Source: Paracoccus liaowanqingii (GTDB taxonomy: Bacteria; Pseudomonadota; Alphaproteobacteria; Rhodobacterales; Rhodobacteraceae). Taken from it: a DNA stretch of 64,000 bases. Position 1 is the stretch's first letter. Each line of letters starts with the position of its first letter. The DNA lies in the NCBI RefSeq assembly GCF_004683865.2, contig NZ_CP038439.1, positions 3,040,001 through 3,104,000 of the forward strand, read 5' to 3'. The notes under the pieces were generated by a model. That model ran no database searches. It worked only from the letters and a program-made list of their open reading frames with translations, and had not been told where the DNA came from. Below are positions 1-64,000 of the stretch, piece after piece. The position numbers and the translations under genes were made by a program.

Positions 1-792
1 CGTCAGGATCCAGTCCATGAAGGCCTGCGCCAGGTCAGGCTGGTCGGTTCCGGCGACCTGCGCGGCCAGCTCGGCCATCAGGTAATGCCCCTCGGGAAAG
101 ATCGCGGCGACCTTGGTCGCGTCATCCTCGGCGGCGATGTGATAGGCGGGCGAGGTGGTGAAGGACAGCACCATGTCGGCCTCGCCATCGGTGAACAGGC
201 CATAGGCCTCGGACCAGCCGCGCGTCACCGTCAGGATCTTGGGCGCCAGCTTCTCCCACGCGGCGCCGGCCTCGTCGCCATAGACCTGCTTGACCCACAA
301 CAGCAGCGCCAGCCCCGAGATCGAGCTGCGTGGGTCCTGGATCACGATCTGCAGATCGTCGGGCGCGTCCAGCAGCTCGGCAAAGCTGGCGGGCGGGGTC
401 TCCAGCCGGGTCGCGTCATAGACGAAGGCCGTCTCACTCCAGTTGTAGGGCAGGAAGACGGGATCGGTCCAATCGACCGGCAGCGACATGTCGGAGGTGT
501 CCTGCCCATGCGGCGCGAAGAGGCCCGAGGCCCGCGCCCGCGCCGTCACGTCGGTGTTCAGGCCGAAGACCACGTCGGCCTGCGTCCCCTCGCCCTCCAT
601 CAGGATGCGGGGCAGGATGTCGCCGGTCACGAATTGCAGGTCGCAGTCGCAGATCGCCTCGAACCCCTGTTCGATCGCGGGGCCGGGGCCCCATTCGCTG
701 GCGACATAATCGCTGGCATAGACGGTCAGCACGCGGTCCTGCGCGATGGCGGGGCCCGCCACCAGCAGCGCGGGGATCAGGAAAAATCTCAT
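1..792 (-). CDS. thiB: Thiamine ABC transporter substrate-binding protein (3' end outside window)
   Basis: Periplasmic binding protein that would deliver thiamine, TMP or TPP to an inner-membrane ABC importer. The frame is open from an ATG at 792 to the window edge (264 codons), so the C-terminus is missing. A short signal peptide (MRFFLIPALLVAGPAIA) leads into a mature start VLTVYASDYV, typical of ThiB-type proteins. Later segments such as PYNWSETAFVYD and VTRGWSEAYGLF fit the same family. An AGGAGG ribosome site sits 5 bases before the ATG. A TPP riboswitch lies just upstream, which strongly supports thiamine as ligand. thiP and thiQ would be expected next, outside the window. Confidence 0.9.
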   Translation of the reverse strand, partial: MRFFLIPALLVAGPAIAQDRVLTVYASDYVASEWGPGPAIEQGFEAICDCDLQFVTGDILPRILMEGEGTQADVVFGLNTDVTARARASGLFAPHGQDTSDMSLPVDWTDPVFLPYNWSETAFVYDATRLETPPASFAELLDAPDDLQIVIQDPRSSISGLALLLWVKQVYGDEAGAAWEKLAPKILTVTRGWSEAYGLFTDGEADMVLSFTTSPAYHIAAEDDATKVAAIFPEGHYLMAELAAQVAGTDQPDLAQAFMDWILT

Positions 793-831
793 GTCGCCTC
801 CTTGTTTCATCAGTGAAAGAAGGGACATGCC

Positions 832-915
832 GCACCTTCCCTCCGCCGGGCCTAGCCGGATCAGGTTCAACGGGTCCGCTGTCGCGTCTCAGCCCTAATG
901 GGCGCCCCGAGGTGC
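832..915 (-). promoter_or_regulatory. TPP riboswitch (THI element)
   Basis: Read on the minus strand, this leader holds the conserved THI-box elements GGGCTGAGA, ACCCGTTGAACCTGATC and CCGGCGGAGGGAAGG in the right order. GCACCT at the 5' end pairs with AGGTGC at the 3' end to form P1. It lies about 40 bases before the thiB start codon, so TPP binding would be expected to shut down thiB expression. The mechanism (translation or termination) cannot be told from sequence alone. Confidence 0.93.
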
Positions 916-920
916 CCTTG

Positions 921-948
921 AATGTAGGCATTTCACCGACCCGCGCAA
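921..948 (-). promoter_or_regulatory. Candidate sigma-70 promoter for the thiB riboswitch leader
   Basis: On the minus strand TTGCGC and TACATT are separated by 16 bases and lie immediately upstream of the riboswitch. This is a plausible housekeeping promoter, judged only by resemblance to consensus. Confidence 0.4.
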
Positions 949-966
949 GCGGCTAGAACGTCCATC

Positions 967-3606
967 ATGACACAGGACCCCCACGACCCGCCGACGCCCA
1001 TGATGGCGCAATATCTGGCGATCCGCGCGGCCAATCCCGGCGCGCTGCTGTTCTATCGCATGGGCGATTTCTACGAGATGTTCTTCGACGACGCGGTCGC
1101 CGCCGCCAGCGCACTGGACATCGCCCTGACCAAGCGCGGCACGCATGAGGGCCAGCCCATCCCCATGTGCGGCGTGCCGGTCCATGCGTCCGAGGGGTAT
1201 CTGCTGACGCTGATCCGCAAGGGGTTCCGCGTGGCCATCGCCGAGCAGATGGAGGACCCCGCCGAGGCCCGCAAGCGCGGGTCCAAATCCGTGGTCGCCC
1301 GCGACGTGGTGCGGCTGGTGACGCCCGGCACCCTGACCGAGGAATCCCTGCTGGAGGCGCGGCGCCACAACTATCTTGCCGCCTTCGCCCAGGTGCGCGA
1401 CGAGGGCGCGCTGGCCTGGGTCGACATCTCGACCGGGGCGTTTCAGGTCATGGACTGCCCCCTGCCCCGGCTGGCGCCCGAACTGGCGCGCCTGGCCCCG
1501 CGCGAGGTTCTGGCCTGCGACCGGGGCTTGGACGAGGTGGTCGGCGATGCCGGCGCCGCGCTGACAGACCTGCATGCCAGCGCCTTCGACAGCGGGGCGG
1601 GGGCGCGGCGGCTCTGCGCCCTCTACGGCGTGGAGACGCTGGACGGGTTCGGCCAGTTCTCGCGCCCCGAACTGGCGGCGATGGGCGCCATCGTCGATTA
1701 TCTGGACATGACCCAAAAGGGCAAGCTGCCCCTTCTGTGCCCTCCGGTCCGCGAAAAGGCCGGGGGCGCGATGCAGATCGATGCGGCCACCCGGCGCAAT
1801 CTGGAACTGACGCAGGCGCTGTCGGGCGGGCGAGACGGCTCGCTGCTGTCGGCCATCGACCGCACCGTGACCGCGCCGGGCGCGCGGCTGCTGGAACGCC
1901 GCATCAGCGCGCCGTCGCGCGATCTGGCGCTGATCCACGCGCGTCATGATGCGGTGGCGGGGCTGGCGGGCGATCCGCGCCTGATGGCCGACCTGCGCAC
2001 GGCCCTGGCCCGCGTGCCCGACATGGACCGCGCCCTGTCGCGGCTGGCGCTGGACCGGGGCGGGCCGCGCGATCTGGCTGCGATCCGCGCCGGGCTGACC
2101 CAAGGCGCGACCATCGCCGCCCGCCTTCCCGACGACGCGCCGGACATCCTGCGCGCAGCCGCCGCTGATCTGACCGGCCATGAGGACCTGATCGACCTGC
2201 TGGACGCGGCGCTGGTGGCCGAGCCGCCTTTGCTGGCCCGCGACGGCGGCTTCGTGGCCGAGGGTCATGACGAGGATCTGGACCAGACCCGCCGCCTGCG
2301 CGACGAGGGGCGCGGCGTCATCGCCGGGATGCAGGCGGATTATGCGGCGTTGGCCGGGGTGCCCAGCCTCAAGATCAAGCACAACAACGTGCTGGGCTAT
2401 TTCATCGAGACGACCGCCACCCATGCCGACCGCATGCGGACCGAGCCGTTGAACCAGACCTTCATCCACCGCCAGACCACCGCCAACCAGATCCGCTTCA
2501 CCACGGTCGAGCTGTCGGAACTGGAAACCCGCATCCTGAACGCCCGAGACCGCGTGCTGGAGATCGAGCGCGGCGTCTTCGACCGCCTGCGTGCCGCCGT
2601 GCTGGAGGGCGCCGGACCCATCGGGCAGGCCGCCCGCGCGCTGGCCGAGATCGACCTGGCCGCCGCTTTCGCCGATCTCGCCTCGGGCGAGGGCTGGGTG
2701 CGGCCGCGCGTCGATGACAGCCGGGCCTTCGTGATCACGGGCGGGCGGCATCCGGTCGTGGAACGCGCCCTGCGGCGCAAGGCGGACAGCTTTGTCGCCA
2801 ATGACTGTGACCTGACGACGGGGACGACCCCCGCGATTTGGCTGCTGACCGGTCCCAACATGGCGGGCAAATCGACCTTCCTGCGCCAGAACGCGCTGAT
2901 CGCGGTGCTGGCGCAGGCGGGGGCCTTCGTGCCCGCCCGGGCGGCGCATCTCGGGCTGGTCAGCCAGCTGTTTTCCCGCGTCGGCGCGGCGGACGATCTG
3001 GCGCGGGGCCGGTCCACCTTCATGGTCGAGATGGTGGAGACCGCCGCGATCCTACATCAGGCCGACGACCGCGCGCTGGTCATTCTGGACGAGATCGGGC
3101 GCGGCACCTCGACCTGGGACGGGCTGTCGATTGCCTGGGCGGTGATGGAGCATCTGCACGGGCTGAACCGCTGCCGCGCCCTGTTTGCCACCCATTATCA
3201 CGAGATGACCGCCCTGTCGGCAAAATTGGACGGGGTCGAGAACGCCACCGTCACTGTCCGCGAATGGGAGGGCGAGGTGATCTTTCTGCACGAGGTCGTC
3301 AAGGGCGCCGCCGATCGCAGCTATGGCGTGCAGGTGGCCAAGCTGGCGGGGCTGCCCGCCAGCGTGGTGGACCGTGCCCGCACCGTGCTGGACGCGCTGG
3401 AAAAGGGCGAACGTCAGGGCGCCAGCCGCCCCGCCGCGCTGATCGACGACCTGCCGCTGTTTCGCACAGCCCCCCCGCCACCTGCGCCGAAATCGTCAGT
3501 GCTGGACGCGCGGATGAAAGCGGTGCATCCCGACACTCTGACGCCCCGCGAGGCGCTGGACCTGATCTATGAGCTGAAATCCCTGACCGAGGAGACCATC
3601 CGATGA
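967..3606 (+). CDS. mutS: DNA mismatch repair ATPase MutS
   Basis: Recognises base mismatches and small loops and starts mismatch repair with MutL. The 879-residue length is normal for the family. The N-terminal domain has the mismatch-reading Phe-X-Glu motif ([11 protein letters not shown], about residue 36). The C-terminal ATPase has the Walker A loop [10 protein letters not shown], the segment [11 protein letters not shown] and the Walker B region [16 protein letters not shown]. The stop overlaps the aroC start as ATGA, so the two are probably translationally coupled. It runs divergently from thiB. Confidence 0.98.
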
Positions 3607-4718
3607 GCTACAACACCTTCGGTCGCGAGTTTCGCTTCACCACCTGGGGCGAAAGCCACGGACCCGCCCTTGGCGCGACAGTCGATGGCGTGCCCCCGGG
3701 CGTGCCCCTGTCCGAGGACTTCATCCAGCGCTTCATGGACCGTCGCCGCCCCGGCACCTCCAAGCACACCACGCAGCGGCGCGAGGAGGACCGGGTCCGC
3801 ATCCTGTCCGGCACCTACGAGGGGATGACCACCGGCACCCCCGTCCAGCTGATGATCGAGAACACCGACCAGCGGTCCAAGGATTACGGCGACATCGCCG
3901 CCAGCTTCCGCCCCGGCCATGCCGACATCACCTATCACCTGAAATACGGGCTGCGTGATCCGCGCGGCGGGGGCCGGTCAAGCGCGCGCGAGACGGCGGC
4001 GCGGGTCGCGGCAGGCGCGGTGGCGCAGGCGGTGCTGGGCGCTCTGCTCCCCGATCTGGCGATCACCGGCTACATGGTGCAGATGGGCGCGCTGCATCTG
4101 GACCGCGCGCGAACCGACCTGTCGGCCATCGACGACAACCCGTTCTTCCTGCCCGATGCCACTGCCGTGCAGGCCTGGTCGGACTATCTGGACGGCATCC
4201 GCAAGGATCAGAACAGCGTTGGCGCCGCGATCGAGGTGCTGGTGCAGGGCTGCCCGCCGGGCCTCGGCGCCCCGGTCTATGCGAAGCTTGACACCGATCT
4301 GGCCGCCGCGATGATGTCGATCAACGCCGTCAAGGGCGTCGAGATCGGCGAGGGCATGGGGTCCGCCGCCCTGACCGGCGTGGCCAATGCCGACGAGATC
4401 CGCATGGGGCCCGACGGGCCTGAGTTCCTGTCCAACCATGCGGGCGGCATCCTGGGCGGGATCTCGACCGGGCAGGACATCGTGGTGCGGTTCTCGATCA
4501 AGCCCACCAGCTCGATCACCACCCCGCGCCGGTCGATCACCACGCGCGGCGACGAGATCGAGGTGATCACCAAGGGCCGCCACGATCCCTGCGTGGGCAT
4601 CCGCGCCGTCCCGGTGGCCGAGGCGATGGCGGCCTGCGTGATCCTGGACCACCTGCTGATGGACCGCGCCCAGACCGGCGGCGTCCGCGGCCGGATCGGG
4701 GCCGATCAGGCGGGCTGA
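3603..4718 (+). CDS. aroC: Chorismate synthase
   Basis: Converts 5-enolpyruvylshikimate-3-phosphate to chorismate, the last common step of aromatic amino-acid synthesis, using reduced FMN. The 371-residue protein shows the family signatures: [18 protein letters not shown] near the N-terminus, RPGHAD, and [18 protein letters not shown] around residue 125. It overlaps the mutS stop by four bases. Its 3' end overlaps the convergent ribokinase gene by 13 bases. Confidence 0.98.
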
Positions 4719-5584
4719 CCTGCCAGGAAGGCCTCGACCTCGGCCCGGGTCGGGATCGCGTCGCCCGCACCGGCCCGCGTGACCTTCAGCGCGGCGGCGG
4801 CCGAGGCCAGGCGCAGCGCCGCCGGAATGTCGGCGCCGCCGTCCAGCCCGGCGGCGAAATACCCCGCGAAGGTGTCCCCCGCCGCGGTCGTGTCCACCGG
4901 CGCGACCCGGAAGGCGGGCTGGTGATGAACCTGACCCGTCGCAAGGTCGCGATACTCGGCACCCTCCGATCCGCGCGTGATCAGCAGGCCCTGCACCGGC
5001 AGATCGCCCGGCACGCCCGCGAACAGCTGCTGCGCCTCGCCCGCATTCATCGCCAGGATGGTGACATGGGCCAGCACGGCGCGCACCGCGTCCAGATCGA
5101 ACGGCGCGGCGGAATAGATGACCCGCGCGCCCCGCGCCTGCGCCGCCTGCGCGGCGGCGACCTGGCCGTTCGTCTCGTTCTGGATCAGCAGCGTGTCCGC
5201 GGGACCCATCGCCGACAGGCTGCGGGCCAGCGCGCCCTCGTCGAGGGCGCGATTCGCGCCGGGATGGATGACGATGGCGTTCTCGGCATCGCGGTCCAGA
5301 AGGATCACGGCATGGCCGGTCACCTCACCCGCCAGCCGGGCGATGCCCGTCCCGTCGACGCCAGCCGCCGCCATCCGCTCCGCGACCCAGGGATCGCCCG
5401 CGCCCATCGCGCCCAGGTGATGCGTCACCGCCCCCGCCCGGGCCGCGGCGATCGACTGGTTCGCGCCCTTGCCGCCCAAGCCCTGCGCATAGGCGCGAGA
5501 GGCCAGCGTCTCTCCGGGCCGGGGCAGGCTGTCCAGGTGATAGACGTGGTCGATGTTGATCGAGCCCAGGTTCCAGATCGCCAT
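4706..5584 (-). CDS. rbsK: Ribokinase, PfkB family
   Basis: Predicted to phosphorylate ribose at O5 using ATP. The 292-residue protein has PfkB motifs: [15 protein letters not shown] near the N-terminus and the C-terminal anion-hole/catalytic loop [17 protein letters not shown]. An in-frame ATG exists at 5611, but the ATG at 5584 has a GGAGG site at good spacing and starts the conserved fold ([17 protein letters not shown]), so it is preferred. No ribose transporter genes are adjacent. Another PfkB sugar kinase specificity is possible. Confidence 0.85.
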
Positions 5585-5645
5585 ATCCGCCTCCGCAATG
5601 TCGGGCGCCATGTGACCGGGGGCGTGCGGGCTTGTCCAGATGCGA

Positions 5646-5675
5646 AAGGACGCGCCCGGTGCGGGGCGCGTCCTT
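5646..5675 (-). terminator. Hairpin terminator downstream of petC
   Basis: A perfect 12-bp stem (AAGGACGCGCCC pairing with GGGCGCGTCCTT, 6-base loop) lies 30-60 bases past the petC stop. Only a short T stretch follows on the minus strand. It probably ends the petABC transcript before rbsK. Confidence 0.65.
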
Positions 5676-5705
5676 GTCAGGCTGTCGATGTGATCGCGGT
5701 GGCGA

Positions 5706-6500
5706 TCAGCGGTGCAGCGGCTTGCCCTTGTGCGGCGCCCAGAGGCGCTTGTTGACCAGATACAGAAGCACGGTCAGCACCAGCAGGAACAGCACGGCGA
5801 CCAGACCCACGGACTTGCGGTCCATCAGCTTGGGCTCGGCCGTCCACATCAGGAAGGCGGACACGTCCATCGACATCTGGTCCACGGTGGCGGGCGTGCC
5901 GTCCTCGAAGGTGACCTGATCGTCCGACAGGGGGGCGGCCATGCTGATCCAGCCGCCCGGGAAGGCGGTGTTCTCGTGCAGCAGCGTGCCCGCCTGTTCT
6001 TGGTCCTCGCCCGTGTAGCTGGTCAGCAGGGCGTGGATGTATTCCGGACCGCCCATCCCGCGGATGAACTGGTTGATCCCCAGGCCGTAGGGCCCGTGGA
6101 ACCCGGCGCGCGCCTTGGCCATCAGGGACAGGTCGGGACCCATGCCCATGCCCGACACCGTCGGGAAATGGTCGGTGATCTCGCGATCACGCTCCTCGCC
6201 GATGCTCTCGTCGAAGACGGGCAGCAGGTTGGTGGCATAGGCACGCACCTGATCCTCGGGCAGGCCGGGGCCGCCGTCATCGCTCAGCGTGCGGATCGGC
6301 ACATAGCGCAGACCGTGGCAGGCCGAGCAGACCTCGGTATAGACCTGCAGCCCGCGCTGCAGCTGGAACTGGTCGAACGATCCGAACGGTCCCTCGAACG
6401 AGAAGTCCACATCCTCGATATGGCCTCCCTCGCCTGCGGCCATCGCGGCACCCGACAGGCCAAGCGCCGTGACGGCAGCGATCGCAAAAGCTTTCAGCAT
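5706..6500 (-). CDS. petC: Cytochrome c1 of the bc1 complex
   Basis: Membrane-anchored haem c subunit of ubiquinol:cytochrome c oxidoreductase. It takes electrons from the Rieske protein and passes them to soluble cytochrome c. The start at 6500 gives a signal peptide ([21 protein letters not shown]), haem site CSACH near residue 56 and a C-terminal anchor ([19 protein letters not shown]). The frame stays open upstream into petB, but only this start gives a signal peptide. At 264 residues it lacks the long acidic insertion known from Paracoccus denitrificans cytochrome c1. Last gene of petABC. Confidence 0.96.
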
Positions 6501-6514
6501 GATCTTGGGTCCTC

Positions 6515-7855
6515 TCATTCGGCCGGCTGCGTCAGACTGGTCCCACCAGTATTCGGCGAGTAATGTTCGTTGTAATCCTCCTCGATGGTCGCGGGCATCG
6601 GGTCGGGCTTCTCGATGACACCCAGAAGCGGCAGGATGACCAGGAAGTAGGCGAACCAGTAGGCCGAGGCCGCCAGCGCGATGTAGGGATAGATCCCCTC
6701 GGCCGGCATGGCACCCACCCACATCAGGATCATGAAGTCGGCGGCCAGCAGCCAGAACCACCACTTGAACTGCGGGCGATAGCGGCCCGAGCGCACGCGG
6801 CTGGTGTCCAGCCAGGGGGCCAGCGCCATCACGACGATCGCGCCGAACATGGCCAGCACGCCGAAGAACTTGGCGTCGACGATGCCGAAGGTCACGAAGT
6901 CGACCAGCTGGACCAGCCACACCTCGGCATCGAAGGCCCGCAGGATGGCGTAGAAGGGCAGGAAGTACCATTCCGGCACGATATGCGCGGGCGTCGCCAG
7001 GGCGTTCGCCTCGATATAGTTGTCGGGGTGGCCGAGATAGTTGGGCATGAAGCCGACGATGGCGAAGAAGATCGCCAGGATCAGCGCCAGCGCGAACAGG
7101 TCCTTCATGACGAAGTAGGGCCAGAAGGGCAGCGTGTCCTTGGCGGCCTCTTCCTTCGAGGTGCGACGCACCTCGATGCCGGTCGGGTTGTTGTTGCCGG
7201 TCGAGTGGAAGGCCCAGATATGGACGATCACCAGGCCCGCGATGATGAAGGGCAGCAGGTAGTGCAGCGAGAAGAAGCGGTTCAGCGTCGCGTTGCCGAC
7301 CGCCGGTCCGCCCAGCAGCCAGGCCTGCAGCGTCTCACCCACGCCCGGCACCGCGCCGAAGAGGCCGGTGATCACGGTCGCGCCCCAGAAGGACATCTGG
7401 CCCCAGGGCAGCACGTAGCCCATGAAGGCGGTGGCCATCATCAGGATGTAGATCAGCATGCCGATGATCCACGTGACCTCGCGCGGCGCCTTGTAGCTGC
7501 CGTAGTAGAGGCTGCGGAAGATGTGCAGATAGACGGCCACGAAGAACAGCGAGGCGCCGTTCATGTGGATGTAGCGCAGCATGTAGCCGCCGTTGACGTT
7601 GCGCATGATATGCTCGACGCTGGCGAAGGCCATGTCGACATGCGGCGTGTAGTGCATCACCAGGACGATGCCGGTGATGATCTGCAGCGCCAGACAGAAG
7701 ACCAGGACGATGCCCCAGATCCACATCCAGTTCAGGTTCTTGGGCGTGGGGATCATCAGCGTGTCGTACATGATCCCGGCCACGGGCAGGCGGCGGTGCA
7801 GCCAGCGCTCGAACCCGGACTTGGGCTCGTAATGGTCGTGCGGAATTCCGGCCAT
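6515..7855 (-). CDS. petB: Cytochrome b of the bc1 complex
   Basis: Eight-helix, two-haem b subunit that carries the Qo and Qi quinone sites and drives the Q cycle. The 446 residues match a full-length bacterial cytochrome b. Visible landmarks are [18 protein letters not shown], the Qo-site [15 protein letters not shown] and the haem-b histidine segments ([20 protein letters not shown]). It sits 11 bases after petA and 14 bases before petC in the conserved petABC order. Confidence 0.98.
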
Positions 7856-7866
7856 GATAACCCTCC

Positions 7867-8433
7867 TTAACCCAGCTGGATGGTGGTGTCGTTGATGAAC
7901 GACGCCAGCGGAATGTGCATGTTCTGGGGTGCGGGACCCCGGCGGATCCGGCCAGCGGTGTCGTAGTGGCTGCCGTGGCAGGGGCAGAACCAGCCGCCGA
8001 AGTCGCCGGCGCCGTCACCGATCGGCACGCAGCCCAGATGGGTGCAGACGCCGATCTGGACCAGCCATTCGCCGGTCTCGTCCAGCGCGCGGTTCGCATC
8101 CGTGGCAGGCGCCGCGGCGTCGGGCAGGTTCGGGTTCTGGGCGTTCTGGTCGGGCAGGTCGTTCAGTTCGACCGCGCGGCCGGCCTCGATCTCCTCGGGC
8201 GTGCGGCGCCGGATGAACACGGGCTTGCCCAGGAACAGGACAGTGATCTGCGATCCTGGCCCCACGCCGCTGACATCGATCTGGATCGAGGCCAGGGCCT
8301 GGACGTCGGCCGACGGATTCATCTGGTTCACAAGCGTCCAGGCGGCGGCCCCGGCGGCCACCGTGCCTGCGCCCGCCGTGGCATAATAGAGGAAATCCCT
8401 CCGGGTGCCTACGTGGTCATCTGCGTGGGACAC
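7867..8433 (-). CDS. petA: Rieske iron-sulfur subunit of the bc1 complex
   Basis: Carries the 2Fe-2S cluster that takes the first electron from ubiquinol at the Qo site. The two cluster motifs are CTHLGC and CPCHGSH. The N-terminus has a twin-arginine motif ([19 protein letters not shown]) followed by one membrane helix, as expected for Tat-inserted Rieske proteins. The 188-residue length is typical. First gene of petABC. The 229-base gap upstream (8434-8662) should hold the operon promoter, but I could not pick a convincing one. Confidence 0.97.
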
Positions 8434-8662
8434 GGGTCATACTCCAATTCGGGCCGAAAGTGCAGGCCGATACGACATTCCGGGCCACGTCCGAACGCAG
8501 CCTTCGCGGAGGCGGTTCTAGCTCTCAATTCCCCGTCAGTCCAGATGATAAGCCGCCGCAGGGAGACGCATATCGACGCATCTGTCTGATTCCGGCAACG
8601 CGCGGGGCCCTGCCGCGCCCTTGGGACGGCGCGCGACACAGGGTCGGCCGCACGGCTAGGGA

Positions 8663-9436
8663 TCACAGCAAGCCTTCGGCGCGAAAGCTGAGTTCGCGCG
8701 ACTTGCCGATGATCAGGTGGTCGTGGATGGTGATTCCCATGCTGTCGGCCGCCTGCGCGATGCGGGCGGTCATCGAGATGTCGCTGTCCGAGGGGGTGGG
8801 ATCGCCCGAGGGATGGTTGTGGACCAGGATCAGCGCCGAGGCGTTCACCTCGAGCGCGCGACGGATGATCTCGCGCGGATAGACCGGCACATGGTCGACG
8901 GTGCCGCGGCCCAGTTCCTCGTCCGCGATCAGGACGTTCTTGCGGTCCAGATACAGCACCCGGAATTGCTCGATCTCGCGATGCGCCATCTCGGTATGGC
9001 AATAGTCCAGCAGCGACTGCCAGCTGGACAGGACCGGGCGGTGCATGATGCGGGCGCGGGCCAGGCGCCGGGCGGCGGCCTCGACGATCTTCAGTTCGGT
9101 GATGACCGCCTTCCCGACGCCGTCCACCGCCTGCAGCCGTGCGGGCGGGGCGGTCACCACTCGGTTGAAATCACCGAAGATCTCGATCAGGCGCCGGGCC
9201 AGCGGCTTGACGTCCTGGCGCGGGATGGCGCGGAACAGGACCAGTTCCAGCAGCTCGTAATCGGGCATGGCCTCCGGGCCGCCCTGCAGGAACCGGTCCC
9301 GCAACCGGGCGCGGTGATCGGCCAGATACGAGGGCGCGGCCTTGCCCGCGGTCGCGGGAGGCGCCACGGCCACGTCGTCGGCGGCCGGGGCGAACAGGGG
9401 AAGGGGCATTTCGCCAAAGGATCGATTCGGGTCCAT
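8663..9436 (-). CDS. radC: RadC family (JAB/MPN) protein
   Basis: Member of the widespread RadC family, historically linked to DNA repair though its real role is unsettled. The N-terminal part has a helix-hairpin-helix-like stretch (DYELLELVLFRAIPRQDVKPLA). The C-terminal JAB metalloprotease-like domain has the metal-binding HNHPSGDPTPSDSDI motif. The 257-residue length is usual. Neither this start nor the internal ATG (MPLPLF) has a strong ribosome site, so the start is uncertain by about nine codons. Confidence 0.92.
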   Translation of the reverse strand: MDPNRSFGEMPLPLFAPAADDVAVAPPATAGKAAPSYLADHRARLRDRFLQGGPEAMPDYELLELVLFRAIPRQDVKPLARRLIEIFGDFNRVVTAPPARLQAVDGVGKAVITELKIVEAAARRLARARIMHRPVLSSWQSLLDYCHTEMAHREIEQFRVLYLDRKNVLIADEELGRGTVDHVPVYPREIIRRALEVNASALILVHNHPSGDPTPSDSDISMTARIAQAADSMGITIHDHLIIGKSRELSFRAEGLL

Positions 9437-9479
9437 GCCCGCAGCATGATCCCGAATCCCTGAAGAAAGGGTTAAGCGC

Positions 9480-10646
9480 CTAGCGCGTCATCCCGTCCCA
9501 GAAGCTTTTCACCTTGTCGAAGAAGCTGTCCGATTGCGGGCTGTTGTCGGCCTTGACCGCCTCGAACTCGCGCAGCAGCTCGCGCTGGCGGGGGGTCAGG
9601 TTGACGGGGGTCTCGACGGTCAGCTCGATCAGCATGTCGCCGAAATCGCCGCCCGCGCCGGGACCGTGGCGCAGGGGCGGCATGCCCTTGTTGCGCAGGC
9701 GCATTTGGCGGCCGGTCTGGCTGCCCACCGGCACCTTGACCCGCGCGCGTCCGCCGTCGATCGTCGGCACCTCGACCTCGCCGCCCAAGGCGGCGGTGGC
9801 CATGCTGACCGGCACCTGGCAGGCCAGCATCTTGCCGTCGCGCAGGAAGATCGCGTGATCACGCACCTCGACGAAGATGTACAGATCGCCGGTCGGCCCG
9901 CCGCGCAGGCCCGCCTCGCCCTCTCCCGCCAGCCGGATCCGGGTGCCGGTCTCGACGCCCGCCGGAATGTTCACCGACAGCGCGCGGTCATGTTCGGTTC
10001 GGCCCGCGCCGTGGCAGACCCGGCAGGGGTTCTTGACGATCTGGCCCGCGCCGCCGCAGGTCGGACAGGTGCGTTCGACGGTGAAGAACCCCTGCTGCGC
10101 CCGCACCTTGCCCATGCCGGCGCAGGTCGGACAGCCGGCGGGCTGCGTGGCGCCCTCGGCCCCCGTCCCGCTGCAGGATTCGCAGGCGACCGAGCCGCGC
10201 ACGGTGATCGGCTTCTGCACGCCAGCATAGGCCTCTTCCAGCGAGACCTGCAGGTTGTAGCGGAGGTCCTGCCCACGCTGCGCCCGGCTGCGTCCGCCAC
10301 CCCCGGCCGCGCCGCGGCGGCCCATCATGTCGCCGAACAGATCCTCGAAGACATCCGCGAAGGCCGCGCCGAAGTCGCCGGGATGGCCGCCGCGGGCACC
10401 GCCGCCGCCGCCCATGCCGCCTTCGAAGGCCGCATGGCCGAAACGGTCATAGGCAGATTTCTTCTGGTCGTCCTTGAGGCAGTCGTACGCCTCGTTCACT
10501 TCCTTGAAGCGCGACTCGGCGGTCGCGTCATCCTGGTTGCGATCGGGGTGAAGCTCCTTGGCCTTGACCCGATAGGCCTTCTTGATCTCGTCCGCTCCGG
10601 CGCCGCGCGTGACCCCGAGCACTTCGTAATAGCACCGCTTGCTCAT
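9480..10646 (-). CDS. dnaJ: Chaperone DnaJ (Hsp40)
   Basis: Co-chaperone that delivers unfolded clients to DnaK and stimulates its ATPase. Domain order is canonical: J domain with HPD (ELHPDRN) near residue 35, a Gly-rich linker ([10 protein letters not shown]), four CXXCXGXG zinc repeats ([32 protein letters not shown]), then the C-terminal substrate-binding region. 388 residues. It lies 76 bases after dnaK with a hairpin in between. Confidence 0.98.
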
Positions 10647-10677
10647 GTGTCGTCCTGTTCAGCTGTCCCACGAAACA

Positions 10678-10700
10678 GGCCGGCCCGCGACGGGCCGGCC
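10678..10700 (-). terminator. Hairpin between dnaK and dnaJ (attenuator-like)
   Basis: A perfect 9-bp GC stem (GGCCGGCCC with GGGCCGGCC, 5-base loop) lies 23-45 bases past the dnaK stop and is followed on the minus strand by TGTTTCG. It may partly terminate the transcript, keeping DnaJ below DnaK. Confidence 0.5.
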
Positions 10701-10722
10701 CCTTTCCGGAAAGCGGCCCCGA

Positions 10723-12639
<1,917 letters not shown>

Positions 12640-12752
12640 GTGTGTGTAACCTTTCTTGCGGCGATATTTGAGGCGTCGGGTCCGTTGCGGCCCCCGCAGC
12701 CCGATCCCTGGGTAAAAACCGGCCCGAGGGCTTCGGACCGCTTCGGGGGTGT

Positions 12753-12780
12753 ATATAGGGATGCAATTCGGCCCCGCAAG
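12753..12780 (-). promoter_or_regulatory. Candidate RpoH (sigma-32) heat-shock promoter of dnaKJ
   Basis: On the minus strand CTTG and CCCTATAT are separated by 16 bases, resembling the alphaproteobacterial RpoH pattern (CTTG and a CCCCATNT-like element). The position, roughly 115 bases ahead of dnaK, is reasonable. No CIRCE inverted repeat was seen here. Confidence 0.55.
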
Positions 12781-12842
12781 CACTGCCGATGTGCAAAATC
12801 AGCGGACAAGCGCCCCGGAATGCGCCGAATACAGGGCGACCG

Positions 12843-13664
12843 TTACTGCCCCGCGCTCCAGCTGAGGGATTCGTATTTGCGCGTGGTGAAGTTGATCAGA
12901 AGACCGATCATCAGAAGCCCGATGGCGCAGTACATCGGATAGAACAGGAAAGTCCGGTGCGGCGAATAGTTGATGAACAGGTAGCCGCGTTCCTGGTCGA
13001 TCAGATGGAACAGGGGGTTCCACGAGAACCAGGGAAGCATGAAGCCGGGCAGGGCATTTGCGACGAACATCTTGCCGGAGAAGATCATGTTGATCCGCTG
13101 GTAGAGGGTCGTCAGCACCCCGCTGACCTGCGGCGACCACGGGCGGATCCCCAGAAAGACCAAGCCTATGCAGCACCCCAGGAACCACGAGAGCAGGAAC
13201 AGCAGTCCCGCCCCGAGGGGATCGAAAATGGTGAAGGGCTCGATCGCAAGATAATAGAAGACGAGGATCGCAAGACAGCCGATGCTCTGCCGATAGAGCA
13301 CCGCCAGTGATGCACCGGATATCAGAATCGCTGCGTTCAGCGGTTCATGCTTGAGGATGCCGGTCGAGACCGAACTGCTGCCGGCGACCGCACCCACCGC
13401 CTGGACATGGGTGATGAACAGGAAGATGCCCGACATGATGTACAGCATGAAATCCCCGCGGATCGGCGAGGACCTCATGCCCATCAGCTGGTAGATCGCC
13501 ACAAAGACGATGACCATCAGCAGGCTTTGCACGACGGTCATGATCAGTCCCACGACCGCATTGCGATGTTCGGTCCGCAGGTTGTAGACCGTCTGGTGAT
13601 AGATCAGGGCAAAAGTGGTGAAGGCGGCCTGGAACAGGTTTCGGTTGTGACGCTGCTTGAACAA
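12843..13664 (-). CDS. Polysaccharide ABC exporter permease (KpsM/Wzm type)
   Basis: ABC-2 type inner-membrane permease likely to export a capsule-like polysaccharide. Several hydrophobic helices are visible, for example AVVGLIMTVVQSLLMVIVFV, LYIMSGIFLFITHV and PMYCAIGLLMIGLLI, with the family segment MGMRSSPIRGDF in between. The chosen TTG at 13664 has GGAG upstream and starts where homologues of this type usually begin; an ATG at 13757 would add 31 unlikely residues. No ATPase partner (KpsT/Wzt) or other export gene is adjacent, so it is an orphan in this window. By eye its GC is a little lower than that of its neighbours. Confidence 0.8.
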   Translation of the reverse strand: MFKQRHNRNLFQAAFTTFALIYHQTVYNLRTEHRNAVVGLIMTVVQSLLMVIVFVAIYQLMGMRSSPIRGDFMLYIMSGIFLFITHVQAVGAVAGSSSVSTGILKHEPLNAAILISGASLAVLYRQSIGCLAILVFYYLAIEPFTIFDPLGAGLLFLLSWFLGCCIGLVFLGIRPWSPQVSGVLTTLYQRINMIFSGKMFVANALPGFMLPWFSWNPLFHLIDQERGYLFINYSPHRTFLFYPMYCAIGLLMIGLLINFTTRKYESLSWSAGQ

Positions 13665-13824
13665 ATTCCCGACGCTCCGCTTCAGGTGACAGGGCTGCTG
13701 CCCGGGATCGGGGCAGGTGGTCGCCCAGCGCTTGCCCAAGGCTTGCTGCCGCACCATAAGGGGTGCCGAACCTTCGCACAATCCGCCAGCGGGCCGCAGC
13801 CTGCCGGCAGGGAAAGGAAAACCG

Positions 13825-14622
13825 ATGCAATTCGACCGATTGACCACCGAAATGCGGCGTCTGGCCCTGCAGGCGGGCGACAGGATCATGCAGATCTACG
13901 AGGCCGAGGATTTCGACACCCGCCTTAAATCCGATGATTCGCCCGTCACCGCTGCCGACGAGGCCGCCGACGCGCTGATCTCGGCCGGGCTGCGCGAGGC
14001 CTTTCCCGACATTCCGCTGGTCACCGAGGAACAGGCCGAGACGCATACCCAGTCCCTTCGGACCTTCCTGATCGTGGACCCGCTGGACGGGACCAAGGAA
14101 TTCGTGCAGCGGCGCGGCGACTTCACCGTCAACATCGCCTATGTCGAGGACGGCATCCCGCTGCGGGGCGTCGTCTATGCCCCCGCCAAGGGCCGGCTGT
14201 TCTACACCACAGCCGATGGCCGCTCGGTCGAGGAGCAGGGTCCCTTCGGCGCGCAGCCCGGAGAGACCGCGCCCATCGGCGTCAACGCCACCCCCGACAA
14301 TCGCGGGCTGATGGTGGTCGCCTCGAAATCGCATCGCGATGCGGCGACGGACGCCTATATCGACCGGTACGGCGTGCGCGACATGACCAGCGCGGGCAGC
14401 TCGCTGAAGTTCTGCCTGGTGGCGACCGGCGAGGCCGACCTCTATCCCCGCCTCGGCCGCACGATGGAATGGGACACCGCGGCGGGTGATGCGGTCCTGC
14501 GCGGCGCCGGCGGCGAGGTCGTGCGCTTCGACGACCACAGCCCGCTGAGCTATGGCAAGCCGGGCTTCGAGAACCCGTTCTTCATCGCCTACGCGCCCGG
14601 CGTCCTGCTGAAGAAAGGCTGA
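13825..14622 (+). CDS. cysQ: 3'(2'),5'-bisphosphate nucleotidase CysQ
   Basis: Inositol-monophosphatase-fold enzyme that hydrolyses 3'-phosphoadenosine-5'-phosphate (PAP) to AMP. PAP is left over when PAPS is used by sulfotransferases or PAPS reductase. The 265-residue protein has the metal-binding motifs DPLDGTKEF and, near the C-terminus, WDTAAGDAVLRGAGG. The ATG at 13825 follows a GGAAAGGA ribosome site and is preferred over upstream codons. It is followed after 4 bases by kdsB. Its place beside a polysaccharide sulfotransferase locus suggests a PAP-recycling role. Confidence 0.93.
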   Translation: MQFDRLTTEMRRLALQAGDRIMQIYEAEDFDTRLKSDDSPVTAADEAADALISAGLREAFPDIPLVTEEQAETHTQSLRTFLIVDPLDGTKEFVQRRGDFTVNIAYVEDGIPLRGVVYAPAKGRLFYTTADGRSVEEQGPFGAQPGETAPIGVNATPDNRGLMVVASKSHRDAATDAYIDRYGVRDMTSAGSSLKFCLVATGEADLYPRLGRTMEWDTAAGDAVLRGAGGEVVRFDDHSPLSYGKPGFENPFFIAYAPGVLLKKG

Positions 14623-14626
14623 GCCC

Positions 14627-15427
14627 ATGTCCGTCGTCATCGTCATTCCCGCGCGCCATGCCTCGACGCGCTATCCCGGCAAGCCCCTGGTCGAGCTGCG
14701 CGGCGCAAGCGGGCAGGCGCGCAGCCTGATCCGGCGCAGCTGGGATGCGGCCATGTCCGTGCCCGGCATCGACCGGGTGATCGTCGCGACCGATGATGAC
14801 CGCATCCGCGACCATGCCGAAGGCTTCGGCGCCCAGGTCGCCATGACCAGCCCCGACTGCCGTAACGGGACCGAGCGCTGCGCCGAGGCGGTGGCCGCCC
14901 TGGCGACGCCCCCCGAGATCGTCGTGAACCTGCAGGGCGATGCCCCGCTGACCCCCGCCTGGTTCGTCGAGGATCTGGTCGCGGGCCTGCGTGCCGCGCC
15001 GAAAGCGCAGGTGGCCACGCCGGTCCTGCGCTGCACGGGCCGGATGCGCGCCGACCTGATCGACGACCGCCATGCGGGCCGCGTCGGCGGCACGACGGCA
15101 GTCTTCGGCCATGGCGGGCGCGCGCTCTACTTCTCGAAAGAGGTCGTGCCCTTCGTGCCGGACGCGATCGCGGATGACGCGCCCAGCCCGGTCTTCCACC
15201 ATGTCGGGGTCTATGCCTATCGCCCCGAGGCCCTGGCCGAATACGCGACATGGCCCGAGGGCGTGCTGGAGCGGCTGGAGGGGCTGGAGCAGCTGCGCTT
15301 CCTCGAACGCGGCCGTCACATGCTGTGCGTCGAGGTCGAGGCCCGCGGACGGCAGTTCTGGGAACTTAACAATCCCCAGGATGTTTCGCGGCTGGAAAGC
15401 ATGATGTCCGAGATGGGCATGGAATGA
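14627..15427 (+). CDS. kdsB: 3-deoxy-manno-octulosonate cytidylyltransferase
   Basis: Activates Kdo with CTP to CMP-Kdo, needed for LPS inner core and for the Kdo linker of some capsules. The nucleotide-binding start is VIVIPARHASTRYPGKPLVEL. Further motifs are VIVATDDDRI, MTSPDCRNGTERCAEA and VVNLQGDAPLTP; many KdsB proteins have QGDEP at the last position. 266 residues. Transcribed with cysQ (4-base gap). A CMP-sugar transferase acting on a related acid cannot be excluded. Confidence 0.88.
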   Translation: MSVVIVIPARHASTRYPGKPLVELRGASGQARSLIRRSWDAAMSVPGIDRVIVATDDDRIRDHAEGFGAQVAMTSPDCRNGTERCAEAVAALATPPEIVVNLQGDAPLTPAWFVEDLVAGLRAAPKAQVATPVLRCTGRMRADLIDDRHAGRVGGTTAVFGHGGRALYFSKEVVPFVPDAIADDAPSPVFHHVGVYAYRPEALAEYATWPEGVLERLEGLEQLRFLERGRHMLCVEVEARGRQFWELNNPQDVSRLESMMSEMGME

Positions 15428-15558
15428 TCCCGAAAGGTCATCACGACTGTCCTATCGTGAAATATTTGTATAAATGAACGGAAAGTCTTGGCGCCATACC
15501 GCCCAAGGCATAACCTGACGTTGAAATCATTGCCGATGCACATGTATCGGTATCATTG

Positions 15559-15578
15559 CGGCGGGATGGATCCCGCCG
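15559..15578 (+). other. Inverted repeat in the galU leader
   Basis: CGGCGGGAT and ATCCCGCCG form a 9-bp inverted repeat with two bases between, about 20 bases before the galU ATG. It could fold in the 5' UTR or bind a dimeric regulator. No function is established. Confidence 0.4.
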
Positions 15579-15598
15579 AACCATCAGAGGTATTCGAC

Positions 15599-16495
15599 AT
15601 GGGTCGCAAGGTCACGAAAGCCATTTTTCCGGTTGCTGGCTTGGGGACGCGCTTTCTTCCCACCACGAAGAGCATTCCGAAAGAGATGCTGTCCCTGGTG
15701 GACAAGCCGCTGATCCAGTATGCCATCGACGAGGCCCGCGCGGCCGGGATCAAGGAATTCATCTTCGTCACCTCGCGCGGCAAGGGATCGCTCGAAGACT
15801 ATTTCGACCATGCCCACGAACTCGAATCAAGCCTCAAAAAGGCCGGCAAGGAAGAATTGCTGGAGATCCTGCGGGCCACGAACATGGAATCGGGCGCCAT
15901 CGCCTATATCCGCCAGCACAAGGCGCTTGGCCTGGGCCATGCGGTCTGGTGCGCCCGCCGCCTGCTGTCCGATGACGAGCCCTTTGCGGTCGTGCTGACC
16001 GACGACGTCATCCAGGGAGAGCCTCCCTGCCTGCAGCAGATGATCGAGGCCTATGGCGAGACCGGCGGCAGCATGGTCGCCACGATGGAAGTCGCGGCGG
16101 ACAAGGCCTCCTCCTATGGCGTGCTGGACATCGCCGAAGACATGGGCGCCATCGTTCGCGCCAAGGGCATGGTCGAAAAGCCGAAAGCCGGTACGCAGCC
16201 CTCGAACCTGGCCGTGATCGGGCGCTATATCCTGGCGCCGACCGTGATGAAGAACCTCAACAAGCTGAAGCAGGGCGCGGGCGGGGAAATCCAGCTGACC
16301 GATGCCATCGCAGAGGAGATCGAGGCCGGGCGCGACGTCTTCGGCCTGCGCTTCCGCGGCCAGCGCTTCGATTGCGGCTCCAAGGCGGGCTTCCTGCAGG
16401 CCACCGTCGCCTTCGGGCTGGAGCGGGACGAGCTGAAGGACGAGTTCGCCGAATACCTGCACCAGGCGTTGGCGATGCGCCGGGCGGCCGAATAA
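15599..16495 (+). CDS. galU: UTP-glucose-1-phosphate uridylyltransferase
   Basis: Makes UDP-glucose from glucose-1-phosphate and UTP, feeding GalE and glycosyltransferases. The 298-residue protein starts with the nucleotidyltransferase signature KAIFPVAGLGTRFLPTTKS and has the sugar-binding KPLIQYAIDEA and VVLTDDVI segments. The ATG at 15599 is preceded by AGAGG at good spacing; upstream codons in frame add unconserved sequence. galE follows after 3 bases. Confidence 0.97.
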   Translation: MGRKVTKAIFPVAGLGTRFLPTTKSIPKEMLSLVDKPLIQYAIDEARAAGIKEFIFVTSRGKGSLEDYFDHAHELESSLKKAGKEELLEILRATNMESGAIAYIRQHKALGLGHAVWCARRLLSDDEPFAVVLTDDVIQGEPPCLQQMIEAYGETGGSMVATMEVAADKASSYGVLDIAEDMGAIVRAKGMVEKPKAGTQPSNLAVIGRYILAPTVMKNLNKLKQGAGGEIQLTDAIAEEIEAGRDVFGLRFRGQRFDCGSKAGFLQATVAFGLERDELKDEFAEYLHQALAMRRAAE

Positions 16496-16498
16496 CCC

Positions 16499-17485
16499 AT
16501 GTCTGGCAAGGTACTGGTGACGGGCGGTGCGGGCTATATCGGCTCGCATGCCTGCAAGGCATTGGCGCAGGCGGGGTTCACCCCCGTCACGCTGGACAAT
16601 TTCTCGACGGGCTGGCGCGATGCGGTCAAGTTCGGCCCGGTGGTCGAGGCCGACCTGATGGACCGCGCCGCACTGGACGCGGCCTTCGCCGAACACCGGC
16701 CAGTGGCGGTGCTGCATTTCGCGGCGCTCTCGCAGGTCGGCGAGGCGATGGCGGAACCCGGCAAGTACTGGCGCAACAATGTCGCGGGGTCGCTGAACCT
16801 GATCGAGGCGGCGGTGGCGGCGGGCTGTCTGGACTTCGTCTTCAGCTCGACCTGCGCGACCTATGGCGACCGCGACGGCGAGGTGCTGGACGAGGACACG
16901 CCGCAGGCGCCGCTGAACGCCTATGGCGCCTCCAAGCGCGCGATCGAGGATATCCTGGTCGATTTCGAGGCCGCCCACGGGCTTCGCCACGTCATTTTCC
17001 GCTATTTCAACGTCGCGGGCGCCGATCCTGACGGCGAGGTGGGCGAGTTCCACCGCCCCGAGACGCATTTGATCCCGCTGATCCTGGACGCGGTGGACGG
17101 CAAGCGCGCGGCGCTGACCATCCACGGCACCGACTATCCGACCGAGGACGGGACCTGCATCCGTGACTATGTCCATGTGATGGATCTGGTCGATGCCCAT
17201 GTGAAGGGGCTGGAATGGCTGCAGACGGGCAAGGGCAGCAAGGTCTTCTGCTTGGGCACGGGCGACGGCTTCTCGGTCCGCGAGGTCGTGGACGCGACGC
17301 GCCATGTCACCAACCGACAGGTGCCGATGGTCGACGGGCCCCGGCGCGGCGGCGATGCGGTCAAGCTGGTCTGCGGCAGCCAGCGCGCCAAGACGGATCT
17401 GGGCTGGACCCCCGACCGGTCCACCATGAAGCAGATGATCGCGGATGCGTGGCGCTGGCACCAGTCGGGCGACTATCAGCGGTGA
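16499..17485 (+). CDS. galE: UDP-glucose 4-epimerase
   Basis: Interconverts UDP-glucose and UDP-galactose using bound NAD. The 328-residue short-chain dehydrogenase fold shows the NAD loop VTGGAGYIGSH at the N-terminus, the catalytic Ser region FSSTCATYGD and the YxxxK motif YGASKRAIED. It follows galU directly, so the pair would supply UDP-Gal to glf and the glycosyltransferases downstream. Its TGA overlaps a GTG start of the next gene. Confidence 0.96.
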   Translation: MSGKVLVTGGAGYIGSHACKALAQAGFTPVTLDNFSTGWRDAVKFGPVVEADLMDRAALDAAFAEHRPVAVLHFAALSQVGEAMAEPGKYWRNNVAGSLNLIEAAVAAGCLDFVFSSTCATYGDRDGEVLDEDTPQAPLNAYGASKRAIEDILVDFEAAHGLRHVIFRYFNVAGADPDGEVGEFHRPETHLIPLILDAVDGKRAALTIHGTDYPTEDGTCIRDYVHVMDLVDAHVKGLEWLQTGKGSKVFCLGTGDGFSVREVVDATRHVTNRQVPMVDGPRRGGDAVKLVCGSQRAKTDLGWTPDRSTMKQMIADAWRWHQSGDYQR

Positions 17486-18504
17486 GCCTGGGCGGGGCGT
17501 GGCAGGCCTATCGCCTGCGCTGGAAACGCCGGGAGCTGATCTGGCGGGCGATCCGCGCCCGCAGCGCGCTGCAGGCCGTGGCCGACCGCACGGCGGCGAT
17601 CCGCCCCGGTGACGTGCTGGCGGTCGCCACCCTGCGCAACGAGATCGCGCATCTGCCGGGCTTTCTGGACCATTACCGCCGCCTTGGCGTCGCGCAGTTC
17701 CTGATCGTGGACAATGGCAGCGACGACGGCTCGGACCGCTATCTGGCGGACCAGCTGGACGTGTCGCTGTGGCGCTGCAACGCCAGCTATCGCGAGGCTC
17801 GCTTCGGGCTGGACTGGGCGGGCGCGCTGCTGATGCGGCACGGGCACGGGCATTGGTGCCTGACCGTCGATGCGGACGAGCTGCTGGTCTATCCCCATCA
17901 CGACACCCGCCCCCTGCCCCAGCTGACGGCCCATCTGGACCGCATCGGACAGCCCGGCTTGGGGGCGGTGATGCTGGACCTGTACCCCTCGGGCCCGCTT
18001 GGCACCGCCGACGCGCCCGAGGGCGTATCGCTGACCGACCGGCTGCCCTGGTTCGATCCCGGCCCGTGGAGAAAACGCCGGGTGTTGCCGAAACGCAACT
18101 TGTGGTTGCAGGGCGGCGTGCGCGACCGGGTCTTCTTCGCGGACGACCCCGACCGGGCGCCGACGGTGAACAAGCTGCCGCTGATGCGCTGGTCCTGGCG
18201 TCACGTCTATGTCAACTCGACCCATTCGATGCTGCCGCCGCAGCTGAACGACCTCTATGACGGACCGGGCGAGGCGCGCCTGTCGGGCGCGCTGCTGCAC
18301 GGCAAGTTCCTGCCCGACATCGTCGCGAAATCGCACGAGGAACTGCTGCGCCGCCAGCATTTCAACGACCCCGACGCCTATGGCGGCTATCACCGGGCGG
18401 TCGCCGCCGGGCCGGTCCTGCGGAGCCCGGCATCGCTGCGGTTCCAGGGATGGCGCCAGCTGGTGGACCTTGGACTGATCGGGACGGGCGCATGGAGAGA
18501 ATAA
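17482..18504 (+). CDS. Glycosyltransferase family 2 protein (first of a tandem pair)
   Basis: Predicted cytoplasmic glycosyltransferase of the Glyco_tranf_2_4 type; donor and acceptor unknown. The GT-A start region reads DVLAVATLRNEIAHLPGFLDHY, followed by FLIVDNGSDDGS and the metal-binding WCLTVDADELLVYP. The GTG at 17482 overlaps the galE stop (GTGA) and is the only reasonable start, as the next in-frame ATG lies well inside the domain. 340 residues. It is clearly paralogous to the next gene, with the same block order throughout. Confidence 0.85.
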   Translation: MSLGGAWQAYRLRWKRRELIWRAIRARSALQAVADRTAAIRPGDVLAVATLRNEIAHLPGFLDHYRRLGVAQFLIVDNGSDDGSDRYLADQLDVSLWRCNASYREARFGLDWAGALLMRHGHGHWCLTVDADELLVYPHHDTRPLPQLTAHLDRIGQPGLGAVMLDLYPSGPLGTADAPEGVSLTDRLPWFDPGPWRKRRVLPKRNLWLQGGVRDRVFFADDPDRAPTVNKLPLMRWSWRHVYVNSTHSMLPPQLNDLYDGPGEARLSGALLHGKFLPDIVAKSHEELLRRQHFNDPDAYGGYHRAVAAGPVLRSPASLRFQGWRQLVDLGLIGTGAWRE

Positions 18505-18603
18505 CCAGTTCTTGCAAAAGCCCTTGCCAAGACGCGGGCCTCCTGCACATTGCTAGGGCATGACGCCGCACCCTTCCCTTGTAGCCCTTGTACGGTCGAC
18601 ATC

Positions 18604-19629
18604 ATGCGTCTGAGCGATCTTCCCCTGCCCAATCGGCTGCGTCGCCGGACCGAGCGGCAGTACCTCGTGGCGCGGGCGTTCAACCGGCGCCGGGCGTTGA
18701 AATCGACCGTCAACCGCACCGGCAAGATCCGCAAGGGCGACATCCTGGCCTTCGTCACCATGCGCAACGAGCGGCTGCGCCTGCCCTATTTCCTGCAGTA
18801 CTATCGCGACCTGGGGGTGAATCACTTCCTGTTCGTGAACAACGACAGCGACGACGGCAGCGGCAACTGGCTGGCCGAACAGCCCGACGTGTCGCTGTGG
18901 TGGACCAATGCCAGCTACAAGCGGTCGCGCTTCGGCATGGACTGGATCAACCGGCTGCTGATGACCTATGGCAACGGCCATTGGTGCCTGACCGTCGATC
19001 CGGACGAGTTCCTGATCTATCCGCATTGCGATTCCCGCCCCCTGCCGGCTCTGACGGACTGGCTGGACGCCTCGGGGCGGCGCAGCTTTCCGGCGATGCT
19101 GCTGGACATGTACCCGCGCGGCAACATCGAGGACGAGATCTACGAGGAGGGGACCGATCCCTTCCGCATCGCCCGCTGGTTCGATCCGGCCAACTACACG
19201 ATCACCAAGAACTCCTACTACGGCAACCTGTGGATCCAGGGGGGGCCACGCACGCGGCGCTACTTCACCGCCGATCCGCTGTCGGGGCCGGCGCTGAACA
19301 AGACGCCTCTGGTCAAGTGGCACTGGCGCTATGCCTATGTCAGTTCGACCCACATGCTGCTGCCGCGATCACTGAACCTCGTCTACGAGGAAAACGGCGG
19401 CGAGCAGGCCTCGGGCTGCCTGCTGCATGCCAAGTTCCTGTCCAACTTCACCGAAAAATCGGCCGAAGAGCTGGATCGACGCCAGCATTATGCCAACAGC
19501 AAGGAATATCGGGCCTATCATGCGGGCCTGCGGCGCGGCACAACCCTGTGGTGCAGCGAGTCGCGCGAATATGACGACTGGCGCCAGATCGAGGATCTGG
19601 GGCTCATCTCTCGGGGGAACTGGGCGTGA
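18604..19629 (+). CDS. Glycosyltransferase family 2 protein (second of a tandem pair)
   Basis: Paralogue of the preceding protein: DILAFVTMRNERLRLPYFLQYY, FLFVNNDSDDGS and WCLTVDPDEFLIYP align with its neighbour's motifs. Both keep a C-terminal pattern HAKFLSN...HYANSKEYRAYH / HGKFLPD...HFNDPDAYGGYH. 341 residues from the ATG at 18604; this start has no strong ribosome site, and an upstream codon at 18550 is possible. The 99-base gap before it holds nothing I can identify. Its stop overlaps the GTG start of the next gene. Confidence 0.85.
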   Translation: MRLSDLPLPNRLRRRTERQYLVARAFNRRRALKSTVNRTGKIRKGDILAFVTMRNERLRLPYFLQYYRDLGVNHFLFVNNDSDDGSGNWLAEQPDVSLWWTNASYKRSRFGMDWINRLLMTYGNGHWCLTVDPDEFLIYPHCDSRPLPALTDWLDASGRRSFPAMLLDMYPRGNIEDEIYEEGTDPFRIARWFDPANYTITKNSYYGNLWIQGGPRTRRYFTADPLSGPALNKTPLVKWHWRYAYVSSTHMLLPRSLNLVYEENGGEQASGCLLHAKFLSNFTEKSAEELDRRQHYANSKEYRAYHAGLRRGTTLWCSESREYDDWRQIEDLGLISRGNWA

Positions 19630-21314
19630 GACGAGAGGTCCAGCTTGGGGTCGTCCTGCTGTGCCACGCACGGCTGGACGCGGCTGCCCAGATGGCCCGC
19701 ATCTGGGTCGAGGGCGGCGCCCGCGTGGCCATCCATGTCGATGCCAAGGCCTCGGCCCGTTCGGTCGCGCGCATGAAGGACCAACTGGCCGACCTGCCCG
19801 GCATCGTCTATTCGCGCCGCCACCGCTGCGATTGGGGCCAGTTCAACCTGGTCCGCGCCACCCAGGACGCCGCGCAGGCGCTGCTGGACAGCTTTCCCGC
19901 CGTCACCCATGTCTATCTGGCCTCGGGGTCCTGCCTGCCGCTGCGCCCGGTGCGCGACCTGGCGGCCTATCTGGCGCGCGATCCCCATTGCGACCACATC
20001 GAAAGCGTCAGCGCGCTGGATGTCGGCTGGACCGTCGGCGGGCTGAACGAGGAACGCTTCACCCTGTATTTCCCGCTGGACTGGCGGCGCCATCGCTGGA
20101 TGTTCGACCGGCTGACCGCCTGGCAGCGCAGGCTGGGCATCCGCCGCCGCCTGCCCAAGGGGCTGAGCCCGCATCTGGGGTCGCAATGGTGGTGCCTGAC
20201 CGCCGCCACGCTGCGGGCCATCCTGGACGATCCGCGCCGGGCCGAGTTCGACCGCTTCTTCCGCATGGCCTGGATCCCGGACGAGAGCTATTTCCAGACC
20301 CTCGCACGGCGCCACGCGATCCGCATCGAAAGCCATTCGCTGACCTTGGCCAAGTTCGACCATGACGGCCGCCCCTACCAGCTGTACGACGACCACACCC
20401 TGATGCTGGAGGAATCGCGCTGCTTCGTGGCGCGCAAGGTCTGGCCGCAGGCCGCGCGGCTGATGGCGCATTTCCCCGTGCCCCCCGGGCCCCAGCCCGA
20501 TGTCAGCCCGCCCCAGCCCCAACGGTTCGAGCGGCTGATCAACCGCACCGTCCGCCGCCGCCTGCTGGGGCGGCCGGGCCTCTACATGCAAAGCCGCTTT
20601 CCCCGCAAGGATTCCGAGAACGGCAAGACTTCGGCCCCCTATGCCGTCTTTCAGGGCTTCTCGGACATCTTCCCGGACTTCGAGACCTGGCTGGCCGGCA
20701 ATGTCGAGGCCGATGTCCACGGCCACCTGCTGGGCCCCGAGATGGTCGAATTCGCCGGCCGCCCCGAGATCGGGCCCGGCGCGATCTCGTCCTCGACCGT
20801 GATCCGCGACCGTGATCCGCACGGCTTTCTGACCGCGCTGATCCGCATCTCGCCCCGGATGCAGATCTTCCAGTCCAGCCCGCGCGACAATCAGGCGCTG
20901 AACTGGTTCATCGCCACCGATCCCAACGCCCATATCCATGTCGTCACCGGCGCCTGGATGCTGCCGCTGCTGGAATCGGGCATGCCCTTCGACGACATCC
21001 GCCGCGTCACCGCCCTGCTGCAGCGGGCCGAGCTGACGCATCTGGACGTGCTGAACTCGGTCTGGGTCAAGGCGCGGGTGCATGTGCACGAGCTGACCGA
21101 TTTCCTGGCCCGGCCGCAGGCGATGCTGTACCAGTCGCTGCAGCACCTGCCGCTGCGCCCCGGCGCACCGGTCGACGTGCCGCGGATGCGCGACCTGAAC
21201 GGACTGTCGGACCTGTTGCGCCGCCTGCGCAATTCGGGCCTGCGCCCGCGCCTGTCGGGCGACGCCCTGCCCTTGCCCGAGCCTCCCATGACTGAAAGGA
21301 CTGCCGCCGAATGA
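19626..21314 (+). CDS. Core-2/I-branching type glycosyltransferase (GT14) with unknown C-terminal domain
   Basis: The N-terminal ~280 residues resemble beta-1,6-N-acetylglucosaminyltransferases of the GT14/branching family: LGVVLLCHARLDAAAQMARI, VAIHVDAKAS, HVYLASGSCLPLRPV and GSQWWCLTAATLRAIL followed by WIPDESYFQTLARRH. The remaining ~270 residues form a separate region (from about NGKTSAPYAVFQGF) with no activity I can assign. 562 residues from a GTG overlapping the previous stop. It probably adds a branch or side-chain sugar to the polymer. The sugar is inferred only from family membership. Confidence 0.8.
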   Translation: MRREVQLGVVLLCHARLDAAAQMARIWVEGGARVAIHVDAKASARSVARMKDQLADLPGIVYSRRHRCDWGQFNLVRATQDAAQALLDSFPAVTHVYLASGSCLPLRPVRDLAAYLARDPHCDHIESVSALDVGWTVGGLNEERFTLYFPLDWRRHRWMFDRLTAWQRRLGIRRRLPKGLSPHLGSQWWCLTAATLRAILDDPRRAEFDRFFRMAWIPDESYFQTLARRHAIRIESHSLTLAKFDHDGRPYQLYDDHTLMLEESRCFVARKVWPQAARLMAHFPVPPGPQPDVSPPQPQRFERLINRTVRRRLLGRPGLYMQSRFPRKDSENGKTSAPYAVFQGFSDIFPDFETWLAGNVEADVHGHLLGPEMVEFAGRPEIGPGAISSSTVIRDRDPHGFLTALIRISPRMQIFQSSPRDNQALNWFIATDPNAHIHVVTGAWMLPLLESGMPFDDIRRVTALLQRAELTHLDVLNSVWVKARVHVHELTDFLARPQAMLYQSLQHLPLRPGAPVDVPRMRDLNGLSDLLRRLRNSGLRPRLSGDALPLPEPPMTERTAAE

Positions 21315-22702
21315 CCTCTCCGTTCCGCCGCTTCGTCATCTTCGCCGAGATGCGCACCGGGTCCAACCTGCTGGAGGCGACGCTGAACGCGCTCAAGGGC
21401 GTCACCTGCTTCGGCGAGGCCTTCAATCCCTACATGATGGGCTGGCCCGACAAGGACGAGCTGGCGGGCATCACCCGCGACGAGCGCGAGGCCGATCCGC
21501 AGCGGCTGCTGACCAAGCTGTTCGACCGCCCCGGCCATCTGCCGGGCTTTCGCTACTTCCACGATCATGACCCCCGGGTCTTCGACGCGATCATGAACGA
21601 CGCCGAATGCGCCAAGATCATCCTGACCCGCAATCCGCTGGACAGCTATGTCTCGACCAAGCTGGCCTGGGAAACCAACCAGTGGAAGCTGAACGAGACC
21701 GAGACCCCGATCCCCGCCGCCATCGCCTATGACGGGCCCGAGTTCCGCGACATGGTCTCGGCGGTGGAGCGCTTCCAGCTGCGGGTGATGCACCGGCTGC
21801 AGGTGACCGGCCAGACGGGCTTCTGGCTGGGCTACGAGGATCTGCGCGATGCCGAGGTGATGACGGGGCTGGTCCACTGGCTGGGCCGCACCGATATCGG
21901 GCGCGTCGAACCGGCCAGCGACCAGGTCCCCCAGAATCCGCGCGAGCTGGCCGAGAAGGTCCGCAACTTCGACGAGATGCAGGCCGACCTGCACCAGATC
22001 GACCCGTTCATGCTGCGCCGAATCCCGAATTTCGAACCCCGGCGCGGACCGTCCGTCCCCAGCTTCTCGGCCTGCGAGGCGGGGCACGGCCTGATCTACA
22101 TGCCGGTGCGCTGCGGCCCAGGTCCGGCCATCCGCGGCTGGCTGTCGGGGCTGGGACCGGTCACCGGCGATCTGACCCAGACCAGCCTGCGCCAGTGGAA
22201 GCGCCAGCATCCCGGCCATCGCAGCTTCACCGTGCTGCGCCACCCGCTGCACCGCGCCTGGACGGCCTTTCGCCAGCTTCTGGACGAGGGCTCGGCGGAC
22301 CTGCGCCAGCTGATGCGCAGCGTCCACCGCGTGGCCCTGCCCTCGGACGCCGATCTGGGCAAGCTGTCCCGGTCCGACCAGCTGGAGCTGTTCGCGCAGT
22401 TCCTGTCCTTCCTGCGCCGCAACCTGAACGGCCAGACCACCCTGCCCACCCATGCCGGATGGGCCAGCCAGTCCGAGGTGATCGCGGGCTTTGCCCGGGT
22501 GGCCACGCCCGACATCCTGATCCGCGAGGATCGGCTGACCCAGGACCTGCCCCTGCTGGCAGATGGCGCGGGGCTGGACGATGCCGGTCTGCAGCATCTC
22601 AGGATTGCCCCGATGCCCGAGTTCCTGCACGAAGCCTCGCTGTTGCAGGCGGCCCGGCAGGCCTATCTGCGCGACTACATCGCCTTCGGCTTCACCGACT
22701 GA
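21311..22702 (+). CDS. Two-module sulfotransferase (NodH/Stf0-like)
   Basis: Predicted to transfer sulfate from PAPS to a carbohydrate. The N-terminal module has the 5'-phosphosulfate loop (FAEMRTGSNLLEATLNAL) and the 3'-phosphate segment IILTRNPLDSYVSTKLAWE. A second module from about residue 255 repeats the pattern with IYMPVRCGPGPAIRGWL and FTVLRHPLHRAWTAFRQLL, resembling Sulfotransfer_2 proteins. 463 residues; the start overlaps the previous stop (ATGA). The context (glycosyltransferases, cysQ 7 kb upstream) supports sulfation of a surface polysaccharide. In the second module the PAPS loop is less canonical, so it may be non-catalytic. Confidence 0.82.
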   Translation: MTSPFRRFVIFAEMRTGSNLLEATLNALKGVTCFGEAFNPYMMGWPDKDELAGITRDEREADPQRLLTKLFDRPGHLPGFRYFHDHDPRVFDAIMNDAECAKIILTRNPLDSYVSTKLAWETNQWKLNETETPIPAAIAYDGPEFRDMVSAVERFQLRVMHRLQVTGQTGFWLGYEDLRDAEVMTGLVHWLGRTDIGRVEPASDQVPQNPRELAEKVRNFDEMQADLHQIDPFMLRRIPNFEPRRGPSVPSFSACEAGHGLIYMPVRCGPGPAIRGWLSGLGPVTGDLTQTSLRQWKRQHPGHRSFTVLRHPLHRAWTAFRQLLDEGSADLRQLMRSVHRVALPSDADLGKLSRSDQLELFAQFLSFLRRNLNGQTTLPTHAGWASQSEVIAGFARVATPDILIREDRLTQDLPLLADGAGLDDAGLQHLRIAPMPEFLHEASLLQAARQAYLRDYIAFGFTD

Positions 22703-23956
<1,254 letters not shown>

Positions 23957-24068
23957 CCCCGGGCCGGTGTCGGATCAGCCCCGCACCTTCGGCGACGCAG
24001 GCTGGGACCCGCGCGGCCATAGCAGGTGTCGCCAAGGCCAACCGGGTCATCAGGCAGGGATCCGTCTG

Positions 24069-24940
24069 TCAGGAAATCAGCCGCAGCAGATATGCGCCAT
24101 AATCGTTCTTGGCGTATCGCTTGGCCTGGGCGCGCAGTTGGTCGGGGGTGATCCAGCCGGCCTCGAAGGCGATCTCCTCGGGGCAGCCGGTCTGCAGGCC
24201 CTGGCGGTTCTCCAGCGTGCGCACGAAGTTGCCGGCGTCCAGCAGGCTGGCATGGGTGCCGGTGTCCAGCCAGGCAAAGCCGCGACCCATGCGCTCGACC
24301 GTCAGGGCGCCGTCATGCAGGTAGCTTTCCAGAAGGGTGGTGATCTCCAGCTCGCCGCGATCCGAGGGCTGGACGGCGCGGGCGCGTTCCGGCGCGGTGC
24401 CGTCGAGGAAATAAAGCCCGGTGACGGCATAGTTCGAGGGCGGCACCGGGGGCTTCTCGATGATCGCGCGGGCGCGCATCTCATCGTCGAAATCCACCAC
24501 GCCGTAGCGCTCGGGGTCCGAGACGCGATAGCCGAAGACCGTCCCGCCGCTGTCGCGCCCGTCGGCCGAGGCCAGCAGCTCGGGCAGCCCGTGGCCGAAG
24601 AAGATGTTGTCGCCCAGCACCATGGCCGAAGCCGCGCCGTCCAGGAAGTCCTCGGCCAGGATATAGGCCTGCGCCAGCCCGTCGGGCGAGAGCTGGATGA
24701 TCCAGGTGAAGTCGATCCCCCACTGGCTGCCGTCGCCCAGCAGGCGCTGGAACTGGGCCTGATCCTCGGGGTGGTGATGATGGCGATCTGGCGGATGCCC
24801 GCCAGCATCAGCACCGTGATCGGATAGTAGATCATCGGCTTGTCATAGAGCGGCAGCAGCTGCTTCGACACGCCCATGGTGATCGGATAGAGCCGCGTGC
24901 CCGAGCCGCCGGCCAGAATGATGCCCTTGCGCTGTGTCAT
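24069..24940 (-). pseudogene. rmlA: Glucose-1-phosphate thymidylyltransferase, frameshifted
   Basis: Would make dTDP-glucose, the first step to dTDP-L-rhamnose. The N-terminal frame starts at 24940 ([37 protein letters not shown]) and breaks at the GGGG run 24768-24771. The rest of the enzyme ([46 protein letters not shown]) continues in another frame to the stop at 24069. The 872-base span is one base short of a 290-residue enzyme, the family norm. Adding one G restores a perfect reading frame. Either a real inactivation or a homopolymer sequencing error. The start overlaps the rmlD stop. Confidence 0.9.
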
Positions 24941-25794
24941 GCCTTGTCCCTCAGTTGATCCAGTACGCGGGCCAGCCCGGCCCGCCAGTCGGGCCGCGCG
25001 ATCCCGAAATCCTGCGCGATGCGGGCGCAGTCCAGCCGCGAGTTCAGCGGCCGGGCGGCGGGGGTGGGATAGTCGCTGGACGGAATATCCGCGACCTGCG
25101 CGCCCAAGCCCGCCTGCGCCATGATCTCGCGCGCGAAGCCCGCCCAGGAGGTGTCGGGCGCGCCCGCGAAGTGATAGACCCCGCCCTTGGCCGGGTCGTC
25201 GCGCATCGCTGCGATCATGCTCAGGGCGGCGCCTGCGATGTCGGCGGCGGGCGTCGGCCCGCCGATCTGGTCGGCCACCACCGTCAGCCGGTCGCGCTCG
25301 GCTCCAAGCCGCAGCATGGTCTTCACGAAGTTCGCGCCATGGTCCGAGAAGACCCACGAGGTCCGCATCACCGCCCAGTGCCCGCCCGCCTGCGCCACCG
25401 CCGCCTCGCCTGCCAGCTTGGTCGCGCCATAGACGCCCAAGGGGCCGGTCGGCGCGTCCTCGGCGCGCGGCTGGTCGCCCGCGCCGTCGAAGACGTAATC
25501 GGTCGAGATATGCAGGAAGGGGATGCCCAGTTCCGCACAGGCCCGCGCCATGGCGGCGGGGGCGTCAGCATTTACCAGCCGCGCGGTGTCCGCGTCGGTC
25601 TCGGCCTTGTCCACCGCCGTATAGGCGGCGGCGTTGATCACCGCCTGCGGACGGGCCGCCAGGATCGCCGCCGCGCAGGCCTCGGGGTCGGTCAGGTCGG
25701 CGCGGTCGCGGCCCAGACAGGTCGCATCAGGCGCCAGCAGGGCCAGATCCTGCGCGACCTGGCCGGTGCGGCCGAAGACCAGAAGATCGCGCAT
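24937..25794 (-). CDS. rmlD: dTDP-4-dehydrorhamnose reductase
   Basis: Final NADPH-dependent step to dTDP-L-rhamnose. SDR-like start [18 protein letters not shown], then [23 protein letters not shown] and YGATKLAGE (YxxxK). 285 residues. The start at 25794 overlaps the rmlB stop, and the stop overlaps the rmlA start (both ATGA), so all four rml genes are one operon in the order C-B-D-A. Confidence 0.95.
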
Positions 25795-26831
25795 CACGCG
25801 GCCCCCAAGCGCGTGCCCACGCCCTCGCGCGACAAGAGCGGTTCCCACCAGTCGCGGTTCTCCAGATACCAGGCAACGGTGCGCTTCAGCCCCTCCTCGA
25901 CGGTGACCGAGGGGCGCCAGCCCAGCTCGGCGCGGATCCGGGTGGGGTCGATCGCATAGCGGCGGTCATGGCCGGGGCGGTCGGTGACGAAGGTGATCAG
26001 ATCGGCATGCGGCGCCCCTTGGGGGTGCAGATCGTCCATATGCGCGCAGATTGTGCGGACCAGATCGATGTTCGTGGCCTCGTTCTCGCCGCCGATGTTA
26101 TAGCTTCGGTTCAGCTGGCCCTTTTCCAGAACCAGCAGCAGCGCATCGGCGTGATCCTCGACATACAGCCAGTCGCGGATGTTGCCGCCGTCGCCATAGA
26201 CCGGGATAGGCTGCCCGGCCAGGGCCTTCAGGATCACCACCGGCACCAGTTTTTCGGGGAAATGATAGGGGCCGTAATTGTTCGAACAGTTGGTCAGCAC
26301 GACCGGCAGGCCATAGGTCTCGGCCCAGGCCCGCACCAGATGGTCCGACCCCGCCTTGCTGGCCGAATAGGGGCTGCGCGGGTCGTAGGGGGTGGTTTCG
26401 GTGAACTGCCCCGTCTCGCCAAGCGACCCGAAAACCTCGTCGGTCGAGATGTGGTGGAACCGGAACGCCTCGGGCTTGCCTTCGGCCATCCAATAGGCGC
26501 GCGCGGCCTCGAGCATGTTGAACGTGCCGATCACGTTGGTTTCGACAAAGGCGGCGGGGCCGTCGATCGAGCGGTCGACATGGCTTTCGGCGGCCAGATG
26601 CATCACCGCATCGGGGCGGTGGGTCGCGAAGATGCGGTCCAGCGCCGCACGGTCGCGGATGTCGGCCTCTTCGAAGGAATAGAGGTCGGACTGCCCGGCC
26701 TCGGCCACATTGGCAAGGTTCGCGGCATAGGTCAGCGCGTCAAGGTTCACGACCTCATGCCCGCGCGCCACGGCCAGCCGGACCACGGCCGAGCCGATGA
26801 AGCCCGCGCCACCGGTGATCAGGATCTTCAT
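25794..26831 (-). CDS. rmlB: dTDP-glucose 4,6-dehydratase
   Basis: Converts dTDP-glucose to the 4-keto-6-deoxy intermediate using NAD. Motifs: [43 protein letters not shown] and the catalytic [10 protein letters not shown]. 345 residues, full length. It overlaps rmlC upstream and rmlD downstream by four bases each. Confidence 0.97.
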
Positions 26832-27388
26832 GCCTGGGCCTCATGGGTGAAGGGCGATGTCCAGTCGGCAAAGGCCGGCGCGGCGCGGTCCTTGTCCGAC
26901 AGCAGCGGATCGCTGACGCCCCAATCGATGCCCAGGCTGTCCCAGGCCACCGCCCCGTCCGAGGTTTTGTCGTAATGGTCGGTGCATTTGTAGACGATCT
27001 CGGTGTCCGGTTCGCGGGTGACGAAGCCGTGCAGGAAGCCCGCCGGGATCCACAGCTGGCGCCCGTTCTCGAAGCTCAGCTCGGCCCCGAACCACTGCCC
27101 ATAGGTCGGGCTGCCAAGACGCACGTCCACCGCCACGTCGAACAGCGATCCCCGCCCGCAGCGCACCAGCTTGCCCTGCGCATGCGGCGGTGCCTGATAG
27201 TGCAACCCGCGCAGCGTGCCCACCTGCACCGACATGGAATGGTTGTCCTGCACGAACTCGGGCAGATCGACGCCCGCCTGGCTCAGCGTGCGCCGGTTCC
27301 AGCTTTCCGAGAAGAAGCCCCGCGCATCGCCATGACGCGCAGGCGTCAGGATGAAAACATCGGACAGGGGGGTAGGGTCGATCTGCAT
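26828..27388 (-). CDS. rmlC: dTDP-4-dehydrorhamnose 3,5-epimerase
   Basis: Epimerises the 4-keto sugar at C3 and C5. Cupin motifs: [33 protein letters not shown] and the Tyr/Asp active-site segment YKCTDHYDK. The ATG at 27388 is preferred over 27415 because a GAGG site lies just upstream and family members start like [12 protein letters not shown]. 186 residues. First gene of the rml operon. Confidence 0.95.
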
Positions 27389-27439
27389 CAGGACCTCGGC
27401 TTTCAGGTTACGCATGCTGTCTAGGGCGGACAGCGCAAC

Positions 27440-27468
27440 TTGTCAGCATCTATCGATGGTTGTATGAC
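27440..27468 (+). promoter_or_regulatory. Candidate sigma-70 promoter for the rightward glycosyltransferase
   Basis: TTGTCA and TATGAC are separated by 17 bases in the 221-base gap between rmlC and the divergent glycosyltransferase. Good match to housekeeping spacing. The rest of this gap shows no other clear signal. Confidence 0.45.
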
Positions 27469-27609
27469 CCGGTCCGCTTGGCAACAGAAGCCCCCGCGCT
27501 ACAGGTGATGCCGCGATGGGCAGGTGGTTGCCTGCGCCCGCGGGGGCGTGATAGCGGCAATCGCATCCGCCGGGCATCTGGTCCGGCCGCAACCGCAAGG
27601 CCCCTGCCC

Positions 27610-28620
27610 ATGGCCCCGACCGCTCCGCGCCCGTCTGTTCCGACCCGGACCGGCCCAACCCTGGCCGCCGTCGTGGTGACCCATGACCGGCTGGACAAGC
27701 TGCGCGTGACCATCGACCGCCTGCTGGCCGAGCCGGTGGACCATGTCGTCGTGGTCGACAACGCCTCGACCGACGGCACCGCCGACTGGCTGGCCACGCG
27801 GGGTGATCCCCGGCTGATCCTGCATCGCAGCGAGCGCAACCTGGGCGGGGCCGGCGGCTTCTCAAGGGCGATGGAGCTGGCGCGCGACCGCACCCAGGCC
27901 GACTGGATCGTGCTGATGGACGATGACGGGCGCCCGCAGCCTGGCGCCGTGGCCGCCTTCCGGGCGATGGAGCTTGCGCGGTGGGATGCGGTGGGCGCGG
28001 CGGTCTTTCACCCCGACGGGCGCATCTGCGAGATGAACCGCCCCTATCGCAACCCCTTCTGGAATCCCGGCGCCTTTCTGCGCACGCTGGCGCGGATGCC
28101 CTTGGGGCGCGGGCGGGCGGGGTTCCACCTGGGGGACGCGGCCTACCGGGCCGAGGCGCCGGTCCGCCCCGTCGACATGACCAGCTTCGTCGGGCTGTTC
28201 CTGTCGCGGGCGGCGCTGATGCGGGCGGGCCTGCCCGATCCGCGGCTGTTCATCTATGGCGACGACCAGCTCTACACGCTGCAGATGCGGCGGCAGGGCC
28301 TGCGCATCGGTTTTGCCCCGCAGGTCCGCTTCGACCACGACACCCTGGCGCAGCAGGGCCAGACGGGCGTGGTGCTGCGCCCGATGTGGAAGGTCTTCTA
28401 CATGTATCGCAATGCGCTGTTGGCCTATCGCGTGGCCGCCGGGCCGTGGTTCTGGCCGCTGGTGCCGGTGCTGGCGCGCAAGTGGCGGCGCAAGGCGGGC
28501 GATTACGGCCCGGATGCGGCGCTGTTTCGCAGCCTTTTGGACCTGGCGATGCGCGACGGGCTGGCCGGGCGACTGGACCGCCCCCATGCCGAGGTGCTGC
28601 GCCTGTCCAGGTCGGAATGA
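27610..28620 (+). CDS. Glycosyltransferase family 2 (rhamnosyl- or galactofuranosyl-transferase-like)
   Basis: GT-A enzyme with LAAVVVTHDRLDKLRVTIDR, VVVVDNASTDGTADWL and the metal-binding WIVLMDDDGRPQPGA. The acceptor-side GDDQLYTLQM segment and HDT motif further on resemble polymerising galactofuranosyl- and rhamnosyl-transferases. 336 residues from the ATG at 27610; the start is not certain because codons upstream are also in frame. Location next to rmlC and near glf makes dTDP-Rha or UDP-Galf plausible donors. Neither is proven. Confidence 0.82.
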   Translation: MAPTAPRPSVPTRTGPTLAAVVVTHDRLDKLRVTIDRLLAEPVDHVVVVDNASTDGTADWLATRGDPRLILHRSERNLGGAGGFSRAMELARDRTQADWIVLMDDDGRPQPGAVAAFRAMELARWDAVGAAVFHPDGRICEMNRPYRNPFWNPGAFLRTLARMPLGRGRAGFHLGDAAYRAEAPVRPVDMTSFVGLFLSRAALMRAGLPDPRLFIYGDDQLYTLQMRRQGLRIGFAPQVRFDHDTLAQQGQTGVVLRPMWKVFYMYRNALLAYRVAAGPWFWPLVPVLARKWRRKAGDYGPDAALFRSLLDLAMRDGLAGRLDRPHAEVLRLSRSE

Positions 28621-28636
28621 CCCCCGCCGGTCCCGG

Positions 28637-29233
28637 TCAGTCCAGATGGCTGACGATGGCCCGGCCCAGGGCAAAGACCCGCTGTTCCAGGATCACCGGC
28701 GTCTCGCAGACATAGGTCAGCGACTGCTGGCGCTCGGTGAAGATGCGCTGGTCCCATTCCAGTGCCTCCTCGGCGGCGTCGATGGCGTCGAAGTCGGGGC
28801 TTTCGGCCGCCTCCAGCGCGGCCATCTCGGCGCGGCGCTCCTCGATGCGCTGTGACAGGCTCAGCTGCGACTGACCATAGCGGGCGATGCCCGCGATCAG
28901 CGCGCTGCGGTCGCGTTCGATCCGGTCGAAGATCGCCTGCATCAGCGCGACCAGCTGCCCGTCCTCGGCTTCGGCGGCGAAATCGGCGATGGTCGTCTCG
29001 GCCTCCTCGATCGGCAGGCGGCGCTGTTCCAGCCGGTCGGCCAGGCGGACGATCTGCGGGTCGCGGGCCAGCTCAAGCGCGGCCTCGTCGGGGATCGGGC
29101 CGGTCCAGACCTGCCCCATGGACAGGTTGGGCTGCTTGCGCTGGATGCAGGGCCAGTCCGGGTCGATGCCCGCCGCGCCGAAGGCGGGGCCGGCGGCCAG
29201 CAGGGCCATGACGGCCAAAGTGGGACGAATCAT
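28637..29233 (-). CDS. Secreted coiled-coil protein of unknown function, methanol-oxidation operon
   Basis: 198 residues from the ATG at 29233, which overlaps the stop of the upstream permease (ATGA). A signal peptide (MIRPTLAVMALLAAGPAFGA) precedes a segment DWPCIQRKQPNLSMGQVW; after that the protein is mostly helical, Glu/Arg/Ala-rich and probably coiled-coil. Two cysteines are far apart (CIQ near the N-terminus, YVCET near the C-terminus). I do not recognise the family. As last gene of the PQQ-associated ABC transporter operon it is probably a periplasmic partner of that system. Confidence 0.8.
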   Translation of the reverse strand: MIRPTLAVMALLAAGPAFGAAGIDPDWPCIQRKQPNLSMGQVWTGPIPDEAALELARDPQIVRLADRLEQRRLPIEEAETTIADFAAEAEDGQLVALMQAIFDRIERDRSALIAGIARYGQSQLSLSQRIEERRAEMAALEAAESPDFDAIDAAEEALEWDQRIFTERQQSLTYVCETPVILEQRVFALGRAIVSHLD

Positions 29234-30054
29234 GCAGGGCCTCCTTTCCTGCGGGCCCAAAGGCCCTTCTGGGGATCATACATGAAGGCCGCGGCCCCGA
29301 AAAACCCCGCCAAACATCCCATGACCACCGCCAGCGAGGTCCAGTTGACCTGCAGGTACAGCGCGAACCGGATCAGCTCGACCGCATGGGTGAAGGGGTT
29401 GAAGGCGCAGATGTCGTGCAGCAGCGGAGAGCTTTCCTGCATCCGCCACAGCGGATAGAGGGCGGACGAGGCGAAGAACATCGGGAAGATCACGAAGTTC
29501 ATCACCCCCGCGAAATTCTCCAGCTGGCGGATGGCCGAGGACAGGAACAGCCCCATCGCGCCCAGCATCAGCCCCGACAGGATCAGCGCGGGAATGATCG
29601 CGACATAGCCCCAGACGGGCGGGCGGATGCCCCAGAACCACGCGATCGCCAGGAAGGTGAAGACCTGGATGATCGACACGAAGACCCCCGCCACCAGCTT
29701 GGATCCCAGCAGGAACCAGCGCGGGAAGGGGCTGACCAGCAGCGTGCGCATCGCGCCGGTTTCGCGGTCGTAGACCATGGACAGCGACGACTGCATGCCG
29801 TTGAACAGCTGGATCATCGCGACGAGGCCGGGCGTGACATAGACCTCGTAGAGCACATAGGTCTGGTAGGGCGGGGTGATCGACAGGCCCAGCACGGCCC
29901 GGAATCCGGCGGCGAAGATGAACAGCCAGACCAGCGGGCGCACCAGCGCCGCCAGGAACCGGCCCCGCTGGTTGATGAAGCGCAGCGTCTCGCGCCGCGA
30001 GATGCCCAGGAAGGCGGTCAGCCAGCCGCGGGCCGATCCGGTGGGATGGGTCAT
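29230..30054 (-). CDS. ABC transporter permease, PQQ-dependent alcohol dehydrogenase system
   Basis: ABC-2 type permease, 274 residues, with six or so hydrophobic helices (LVRPLVWLFIFAAGFRAVL, VFVSIIQVFTFLAIAWFW, GYVAIIPALILSGLMLGAMG). The cytoplasmic-loop motif YDRETGAMRTLLVSP is typical. It belongs to a transporter set regularly found beside PQQ alcohol dehydrogenases (the PedC-like group). Direction and substrate of transport are unknown. Start and stop overlap its neighbours by four bases. Confidence 0.88.
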   Translation of the reverse strand: MTHPTGSARGWLTAFLGISRRETLRFINQRGRFLAALVRPLVWLFIFAAGFRAVLGLSITPPYQTYVLYEVYVTPGLVAMIQLFNGMQSSLSMVYDRETGAMRTLLVSPFPRWFLLGSKLVAGVFVSIIQVFTFLAIAWFWGIRPPVWGYVAIIPALILSGLMLGAMGLFLSSAIRQLENFAGVMNFVIFPMFFASSALYPLWRMQESSPLLHDICAFNPFTHAVELIRFALYLQVNWTSLAVVMGCLAGFFGAAAFMYDPQKGLWARRKGGPA

Positions 30055-30776
30055 GGCGCCACTCCGGTCAGGTCCAGGAAGGCCTGCGTCAGGCCCTGCG
30101 ACCCGGCGATGGCGGCGGCGGTGCCGGCGCGCAGCACCTCGCCCCGGTGCAGGATCACCAGATCGTCGTCGGGCGCGATCTCGTCCATGATATGGGTGGC
30201 CCACAGGGCCGAGACCCCGTCGCGCGCGATCAGGCGGCGGGTCAGGGCCAGCACCTCGGCCCGCGATTTCACGTCCAGCCCCACCGTCGCCTCGTCCAGC
30301 AGCAGCAGCTCGGGGCGGTGGATCAGGGCGCGGGCGATCTCGGCCCGTCGCGACTGGCCGCCCGACAGGGCCGAGACGCGGGCATCGGCCTTGTCGGCCA
30401 GATCGACCTGGTCCAGCACCTCGTCGATCCGGGGCCGCGCCAGCCGCCCCGGGATGCCGTGCAGGCTGGCGTGATAGATCAGGTTCTGGCGCACCGTCAG
30501 GTCGGCATCCATCGCGCGGCTCTGGAACACGACCCCAAGCCGGGCCAGCGCCCGCGCGGGCTCGCGCCGCAAGTCGTGGCCGCCGACCCGGATGGTGCCC
30601 GAGCGGTTGTTGTAGAGCCTGGTGATCAGCGAGAAGAGCGTCGTCTTGCCCGCCCCGTTGACCCCCAGAAGCGCGGTGAAGCCGCCGCGCGGCACGGTCA
30701 GGGACACATCCGTCAGCGCCTGCGTGGCACCGAAGCTGTGGCTGACATGGTCGATCTGCAGCGCGGCGGCGGTCAC
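30051..30776 (-). CDS. ABC transporter ATP-binding protein, PQQ-dependent alcohol dehydrogenase system
   Basis: Cytoplasmic ATPase of the preceding transporter. Walker A LLGVNGAGKTTLF, Q-loop VVFQSRAMD, signature LSGGQSRRAEIARAL, Walker B LLLLDEATVGLD and the switch ATHIMDEI are all present. 241 residues. It overlaps the permease start (ATGA) and lies 4 bases after the acidic secreted protein gene. Confidence 0.93.
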   Translation of the reverse strand: MTAAALQIDHVSHSFGATQALTDVSLTVPRGGFTALLGVNGAGKTTLFSLITRLYNNRSGTIRVGGHDLRREPARALARLGVVFQSRAMDADLTVRQNLIYHASLHGIPGRLARPRIDEVLDQVDLADKADARVSALSGGQSRRAEIARALIHRPELLLLDEATVGLDVKSRAEVLALTRRLIARDGVSALWATHIMDEIAPDDDLVILHRGEVLRAGTAAAIAGSQGLTQAFLDLTGVAP

Positions 30777-30780
30777 GGGG

Positions 30781-31401
30781 TCACTGGATGTTGAAGACCG
30801 CCTGCATCGTGTCCCCCGACGATCCCGGCACCGACAGCGTGTAGCGCCCCGGCAGGACGGCCACGAAGCTGAGCACCGCCGTGCCCTCGGCGTCGAATTC
30901 CAGGCTGTGGATGCCCATGGGACGGACCTCGGTATCGCCGATGACGATCTCGTTGATCCAGATGGCGCGGAAGAAGTCGCCGCCCGACAGGGCCAGTTCC
31001 TGGCTGCCGTCGGCCACGATGTTGATGCGGTAGTAGCCGCCCGACTTGATGATGTATTCCCCGCCCGAGACCGGCTGACCCGAGGCCAGCGTCAGCGGCG
31101 CCAGGTCGGTCCGGTTCTCGCGCGACAGAAGGCCCGAGAAGCCGTATTCGTGCATGGCGCCCGCCTCGTAGACGCCCTCGCTTTCGGCCGTCTCCTCCTC
31201 GTCGTCATCATCGTCGTCGTCCATGCCCTCGGCGGCGGGATCGTTGGCCTGATCGGTCGCCTCGCCCGATTGCGTGCCCGGCGCGGCCTCCTCGCCGACC
31301 ACGGCGTCGCCTGCGGGTGCTTCGGCGTCCTGGGCGTAGACGGGGGCGGTCATGACAAGCGCCAGCGCGGCCCCGGACATCAGTCTGGTGATGGTGTTCA
31401 T
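30781..31401 (-). CDS. Secreted protein with Asp/Glu run, function unknown
   Basis: 206 residues with a signal peptide (MNTITRLMSGAALALVMTAPVYAQ), a low-complexity acidic region ending in seven Asp and three Glu (about residues 61-70), then a beta-rich domain (GGYYRINIVADGSQELALSG, GIHSLEFDAEGTAVLSFVAV). A GGAGGAG ribosome site precedes the ATG at 31401. I do not recognise the family. It is co-transcribed with the PQQ-associated propeller and ABC ATPase genes. The acidic run could bind Ca2+ or lanthanide ions; that is speculation. Confidence 0.82.
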   Translation of the reverse strand: MNTITRLMSGAALALVMTAPVYAQDAEAPAGDAVVGEEAAPGTQSGEATDQANDPAAEGMDDDDDDDEEETAESEGVYEAGAMHEYGFSGLLSRENRTDLAPLTLASGQPVSGGEYIIKSGGYYRINIVADGSQELALSGGDFFRAIWINEIVIGDTEVRPMGIHSLEFDAEGTAVLSFVAVLPGRYTLSVPGSSGDTMQAVFNIQ

Positions 31402-31426
31402 GGGTGTTTCTCCTCCGGTATGGAAA

Positions 31427-32398
31427 TCAGTTGGGGGCGACGACGACGCCCCAGGGCTGCTGGCCCACCTGGACCGAGCGCAGCACCTCGTCCGTCTCGA
31501 CATCGATGATCGAGACATCGTTCGAGTTGCCGTTCGTGGTGTAGAGCCGGGTCTCGTCGGGGTTGAAGGCCAGCTGCCAGACGCGCTGTCCGACCAGCAG
31601 ATAGTCGATCACCTCGTCGGTCTGGGCATCCACCACCGCGACGCGGTTCGCGGGGCCAAGCGCCACGTACAGCTTCGTGCCGTCCGAGGTGACGCGCGCA
31701 CCCACCGGCTGGATGGCCTCGGGCAGCACGCCCGGGATCTCGAAGCTGATCTTCTTGGTGATCTGCTGCGTCGCGGGGTCGATCACGCTGACCGTGCCGC
31801 CGATCTCGGACGTGACATACAGCTTGGACCCGTCCGCGGTGAACTGCGCGAAGCGCGGGCGGCTGTCGACCAGCACGTTGGCGGTGATCTCGTAGGTCTC
31901 GGTGTCGATGAAATGCGCCATGTTCGTCGTTTCCGACGTGTTGATGACGACGCTGCCATCCGGGCTGACGCCCATCCCCTCGGGTTCGACGCCCACGGGC
32001 ACCTCGGCCAGCACCTCGCGGGTCTTCACATCCACCACGGTGACGATGTTGTCATCCTCGTTGGCGATGAACAGCGGGTTGCCCGAGGGGTGCAGCACGA
32101 ACAGCTCCGGATCGGGACCCGAGGGCAGCGTGTGCAGTTCCTCCATCGTCTCGGGGTCGAAGACGCGCACCACGTTGTCGTCAGAGGCGCAGACATACAG
32201 TTCCGTCCCGTCGGGGCTGATGGTGATGCCGCGGGGGCGGTTGCCGGCGGGATAGGTGCCGATCACCTCCATCGTCTCGCCGTCCAGGACGGTGATGTCG
32301 TTGCTGCGTTCGTTGCTGACGAAGACGCGGTTGGCCATGGCGGGGCCAGCGGCCATCAGCAGGGCAAGTCCGGTGGTGGCAGAAAGCAGATGTTTCAT
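31427..32398 (-). CDS. PQQ-associated YVTN beta-propeller protein
   Basis: 323-residue periplasmic protein: signal peptide MKHLLSATTGLALLMAAGPAMA and about seven propeller repeats of the form ...ITISPDGTELYV..., ...MGVSPDGSVVIN..., ...AFNPDETRLYTT.... Matches the beta-propeller protein known to accompany PQQ-dependent dehydrogenases (TIGR03866-like). Role unknown; a scaffold or sensor for the dehydrogenase has been supposed. The gene follows the binding-protein gene by 8 bases. Confidence 0.9.
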   Translation of the reverse strand: MKHLLSATTGLALLMAAGPAMANRVFVSNERSNDITVLDGETMEVIGTYPAGNRPRGITISPDGTELYVCASDDNVVRVFDPETMEELHTLPSGPDPELFVLHPSGNPLFIANEDDNIVTVVDVKTREVLAEVPVGVEPEGMGVSPDGSVVINTSETTNMAHFIDTETYEITANVLVDSRPRFAQFTADGSKLYVTSEIGGTVSVIDPATQQITKKISFEIPGVLPEAIQPVGARVTSDGTKLYVALGPANRVAVVDAQTDEVIDYLLVGQRVWQLAFNPDETRLYTTNGNSNDVSIIDVETDEVLRSVQVGQQPWGVVVAPN

Positions 32399-32406
32399 GT
32401 CGCCTC

Positions 32407-33594
32407 TCAGAATTGGCATTGGGTTTCGGGACGGTCCACGCCAAGCGTGTCCAATTGGCTGGTCTGGTGCAGGTATTGATCCTGCGGGCTGACCGAGGTG
32501 GTCAGGACGCCGGTGGTCAGAAGAATCGGCTGGCGGACCTGATGGTCCCAGTCCCGGACCGTCAGCGCCTGACCCTTGAAGCCCGCCACGTCGAAGTCGT
32601 CGCCCAGAATGAAGTCCTTGATGGTCTCAGGATCACCCGATTGGGTCCGCGTCGCAGCCTCGCCCAGGATGCGCAGGGACAGCCAGGCCTGGTAATCCTC
32701 CTCGCGCACGGGGCGCTCGGCCAGGCGTTCGAAGCGCGACTGGTACTGCGTGCCGCCCCAGGCCTCCATCGCCGGGTGCCAGCTGCGCGGGACTAGCCCG
32801 GCCGAGCCCGCGACGGGGCGCGGATCCCAGGTCAGATAGGGCAGGTAGGCCGCGAAGACGTCGGCCTCGTCGGCGGTGATGACGATGTCATGATCCTCGG
32901 CCCGTTGGGTGAAGACCGGGATCTGCGCCTGCACCTGCACATGGCCGCTGTCTGTGCGCCGTGCGCCGCCGGTATCCTCGTACAGGCGCTCCTCGACGAC
33001 CTGCGCGCCGAACTTGGCGGCGGAGGTGCGATAGGCCTCGGCCATGGCCTGATCCTCGGGGTGGCTGCCATGGATCAGGAACCAGCGCGGCCAGTTCTTC
33101 CACATCAGGAACTGCGCCAGACCGTCTGCCAGCATCGCGCGGCTTGGCGCGACATGGATGGTGTTGAAGCGGCAGTCGGCGCCGCGCAGATTGTCGCCGC
33201 GCGCCAGGGCGTTGAAGACCATCGCCTGGTCGCCCACCTGATCGGCCAGCGCCAGCGTGGTGGCGTCGTCGGCCATCACGACGATGAACTCGAACCCCTC
33301 GTCCAGCAGCGTGGCCATCTCGGCCTCGGCGGTGTCGGGGGTGGCGGTGACCTCGACGGCCTCGAAATCCTGGCCCATGAACTGGCCGGTCGTGTCGTTG
33401 TCCTCGATCGCCAGACGGGCGCCGGCAAAGCCCAGATCCTCGGGCGGCAGGTCCAGCCGCGAGATCGGCGGCAGGCCGGGATTGTCCACCCGCAGGACCG
33501 CCGCCCGGATCAGCACCGGATCGGGGCTTTGGGCCGCAGCGGGCTGGGCCAGTGCCGCGGCACCCGCCAGAAGTCCTACGATTCCTTTGAGCAT
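32407..33594 (-). CDS. ABC transporter substrate-binding protein, PQQ-dependent alcohol dehydrogenase system
   Basis: 395-residue periplasmic protein with signal peptide MLKGIVGLLAGAAALAQPAAA. It resembles branched-chain-amino-acid-type binding proteins, with segments FEFIVVMADDATTLALADQ, FLMWKNWPRWFLIHGS and LTWDPRPVAGSAGLVPRSWH. The latter is typical of the PQQ-system subgroup (TIGR03863-like). First gene of the leftward operon continuing into the propeller, acidic protein, ATPase and permease. Ligand unknown. Confidence 0.9.
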   Translation of the reverse strand: MLKGIVGLLAGAAALAQPAAAQSPDPVLIRAAVLRVDNPGLPPISRLDLPPEDLGFAGARLAIEDNDTTGQFMGQDFEAVEVTATPDTAEAEMATLLDEGFEFIVVMADDATTLALADQVGDQAMVFNALARGDNLRGADCRFNTIHVAPSRAMLADGLAQFLMWKNWPRWFLIHGSHPEDQAMAEAYRTSAAKFGAQVVEERLYEDTGGARRTDSGHVQVQAQIPVFTQRAEDHDIVITADEADVFAAYLPYLTWDPRPVAGSAGLVPRSWHPAMEAWGGTQYQSRFERLAERPVREEDYQAWLSLRILGEAATRTQSGDPETIKDFILGDDFDVAGFKGQALTVRDWDHQVRQPILLTTGVLTTSVSPQDQYLHQTSQLDTLGVDRPETQCQF

Positions 33595-33753
33595 TTTGTC
33601 TCTCCCTGCCGACATGGTGGGGGGTGATTCCCGCTGCGGCAAGCCGGTTAATGTTCCTGTCCGTCCCGGGAAGTTTTCCCTCATCCCAAGGTCGGGGGGG
33701 CTTCCGCCTTTGGTCTGATAGACGCCCGCCGGACGGGCGCGCATGGTCGGGAC
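33595..33753 (+). promoter_or_regulatory. Divergent control region of two methanol-oxidation gene groups
   Basis: 159-base gap between the leftward binding-protein gene and the rightward DUF3280-like gene. It contains the inverted repeat GGGAAGTTTTCCC (33668-33680) and CGCCCGCCGGACGGGCG near 33723, either of which might be an operator or leader hairpin. No clear -35/-10 pair was found. Confidence 0.35.
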
Positions 33754-34269
33754 ATGACGCAATTCGGCCCCCCCCTGACCCTCGTGCTGGCCCTGCTGGC
33801 ACCGATCCCGGCCCTGGCGCAGGGAATCCCCCCGCCCGGGACCGCGACATGGTTCGGGCTGCACTTCATCGACAGCTCGACCGAAGGGGCGATCAACGGC
33901 GCGCGCCCGGACGAGGCCGCGCGCATCGAGATGACCGAGGACTTCATCGCCGAGGATCTGTCGCAGCGCGGCTTCGCCCTGACCGAGCCGCCCGCCGAGG
34001 CGGTCGCGTCGATCCTCAATCCGGTCCATTCCAACGGGGCGGATGCGCGGATCGCGCGCGAGATGGGGTCCGATTACGTCATCGCGGGCGAGGTTCAGAA
34101 GGTGTCCAACCTGATCCAGTCCATCAACCTGCACCTGCGCGACGCCGAGACCGGCCGGACGCTGCGGGCGGGGTCGGTCGAGATCCGGGGCAATACCGAC
34201 GACGCCTTCCGGCGCGGCTACAGCTATCTGCTAAGAAACGTGATCTTTCGGGAGGAACGAAAGAAATGA
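33754..34269 (+). CDS. DUF3280/DUF2380-like secreted protein
   Basis: 171 residues with a signal peptide (MTQFGPPLTLVLALLAPIPALAQ). The mature part (WFGLHFIDSSTEGAINGA, FIAEDLSQRGFAL, YVIAGEVQKVSNLIQSINLHL) fits a small family found in methylotrophy and PQQ loci, catalogued to my knowledge as DUF3280/DUF2380. Function unknown. The TGA overlaps the start of the next gene (ATGA), so the rightward trio is probably one operon. Confidence 0.8.
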   Translation: MTQFGPPLTLVLALLAPIPALAQGIPPPGTATWFGLHFIDSSTEGAINGARPDEAARIEMTEDFIAEDLSQRGFALTEPPAEAVASILNPVHSNGADARIAREMGSDYVIAGEVQKVSNLIQSINLHLRDAETGRTLRAGSVEIRGNTDDAFRRGYSYLLRNVIFREERKK

Positions 34270-34823
34270 GGACGACGACGATTCTGGCCGGCGCGCTTGG
34301 CGCGGTCCTGGCCCTGACGGGTGCTGCGGCAGCCCACGGCCCCTCGCGGCTGAAGACCGAACAGACGGTCCTGCTGGACGCCACCCCCGCCGAGGTGTGG
34401 GAGGTGATCGGCCGCTTCGACGACATGAGCTGGCATCCCGCCGTGGCCGAGACCGCGATGCTGCCCGAGGGATCGCCCGCCGACGTGCCCGACGAATCGA
34501 CCCGGGTGCTGACCCTGGCCGCCGAGGGCGCGCCCACGATGACCGAAGAGCTGATGGGCATCGACAACGAGAAGATGAGCTATCGCTACATGATCACCGA
34601 GGTCGACACGGCGGTGCTGCCGGTGACGAACTACTCCTCGACGCTGTCGGTCACCGATGTGGAGGGCAAGGCCGAGGTGCTGTGGCGCGGCGGCTTCTAT
34701 CGCGGGTTCCCGAACAACGATCCCCCGGCCGAGCTGAACGACGACGCCGCGATGGCGGGCGTGGACGGCATCTACACCGCCGGGCTCGAGGCGCTGGCCG
34801 AACGGTTCGGCACGGTCGAGTAA
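34266..34823 (+). CDS. Secreted SRPBCC (START-like) protein
   Basis: 185 residues. Signal peptide MRTTTILAGALGAVLALTGAAAA is followed by an SRPBCC fold: QTVLLDATPAEVWEVIGRFDDMSWHP is the classic first strand-helix of polyketide-cyclase/START-like proteins. Such folds bind hydrophobic ligands; an exported one in a PQQ dehydrogenase locus is unusual. Function unknown. Confidence 0.82.
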   Translation: MRTTTILAGALGAVLALTGAAAAHGPSRLKTEQTVLLDATPAEVWEVIGRFDDMSWHPAVAETAMLPEGSPADVPDESTRVLTLAAEGAPTMTEELMGIDNEKMSYRYMITEVDTAVLPVTNYSSTLSVTDVEGKAEVLWRGGFYRGFPNNDPPAELNDDAAMAGVDGIYTAGLEALAERFGTVE

Positions 34824-34827
34824 CGCC

Positions 34828-35760
34828 ATGCGCGGCTGGATGACGGCCCTTGTCATCGCCCTCGGATCCCCGGCCCTGGCCGGGGATCTTGCGTTCGTGA
34901 CATCGCAGAACGGCAATGCGCTGTCGGTCGTCGATCTGGACGATGGCCGCATCATCGCCCGGGCCGACATCCCCGACGCCCCCGCCCCCGTGGCCTATGA
35001 CCCCGCACAGGGGCGGGCCTATGTCATCGCCGCCGAAACCGGCCGCCTGCATGTGCTGGACGAGGCGGCTCGGCCTTTGGCGCAGGCCGATCTGGGCGCC
35101 GGGGCCTTCGGGCTGGCGGTGGCGGGCGACGGGGTGGTGGTCACCGACTGGTACGGCGCCCGCGTCACACGGCTGGACGCGGACCTGCAGCCGGTCTGGA
35201 GCGCCGAGACAGGCGCCGCGCCCGCGGGCGTCGCGGTCAGCGCGGATGGCGCGCTGGTCGCCACGGCGGACCGGGATGCGGATTCGGTCAGCATCTTCGA
35301 CGCCGCCAGCGGTGCGCGCCTGCATCAGGTCGCCACGGCGGGCGCGCATCCCTTCGGCGTGACCTTCCATGACGGGCGCCTGTTCACCGCCGACGTGCAG
35401 GGCGACAGCGTCTCGGTGATCGACCCGGGGACCGGGCGGCTGACGGGCCGTGTCGCCACCGGCAGCCATCCCTATGCGCTGGCCTTTGCCGCCGGGCGGG
35501 GCTTTGTGACCAACCAGTACGACGGCACGGTCACCGTCTTCGACGCCGCCACGCTGGACGTGCTGGACGAGGTGACGGTCGGCGATTACCCCGAGGGAAT
35601 CGCGGCCCTGCCCGATGGCAGCGGGGTAGCGGTGGCCAACTGGGATTCGAACACGCTGGTCGTGCTGGACGCGACCACGCTGCAGATCACCGGCACGGTC
35701 GAGATGCCAGCAGGCCCCCGCGCCTTCGGCAGCTTCACGGGACGACCGGTTCGGCCATGA
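34828..35760 (+). CDS. YVTN-type beta-propeller protein
   Basis: 310 residues: signal peptide MRGWMTALVIALGSPALAG and repeated blades (VAVSADGALVATADRDADSV, VTFHDGRLFTADVQGDSVSV, AALPDGSGVAVANWDSNTLV). A second propeller protein in the same cluster, different from the one at 31427-32398. Probably periplasmic; role unknown. Its 3' end overlaps the convergent rhodanese-like gene by 26 bases. Confidence 0.88.
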   Translation: MRGWMTALVIALGSPALAGDLAFVTSQNGNALSVVDLDDGRIIARADIPDAPAPVAYDPAQGRAYVIAAETGRLHVLDEAARPLAQADLGAGAFGLAVAGDGVVVTDWYGARVTRLDADLQPVWSAETGAAPAGVAVSADGALVATADRDADSVSIFDAASGARLHQVATAGAHPFGVTFHDGRLFTADVQGDSVSVIDPGTGRLTGRVATGSHPYALAFAAGRGFVTNQYDGTVTVFDAATLDVLDEVTVGDYPEGIAALPDGSGVAVANWDSNTLVVLDATTLQITGTVEMPAGPRAFGSFTGRPVRP

Positions 35761-36268
35761 CCAGCGGTCGGCCCGCCTCGGTCCAGGCATCCGTGCCACC
35801 GGGGAACCAGATCACCGGATCGAAACCCCATGCGACGGCCCGCCGGGCGGCGTTCCAGCTCATCCAGCACTCGGTGCGGCAGAACAGGACCAGCGGGCGG
35901 TCGGCATCCCCGCCTTGGGCGCGAGTCAGGCCGTCGCGCAGCCGCGCCTCCTCGGCCGGAGCCAGCGCCTGATAGCCAGTGTCGAACAGCCAGACGGCCC
36001 CGGGGATCGTCTGATGGGGCGGCTCGTTCCAGATCGTCCCTTCGGGCAGCCCCTCGGGGCGGGCCTTGCGCGGCATCACGTCGACGAAGGCCGCCTGCCC
36101 CGCATCATGCAGCGCCAGCGCCTCGTCAATGCCGATCACCTCGGCCCCTGTCAGGGTCGCGGGGACCGGCGCGCGATAGGGCTCTCCGCGATAGTCGGAC
36201 GGCTCGGGGACCGTCTCGGCCCCCGCCGGCCCCGCCAGAAGCAGGGCCAGCGCCACGGCACGGATCAC
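35735..36268 (-). CDS. PQQ-associated rhodanese-like protein (CXXCW family)
   Basis: 177 residues from a GTG that overlaps the xoxJ stop (GTGA). Signal peptide MIRAVALALLLAGPAGA. Rhodanese-like fold with FVDVMPRKA and the cysteine site VLFCRTECWMSWNAARRAV, then WFPGGTDAWTEAG. It matches the family named for a CXXCW motif beside PQQ dehydrogenases (TIGR03865-like); here the cysteines are three residues apart. It might deal with redox or metal delivery in the periplasm. This is inference. Confidence 0.87.
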   Translation of the reverse strand: MIRAVALALLLAGPAGAETVPEPSDYRGEPYRAPVPATLTGAEVIGIDEALALHDAGQAAFVDVMPRKARPEGLPEGTIWNEPPHQTIPGAVWLFDTGYQALAPAEEARLRDGLTRAQGGDADRPLVLFCRTECWMSWNAARRAVAWGFDPVIWFPGGTDAWTEAGRPLVMAEPVVP

Positions 36269-37083
36269 GGCAGCAGCTCCCGGCCGTAATCGTCGACCAA
36301 GGGCACGCCGGCCTCGGCCAGGATCGCGTTGATGTCGTCCTGGTTGCGGCGGATCAGGCTGTTCAGCTCGCGCTTCCATTCCTGCTCCTCCATCCGGACG
36401 CCCATGGTGATGCGGAAGAACAGACGCGGCGCGGCCTCTTCGTGCAGCAGCGGCACGAATTGCAGGTCGGGATCGTCCTTGACCTGCGGCCCCGCCAGGG
36501 GCCCCCACAGCACCGCCGCCCCCAGATCGCCGGTGCGCACGGCGGCCAGCATGTCGCCCATCGGATCCTCGACCCGGCGGTCGACGAACAGATCGGCCCC
36601 GCGCATATTGGGCGCCAGCCCCGCGCGGGCCAGATGGGTGGCGGGCGGCGTGCCCGCGACGACGCCGATGTCCTGGTCCTTCAGCGCCGGATCGGTCAGC
36701 CGGTCCACCTGCGCCAGCGGGCCGTCCTTGCGCGTCACGATCCCGTAGACCGAGGTGTAGTAGTGGTTGGTGTTCTGGACCAGCTCGTCGCCTTGGGCAT
36801 AGCCGATCACCACGTCGCAGGTGCCCATCCGCAGGGTGCGCTGGATGAAGCCCATCCCCGAGGGAAACCAGTCATAGGTGACCGGCAGGCCCAGCTGCTG
36901 GCCGAACAGATCGGCCAGCCGGTTCTCGAACCCCGTCCCGTCCCGCGTGGACATCGGCGCATTGGCCGGATCCGCGCAGACCCGGAACTGGGTCGTCGAC
37001 CGAAGATCGGCCACCTGCGCCGCGGCCGGCATCGCCATACCGACCGCCAGGGCCATCGCTGTCAGGATGCGCGGGCGCATCAT
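36265..37083 (-). CDS. xoxJ: Quinoprotein dehydrogenase-associated periplasmic binding protein XoxJ
   Basis: 272 residues, signal peptide MMRPRILTAMALAVGMAMPAAAQ, then an amino-acid-binding-protein-like fold: FRVCADPANAPMSTRDGTGFENRLADLF, MGTCDVVIGYAQGDE, HYYTSVYGIV. This is the MoxJ/XoxJ family that accompanies methanol dehydrogenases and is thought to help activate or mature the enzyme rather than transport sugars. The start overlaps the xoxG stop and the stop overlaps the next GTG. Confidence 0.93.
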   Translation of the reverse strand: MMRPRILTAMALAVGMAMPAAAQVADLRSTTQFRVCADPANAPMSTRDGTGFENRLADLFGQQLGLPVTYDWFPSGMGFIQRTLRMGTCDVVIGYAQGDELVQNTNHYYTSVYGIVTRKDGPLAQVDRLTDPALKDQDIGVVAGTPPATHLARAGLAPNMRGADLFVDRRVEDPMGDMLAAVRTGDLGAAVLWGPLAGPQVKDDPDLQFVPLLHEEAAPRLFFRITMGVRMEEQEWKRELNSLIRRNQDDINAILAEAGVPLVDDYGRELLP

Positions 37084-37739
37084 CAGCTGGACATGCAGGA
37101 ATCTTCCTGCGCGGTATAGTCGTCGGACTTGTCGGCGCGTTCGGCGGGTCGACCGCGCCCGATCGTCTCGGTGCCATGCGCCAGCAGGTAGACGTAGATG
37201 TCGTCGATATAGCACCAGACGTTCTTGTTGGTGCCGAAGGCCGGCATCACCGAATTCGAGCCCTGCTTGCCCGAGGCCACGACCTGCATGAAGTCGTAGT
37301 AATCCATCCGCAGCACCGAGTTCTTCAGCGCGGGCGCATAGGTCGAGCCCTCACCATCGGGACCGTGGCAGACATGGCATTCGGCGTGATAGCGGCGAAA
37401 GCCGTTGAAGGTGGCGAAATCGACCACGCCCTCCTCGACCTTGAAGGTCGGGATGCCTTCGGCGTTGCGCCAGCGGCCGTCCATCTCCTCGACCGGGGTC
37501 ATGTCCTGGCCGTTGGGCAGAACGGCACCTTCGGCCATCTCGGTCTCCGTGCCCGCGTCCTCGGTCGCGGCGTCGTCGGTGGTTGCGGTCTCCTCCGCCG
37601 GGGTCTCGGTCGTGCCGGACACGGCGGCGGCCGCTCCGGCGCCTGCCTGTGCATCGGCGGCCGGTTCGGTCTGTGCCAGGGCCATACCCGCCAGGGATGC
37701 GCCAAGGACCAGCGCCGTCAGGCTGGTGATCGCTTTCAT
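37083..37739 (-). CDS. xoxG: c-type cytochrome XoxG, methanol oxidation
   Basis: 218 residues. Secreted (MKAITSLTALVLGASLAGMA) with a long Ala/Thr/Glu linker (about residues 25-70), one haem site CHVCH at residues 121-125, and extra cysteines (NVWCYIDDIYVYL; a Cys four residues before the end). It corresponds to the methanol-metabolism cytochrome (c-553i type) and should accept electrons from XoxF. It lies directly downstream of xoxF, separated by a hairpin. Confidence 0.93.
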   Translation of the reverse strand: MKAITSLTALVLGASLAGMALAQTEPAADAQAGAGAAAAVSGTTETPAEETATTDDAATEDAGTETEMAEGAVLPNGQDMTPVEEMDGRWRNAEGIPTFKVEEGVVDFATFNGFRRYHAECHVCHGPDGEGSTYAPALKNSVLRMDYYDFMQVVASGKQGSNSVMPAFGTNKNVWCYIDDIYVYLLAHGTETIGRGRPAERADKSDDYTAQEDSCMSS

Positions 37740-37783
37740 GTCGGATATCCTCCCATTTTCCGTCTGCTCTCCTCAAAACGGAA

Positions 37784-37808
37784 CCGCCCCAGCTTATCGC
37801 CGGGGCGG
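37784..37808 (-). terminator. Hairpin between xoxF and xoxG
   Basis: CCGCCCC and GGGGCGG form a 7-bp stem 65-90 bases past the xoxF stop, followed on the minus strand by TTCCGTTTTG. A second small inverted repeat (CGGAACG/CGTTCCG, 37836-37860) lies even closer to xoxF. They may let part of the transcripts end after xoxF, giving an excess of the dehydrogenase. Confidence 0.45.
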
Positions 37809-37872
37809 CGCCTTGACAGATCACGCCTGCGTATGCGGAACGAAAGTATGAGACGTTCCGTCGGACCCGGGC

Positions 37873-39675
37873 TTAGTCGGGAAGTTCGAACACGGTCAGC
37901 TGACCACCCAGTTCGGTGTAGTCGCTCAGCGCCGCATAGCCGCCCACGGCACCCAGACCGTCATTGGGGTTCGTCAGGCCCGCTGCCAGACCGATCCCGG
38001 CCCAACCGCCGACCCCGGACAGAACGGCGATGTACTGTTTGCCGTCATGCTCGTAGGTCATAGTGTTGCCGATGATGCCCGAGGGCGTCTTGAAGCTGTA
38101 CAGCTCCTCGCCGGTCTCGGCGTCGACGGCCTTCAGGAAGCCCTCCAGCGTGCCGTAGAAGACCACGTCGCCCGCGGTCGCCAAGGCACCGGACCAGACC
38201 GAGAACTGCTCGGGCAGGGACCACTTGATCTCGCCCGCGACGGCGTCCCAGGCAATGAAGTTGCCCATGCCGCCATGGCTGTCGGGGGCGGGATACATCG
38301 ACAGGGTCGCGCCCACATAGGGCTGCCCCGCCGTGTAGGCGACGCGGAAGGGCTCATAGTCCATGCAGACGTGGTTGGTCGGCACGTAGAACAGGCCGGT
38401 CTTGGGCGAGTAGGACGCGGGCTGCTGGTCCTTGGTGCCAAGCGCCGCCGGGCAGACGCCGGTGGTGTTGGTATCCTCGCCGTTCTGCGCGGTCGAGAAT
38501 TCCGACACGACCATCGGGCGGCCATAGGTCTCGGATTCCGGATCCATGTCGACTTCGGTCGCCCAGTTCACGGCCGGGTCGAACTTTTCGGCCACCAGCA
38601 GCTCGCCCGTCTCGCGGTCCATCGTGTAGGCAAAGCCGTTGCGGTCGAAGTTGACCAGCAGCTTGCGCATCTCGCCGTCGATTTCCTTGTCGACGAGGAT
38701 GTTCTCGTTCACGCCATCATAGTCCCATTCGTCATGGGGCGTCTTCTGGTAGAACCACTTGGCCTCGCCGGTGTCGGCGTCGCGGGCCATGATCGTCATG
38801 GACCAGCGGTTGTCGCCGGGACGCTGGCTGGGGTTCCAGGTCGAGGGGTTGCCGGTGCCGTAGTAGACCAGGTTCAGGTCCGGGTCATAGCTGAACCAGC
38901 CCCAGGTCGAGCCGCCGCCGATCTTCCACTGGTCGCCTTCCCAGCTGTTCAGCGAGCTGTCGGCACCGATGGGTTCGCCCAGGTGCATCGTGGTCTCGGC
39001 ATTGACCAGCATCTCTTCGTCGGGACCAGTGGAGTAGGCTTTCCACGCCTCGGTGCCGTCGGCCAGGTTGTAGGCCGTGATGCGGCCGCGGACGCCGTAT
39101 TCGCCGCCCGAGACGCCGACCAGGACCTTGTCGCCCACGGGCATCACGGTCGCGGTGTTCGTCTCGCCGATGGCCGGATCGCCGGTCTGGACCGACCACT
39201 TGACCTCGCCGGTCATCGCATCCAGCGCGACCAGCGTCGTGTCAGCCTGGTGGCTGATGATCATGCCGTCGGCATAGGCCACGCCGCGATAGACGGTGTC
39301 GCAGCACATGACCGCGATGACCTCGGGGTCCTGCTGGGGGGTGTGACGCCACAGGATCCGGCCGTTGTCGGACAGATCCAGCGCGAAGATGTTGTTGGGG
39401 AAGGGCGTGTGGACATACATGATGTTGCCCACGACCAGCGGCCCGCCCTCATGCCCGCGCAGGACGCCGGTCGAGAAGGTCCAGGCCACCCGCAGATCGC
39501 CCACGTTCTCGCGCGTGATCTGGTCAAGTTCGGAATAGCGCTGGTTGGCATAGTCGCCGGTCTGGATCGCCCATTGCTCGGGCTTGGCGGTTTCGGTCAG
39601 GACGCTTTCATTCGCATATGCAGACGCGCCAGTCAGAATCAGCGCGACAGCCGCGCTGTTCAAGAGATGTTTCAT
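37873..39675 (-). CDS. xoxF: Lanthanide-dependent methanol dehydrogenase XoxF (PQQ)
   Basis: Periplasmic quinoprotein that oxidises methanol to formaldehyde, or further to formate. 600 residues; signal peptide to about residue 21, vicinal disulfide Cys-124/Cys-125 ([10 protein letters not shown]), metal ligands Glu-192 (SGGEYGV) and Asn-276 (YGTGNPS), catalytic Asp-318. Asp-320 in [12 protein letters not shown] is the extra lanthanide ligand; calcium-type MxaF enzymes have Ala there. A GGAGGAG site precedes the ATG at 39675. No mxaF or mxaI gene is in the window. The 170-base gap upstream should hold the promoter; no clear motif was picked. Confidence 0.97.
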
Positions 39676-39845
39676 CGAGTGCTCCTCCGCTCGCTGGATG
39701 CAGTGCCACGGAGTTCCTCCATCCGCGACTATCCATAAGACGAGTGTTGGTCGCGCACCCCCTTGCGTCAATCGACGCCCCTGCCACTTGCCCCTAAAGT
39801 CTTATGATCAAACGGCAGGAGATCCGGGAATTTTCGGCAATCGCC

Positions 39846-40679
39846 TCAGATCAGCCGTTCCGCATGCCAGAATACGTGATCGGCCATGAAGCTCTGCACG
39901 AAGAAGTAGCTGTGGTCGTAACCCGGCTGCATGCGGAACTGGCCCGGCTGGCGGCGGGCCACCATCGCATGGGCCAACGATTCGGGGCGCAGCAGGTCCA
40001 GGAACTGGTCGTTCGCGCCCTGGTCGATCAGCACCTCGCCGGGATAGCCCTTCTCGGCCATCAGGATCGAGGCGTCATGCGCGCGCCAGGTGTCGCGATC
40101 CTCGCCCAGATAGGCGGTCAGCTGCTTGCGGCCCCAGTCCGATTCCGTCGGATTGGCGATGGGCGAGAAGGCCGAGACGGACTTGTAGCGGTCGGGATGG
40201 GTCATCGCGATGGTCAGCGCGCCATGCCCGCCCATCGAATGCCCGGTGATCCCCATGGCGTCCGCATCGACGGCGAAGTTCTCGGCCACCAGATCGGGCA
40301 GCTCGGCGGTGATGTAGTCCCACATCTGGAAATGCGGCTTCCACGGATCCTGCGTGGCGTTGACATAGAAGCCCGCGCCCTGCCCCAGATCATAGGCCTC
40401 GTCATTTGCCACGCCCTCGCCGCGCGGCGAGGTGTCGGGAAAGACGACGGCGATGCCCGCCTCGTCGCACCATTGCTGGGCGGCGGCCTTGGTCATCGCG
40501 TTGTCATGGGTGCAGGTCAGGCCCGACAGGTACCACAGGACGGGCACGCGCCCGTGCAGCGCCATCTCGGGCAGGTAGACCGCAAAGGTCATGTCGGTGC
40601 CGGTCGCCTGCGAGGCATGGCGATAGACACCTTGGGTGCCGCCGAAGCTGCGGGTTTCGGACAGGGTTTCAAGGCTCAT
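39846..40679 (-). CDS. fghA: S-formylglutathione hydrolase
   Basis: Esterase-D type enzyme that splits S-formylglutathione to formate and glutathione, the last step of glutathione-linked formaldehyde oxidation. 277 residues, alpha/beta hydrolase with the nucleophile Ser-148 in ITGHSMGGHGALT, the oxyanion region YLSGLTCTHDN and PDTSPRG. The start overlaps the acetyltransferase gene by 11 bases. It works after FlhA, encoded about 1.2 kb upstream. Confidence 0.97.
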   Translation of the reverse strand: MSLETLSETRSFGGTQGVYRHASQATGTDMTFAVYLPEMALHGRVPVLWYLSGLTCTHDNAMTKAAAQQWCDEAGIAVVFPDTSPRGEGVANDEAYDLGQGAGFYVNATQDPWKPHFQMWDYITAELPDLVAENFAVDADAMGITGHSMGGHGALTIAMTHPDRYKSVSAFSPIANPTESDWGRKQLTAYLGEDRDTWRAHDASILMAEKGYPGEVLIDQGANDQFLDLLRPESLAHAMVARRQPGQFRMQPGYDHSYFFVQSFMADHVFWHAERLI

Positions 40680-41190
40680 CGGAGTCTCCCTTCAGGGTCT
40701 GGAACATGACCAGCGCATCGACCGGCCCATGTCGCGGATGAAGAAACGCCCCCGGAAGGCGGCCCACAACCCCGAACCCGACCGTCTGCCACAAATGGAC
40801 GGCATCCAGGTTGGTCGAGACGACGAAATTGAACTGCATCGCGCGGAACCCCTGTCCCTCGGCCCAGGTCAGGGCATGGGTCGCCAAGGCACGGGCGAGG
40901 CCGCGTCCCCGCGCCTCGGGATGGGTGGCGAAGGAGGCATTGGCCACATGCGCCCCGCCCCCGGAGCGGTTGGCACCGACATGGCTGGTGCCCAGGATGC
41001 GCCCGTCCAGCTCGGCCACGAAGGCCATGAAGGTCGGCGCGAACCAGTCGGCCAGCGCGTCGTCGCGCGCGATGTCGCGGGGAATGCAGTAGGTTTCCCC
41101 CGCGCGATAGACGGGTCGGAGGATGTCCCAGATGGCGTCGTGGTCGGCAGGGCTGGCGGGGCGGATGACGGCCCCGCCAGTCCCGGTCAT
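40669..41190 (-). CDS. GNAT family N-acetyltransferase
   Basis: 173 residues. Acetyl-CoA-binding motif A reads ARGRGLARALATHAL, and the C-terminal part NLDAVHLWQTVGFGVVGRLPGAF is typical of GNATs that act on small molecules or toxins. Substrate unknown. The start overlaps the ClpP-like gene stop by four bases and the end overlaps fghA, so the three are co-transcribed. Confidence 0.88.
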   Translation of the reverse strand: MTGTGGAVIRPASPADHDAIWDILRPVYRAGETYCIPRDIARDDALADWFAPTFMAFVAELDGRILGTSHVGANRSGGGAHVANASFATHPEARGRGLARALATHALTWAEGQGFRAMQFNFVVSTNLDAVHLWQTVGFGVVGRLPGAFLHPRHGPVDALVMFQTLKGDSDEP

Positions 41191-41825
41191 TTCAGGTCGT
41201 CCACGGTGCGGATCACCTGGCCCAGCAGGCCGTAATCCAGCGCCTCCTGCGTGTTCAGCCAGAAGTCGCGCTGCGTGTCCTTCTCGATCCGCTCGATCGT
41301 CTGACCGGTCGCGTCGGCGAAGACCTGGTTCAGGCGGTCGCGCATCAGGCGGACCTGTTCGGCCTGGATCATCATGTCCGACGAGGTGCCGCCGATCCCG
41401 CCCGAGGGCTGGTGGATCAGGAAACGCGTGTTGGGCAGGCAGTAGCGGTTTTCCTTCTTCGCCGCGACGAAGATCAGGGCGCCCGCGCTGGCCACCCAGC
41501 CCGAACCGATGGTGCGCACGGTGGGGCGGATGAACTTGATCACGTCATGGATCATGTCGCCCGATTCCACATGCCCGCCGGGGGACGAGATCAGCATGTT
41601 GATCGGCCCGTCGCCATCCTCGGCCAAGGCCAGCAGATGCGCCACGGTGCGCTGCGCCAGCTTGTCGTTGATGCCGCCCGCGACGATCACGGTGCGCGAC
41701 TTGAAGTACAGCTTGCCGATCTTGTCGCCTTCGGGAAGGCCCAGGCCCTCGTCCTTGTCGCCCTGATGACGGCGATCGTCCTCGGGCTCGTCGTCATCAT
41801 CATCGTCCAGCCATTGATGGCGCAT
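41187..41825 (-). CDS. ClpP-like serine protease with acidic N-terminus
   Basis: 212 residues with a ClpP fold. Catalytic triad Ser-113 (GWVASAGALIF), His-138 (RFLIHQPSGG) and Asp-187 (QRDFWL) are all kept. The canonical ClpP Ser context (GQAASMGA) is altered, and the N-terminus has six consecutive Asp plus more acidic residues (residues 7-17), so this is a divergent ClpP/TepA-like subfamily, probably not the housekeeping ClpP. The ATG at 41825 has a GAGGAG site. Partner ATPase unknown. Confidence 0.85.
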   Translation of the reverse strand: MRHQWLDDDDDDEPEDDRRHQGDKDEGLGLPEGDKIGKLYFKSRTVIVAGGINDKLAQRTVAHLLALAEDGDGPINMLISSPGGHVESGDMIHDVIKFIRPTVRTIGSGWVASAGALIFVAAKKENRYCLPNTRFLIHQPSGGIGGTSSDMMIQAEQVRLMRDRLNQVFADATGQTIERIEKDTQRDFWLNTQEALDYGLLGQVIRTVDDLK

Positions 41826-41853
41826 GGGCCTGCTCCTCGTTGTTCTCATGGCG

Positions 41854-41877
41854 ACGGCGGGGCCGGGGCCCCGCCGT
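41854..41877 (-). terminator. Terminator hairpin after flhA
   Basis: A perfect 11-bp stem (ACGGCGGGGCC with GGCCCCGCCGT) separated by two bases lies between the flhA stop and the ClpP-like gene. No long T run follows, as often in high-GC genomes. Confidence 0.6.
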
Positions 41878-41903
41878 ACAGATACCTAAGCAGCCATGAA
41901 GGA

Positions 41904-43034
<1,131 letters not shown>

Positions 43035-43073
43035 CTTTGTCTCCTCTCGCTCCCTTGGGGGCTTTTCAGGGCG

Positions 43074-43097
43074 AAGGGGCCGACGGCGCGGCCCCTT
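43074..43097 (-). terminator. Terminator hairpin after gfa
   Basis: AAGGGGCCG and CGGCCCCTT form a perfect 9-bp stem 40-65 bases past the gfa stop, ahead of flhA. It suggests gfa and flhA can be transcribed as separate units. Confidence 0.55.
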
Positions 43098-43137
43098 GGC
43101 ATGATTCTTGCATCATCTTGTCCGACGACGCGACCCG

Positions 43138-43722
43138 TCAGGCGGGCAGCGCGCCGGACTTCTTGGCGACATGGGTCGCGATCGCGTCCATCAAGGGTGG
43201 GGACAGCGCATCATAGGGCTCCAGCCCCAGCTCGCGCAGACGCGACCGGATCGCGTCCATCCGCGACGGCTCGACGCCCGATTCAATGACCGAGCTGACG
43301 AAGGCCGCGAATTCGGGCGGCGACCAGCCGGGCTCGGGCGACAGTTCGGTATGGACGAAGTCGAGACCGTAGAACGGATGGTCCTTGTTCTCGATCCGGC
43401 CATACATGTGGACGCCGCAGTCGCGGCAGCGGTGACGCTGGATCGGGGCGTCGGCATTGACGACCTCCAGCTTGTCGCCATTCTCCAGGACCTCGACCGC
43501 GTCGCGGGCGACCACGGCGACCTGGCTGAAGTCGGCCCCTTCGGGCTTCCAGCACTTGGTGCAGCCGCAGACATGGTTGTGGGCGGTCTGGGCGCCGATC
43601 CGGACCTTGACCGGATTGCTGGCGCAATGGCAGGTCAGGACACCCCCCGAAAAGCCGGGACTGCCCTGCTGGATTCCTTGATCTATGGCCGGGTGGATAT
43701 GCACCCCCTGAGTGCTCGTCAT
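43138..43722 (-). CDS. gfa: S-(hydroxymethyl)glutathione synthase (formaldehyde-activating enzyme)
   Basis: Zinc protein that speeds the condensation of formaldehyde with glutathione. 194 residues, the size known for Paracoccus Gfa. Zinc-binding cysteines are visible in [25 protein letters not shown] and [14 protein letters not shown]. Two ATGs lie in tandem (43725, 43722) after AGGAGGGG; the second has the better spacing. Upstream of flhA. Confidence 0.95.
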
Positions 43723-43838
43723 CATCCCCTCCTCTGGCTGACCGGGCGTGACCAAAGGTCGCGCTGTTGGGAACATTCGGCAAGTCAGCGGAAGGTGGTA
43801 GCGGCCCCGCACGATCGCCGGGCCGCCGGATGCCGCGT

Positions 43839-44369
43839 TCAGCTGGCGGGCATCGAGGAAACGCCCACCTTTGCAGGGCGCAGCAGGCGGTCGTGCAGCA
43901 TGAAGCCGTTGTCCATCACCTGGATCACGTTGCCCGCGACGGTGCCGGGCACGGGGGCCTCGAACATGGCCTCGTGGTGGGTGGGATCGAATCGCTCGCC
44001 CGGCTCGGGGCGGATGATGGTGATCCCGTGCTTGGTGAAGACGTTGGACAGCTCGCGCAGGGTCAGCTGGACCCCTTCGATCAGCGCCGAGGCGGCGGCG
44101 CGCTGTTCCTCGGTGGCCGAATCCAGCGCGCGGGTCAGCGCGTCATGGACCGGCAGCAGGTCGCGGGCCAGGCGCGATCCGCCATACTGCTCGGCGTCGC
44201 GGCGGTCCTTGTCGGCCCGCTTGCGCGAGTTTTCCGCATCGGCCAGCGCGCGCATCCACTTGTCGCGCAATTCGTCGCGTTCCGCGGTCAGGCGCGCGAT
44301 CTCGTCATCCTGCTCGGCCAGCGGGTCGTCGAGAAATTCGTCCATCGGCTGTTCGTTCTGCTCGGTCAT
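43839..44369 (-). CDS. grpE: Nucleotide exchange factor GrpE
   Basis: Releases ADP from DnaK. 176 residues: acidic N-terminus ([16 protein letters not shown]), long helix ([24 protein letters not shown] region) and the C-terminal beta domain with [20 protein letters not shown] and [16 protein letters not shown]. The ATG at 44369 follows AAAGGAT. It lies 7 bases downstream of hrcA in a classical hrcA-grpE pair, remote from dnaKJ. Confidence 0.96.
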
Positions 44370-44376
44370 GGTCACT

Positions 44377-45432
44377 TCATCCTTTCCGGCCGGACAGCAC
44401 ACGTCCGACCAGCTGCGCGGTGTAATCGACAATCGGCACGATCCGGCCGTAATTCAGCCGGGTCGGCCCGATGACACCCACCGCGCCGACAATTTTCCGG
44501 TCGGCATTCATATAGGGTGAAACCACCAGAGCGGAACCCGAAAGTGAAAAAAGCTTGTTCTCGGAGCCGATGAAGATGCGCACCCCCTCGCCCCGCTCGG
44601 TCAGTTCCAGGAATTCCACGATGTCGCGCTTGCGCTCCAGGTCGTCGAACAGCACCCGGATGCGGTCCAGATCGGCGGCCTCGCTGTCCAGAAGGTTCGC
44701 CCGGCCCCGCACGATCAGCCGCGGATCCGCGGCCTCGGCCCCCCACAGCGCGATGCCCGATTCGACCAGCTCGGCCGCCAGCACGTCCAGCTCGCGCCGC
44801 CGCGTGCTGATCTGGTGGGCCAGCCCGCCGCGCAGCTCGGCCAGGGTCTTGCCCTCGGCCATGGCGTTGAGGAAATTCCCGGCCTCGCGCATGGAGGACG
44901 GCGTCTGGCCCGGCGGCGGGGTGAAGATGCGGTTTTCCACATGCCCGTCGGCAAAGACCAGCACGACCAGCGCGCGGTCCAGCCCCAGGCTGACGAACTC
45001 GATATGCCGGATCGGCGCCTCGTGCTTGGGCATCAGCACCAGCGAGGCGCCGCGCGTGATCGAGGACAGGGCCGTGCTGACCCGGTCCAGCAGAACGCCG
45101 GTCTCGGGGTCGTCATTGCCAAGCGTCTGGTCGATGGCGGCGCGGTCGGTGGGGGCGACGGCGTCGATCTCCATCATCCCGTCGACGAACAGCCGCAGGC
45201 CCATCTGCGAGGGCAGCCGCCCCGCCGAGGCGTGGGGACTGTCCAGAAGGCCCATCAGCTCTAGATCCTGCATGACGTTGCGGATCGTGGCGGCGCTGAT
45301 CTTTTCGGACAGGGCGCGGGTCAGGGTGCGCGATCCCACCGGCTCTCCGGTGTCCAGATAGGATTCGACGACCCGGCGAAAGACCTCGCGGGACCGGTCG
45401 TTCAGCTCGTTCAGCAGCGATTCCTGACCCAT
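44377..45432 (-). CDS. hrcA: Heat-inducible transcription repressor HrcA
   Basis: 351-residue repressor that normally binds CIRCE operators of groE or dnaK. N-terminal winged helix (SREVFRRVVESYLDTGEPVGSR, then ISAATIRNVMQDLELMGLL) and the HrcA-specific C-terminal domain (YGRIVPIVDYTAQLVG) are visible. Upstream on the minus strand CCCCATAC (45484-45491) resembles an RpoH -10 element, with a weak CTTT-type -35. No CIRCE repeat was seen in this window. Confidence 0.95.
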   Translation of the reverse strand: MGQESLLNELNDRSREVFRRVVESYLDTGEPVGSRTLTRALSEKISAATIRNVMQDLELMGLLDSPHASAGRLPSQMGLRLFVDGMMEIDAVAPTDRAAIDQTLGNDDPETGVLLDRVSTALSSITRGASLVLMPKHEAPIRHIEFVSLGLDRALVVLVFADGHVENRIFTPPPGQTPSSMREAGNFLNAMAEGKTLAELRGGLAHQISTRRRELDVLAAELVESGIALWGAEAADPRLIVRGRANLLDSEAADLDRIRVLFDDLERKRDIVEFLELTERGEGVRIFIGSENKLFSLSGSALVVSPYMNADRKIVGAVGVIGPTRLNYGRIVPIVDYTAQLVGRVLSGRKG

Positions 45433-45519
45433 GGCCCCTGTCTTGTGACCCCTGACGGGGTTGCGTGATGGTGCCCCCGGGCGGTATGGGGCACCCTATC
45501 TTCACGAAAAGGAACAGTC

Positions 45520-46233
45520 ATGCGCCCGTCAGGCCGGAATCTAGCCCAAATGCGTCCGATTTCAATTGAAACCGGGGTGATGCGGCACGCGGAAGGCTCG
45601 TGCCTGATCAAATGCGGCGAAACGCATGTCCTGTGCACCGCCACCATCGAGGACAACCCGCCCCGCTTCCTGAAGGGCACGGGGCTTGGCTGGGTCACCG
45701 CCGAATACGGGATGCTGCCACGCGCGACGAACACGCGCAACCGCCGCGAGGCCGCGCAGGGCAAGCAATCGGGCCGCACGCAGGAAATCCAGCGTCTGAT
45801 CGGCCGCAGCCTGCGCGCCGGCATCGACCGCAGCGCGCTTGGCGAGCGGCAGATCAGCATCGACTGCGACGTGATCCAGGCCGATGGCGGGACGCGCTGC
45901 GCCTCGATCACCGGGGGCTGGGTGGCGCTGCGGCTGGCGGTGAACAAGCTGCTGAAGGCGGGCGCGATCTCCAGCGACCCGATCCTGGACCATGTGGCCG
46001 CCGTCAGCTGCGGCATCTATGCGGGCCAGCCGCTGCTGGATCTGGACTATGCCGAGGACAGCGAGGCTGGGACCGACGGGAACTTCGTGCTGACCGGCGC
46101 CGGGCGGCTGATCGAGGTGCAGATGTCGGCCGAGGGCGCGACCTTCTCGCGCGACGAGATGGGCCGCCTGCTGGATCTTGCCGAGGCGGGCATGGCCGAT
46201 CTGGTCACCGCCCAGAAGGCCGCCATCGGATGA
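45520..46233 (+). CDS. rph: Ribonuclease PH
   Basis: Phosphorolytic 3'-5' exoribonuclease that trims tRNA 3' ends. 237 residues, full length, with [52 protein letters not shown] and [12 protein letters not shown]. Divergent from hrcA. The stop overlaps the rdgB start (ATGA). Confidence 0.97.
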
Positions 46234-46838
46234 GGCCCTTCGCCGAAAAGCGCCTGCTGGTCGCCACGCACAATGTGGGCAAGCTGGCCGAGATGCGCGC
46301 CCTGCTGGCGCCCTATGGCGTCGAGGTGGTGGGCGCGGCCGAGATGGGCCTGGCCGAGCCCGCCGAGACCGAGGACAGCTTTGTCGGCAATGCCCGCATC
46401 AAGGCGCGCGCCGCCGTGGCGGCGACCGGCCTGCCCGCGCTGGCCGATGACAGTGGCATCAGCGTCGACGGGCTTGGCGGCGCGCCCGGCGTCTATACCG
46501 CGGATTGGGCCGAGACCGGCGCGGGCCGCGATTTTCCCATGGCGATGGCGCGCACCTGGCGCGAGTTGGAGGCCGCAGGCGCCCCTGCCCCGCGCCACGC
46601 GCAGTTCCGCTGCACGCTGGTGCTGATGTGGCCGGACGGCCATGACGAGGTCTTCGAGGGCGTGCTGCCCGGTCAGGTCGTCTGGCCCCCGCGCGGGGCC
46701 GAGGGGCACGGCTATGACCCCATCTTCCAGCCTGACGGGCACGACATCACCCTGGGCCAGATGCCGGCCGAGCTGAAGAACAGCCTCAGCCACCGCGCCC
46801 GCGCCGTGGCCCGGATGATCGGAGCCGCATTTGCGTAA
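46230..46838 (+). CDS. rdgB: dITP/XTP pyrophosphatase RdgB (Ham1)
   Basis: Removes non-canonical purine nucleotides (ITP, dITP, XTP) from the pool. 202 residues with the substrate motif [18 protein letters not shown], catalytic [12 protein letters not shown] and C-terminal [10 protein letters not shown] and LSHRARAV. The start overlaps rph and its end overlaps the TTG start of ridA by 8 bases. The rph-rdgB pairing is common in bacteria. Confidence 0.96.
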
Positions 46839-47205
46839 GCTGACCACCGGGTCGCCCTTCGAGGCCAAACTGGCCTATAGCCGCGCCGTGGTGCGGGGCG
46901 ACTGGTGCTTTGTGTCGGGCGTGACCGGCTATGATTACGCCGACATGACCATGCCCGGGGATGTGGCCGATCAGGCGCGGAACTGCTTTCGGACGATCTT
47001 CGCCGTGCTGGCCGAGGCCGGGTTCGCGCCGCACGATATCATGCGCGTGCAATACACGATCACCGATGCGGATCTGGTCGAGGCGCTGGCCCCGGCCCTG
47101 TCCGAGGCGCTGGACCCTATCCGGCCCGCCGCGACGATGGTCGTGGCCGGGCTGATCCGCCCCGAGATGAAGGTCGAGATCGAAGTGACGGCGTTTCGCG
47201 GATGA
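46831..47205 (+). CDS. RidA family (YjgF/YER057c) protein
   Basis: 124 residues from a TTG start at 46831, with GGAG six bases before it, inside the rdgB 3' end. It has the Rid pattern (VVRGDWCFVSGVTGYDYADM, GDVADQARNCFRTIFAVLAEAG, PAATMVVAGLI). Canonical RidA hydrolyses reactive enamines or imines; the key Arg is not clearly in the usual place (I see VVAGLIRPEMKVEIEV), so a different Rid subgroup is likely. The stop overlaps hemW. Confidence 0.85.
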   Translation: MRKLTTGSPFEAKLAYSRAVVRGDWCFVSGVTGYDYADMTMPGDVADQARNCFRTIFAVLAEAGFAPHDIMRVQYTITDADLVEALAPALSEALDPIRPAATMVVAGLIRPEMKVEIEVTAFRG

Positions 47206-48368
47206 CCGGCGCGTCGCAGGACTGGCGGGCCGGCGGCTTTGGTTTGTATGTCCACTGGCCCTTCTGCGCCGCCAAATGCCCCTATTGCGATTTCAACAGC
47301 CATGTCACCGCCCATGTCGATCAGCGGCGATGGGCGGCTGCCCTGACATCCGAGATTGCGCGGCTGGCGGCCGAGACGCCGGACCGGCCTTTGGGCAGCA
47401 TCTTCCTTGGCGGCGGCACGCCCTCGCTGATGGAGCCCGAGACCGTCGATGCGGTGATCCGCGCGGCGCAGGCCGGGTGGGGGTTTCGCAACGACATCGA
47501 GATCTCGCTGGAGGCCAACCCGACCAGCGTCGAGAAGGGCCGCTTCCGCGGCTTTGCGGAGGCGGGGGTGAACCGGCTGTCCATGGGCATCCAGGCGATG
47601 AACGACTCCGATCTTCGGCGCCTCGGGCGGCTGCATTCGGTGGCCGAGGCGCGGGCGGCCTTTGACGTGGCGCGCGAGGTCTTCGGGCGGGTCAGCTTCG
47701 ATCTGATCTATGCGCGACAGGGGCAGGACCGCGCCGCCTGGCGGGCCGAGTTGCGTACGGCGCTGGACATGGCGGTGGACCATCTGTCGCTGTACCAGCT
47801 GACCATCGAGCCGGGCACGGCCTTCGGCAGCCGCGCCGCCGCCGGCACGCTGCGCGACCTGCCCGATGACGACCTGTCGGCGGACATGTATTTCGACACG
47901 CAGGAGATCTGCGAGGCGGCCGGGATGGGCTGCTACGAGATCTCGAACCACGCCCGGGCGGGCTCTGAAAGCCGCCACAACCTGGTCTATTGGCGCCAAG
48001 GGGACTGGGCGGCGGTCGGTCCGGGGGCGCATGGGCGGCTGACCCTGCCGCAAGGGCGGATGGCCACCGAGGCGCACCGGATGCCTGGCGCCTGGCTGGC
48101 CGCGGTCGAGGCGGAGGGAACGGGCGAGAGCCTGCGCGAGTTCATCCCCCATCATGAACAGGCAACGGAGTACCTGCTGATGGCCCTGCGCCTGACCGAA
48201 GGACTGGACGAGGCGCGCTATGCCGCGCTGGCCGGCCATGGGTTCGACGAAGCGGCGGTCGGCTCTCTGATCGAGCTGGGCATGATCCGCCGCCACGCGG
48301 GTCGCCTGCACGCAACTGCCGAGGGGCGCCCCGTCCTGAACGCAATCCTGCGCGAACTGGCGGCCTGA
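47202..48368 (+). CDS. hemW: Radical SAM haem chaperone HemW
   Basis: Oxygen-independent coproporphyrinogen-oxidase-like protein; this subgroup is now regarded as a haem chaperone rather than the oxidase. 388 residues. The radical SAM cluster motif is CAAKCPYCDFNSH near residue 24, followed by SIFLGGGTPSLM, ISLEANPTSVEKGRF, SMGIQAMND and YEISNHARAGSESRHNLVYW. Fourth gene of the rph-rdgB-ridA-hemW chain. Confidence 0.94.
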   Translation: MTGASQDWRAGGFGLYVHWPFCAAKCPYCDFNSHVTAHVDQRRWAAALTSEIARLAAETPDRPLGSIFLGGGTPSLMEPETVDAVIRAAQAGWGFRNDIEISLEANPTSVEKGRFRGFAEAGVNRLSMGIQAMNDSDLRRLGRLHSVAEARAAFDVAREVFGRVSFDLIYARQGQDRAAWRAELRTALDMAVDHLSLYQLTIEPGTAFGSRAAAGTLRDLPDDDLSADMYFDTQEICEAAGMGCYEISNHARAGSESRHNLVYWRQGDWAAVGPGAHGRLTLPQGRMATEAHRMPGAWLAAVEAEGTGESLREFIPHHEQATEYLLMALRLTEGLDEARYAALAGHGFDEAAVGSLIELGMIRRHAGRLHATAEGRPVLNAILRELAA

Positions 48369-48371
48369 CAC

Positions 48372-48728
48372 ATGCGACGGAGTCTGTGGCTGATCGTCGG
48401 CTGGCTGTTTCTGGGCCTTGGAATCGTGGGCGTCGCCCTGCCCGTCATGCCGACCGTACCGTTCCTTCTGGTGGCGGCTTGGGCCTTTGCACGGTCCTCG
48501 CCCGTCTTGCATCGCAGGATCCTGGAACATCCGACTTATGGGCCGCCGGTTCAGGCCTGGCAGGAACGGGGCGCCGTGGGCCGGATCGCGAAGATCTGGG
48601 CGATCACCGCGATGACGGGCGGCGTCGCGCTGTCGTGGTTCGTGGGCATGCCATCGTGGGTGGTGGGGGTGCAGGGCGCGGTCTGTGCAACCGTCGCCCT
48701 TTATCTGGTCACCCGGCCTGAAGCATAG
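48372..48728 (+). CDS. YbaN family (DUF454) inner-membrane protein
   Basis: 118 residues with two or three helices (LWLIVGWLFLGLGIVGVALP; IAKIWAITAMTGGVALSWFV; VVGVQGAVCATVALYLV). The family motif LPVMPTVPFLLVAAWAFARSSP and the HPTYGPPVQAWQERGAV segment identify DUF454. Function unknown. It follows hemW by 3 bases and ends 40 bases before the convergent parB. Confidence 0.9.
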   Translation: MRRSLWLIVGWLFLGLGIVGVALPVMPTVPFLLVAAWAFARSSPVLHRRILEHPTYGPPVQAWQERGAVGRIAKIWAITAMTGGVALSWFVGMPSWVVGVQGAVCATVALYLVTRPEA

Positions 48729-48768
48729 CACATTTGGTATCTGTAGGCGTTAAACGATCCATATGTGG

Positions 48769-49670
48769 TCAAGAGTGCCCGCCAAGAAGCTGGCACAGCT
48801 TGTCGAGTTGATCCAGTTCGCGATAGGTGATGGTCAACTGACCGCTCTCGGTCCCACTGTGCGTGATCTGGACCTTCATCTTCAGGTGCGCGGACAGGTC
48901 GGCTTCAAGGGCACGGGTATCGGCATCCTTGTCCGAGGCGCGGGCAGACGTCTTGCGCGAGGCCTTGGCGTCCGACTGGCCAAGATTTCTGACCATCTCC
49001 TCGGTCTCGCGTACCGACAGGCTCTTTTCGACGATCTTTTGGGCCAATTGCGGGGCGTTCTGCGCCGTGATCAGGGCACGGGCATGACCGGCACTCAGCT
49101 TTCCGGTCTTGACCATGTCCTGCACGGCATCCGGCAGCGACAGGAGGCGCAGGAGGTTAGCAATATGGCTGCGGCTCTTGTTAAGGGCTTCGGCCAGACG
49201 CTCTTGCGTGTGACCGAAACGGTCCATTAATTGGCGGAACGATGCGGCCTCCTCGATCGCGTTCAGGTCGGCGCGCTGGATGTTCTCGATGATGGCGACC
49301 TCAAGGACCTCGGTATCCGACATCTCGCGGATGATGACGGGGATGTCGTGCAACTGCGCCATCTGCGCCGCCCGCCAGCGACGTTCGCCCGCCACGATCT
49401 GGTAAAGGCCCTTGTCTTGGGGATGGGGCCGCACGATGAGCGGCTGCAGGACGCCCCGCTGCTTCAGCGAGGCGGCCAGTTCCTGCAGCGCCTCGGGGTC
49501 GAAGCTACGCCGGGGCTGATCGGGATTCGCAGTGATCTGCTCGATCGGAACCAGGGTCCGATCGCGGGGGGTGCCGCAGCGGCCGCCGGGCCGCCATCCA
49601 GGTCCATATCCGCCATGAGGGCCGACAGGCCCCGCCCGAGGCCGCGTTTGGCAAGCTTGTTGTCCGACAT
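48769..49670 (-). pseudogene. parB: Chromosome partitioning protein ParB, frameshifted
   Basis: Centromere-binding CTPase that loads at parS and spreads. The N-terminus (MSDNKLAKRGLGRGLSALMA, the usual ParA-stimulating Arg-rich start) begins at 49670. The frame breaks at the six-G run 49566-49571. Downstream the other frame supplies the rest: LVPIEQITANPDQPRRSFD, the CTP-binding GERRWRAAQMAQL, ENIQRADLNAIEEA and the helix-turn-helix SRSHIANLLRLLSLP. The 902-base span is one base short of a 300-residue protein; one more G restores it. Because ParB matters strongly in alphaproteobacteria, a sequencing error is likelier than real loss. The start overlaps the parA stop. Confidence 0.9.
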
Positions 49671-50455
49671 CAGGCAATCTCCGGCTGAAGGTTCAGGCGC
49701 GCGGTGAACTCGGCCGCGAACTGGCGATAGGCGACACTGCCCTTGGAGCCCGGATCGTAGACCAGGACGGGCTGCGCATGCGACGGCGCCTCAGATACCC
49801 TGACATTGCGGGGAATGACGGTCGGGTAGACGAGATCTCCCAGGGTTTCGCGCGCATCGGCCTCCACCTGCTGGGACAGGTTGTTCCGATAGTCCGACAT
49901 CGTGAGCAGGATCCCGTTGATGCGAAGGCGCGGATTGGCCCCCTGCCGGACCTGCTTGACGGTGGCTAGCAACTGGGACAGCCCCTCCAAGGCGTAGAAC
50001 TCGGCCTGCAACGGAACAAGAACGCTGGACGCCGCGACCATGGCATTCACGGTCAGAAGGCCCAAGGCCGGGGGGCAATCAATGAGGATGATGGTCCCCG
50101 GAGGTGCCGCCTTGAGTTGGCGTTCCAGAAGGCGTGTCCGATCCAGCACTTGTGACAGCTGGACATCGGCAGAGGCCAGATCGGGAGTCGACGGAACGAG
50201 GCGCAGATTGTGAACATCGGTGGCGATCGCAGCCGTCTCCAGGTCCACCTCGCCGGTCAGAAGTTCATAGATCGTATGTTCGCGCTGCTCGGTCGTGATC
50301 CCCAGGCCGGTGGATGCATTCCCTTGAGGGTCCAGATCCACAAGAATCGTTGAATGCCCGGCTTGCGCCAAGGCTGCGCCCAGATTGACCGCCGTGGTCG
50401 TCTTGCCGACACCGCCCTTCTGGTTGGCAATGGCCACAATATGCTGTTCAGGCAT
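49670..50455 (-). CDS. parA: Chromosome partitioning ATPase ParA (Soj)
   Basis: 261-residue deviant Walker ATPase that segregates the origin with ParB-parS. The motif is IANQKGGVGKTTTAVNLGAALA, then ILVDLDPQGNASTGLGI and IILIDCPPALGLLTVNAM. Overlaps the rsmG 3' end by 8 bases and parB by 3. By eye its codons are somewhat less GC-rich than those of outlying genes. Confidence 0.97.
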   Translation of the reverse strand: MPEQHIVAIANQKGGVGKTTTAVNLGAALAQAGHSTILVDLDPQGNASTGLGITTEQREHTIYELLTGEVDLETAAIATDVHNLRLVPSTPDLASADVQLSQVLDRTRLLERQLKAAPPGTIILIDCPPALGLLTVNAMVAASSVLVPLQAEFYALEGLSQLLATVKQVRQGANPRLRINGILLTMSDYRNNLSQQVEADARETLGDLVYPTVIPRNVRVSEAPSHAQPVLVYDPGSKGSVAYRQFAAEFTARLNLQPEIA

Positions 50456-51041
50456 GAGAAACTCCGGTCACTTTCAGAATTGCCGCTTCCGGTTCAGTAC
50501 TACTCGGAACGGCATCCAGATCAAATCGCCAATCGTGCCTGGCATGGGCAGATTCGTCTCGCCAGGTTCGGCCCTTCATCAGATAGGCGGTCCCCGTCGG
50601 TTTCATGTGCAGATGAACCATCTCTAGAAGCTGCGGCAAGGGCGCCAGAGCGCGGGCGGAGACATGATCCGCGTTCTGGGGCGCGATGGACATGATGCGT
50701 TCTGAAATCACTGCCGCGTTCGTCAAGGAGAGTTCACGGATGACAGTACGAAGGAAGGCGGATTTCCGCTGATCGCTTTCGGTGAGAACGACCGACATCT
50801 GTCGATCGGCGCCCATGATCGCGACGACAAGCCCCGGCAGCCCGCCACCGCTTCCCAAGTCGAGCCATAGCCCAGCCTGCGGATCTGCCAAGGAAAACAA
50901 TTGCAAGCTGTCGTCGAGGTGGCGGGATCTGAAGTCCGGCAGTGTAGATGCCGCCACCAGGTTGATCTTGGGGTTCCACTTCTGAACAAGCGCGTGATAG
51001 GCCGACAGACGATCCATTGTTTCACGTGAAACACTGGTCAT
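50448..51041 (-). CDS. rsmG: 16S rRNA (guanine-527-N7)-methyltransferase RsmG
   Basis: Methylates G527 of 16S rRNA with SAM (formerly gidB). 197 residues; SAM site [20 protein letters not shown], with [11 protein letters not shown] before it and [16 protein letters not shown] after. The first codons (SVSRETM) are encoded by a complete parS site. The start overlaps the mnmG stop (ATGA). Confidence 0.95.
51018..51033. other. parS centromere site inside rsmG
   Basis: TGTTTCACGTGAAACA, a perfect 16-base palindrome matching the parS consensus TGTTNCACGTGAAACA. It falls on codons 3-8 of rsmG (VSRET and flanks), only about 1.4 kb from parAB. Expected ParB nucleation site. Confidence 0.92.
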
Positions 51042-52906
51042 GCGAGCTTCCGCTGACCGATCCTTGTCGCGGCAATGAGCAAGGTCAGTGCTGCGGGAGT
51101 TATCCCTTCGATCTTGGCCGCTTCTGCGAGGGTCGCCGGGCGCTTCTCGTCCAGCTTCCGCGAAAGCTCGCCAGACAATCCACCGAGCGAGTGATAGTCG
51201 ATATCCAAGGGCAATATGAGGCTCTCCTGCTGCCGCAGAGCAGCAGCATCGCGATCTTGCCGGTCAGTGTATTGGCTGTACAACGCATCATTCCTCAACT
51301 GTATCAGCGTTTCAGACGGCAACAGTGTCAGTTCAGGGATCTTGTCGCGCAGTTCGGCATTATCAAATTCTTGCAGACCGAGAAGGGAGAACAACGACCT
51401 TGCCTTGCCGTCCTGCCGCACTTGGAGTCCCGTCCGGTTGAGTTCCGAGGGCGTCATGTGTGTTGCTTCCGCCAATGCCCGGGCTTCCAGATACAACGCT
51501 TGCCGTTCGCCATAGGCTTTGCGCCTTTCTTCGCCGACACAGCCGAGCGCAATTCCGACGGGCGTCAGCCGCTGATCGGCATTGTCCGCGCGGAGCGTCA
51601 ACCGGAACTCCGCGCGGGAGGTGAACATCCGATAAGGTTCCGAGACACCATGGGTAACAAGGTCGTCGATCATGACCCCGATATAGCTGTTCGTCCGGCT
51701 GAAAAATGTAGGTGCCTTACCGCCAGCGACCAATGCGGCATTGATGCCGGCGACCAGCCCTTGCGCCGCTGCCTCTTCATAACCCGTCGTGCCGTTGATC
51801 TGCCCGGCCAGAAACAGACCGGGCACAGTTCTGACGTTCAACGCAGCATCAAGGCACCTCGGATCCACATAATCGTATTCGACTGCGTAACCCGGCTGCA
51901 GGATTTGCGCTCGCTCCAGTCCTTTGATGGACTTAACGTATTGTTGCTGAACTTCCGCCGGCAAGGACGTGGAAATACCATTCGGATAGACGGTGTCGTC
52001 CTCAAGCCCCTCGGGCTCAAGGAATATCTGGTGGGAGGTCTTGTCGGAAAACCTGACCACCTTGTCTTCGATGGAAGGACAATATCGCGGACCTTTTCCT
52101 GAGATATGTCCCCCATAAATCGCTGATCTCGAAAGGTTATCGCGAATGATCTGGTGCGTGACGCTGTTTGTGTGCGTGATTCCGCAAGACAACTGGCGGG
52201 CCTCGGGATGGGTGCTCAGATACGAGAACATTGATGGAATGTCGTCACCGGCCTGCATTTCCAATACCGACCAATCGATGGATTTGCCATCCAATCGGGG
52301 GGGAGTACCAGTCTTCAATCTGCCAAACGGCAGCTGATAGCGACGAAGAGCGCCTGCCAGACCCGTTGATGCCTCGCCACCCCATCGCCCCGCGGACCGT
52401 GCAACATCACCGATGTGGATCGTCGCGTTGAGGAAGGTGCCGGTCGTCAGGATGGTGGTCGTGCAAACTATCTCTTGCCCGTCTTCAAGTCTGATCCCTC
52501 GGACTGAGCCGCCATCGTCGACGAGATCGACTACCTTGCAAAAAAGAATTTCGATGCCCCGATAGTTGCGAAGCATGTCCCAGGAGGCTTGCCGATACAA
52601 CTGCCTGTCCATCTGCGCCCTGGGGCCTCGAACGGCTGGTCCCTTCCGCTGGTTCAACAGTCGGAACTGTATCCCTGCCCGATCGGCCAACCGCGACATG
52701 ACGCCATCCAAGGCATCGATTTCCCTGACCAGATGTCCTTTCCCCAGACCTCCAATGGCAGGATTGCAGGACAATGCGCCGATGTCAGATTGCTGCATTG
52801 TCACAAGGACCACCGAGGCACCCATCCGCGCTGCAGCGGCGGCCGCCTCCACTCCTGCATGACCTGCCCCAATAACAGCGACATCGTAATGTTTCACGTG
52901 GAACAT
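51038..52906 (-). CDS. mnmG: tRNA uridine 5-carboxymethylaminomethyl modification enzyme MnmG (GidA)
   Basis: FAD protein that with MnmE modifies U34 of certain tRNAs. 622 residues. FAD fold [22 protein letters not shown] near the N-terminus, then [20 protein letters not shown] and [13 protein letters not shown]. The C-terminal helical domain includes [11 protein letters not shown]. The very first residues MFHVKH are encoded by a parS site. The gene lies 3 bases after mnmE. Confidence 0.98.
52890..52905. other. parS centromere site inside mnmG
   Basis: TGTTTCACGTGGAACA on the plus strand, whose complement TGTTCCACGTGAAACA fits the consensus exactly. It covers codons 1-6 of mnmG (MFHVKH). Second parS within 2 kb of the first. 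Confidence 0.9.
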
Positions 52907-52909
52907 CTC

Positions 52910-54175
52910 CTACTTGCCGATACAGAAGGACGAAAAGATTGCATCCAGATAATCGTCAGCACCGATCTGGCCGACCAAACGGTCGAGGCAGGATGCAGCA
53001 CCGCGCAGTGATTCGGCAACCAGTTCGGCAGGAAGCCTTTCCAACCCGTCCAGGGCGGTGATTGCCCCGACGAGTTCCGCCCGCTGCCGATCATGGCTGA
53101 CGATCCCCGCTCCCGCGATACGACCGGAAACCTCGCGTTGAATGTCTGCCAGCATGTTGTCGATACCAGCGCCGGTCAGGGACGAGACGGACAAGCCGGC
53201 GGACGGAAGACCGTCATCCGCATGGCTTCGAACCGTCAGATCCCCGGGCATCCACAAATCCGTCACAGCCTGCGCATCCCGGGACAGGTGGATCCGAAGA
53301 TCCGCATCCCGGGCACGACCACGGGCACGTTCAACCCCCGCAGACTCGACCGCATCGCATGCCTCGCGCAGACCTGCCGTATCCAGAAAGGTGACGGCCA
53401 GACCCTTCAGGTCGAAGCGCAGTTCGATCACGTCGCGTGTCGTCCCCGCCACCTCCGAAACGATCGCCATCTCCCTCCGTGCCAGACGGTTCAGCAGGCT
53501 CGACTTTCCGGCATTCGGTGGTCCGATGATCGCGACTTCGAACCCCTCCCGGATCCGCTCTGCGGCCTGGAACCCGTCGATCTCCTTCTGAATCCTGACC
53601 CGCAACTCCGCGACCGCTTCGAACACCCGATCGGGGACCTCATCCGGAACATCCTCGTCCGCAAAATCCACGCTGACCTCGACCAGCGCCCCCGCTTCGA
53701 TCAACAGGGCCCGCCACTCTTCCGCCCGTCTGGCCAACTCTCCGGAGACCCCCCGCAGGGCAAGCTTGCGCTGCGCCTCGGTCTCGGCGGCCAGCAGATC
53801 CCCCAGGCCTTCGATCTCGGCCAGATCCATCCGTCCGTTCAGGAACGCACGCCGCGTGAACTCTCCGGCCTCCGCCGGGCGCGCGCCCATCTCGATCAAG
53901 GCACGCGCGACGCGCCGGGCGATCACGGGGGCGCCGTGCAGGTGCAGTTCGGCCACCTCCTCGCCCGTGAAGCTGGACCCCTGCGCGAACCAGAGGGCCA
54001 GTACCTGATCGATCAGGTCACCATCCTGCGCCAGATCGCGGAAATAGGCATGCCTCGGCAGTTCCAGCGGTCCCACCAGACGTTCGGCAGCCTCCCGCGC
54101 GCCATCTCCACTCAGGCGGATGACGGAAACGCCCCCCCGCCCGGGCGGGGTGGCTTCTGCGAAAATCAGGTCCAT
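52910..54175 (-). CDS. mnmE: tRNA modification GTPase MnmE (TrmE)
   Basis: K+-dependent GTPase acting with MnmG. 421 residues. The N-terminal folate-binding start is MDLIFAEATPPGRGGVSVIRLSG. The G domain has G1 IIGPPNAGKSSLLNRLA, the switch region VAGTTRDVIELR and G3 FLDTAGLRE. The C-terminal FCIGK gives the conserved catalytic Cys. Between mnmG and rho in the conserved origin-proximal block. Confidence 0.97.
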   Translation of the reverse strand: MDLIFAEATPPGRGGVSVIRLSGDGAREAAERLVGPLELPRHAYFRDLAQDGDLIDQVLALWFAQGSSFTGEEVAELHLHGAPVIARRVARALIEMGARPAEAGEFTRRAFLNGRMDLAEIEGLGDLLAAETEAQRKLALRGVSGELARRAEEWRALLIEAGALVEVSVDFADEDVPDEVPDRVFEAVAELRVRIQKEIDGFQAAERIREGFEVAIIGPPNAGKSSLLNRLARREMAIVSEVAGTTRDVIELRFDLKGLAVTFLDTAGLREACDAVESAGVERARGRARDADLRIHLSRDAQAVTDLWMPGDLTVRSHADDGLPSAGLSVSSLTGAGIDNMLADIQREVSGRIAGAGIVSHDRQRAELVGAITALDGLERLPAELVAESLRGAASCLDRLVGQIGADDYLDAIFSSFCIGK

Positions 54176-54186
54176 CGCTGCCCCGT

Positions 54187-55458
<1,272 letters not shown>

Positions 55459-55585
55459 TTGGGCAAATACTTTCAGCCGCGCGACGGATCGGACGGGGAA
55501 GACAGGGTGTTCCGGGAATCCCGTACCGGACGGCCGGGGTTGCGGCGCACATAAGCCGCCACCCCCGGCGAGTCAATCTTTTCGA

Positions 55586-56032
55586 TCAGAACTTGACGAT
55601 GACCGCCGTCACGATCGCGATCATCAGCAGGGTCGGCACCTCGTTCATCATCCGGTAGCGGCGGCCCGTCTGCGCCGCGCCGCCCTCCAGCGCGCGGCGT
55701 TCGCGGGCGCACCAGACGTGAAAAACCGTCATGCCGATCACCCCGGCGGCCTTGACCCAAGGCCAGATCATCGACCAGTCCACGATCCCGGGGGTCAGGA
55801 CCAGGCTCAGCCCGCTGATCCAGGTCGCGATCATCGCCGGGCGCATGATCACCCGCAGCAGCTTGTCCTCCATGATCACGAAGCTGGCCGTCGGCTCGGG
55901 GCCGTTGGGCCCCCGTTCCGCGTGATAGACGAACAATCTGGGCAGATAGAACAGCCCGGCCATCCACGAAATGACGGCCATGACGTGGAATGCCTTTGCA
56001 TAGGGATAGATCAGGGCCAGCCAGTCGAACAT
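55586..56032 (-). CDS. hemJ: Protoporphyrinogen oxidase HemJ
   Basis: 148-residue, four-helix membrane protein converting protoporphyrinogen IX to protoporphyrin IX. Motifs include YAKAFHVMAVISWMAGLFYLPRLFVYH (His and Trp typical of HemJ), then LRVIMRPAMIATWISGLSL and FHVWCARERRAL. The ATG at 56032 has AGAGGTGG upstream. First leftward gene next to the putative origin. Haem genes (often hemE) are common at this position in alphaproteobacteria. Confidence 0.9.
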   Translation of the reverse strand: MFDWLALIYPYAKAFHVMAVISWMAGLFYLPRLFVYHAERGPNGPEPTASFVIMEDKLLRVIMRPAMIATWISGLSLVLTPGIVDWSMIWPWVKAAGVIGMTVFHVWCARERRALEGGAAQTGRRYRMMNEVPTLLMIAIVTAVIVKF

Positions 56033-56514
56033 CACGCCACCTCTCTTCCCTCCCACTTAAATAAAAAGAAAAGAGAAAGGAATGTTGTTGTAGTAGGGGC
56101 TGTGGACAGAAGGATCTGGACTCTGCCCACCGTGATTTCCTCAGAATCAGCGCTTGTGGACAATGTCGTGGGCAAAGCGGCACGCAGCTTGATAATCGTT
56201 TGTAAACAAAGCGATCGAATGTGGATAAGGTTGAGGATAATGACCGCGCCTGCAATCTGTCCACAGATCGGCCTGTGGCGCCGTCCCGGTTGTCCACCTG
56301 TGGAGAGGCCCTGCCCGTTCCGGATCCGTTCCAGGGCGAAATCAGCATACGCGAGGGCTTGACGCATCTTGTCTTCAGGCCCCGCACCGATTCCCCCCGC
56401 CTTTCGTCCACAGCCCGTCCGCACCCGTCCGGTGACATCGGCCGCCGACGGGGCGAACAAGGTCTTTCGCCGGGCCCGTCCTGCCCCTAGTCTGCAGGTT
56501 CAATCCGGTCAGCG
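56033..56514. other. oriC: Putative chromosomal replication origin (oriC)
   Basis: 482-base gene-free gap between divergent hemJ and aroE. DnaA-box-like 9-mers: TGTGGACAG (56101), TGTGGACAA (56155), TGTGGATAA, the perfect complement of TTATCCACA (56220), CTGTCCACA (56257), TTGTCCACC (56290) and TCGTCCACA (56404). An A-rich run (about 56056-56095), unlike the rest of this GC-rich window, could be the unwinding element. Gene order on both sides (parB-parA-rsmG-mnmG-mnmE-rho-hem / aroE-coaE-dnaQ) is that known around alphaproteobacterial origins, and transcription leads away on both sides. Confidence 0.82.
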
Positions 56515-57381
56515 ATGAACGAACCCATGCAAGACGCCGTGCCCGCCAGCCAGATCAGCCATGCGCCCCTCGTGGGGGTCATCGGCATGCCGATCGCGCA
56601 TTCGCGCTCGCCCCGCCTGCATGCGCATTGGCTGGCCCGCTATGGCCTGCCCGGGCATTACATGCCGCTTCCCGTGATGCCCGAGCATCTGGCCGAGGTT
56701 CTGCGCATCCTGCCCCGTGCGGGCTTCGTCGGCGCGAATGTCACCATCCCCCACAAGGAGGCCGTGCTGACCCTGGCCGATACGGTCACCGACCGGGCCG
56801 CGCTGATCGGGGCCGCGAATACGCTGATCTTCCGCCCCGACGGCAAGATCCATGCCGACAACACCGACGGCTACGGCTTCATCGCCAACCTGCGCCAGCA
56901 CGCGCCGGACTGGCAGCCCGACCGGGGTCCGGCGGCGCTGATCGGGGCCGGGGGGGCGGCGCGGGCCGTGGTGGCCTCGCTTCTGGACAGCGGTGTCAGG
57001 GAGCTGCGCATCGCCAACCGCACGCGGCTGCGGGCCGAACAGATCAAGGCCGAGTTCGGCGCCCGGCTGGTCGTCTATGACTGGGCGCAGGTCGGCCACA
57101 TGCTGGAGGGCGCGACCACGGTCGTCAATGCGACCTCCCTGGGGATGGAGGGCAAGCAGCCCCTGCGCGTGCCGCTGGACGCGCTGCTGCCCGGCGCCTT
57201 GGTGACGGATCTGGTCTACACGCCCCTGATGACCCCCTTCCTGGTCGAGGCGCAGGCACGGGGCTGCCACGTGGTCGACGGCCTCGGCATGCTGCTGCAC
57301 CAGGCCGCCCCGGGCTTCGAACGCTGGTTCGGCCAGCGCCCCGAGGTCGATGACGAGGCGCGGCGGATCGCCTTGGGATGA
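56515..57381 (+). CDS. aroE: Shikimate dehydrogenase
   Basis: NADPH-dependent reduction of 3-dehydroshikimate to shikimate. 288 residues. The substrate domain has GVIGMPIAHSRSPRLHAHW and GANVTIPHKEAVL, the NADP fold ALIGAGGAARAVVASLLDSG, and TSLGMEG. The start at 56515 could instead be the ATG at 56527. First rightward gene from the origin. maf, often in front of aroE, is not here. Confidence 0.96.
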   Translation: MNEPMQDAVPASQISHAPLVGVIGMPIAHSRSPRLHAHWLARYGLPGHYMPLPVMPEHLAEVLRILPRAGFVGANVTIPHKEAVLTLADTVTDRAALIGAANTLIFRPDGKIHADNTDGYGFIANLRQHAPDWQPDRGPAALIGAGGAARAVVASLLDSGVRELRIANRTRLRAEQIKAEFGARLVVYDWAQVGHMLEGATTVVNATSLGMEGKQPLRVPLDALLPGALVTDLVYTPLMTPFLVEAQARGCHVVDGLGMLLHQAAPGFERWFGQRPEVDDEARRIALG

Positions 57382-57965
57382 CCTACCGGCTTGGGCTGAC
57401 CGGCAGCATCGGCATGGGCAAATCCACGACCGCGGCCATGTTCCGCGACTTGGGCCATCCGGTCTGGGACGCCGACGCGGTCGTCCATGACCTCTACGCC
57501 CCCGGCGGCGCGGCGGTGGGGCCGGTCGGGGCGGCCTTTCCGGAGGCGCTGCGCGACGGCGGGATCGACCGCGCGGCGCTCAAGCAGGCGCTGGCCGCCG
57601 ATCCGGGCGCCCTGGCGCGGCTCGAGGCTCTGGTCCATCCGCTGGTGGCCCGCGACCGGCAGGCCTTCGTCGCGCGCCATGCCGACCGCCCGCTGGTCGT
57701 GCTGGACATCCCGCTGCTGTTCGAAAGCGCCGCGCCCCCCGATCTGGACGGCGTCGCGGTGGTCTCCACCGATGCCGACACGCAGGCCGCCCGCGTGCTG
57801 TCCCGTCCCGGCATGACGCCCGAGACGCTGCGGATGATCCTTGCGCGCCAGATGCCCGATGTGGAAAAACGCCGTCGGGCCGACTGGATCATTCCGACCG
57901 ACACGCCCGAGGCGGCCCGTGCCGCCGTCGCCCGCATCGTGAAGGAGGTCACCGCCCATGCGTGA
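57378..57965 (+). CDS. coaE: Dephospho-CoA kinase
   Basis: Last step of coenzyme A synthesis. 195 residues with P-loop [40 protein letters not shown] and [19 protein letters not shown]. The start overlaps the aroE stop (ATGA) and the end overlaps dnaQ by 8 bases. Confidence 0.96.
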
Positions 57966-58662
57966 GATCGTGCTGGACACCGAAACCACCGGCTTCGACG
58001 CCGAGGGCGCCGACCGCATCGTCGAGATCGGCGCGCTGGAGCTGCTGAACCACCTGCCCACCGGCCGCACCTTCCACGTCTACATCAACCCCGAACGCGC
58101 GATGCCGAAAGAGGCGTTCGACGTCCACGGGCTGGGCGACGACTTCCTGCACGACAAGCCGAAATTCGCGGCCGTCGCGCGGGATTTCATCGACTTCATC
58201 GGGTCCGAGGCCAAGCTGGTCATCCACAATGCCAGCTTCGACATGAAATTCCTCAATGCCGAACTGAAGCGCGCAGGCCATCCGGTCCTGCCCTGGTCGC
58301 GGGCGCTGGACACGGTCGGCATGGCGCGGACCAAGTTCCCCGGCTCTCCGGCCTCGCTGGACGCGCTCTGCCGCCGCTTCGGAATCGACAATTCGGGACG
58401 CGAGCTGCACGGCGCGCTTCTGGACAGCGAGTTGCTGGCCGAGGTCTATCTGGAGCTGATCGGTGGCCGCCAGCCCGACTTGGTGCTGGACACGCCCGCC
58501 GAAGACGACGCCCCGCGCGATCCCGATGGCCGCATCCAGCCCCGCGCGCCGCGCCCGCGGCCCCTGCCGCCGCGCCTGACCCCGGCCGAGGCCCAGGCCC
58601 ATGCCGAGTTCGTCGCCGCCTTGGGCGATCAGTCCATCTGGGCGCGTTTTGCCGCACCCTGA
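57958..58662 (+). CDS. dnaQ: DNA polymerase III epsilon subunit (proofreading exonuclease)
   Basis: 3'-5' exonuclease of the replicase. 234 residues. Exo[25 protein letters not shown], Exo[20 protein letters not shown] and Exo[20 protein letters not shown] carry the acidic catalytic residues. The Pro/Ala-rich C-terminus should bind the alpha subunit. Follows coaE; secB, often next in relatives, is absent. Confidence 0.96.
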
Positions 58663-58710
58663 GGCTGTTCTTGCACGCAAGCGCCCCCGGCCCCATGCTG
58701 GCCGAAAGCG

Positions 58711-59613
58711 ATGCGGGGAATGATGCTGGACTGGTTGCGCGACATAGGCTCGTTCTGGGGTGCCATCTTCGAACGGATGGACAAGACCCACATGACCCTG
58801 ATCGCGGCGGGCGTGGCCTTCTACGCGATGTTCGCGGTCTTTCCGGGACTGGCCGCGATCATCGCCCTGTGGAGCCTGTGGTTCGATCCCCTCGTGGTGC
58901 TGACCTATCTGGACGTGGCGCATGAATTCCTGCCCGGCGGCGCGGCCGAGATCGTCGACGACCAGGTGGCCACGCTGACGGATAACGGCCAGACCTCGGT
59001 CGGCTGGACTTCGTTCGTGTCCTTCCTGATCGCGACCATCGCGGCACGCGCCGGGGTGGATGCGCTGATCCGGGGGCTGAACGCGGCCTATGGGGTGCGG
59101 GCGCATTCCACCATCTTCGGCTTCCTGCTGGCCTATCTGCTGACGCTGGTGATCGTGGGCATTTCGCTGGCGGGGCTGGCGACCATCGTGGTCGTGCCGG
59201 TGCTGCTGAACTTCGTGGTCTTCGCGCCTTACCGGACCAGCCTGCTGACGGTCCTGCCTTGGGCCGGGATGTTCCTGCTGGTGATCCTGACCATCGGCGT
59301 CCTCTATCGCTATGGCCCCAACGTGAAGACGCCGCGCACCCGGATCTTCACCTGGGGGGCGCTCTTCGCCGCCGTGCTGTGGTCGGCGGGATCGATGGCC
59401 TTCTCGGCCTATCTGGGCAGCTTCAACAGTTACAACCGGATCTACGGCTCGATCGGGACGGTCGTGGCGCTGCTGATGTGGTTCTATCTGGCAGGGTTCT
59501 CGGTGCTTCTGGGCGCGCTGATCAATGTCGAGCTGGCCCGTCGCCGCCGCCTGAGGGCCGCGCGCGAGGCGCGGCGCGGCTTCGACGAATTGCTGGCCGA
59601 GAAGTCGAAATGA
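58711..59613 (+). CDS. YihY/BrkB family inner-membrane protein
   Basis: 300 residues with about six membrane helices. The family pattern is present: MTLIAAGVAFYAMFAVFPGLAAII, LNAAYGVRAHS, VLYRYGPNVKTPRTRIFTWGALFA and YGSIGTVVALLMWFYLAGFSVLLGALINVEL. Often called ribonuclease BN historically, which is wrong; the function is unclear. The start could also be one of the in-frame ATGs at 58720 or 58723. Confidence 0.88.
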   Translation: MRGMMLDWLRDIGSFWGAIFERMDKTHMTLIAAGVAFYAMFAVFPGLAAIIALWSLWFDPLVVLTYLDVAHEFLPGGAAEIVDDQVATLTDNGQTSVGWTSFVSFLIATIAARAGVDALIRGLNAAYGVRAHSTIFGFLLAYLLTLVIVGISLAGLATIVVVPVLLNFVVFAPYRTSLLTVLPWAGMFLLVILTIGVLYRYGPNVKTPRTRIFTWGALFAAVLWSAGSMAFSAYLGSFNSYNRIYGSIGTVVALLMWFYLAGFSVLLGALINVELARRRRLRAAREARRGFDELLAEKSK

Positions 59614-59615
59614 CA

Positions 59616-59637
59616 AGGGCGCCCCGAGGGGCGCCCT
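59616..59637. terminator. Bidirectional terminator between yihY and phyR
   Basis: AGGGCGCCCC and GGGGCGCCCT form a near-perfect palindrome in the 49-base gap between two convergent genes. It can serve either strand. Confidence 0.65.
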
Positions 59638-59662
59638 GTCCGGTCGGCGGGTTGGGGTGCCC

Positions 59663-60466
59663 TCAGGCCTCCAGCCCCTCGGTCGAGGCGAAGAACATCG
59701 CCTGGCTGACGGCCGAGCGGACCTGCTCCTCGCTGTAGGGCTTCGAGATCAGGAAGGCCGGCTCGGGCCGGTCGCCGGTCAGCAGGCGCTCGGGGAAGGC
59801 GGTGATGAAGATCACCGGGATGTCGCCCATGCTGCCCAGCAGCTCGTTGACGGCATCCACGCCCGACGATCCGTCGGCCAGCTGGATGTCGGCCAGGATC
59901 AGGTCGGGGCGGTGCTTGCCCGCCAGCTCGATCGCGGCGGTATGGGTGCGCGCGACGCCCGTGACCTCGTGGCCCATGGCCTGCACGATGCCCTTGAGGT
60001 CCATTGCGATGATCATCTCGTCCTCGATGACCATGACGCGACCGCGCAGCGAACTGCCCATCTCGCTCAGCGCGATCTGGACCAGCTCCTCGGCCTCGGC
60101 GGGCTCGACCTGCATGACGCGGGCGATCTGGTCGCTGCGCAGCTCCTCGATCGTGCGCAGCAGCAGGGCTTCGCGCGAATTGGGGGTCAGGCCGCGCAGG
60201 TGATCCTGGGCGCGGCGTTCCCGCGCGCTCATGTCCGCCTCTTCGACCGGCTGGCCGGAACTCTGCCAGATCGCGTGGAAGGTCTTGAACAGCGCGATGC
60301 GCAGGTCATCCTCGCCGTCCAGCACGCTGCGGTCGGTCAGGATCGCCTCCAGCGTGGCGGCCGCATAATTGTCACCGGCGCTTTGGCTGCCGGTCAGGGC
60401 GCGCGCGTAGCGGCGGAGGAACGGAAGCTCGCGCCCGATGGATTGGGCCAGATCGGCAGCAGTCAT
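59663..60466 (-). CDS. phyR: General stress response regulator PhyR
   Basis: Anti-anti-sigma response regulator: phosphorylation exposes its sigma-like domain, which captures NepR and frees EcfG. 267 residues. The N-terminal sigma-factor-like part (about 1-135: LPFLRRYARALTGSQSAGDN; LTPNSREALLLRTIEELRSDQIA) joins a receiver domain with VMVIEDEMIIAMDLKG and the phosphoacceptor Asp-193 (LILADIQLADGSSG). The ATG at 60466 has GAGG upstream; the GTG just before it is less likely. Divergent from nepR. Confidence 0.95.
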   Translation of the reverse strand: MTAADLAQSIGRELPFLRRYARALTGSQSAGDNYAAATLEAILTDRSVLDGEDDLRIALFKTFHAIWQSSGQPVEEADMSARERRAQDHLRGLTPNSREALLLRTIEELRSDQIARVMQVEPAEAEELVQIALSEMGSSLRGRVMVIEDEMIIAMDLKGIVQAMGHEVTGVARTHTAAIELAGKHRPDLILADIQLADGSSGVDAVNELLGSMGDIPVIFITAFPERLLTGDRPEPAFLISKPYSEEQVRSAVSQAMFFASTEGLEA

Positions 60467-60496
60467 CACACAGTCCTCTTATTTCGCGTCTTGCAA

Positions 60497-60522
60497 GGAA
60501 CCATCGGAACCCCCTATCGGTT
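60497..60522 (+). promoter_or_regulatory. Candidate EcfG-type promoter of nepR-ecfG
   Basis: Two GGAAC elements (60497, 60506) lie upstream of nepR. The first is followed after 16 bases by CGGTT, resembling the EcfG pattern GGAAC-N16/17-CGTT. This would give autoregulation, as known in related bacteria. Confidence 0.5.
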
Positions 60523-60561
60523 GCATAGCGTGCGCACAAGTTTGTCGGGACTAACAATAAT

Positions 60562-60708
60562 ATGACAGCCAAACGAGACGACCGTCGGAGAGCGGCAGTG
60601 GAAAAACAGATCGACGAGAATCTCAAGCGGGTCTACGAGCAGGATGCCACTGACCAGATCCCCGACCGGTTTCTTGATCTGCTGAAAAAGCTGAAAGATC
60701 AGGAATGA
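60562..60708 (+). CDS. nepR: Anti-sigma factor NepR
   Basis: 48-residue protein starting MTAKRDDRRRAAVEKQIDEN and containing the NepR core IDENLKRVYEQ...IPDRFLDLLKKLK, which holds EcfG inactive until PhyR takes it away. Shorter than most NepR proteins (around 60 residues), with little outside the two helices. Lies between phyR and ecfG, the standard place. The gap to ecfG is 55 bases. Confidence 0.92.
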   Translation: MTAKRDDRRRAAVEKQIDENLKRVYEQDATDQIPDRFLDLLKKLKDQE

Positions 60709-60763
60709 CGGTGTCCCGGACAGCGTCCCTTTTTCCGATTCAGCCTGCCGGTAAGACAATCTC

Positions 60764-61330
60764 ATGACCCAACCCTCGACGGCCCATCCGCGCGACCAGC
60801 TGGTCGATCACCTGCCGGCGCTGCGGGCATTCGCCCTGTCCCTGACCCGCGAGGGCGCAGCGGCGGACGATCTTGTCCAGGACACCATCGTCAAGGCCTG
60901 GACGAACATGGACAAGTTCCAGGCCGGCACGAACCTGCGCGCCTGGCTGTTCACCATCCTGCGCAACACCTTCTATTCGTCGCGCCGCAAGACCAAGCGC
61001 GAGGTCAGCGACAGCGACGGCATCCACGCCGCCCGGCAGGCGACCCGCCCCGACCATGACGGCCGTCTGGCGTTGCGCGATTTCCGCACCGCCTTCCAGA
61101 AGCTTCCCGACGAGCAGCGCGAGGCGCTGATCCTGGTCGGCGCCTCGGGCTTTTCCTACGAGGAAGCTGCCGACATGACCGGCGTCGCCGTCGGCACCGT
61201 CAAGTCGCGCGCCAATCGCGGGCGGCGCAAGCTGGCCGAACTGTTGCATCTGGAACAGGGCGAGGAACTTAACATGACCGACCAGGCCACCCTTGCCGTG
61301 ATGGCCCAGAACAACTCGCACTCGCGCTGA
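60764..61330 (+). CDS. ecfG: RNA polymerase sigma factor EcfG
   Basis: ECF sigma factor of the alphaproteobacterial general stress response. 188 residues. Sigma-2 region LRAFALSLTREGAAADDLVQDTIVKAW with NLRAWLFTILRNTFYSSRRK; sigma-4 region LPDEQREALILVGASGFSYEEAADMTGVAVGTVKSRANRGRRKL (in pieces). Its tail ends TDQATLAVMAQNNSHSR. Downstream of nepR. Confidence 0.95.
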   Translation: MTQPSTAHPRDQLVDHLPALRAFALSLTREGAAADDLVQDTIVKAWTNMDKFQAGTNLRAWLFTILRNTFYSSRRKTKREVSDSDGIHAARQATRPDHDGRLALRDFRTAFQKLPDEQREALILVGASGFSYEEAADMTGVAVGTVKSRANRGRRKLAELLHLEQGEELNMTDQATLAVMAQNNSHSR

Positions 61331-61340
61331 GGCGGGGGCG

Positions 61341-63131
61341 GTGCTGCGGCGGATCATCGAACGGATGGACTTCACGCGGCGCCTCGGGTTTCGGCTCGGG
61401 GCGCTGCTGTCCGTGGCGATCCTGCCCATCGGTCTGATCTCTCTGGTCCAGAACCTGCATCTGTCGCGTCAGGCAGAGCGCAGCATCGAGACCGCGCTTC
61501 TCAGCCGCACCGCCTCGGCGGCCTCGGGCGAACGGGCCTTGCTGCAAAGTGCGCTCGGATCCGCCGACGCCTTGGGTCCGTCGATTCTGCAGACGCTTGA
61601 CCGGCCCGAGGCCTGTTCCGAACTGTTGCGCAATTTCGCCCTTCGCAGCGGCACCTACCAGCATGCGGCCTTGATCCCCGTCGACGGCATCGTCCGGTGC
61701 CTCTCGGTGGAACCCGGGGCCGCACCCCTGGACCTGAACGGGCTGCCCTTCATCACCGAACTGCTGCAAGATCCGATGACCAGCGTCACATCGATGGCGC
61801 GCGGCCCTGCCAGTGGAGAGCCGGTCGTGGTGGTCCTGCAACCCCTGTATAGGGACAGCACCTTCCTGGGTCTGACGGCGCTGTCGCTGTCGCAGGATCT
61901 GCTGCAATCCACGCATACGCTGGATTTCGGCACCGAGGGCGCGCGGATCCTGACCTTCAACCATGCCGGTCGGATCCTGATCGCCGACAATGTGCAGGAC
62001 GTTGATCCGACCGGCCTGCTGCCCCGCGACGTCACGCTGGCCAGCCTTGCGGGCGATGTCGAGTCGACATTCCGCGCGATCGACAACAACGGCGAATCGC
62101 GGGTGTTCACGGTGGTGCCGGTCGTACCGGGCCTCGTCTACGCCTTGGGCAGCTGGAGCCCGCGCATCGCCGGGGGCAACCTTTTCCAGCTGTCGCGCTT
62201 CGGTGCCGTCATGCTGCCCGCCGCTCTGTGGATCGTGTCGCTTGCGGTCGCCTATTTCGCGGTCTTCCGTCTGGTCCTCCGCCACATCACCGTGCTGCGC
62301 GGCCAGATGCGCCGCTTTGCCATCGGCAACCGCGACACCGCCCCCCCGGTGCTGGAGGATGCGCCGACCGAGATCACCGATGTCAGCCAGACCTTTCACA
62401 ACATGGCGCGCATCCTGATCCGCGACGAGGAGGCGATGGAAAAGGCCGTCGCCGAAAAGACCGTCCTGCTGAAGGAGGTCCACCACCGGGTCAAGAACAA
62501 CCTGCAGCTGATCGCCTCGATCATCAACATGCAGAGCCGGCTGATCGACGATCCGGACGCCAAGCGCGTGCTGCGCTCGGTCCAGGACCGGGTGGCGGCG
62601 CTGGCCACGATCTATCGCAACCTCTATCAGGCCGAACAGCTGGACGCGGTGAACGCGGACCGGCTGATCTCGGACATCATCGCGCAACTGAGCACCGCGA
62701 CCCGCGTGTCGGGGCGCGACCTGCGCATCCAGTCCGACATCCAGCCGCTGACCATGCTGCCCGACCAGGCCGTGCCGCTGACCCTGCTGACGACCGAGGC
62801 CTTCACCAATGCCGTCAAATATGCGGGCAGGCCGTCCGAGGGCGGCCCCCCTTGGGTCCGCGTCTCGCTGACCTCGCCCAGCCCGGGCCAGGGCCTGCTG
62901 GAGGTCGTGAACTCGACCGGCCCGGGTGGCGCCGCGGGCAGCACGGGGCTGGGCAGTCAGCTGATCGAGGCCTTCTCGATGCAGCTGGAGGGTGAAATCA
63001 GCACCTCGGAAGAGGGCGGTGCCTATCGCTTGGCCTTGGCCTTCACGCTGGCGCAGGGCAACCTCGGCCCCGCCGGCAGCCCCCGGCAGGTGGTCCTGAC
63101 CTCGGCCGCGCGGGCCGGATCGCGGCATTAG
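61341..63131 (+). CDS. Sensor histidine kinase (HisKA_2/HWE type), probable PhyR kinase
   Basis: 596 residues from a GTG at 61341, 10 bases after ecfG. TM1 about 15-38 (FRLGALLSVAILPIGLISLV), a ~250-residue periplasmic sensor region, TM2 about 293-318 (VMLPAALWIVSLAVAYFAVF), a HAMP-like linker, then the phosphoacceptor His-381/382 in KEVHHRVKNNLQLIASI and an ATPase domain (TTEAFTNAVKYAG, GSTGLGSQLIEAF). This class feeds PhyR. A direct role is inferred from position and family. Confidence 0.9.
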   Translation: MLRRIIERMDFTRRLGFRLGALLSVAILPIGLISLVQNLHLSRQAERSIETALLSRTASAASGERALLQSALGSADALGPSILQTLDRPEACSELLRNFALRSGTYQHAALIPVDGIVRCLSVEPGAAPLDLNGLPFITELLQDPMTSVTSMARGPASGEPVVVVLQPLYRDSTFLGLTALSLSQDLLQSTHTLDFGTEGARILTFNHAGRILIADNVQDVDPTGLLPRDVTLASLAGDVESTFRAIDNNGESRVFTVVPVVPGLVYALGSWSPRIAGGNLFQLSRFGAVMLPAALWIVSLAVAYFAVFRLVLRHITVLRGQMRRFAIGNRDTAPPVLEDAPTEITDVSQTFHNMARILIRDEEAMEKAVAEKTVLLKEVHHRVKNNLQLIASIINMQSRLIDDPDAKRVLRSVQDRVAALATIYRNLYQAEQLDAVNADRLISDIIAQLSTATRVSGRDLRIQSDIQPLTMLPDQAVPLTLLTTEAFTNAVKYAGRPSEGGPPWVRVSLTSPSPGQGLLEVVNSTGPGGAAGSTGLGSQLIEAFSMQLEGEISTSEEGGAYRLALAFTLAQGNLGPAGSPRQVVLTSAARAGSRH

Positions 63132-63200
63132 GGCCGCGCCCCAGCTCAAATCGGCGTGCAGCCTGCTTGCGCTAAGGCTGTGCTGGGCTATCTTCTGCAA

Positions 63201-63905
63201 ATGGAACGCGAACCGACCTATGACCTGACGACCGGACGGGGGCTGATGGCCTGCCCGCGCTGCGATGCCCTGCATGTCGAGGAAGATCTCGACTTGGGCG
63301 AGACGGCCCGCTGCATCCGCTGCGGCACGGTCTTGGCCAAGCCCCGCGACGGGGCCTTCGCGCAGCTGATCGCGCTGGCCTTCACCTCGGTCGTGCTTCT
63401 GGTGGGGGCGGTGTTCTTCCCGTTCCTCGAGGTCTCGACCATGGGTTTCGGCAATGCCAGCTCGCTCTTCGACGTGGCGCTGGCCTTCGCCGAGGGGGTG
63501 CTGCTGCCCCTGGTGCTGGCGGTGCTGGCCATGATCATCGGCCTGCCGATCCTGCGGTCGGTCCTGCTGCTCTACACGCTGGTGCCGCTGGCGCAGGGGC
63601 GCCCGCCCCGCCGCCATGCCGCCCGTGCCTATCGCTGGTCGGAAATCCTGCGCCCTTGGTCCATGGCCGAGATCTTCGTGATCGGCACTGCGGTGGCGCT
63701 GGTCAAGGTCGCGGGCTTGGCGACCGTGCATCTGGGCCCGGCCTTCTGGGCCTTCTGCGCGCTGATCTTCGTCAACCTGGCCAGCCGGGCCTTCATGTGC
63801 CAGACCTCGATCTGGGACGCGATCGAGGATGCCGGGCTGCAGACCGAATTCGGGCCGCGCGCGCCCGCGGCCCCCCAACCCCTGCCCCGTCCCGAGGACG
63901 CATGA
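63201..63905 (+). CDS. Paraquat-inducible protein A (PqiA) family, first copy
   Basis: 234 residues. An N-terminal double Cys knuckle (CPRCDALH...CIRCGTVL) is followed by four helices (FAQLIALAFTSVVLLVGAVFF; VLLPLVLAVLAMIIGLPIL). PqiA proteins are membrane partners of MCE/PqiB lipid-transport systems. The ATG at 63201 is chosen because upstream codons add unconserved residues. The stop overlaps the next gene (ATGA). Confidence 0.85.
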   Translation: MEREPTYDLTTGRGLMACPRCDALHVEEDLDLGETARCIRCGTVLAKPRDGAFAQLIALAFTSVVLLVGAVFFPFLEVSTMGFGNASSLFDVALAFAEGVLLPLVLAVLAMIIGLPILRSVLLLYTLVPLAQGRPPRRHAARAYRWSEILRPWSMAEIFVIGTAVALVKVAGLATVHLGPAFWAFCALIFVNLASRAFMCQTSIWDAIEDAGLQTEFGPRAPAAPQPLPRPEDA

Positions 63906-64000
63906 GCGCGCCCGCCGAACAGCCGACAGCCCCGATCATGACCGCGCATCGCGCCGGTCTGGCCGGCTGCGCGCGCTGCGGGCGGGTCTGGCCTGCGGCC
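63902..64000 (+). CDS. Second PqiA-like protein (cut by window end)
   Basis: Only the first 33 codons are in the window. They include a Cys pair (GLAGCARCGRVWPA) like the metal knuckle of PqiA, and the start overlaps the preceding pqiA stop. Probably the second pqiA half of a split pqiA pair followed by pqiB outside the window. Confidence 0.65.
   Translation, partial: MSAPAEQPTAPIMTAHRAGLAGCARCGRVWPAA

Follow-up and report, generated by a model that had tools for sequence, protein, structure and literature searches.

In Caulobacter, Sinorhizobium and the Rhodobacteraceae, the origin of chromosome replication (oriC) lies at the junction of a hemE/hemJ-rho side and a maf-aroE-coaE-dnaQ side; hemE is a usual neighbour of the alphaproteobacterial oriC, and the Caulobacter origin carries CtrA-type TTAA-N7-TTAA sites. 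For the family itself, Rhodobacteraceae origins have been predicted with Ori-Finder, proximity to parAB being among the criteria (PMC6699656), and marker frequencies have been measured in Paracoccus (PMC13342612).

As set out in PMC8287927 and PMC10316083, the basal unwinding system (BUS) of Bacillus subtilis comprises a DnaA box, a short GC-rich spacer and a trinucleotide array whose box-proximal trio reads 3'-GAT-5', and the published search rule calls for a box followed by at least three N-A-N trinucleotides within 16 bp (PMC8287927). According to PMC10721633, the middle adenine of the trio is contacted by Asn187 of B. subtilis DnaA, its replacement by C gives faster growth than replacement by G or T, and residues of the Asn187 type are not universally conserved. 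The eTrio of Thermotoga maritima consists of three TAG repeats, with tandem trinucleotides needed for single-strand binding, and Escherichia coli uses the motifs TTGT/TTATT (PMC10316083).

The DNA analysed here (the window) is a 64-kb stretch of Paracoccus liaowanqingii, C1:3,040,001–3,104,000, C1 being the main chromosome (3,271,357 bp) in an assembly of 11 contigs and 4,925,228 bases. We take the 482-bp gap at window positions 56033–56514 (C1:3,096,033–3,096,514) to be the putative oriC of C1, with a probability of about 0.93; the sequence-only reading had proposed the same, and its proposal is supported by the DnaA boxes, an AT-rich element, gene order, both parS sites, the KOPS switch and a phylogenetic footprint. 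The genes run parB-parA-rsmG-mnmG-mnmE-rho-hemJ / gap / aroE-coaE-dnaQ (Table 1), which is the alphaproteobacterial arrangement around oriC. Profile matches gave the order that the sequence-only reading had cited for alphaproteobacterial origins, with a haem gene/rho/mnmE/mnmG/parAB side facing an aroE/coaE/dnaQ side, and the genes flanking the gap do read outward, hemJ on the − strand and aroE on the + strand. The locus resembles the alphaproteobacterial origins in its kind of gene neighbourhood, its DnaA boxes, its AT-rich element and the nearby parAB and parS, but differs from them in that hemE is not adjacent and, from Caulobacter, in that the 64-kb window contains no match to the CtrA-type TTAA-N7-TTAA. 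The single genome match to hemE lies at C1:1,440,738–1,441,748, ~94 kb from the terminus switch described below. The claim that this was the sole gene-free gap of more than 300 bases is nearly right: a crude ORF caller recovered the gap itself (458 bp) and a single borderline exception of 313 bp at 24624–24936. The single-strand DNA fold of the gap has a z of −2.15. Elsewhere in the window, we observed a TPP riboswitch (821–919, − strand) and, at 12951–13100 on the + strand, a hit to Cis2_sRNA of Rfam.

Table 1. Features of the putative origin region (window coordinates; mismatches of DnaA boxes are relative to TTATCCACA)
Feature	Position	Strand	Remarks
ParB	48769..49677	−	TIGR00180 above cut-off; ORF start uncertain
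ParA-family ATPase	49670..50455	−	Best NCBIfam match under cut-off; named by family and position
rsmG	50448..51041	−	TIGR00138
parS TGTTTCACGTGAAACA	51018..51033	+	Exact match; close to rsmG start
mnmG	51038..52906	−	TIGR00136; ORF begins at 52906
parS, 1 mismatch	52890..52905	+	Overlaps mnmG start codon
mnmE	52910..54175	−	NF003661
rho	54187..55458	−	TIGR00767
hemJ	55586..56029	−	PF03653 above cut-off; TIGR00701 134.5 bits, slightly below cut-off 138
A/G-rich, AT-rich stretch adjoining hemJ	56057..56081	+	Lowest-G+C 40-mer of window starts 56056; A-rich run conserved
Trinucleotides ATG TTG TTG TAG TAG (from box: 3'-GAT GAT GTT GTT GTA-5')	56082..56096	+	G periodicity
GGGC spacer, array to box, 4 bp	56097..56100	+	Mostly GGSC or GCCC in anchored loci
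DnaA box CTGTCCACA, beside array	56101..56109	−	2 mismatches; conserved
DnaA box TTGTCCACA	56155..56163	−	1 mismatch; conserved block
Second AT-rich patch, between boxes	56181..56245	+	60-mers of 38–40 % G+C start 56181, 56186
Perfect DnaA box TTATCCACA	56220..56228	−	Exact; conserved block
DnaA-box-like TTATCCTCA	56232..56240	−	1 mismatch; partly conserved
DnaA box CTGTCCACA	56257..56265	+	2 mismatches; TCCACAG conserved
DnaA-box-like TTGTCCACC	56290..56298	+	2 mismatches; partly conserved
DnaA-box-like CTCTCCACA	56299..56307	−	2 mismatches; TGTGGA conserved
Direct repeat GTTC-N7-GTTC	56317..56331	+	Conserved in alignment; spacing count
DnaA-box-like TCGTCCACA	56404..56412	+	2 mismatches; TCCACAG conserved
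aroE	56515..57381	+	NF001312
coaE	57378..57965	+	TIGR00152
dnaQ	57958..58662	+	TIGR01406

The cluster of DnaA boxes seen in the sequence-only reading is present, but it is larger than the six 9-mers then counted: eight lie within 2 mismatches and three within 1, and the perfect box complement reported at 56220 is indeed there, the word occurring nowhere else in the window without a mismatch. If boxes were as frequent in the 482-bp gap as in the remainder of the window, 0.58 would fall there (Poisson P ~2e-7 for eight); the window as a whole contains 84 within 2 mismatches, against 59.6 ± 7.6 in shuffles. No other 482 bp among the 1,253,158 bases of C1 examined in this way, which include the window, is as rich in boxes as the gap, with 8 within 2 mismatches against 6 in the next separate cluster, and with 3 within 1 mismatch against 2 in the next stretches; the remainder of C1 and the ten other contigs were searched for exact words only. 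As a word, the perfect box is not enriched genome-wide, since the 4.93-Mb assembly contains 10 copies and 16 of a reversed control pattern; three of the 55 assembly copies of TGTCCACA fall within 165 bp in the gap.

Other weak or exact boxes were recorded along C1. The second densest weak-box cluster of the DNA examined (6 within 2 mismatches per 482 bp) starts at C1:2,808,566, and at C1:2,349,866–2,349,885 a perfect DnaA box is separated by 3 bp from TGTCCACA, directly before an ORF that, by eye, reads as a DnaB helicase, the preceding gene reading as pyrE. DnaA control of helicase supply is a possible function of this pair.

At the hemJ end of the gap, the A-rich stretch noted earlier is borne out, with 25 % G+C in the 40-mer at 56056 and 66.7 % for the window; the A-rich run is kept in the Paracoccus alignment and is visible in relatives, and the stretch 56057–56081 likely belongs to a duplex-unwinding element. 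Beside it lies what we propose to be a single-strand binding array for DnaA (56082–56096). Read leftward from the box, the module comprises TGTGGACA, GGGC, TAG TAG TTG TTG ATG and then A-rich purines. It is reminiscent of the B. subtilis BUS in having a DnaA box, a short GC-rich spacer, which at 4 bp fits the 0–16 bp allowed in that system, and a trinucleotide array with a box-proximal 3'-GAT-5'.

We compared the module across 80 related loci retained from 514 (73 Paracoccus and 7 others; 81 with the window), among which the closest named HemJ is that of Paracoccus gahaiensis (95 %). Trios were counted in 77 of the 81; L076 and L077 (anchor with more than 3 mismatches) and L026 and L046 (anchor on another box) were dropped, and the loci share descent, so that the counts are not independent events. 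G occupies 90.4 % of the first positions of the five trios, the two alternative registers reaching 9.6 % and 1.8 %. At least four of the five are G in 69/77 loci, where 1000 shuffles gave 1.9 such loci on average and 8 at most. The box of the module lies within 2 mismatches in 69/77 loci, the window's own box having 2. The middle base is A in 63/77 loci at trio 1 and mixed at trio 2 (A 29, T 31, G 15, C 2), while T predominates at trios 3, 4 and 5 (58, 68 and 63 of 77), unlike the B. subtilis BUS. Three or more consecutive N-A-N trios, as the BUS rule has it, are absent from 40 of the 77 loci, including the window; in the 37 loci where they occur within 16 bp, they lie mostly 11–15 bp away, which puts them in the A-rich run or among the distal trios. 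With a tight module pattern, each of 40/121 Paracoccus genomes gave exactly one match, with zero control matches and no exact match in the remaining 81. A loose pattern (one mismatch) was uninformative and was set aside, as it matched all 121 genomes at a rate close to that of the control.

Outside the genus Paracoccus, the array is looser. For other genera of the family (92/100 genomes matching), 30 loci were taken and 27 were readable; four or more N(A/T)G in a row occur upstream of hemJ in 13 of these 27, against an expected 1.25. At the level of the class, hemE flanks carry an R1-like anchor within 3 mismatches in 13/30 loci, and pooled G by phase amounts to 47/34/7 of 65, a maximum reached by 0/5000 permutations. 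Taken singly, none of the 20 loci whose anchors surpass those of shuffles reaches 0.05, and L208, outside those 20, does; because none of the well-anchored loci is significant alone, we regard these data only as a hint of a similar array upstream of hemE in other Alphaproteobacteria.

The DnaA protein of this strain differs from that of B. subtilis where the trio is read. In an alignment to the DnaA of 8btg, which we take to be B. subtilis DnaA in the BUS structure, Glu185, Tyr189, Val192, Leu195, Ser198 and Lys204 correspond to Glu183, Asn187, Ile190, Ile193, Asn196 and Arg202; unlike in the BUS, Tyr stands for Asn187 and Lys for Arg202. The residue numbers of 8btg agree with those in PMC10721633. 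Among alphaproteobacterial DnaAs (best 30 of 93 matching genomes, own included), position 187 is Tyr in 29/30 and Phe in 1/30. The DnaA of 2z4r, presumably that of T. maritima, has Asn at this position by alignment, and E. coli DnaA has Gln. Across the four lineages compared, Asn pairs with a middle A and non-Asn residues with a middle T, a correlation and not proof. We infer that the array may tolerate a middle T, while keeping its G, because DnaA has Tyr at the position of B. subtilis Asn187. The DnaA-domain search also returned 14 further, weaker matches on C1, C6, C8, C9, C10 and C11, several with identical length and score; these are probably transposon-borne ATPases copied over the replicons.

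We lean towards a mechanism in which DnaA oligomerizes in cis along the G-periodic array and so opens the duplex. DnaA-ATP would occupy the boxes in the gap, and an oligomer seeded by the protomer at the 56101 box would extend leftward along the upper strand, each trinucleotide taking up one protomer; the oligomer would open the A-rich stretch, allowing the DnaB helicase to load, and forks would depart both ways toward a terminus near 1.535 Mb. ParB bound to the two parS sites 3–5 kb off would then segregate the new origins. In this scheme the array shares tandem trinucleotides with the T. maritima eTrio, but the functional repeats of the latter are all TAG.

An E. coli-like opening of the same origin, in which box-bound DnaA catches the T-rich strand (TTGT) by looping and no cis oligomer forms on trios, strikes us as the less likely mechanism, although several features point towards it. 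The upper strand contains TTGT, one of the motifs used in E. coli, twice (56085–56088 and 56088–56091), the box adjoins the unwinding element in the same orientation as in E. coli oriC, the sequence around it is similar to the context of E. coli box R1 (GCCCTGTGGATAACAAGGAT in locus L147), and E. coli DnaA, with its Gln, likewise lacks Asn at the 187 position. Against this stands the strict period-3 G of the window, continuous directly beside the box and separated from it by a short spacer, which is the cis geometry of BUS and distinguishes this locus from E. coli oriC. The gap also lacks a match to one consensus, WATCARNNNNTTR, which we take to be that of IHF, although a degenerate site could escape this pattern. 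The cis-oligomer and TTGT readings are not fully exclusive, because TTGT contains a 3'-GTT-5' trio.

It is much less probable that the period-3 G is a by-product of coding or low-complexity sequence with no role in opening. Coding DNA here is high in third-position G+C, and open frames on the − strand traverse the gap region. The G register relative to the hemJ frame is, however, spread evenly over the three frames (24/29/24), so the array is not a coding signal of hemJ; moreover, TAG occurs in the + register, shuffles fail to reproduce the G pattern, and the N(A/T)G runs recur in the other genera in excess of expectation.

Apart from the box count, four lines of evidence agree on the position of the origin on C1: parS, KOPS polarity, the opposite switch and the gene order. 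Within 2 mismatches, the whole assembly contains two parS sites, both 3–5 kb from the gap. A parS match is found in 71/79 related loci with enough flank, and an ATG overlaps its front, as here, in 36/79. Both sites of the window sit in gene starts, one overlapping the mnmG start codon and the other lying close to the start of rsmG. In PMC6699656, TGTTTCACG is one of three 'DnaA box' motifs by which Rhodobacteraceae origins were placed, and it equals the first nine bases of parS, so that this motif would score partition sites 3–5 kb from the gap.

KOPS were counted on both strands in sampled stretches of C1, using the E. coli motif GGGNAGGG. Twenty stretches of C1:1–1.54 Mb (right arm) gave 118 on the + strand and 30 on the −, and 18 stretches of 1.60–2.98 Mb (left arm) gave 25 and 88, respectively; a control 8-mer, GGGANGGG, showed a weaker bias of the same sign (right arm, + 64, − 37; left arm, + 33, − 49). 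In a one-switch model of 426 KOPS sites, the origin-side switch fitted best at 3.105 Mb (2-unit range 3.100–3.110, 5-kb grid). The gap lies ~9 kb left of this optimum and just beyond the 2-unit range, which is 4–14 kb away; relative to the best switch, the gap scores −2.4 lnL and the dnaA locus −27.5 lnL. KOPS polarity switches at the gap to within ~10 kb, and the dnaA locus is rejected. The opposite (ter) switch lies at ~1.535 Mb, giving arms of 1.71 and 1.56 Mb from the gap; exactly equal arms would place the origin near 3.17 Mb. A dif-like 28-mer at C1:1,535,393 coincides with the ter switch. It shares its 5 mismatches to the dif consensus with three other sites in the stretches scanned, and is suggestive only because its position falls on the KOPS switch; a dif pattern searched across the assembly returned three weak matches, none close to 1.535 Mb. 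A GC-skew minimum had been anticipated at the gap, which held only loosely: in a contiguous 511-kb stretch, the minimum lies at 3,144,097, 48 kb off, and GC skew was dropped as an origin locator, being too weak and noisy.

That the origin should instead lie at dnaA (C1:55–1413, 175 kb from the gap), as in many other bacteria, with the gap being only a DnaA-regulated divergent promoter region, is hardly credible: C1 is laid out to begin at dnaA, the equal-arm position falls between both candidates, and DnaA boxes do occur at promoters (e.g. the two before the ORF that follows the pyrE-like gene), but KOPS polarity speaks against dnaA, the two parS sites adjoin the gap and not dnaA, and the 3,500 bp around dnaA contain just 2 boxes within 2 mismatches, neither of which comes within 1.

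The gap as putative oriC is also recognizable in relatives. Divergent aroE is found across a gap of 350–1,014 bp in 62/80 loci (968–1,014 bp in the 7 non-Paracoccus loci), and in the 18 loci without an aroE hit, one of which ends at a contig end, the module and boxes can be recognized by eye upstream of hemJ. In an alignment of 73 sequences (window included; L041, which is too short, and the 7 non-Paracoccus loci left out), the conserved islands are the A-rich run, the module at 56082–56109, the boxes and CGTTC-N6-(C)GTTC at 56316–56331, with smaller islands including 56138–56142, 56207–56208 and 56374–56397. GANTC, presumably CcrM-type sites, occurs at 56119, 56144 and 56389, i.e. three times in the 482-bp gap and 83 times in the 64-kb window.

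The GTTC repeat keeps its spacing: GTTC-N7-GTTC is present in 42/81 loci, every other spacing from 0 to 20 in 0–2 loci each, and outside Paracoccus it appears in 1/23 readable loci of other genera. Its 11-bp step would suit a response regulator of the OmpR class. CenR was considered as its reader and rejected because the CenR motif, TGA-N8-TGA (PMC9275681), differs. A genome-wide regulon was likewise discarded, CGTTC-N6-CGTTC having 17 exact copies against 15 of the control.

An oriC at the hemJ/aroE gap is expected and ordinary; of more interest is the trio array with its deviations. The authors of the BUS work suspected deviant trios without a middle adenine (PMC8287927), and the Thermotoga authors did not settle by what means the DnaA proteins of E. 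coli and T. maritima recognize different single-strand motifs (PMC10316083). With its mostly T-middle, G-periodic array and Tyr at the adenine-reading residue, this genus makes both points testable, using short scaffolds and reciprocal substitutions. Search rules based on N-A-N also appear to miss part of the group, as the 40/77 loci suggest. In the literature searched, in which subscription journals are few, DnaA-trios and Alphaproteobacteria come together only in an epsilonproteobacterial study, and Asn187 and DnaA-trios only in PMC10721633. Among the titles and abstract openings listed on Paracoccus oriC, none describes such an array. Both results are weak evidence of absence.

We tentatively suggest, as a possibility short of an even chance, that alphaproteobacterial origins use a distinct single-strand opening code, namely a G-periodic array with box-proximal 3'-GAT-5' and distal 3'-GTN-5' trios, read by a DnaA with Tyr/Lys for B. 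subtilis Asn187/Arg202, and that GTTC-N7-GTTC marks a Paracoccus origin regulator. If this were true, the unwinding system would have a second specificity class, one that links the GAT motif of B. subtilis with the TTGT motif of E. coli, and the DnaA pocket residue would predict the middle base of the trio.
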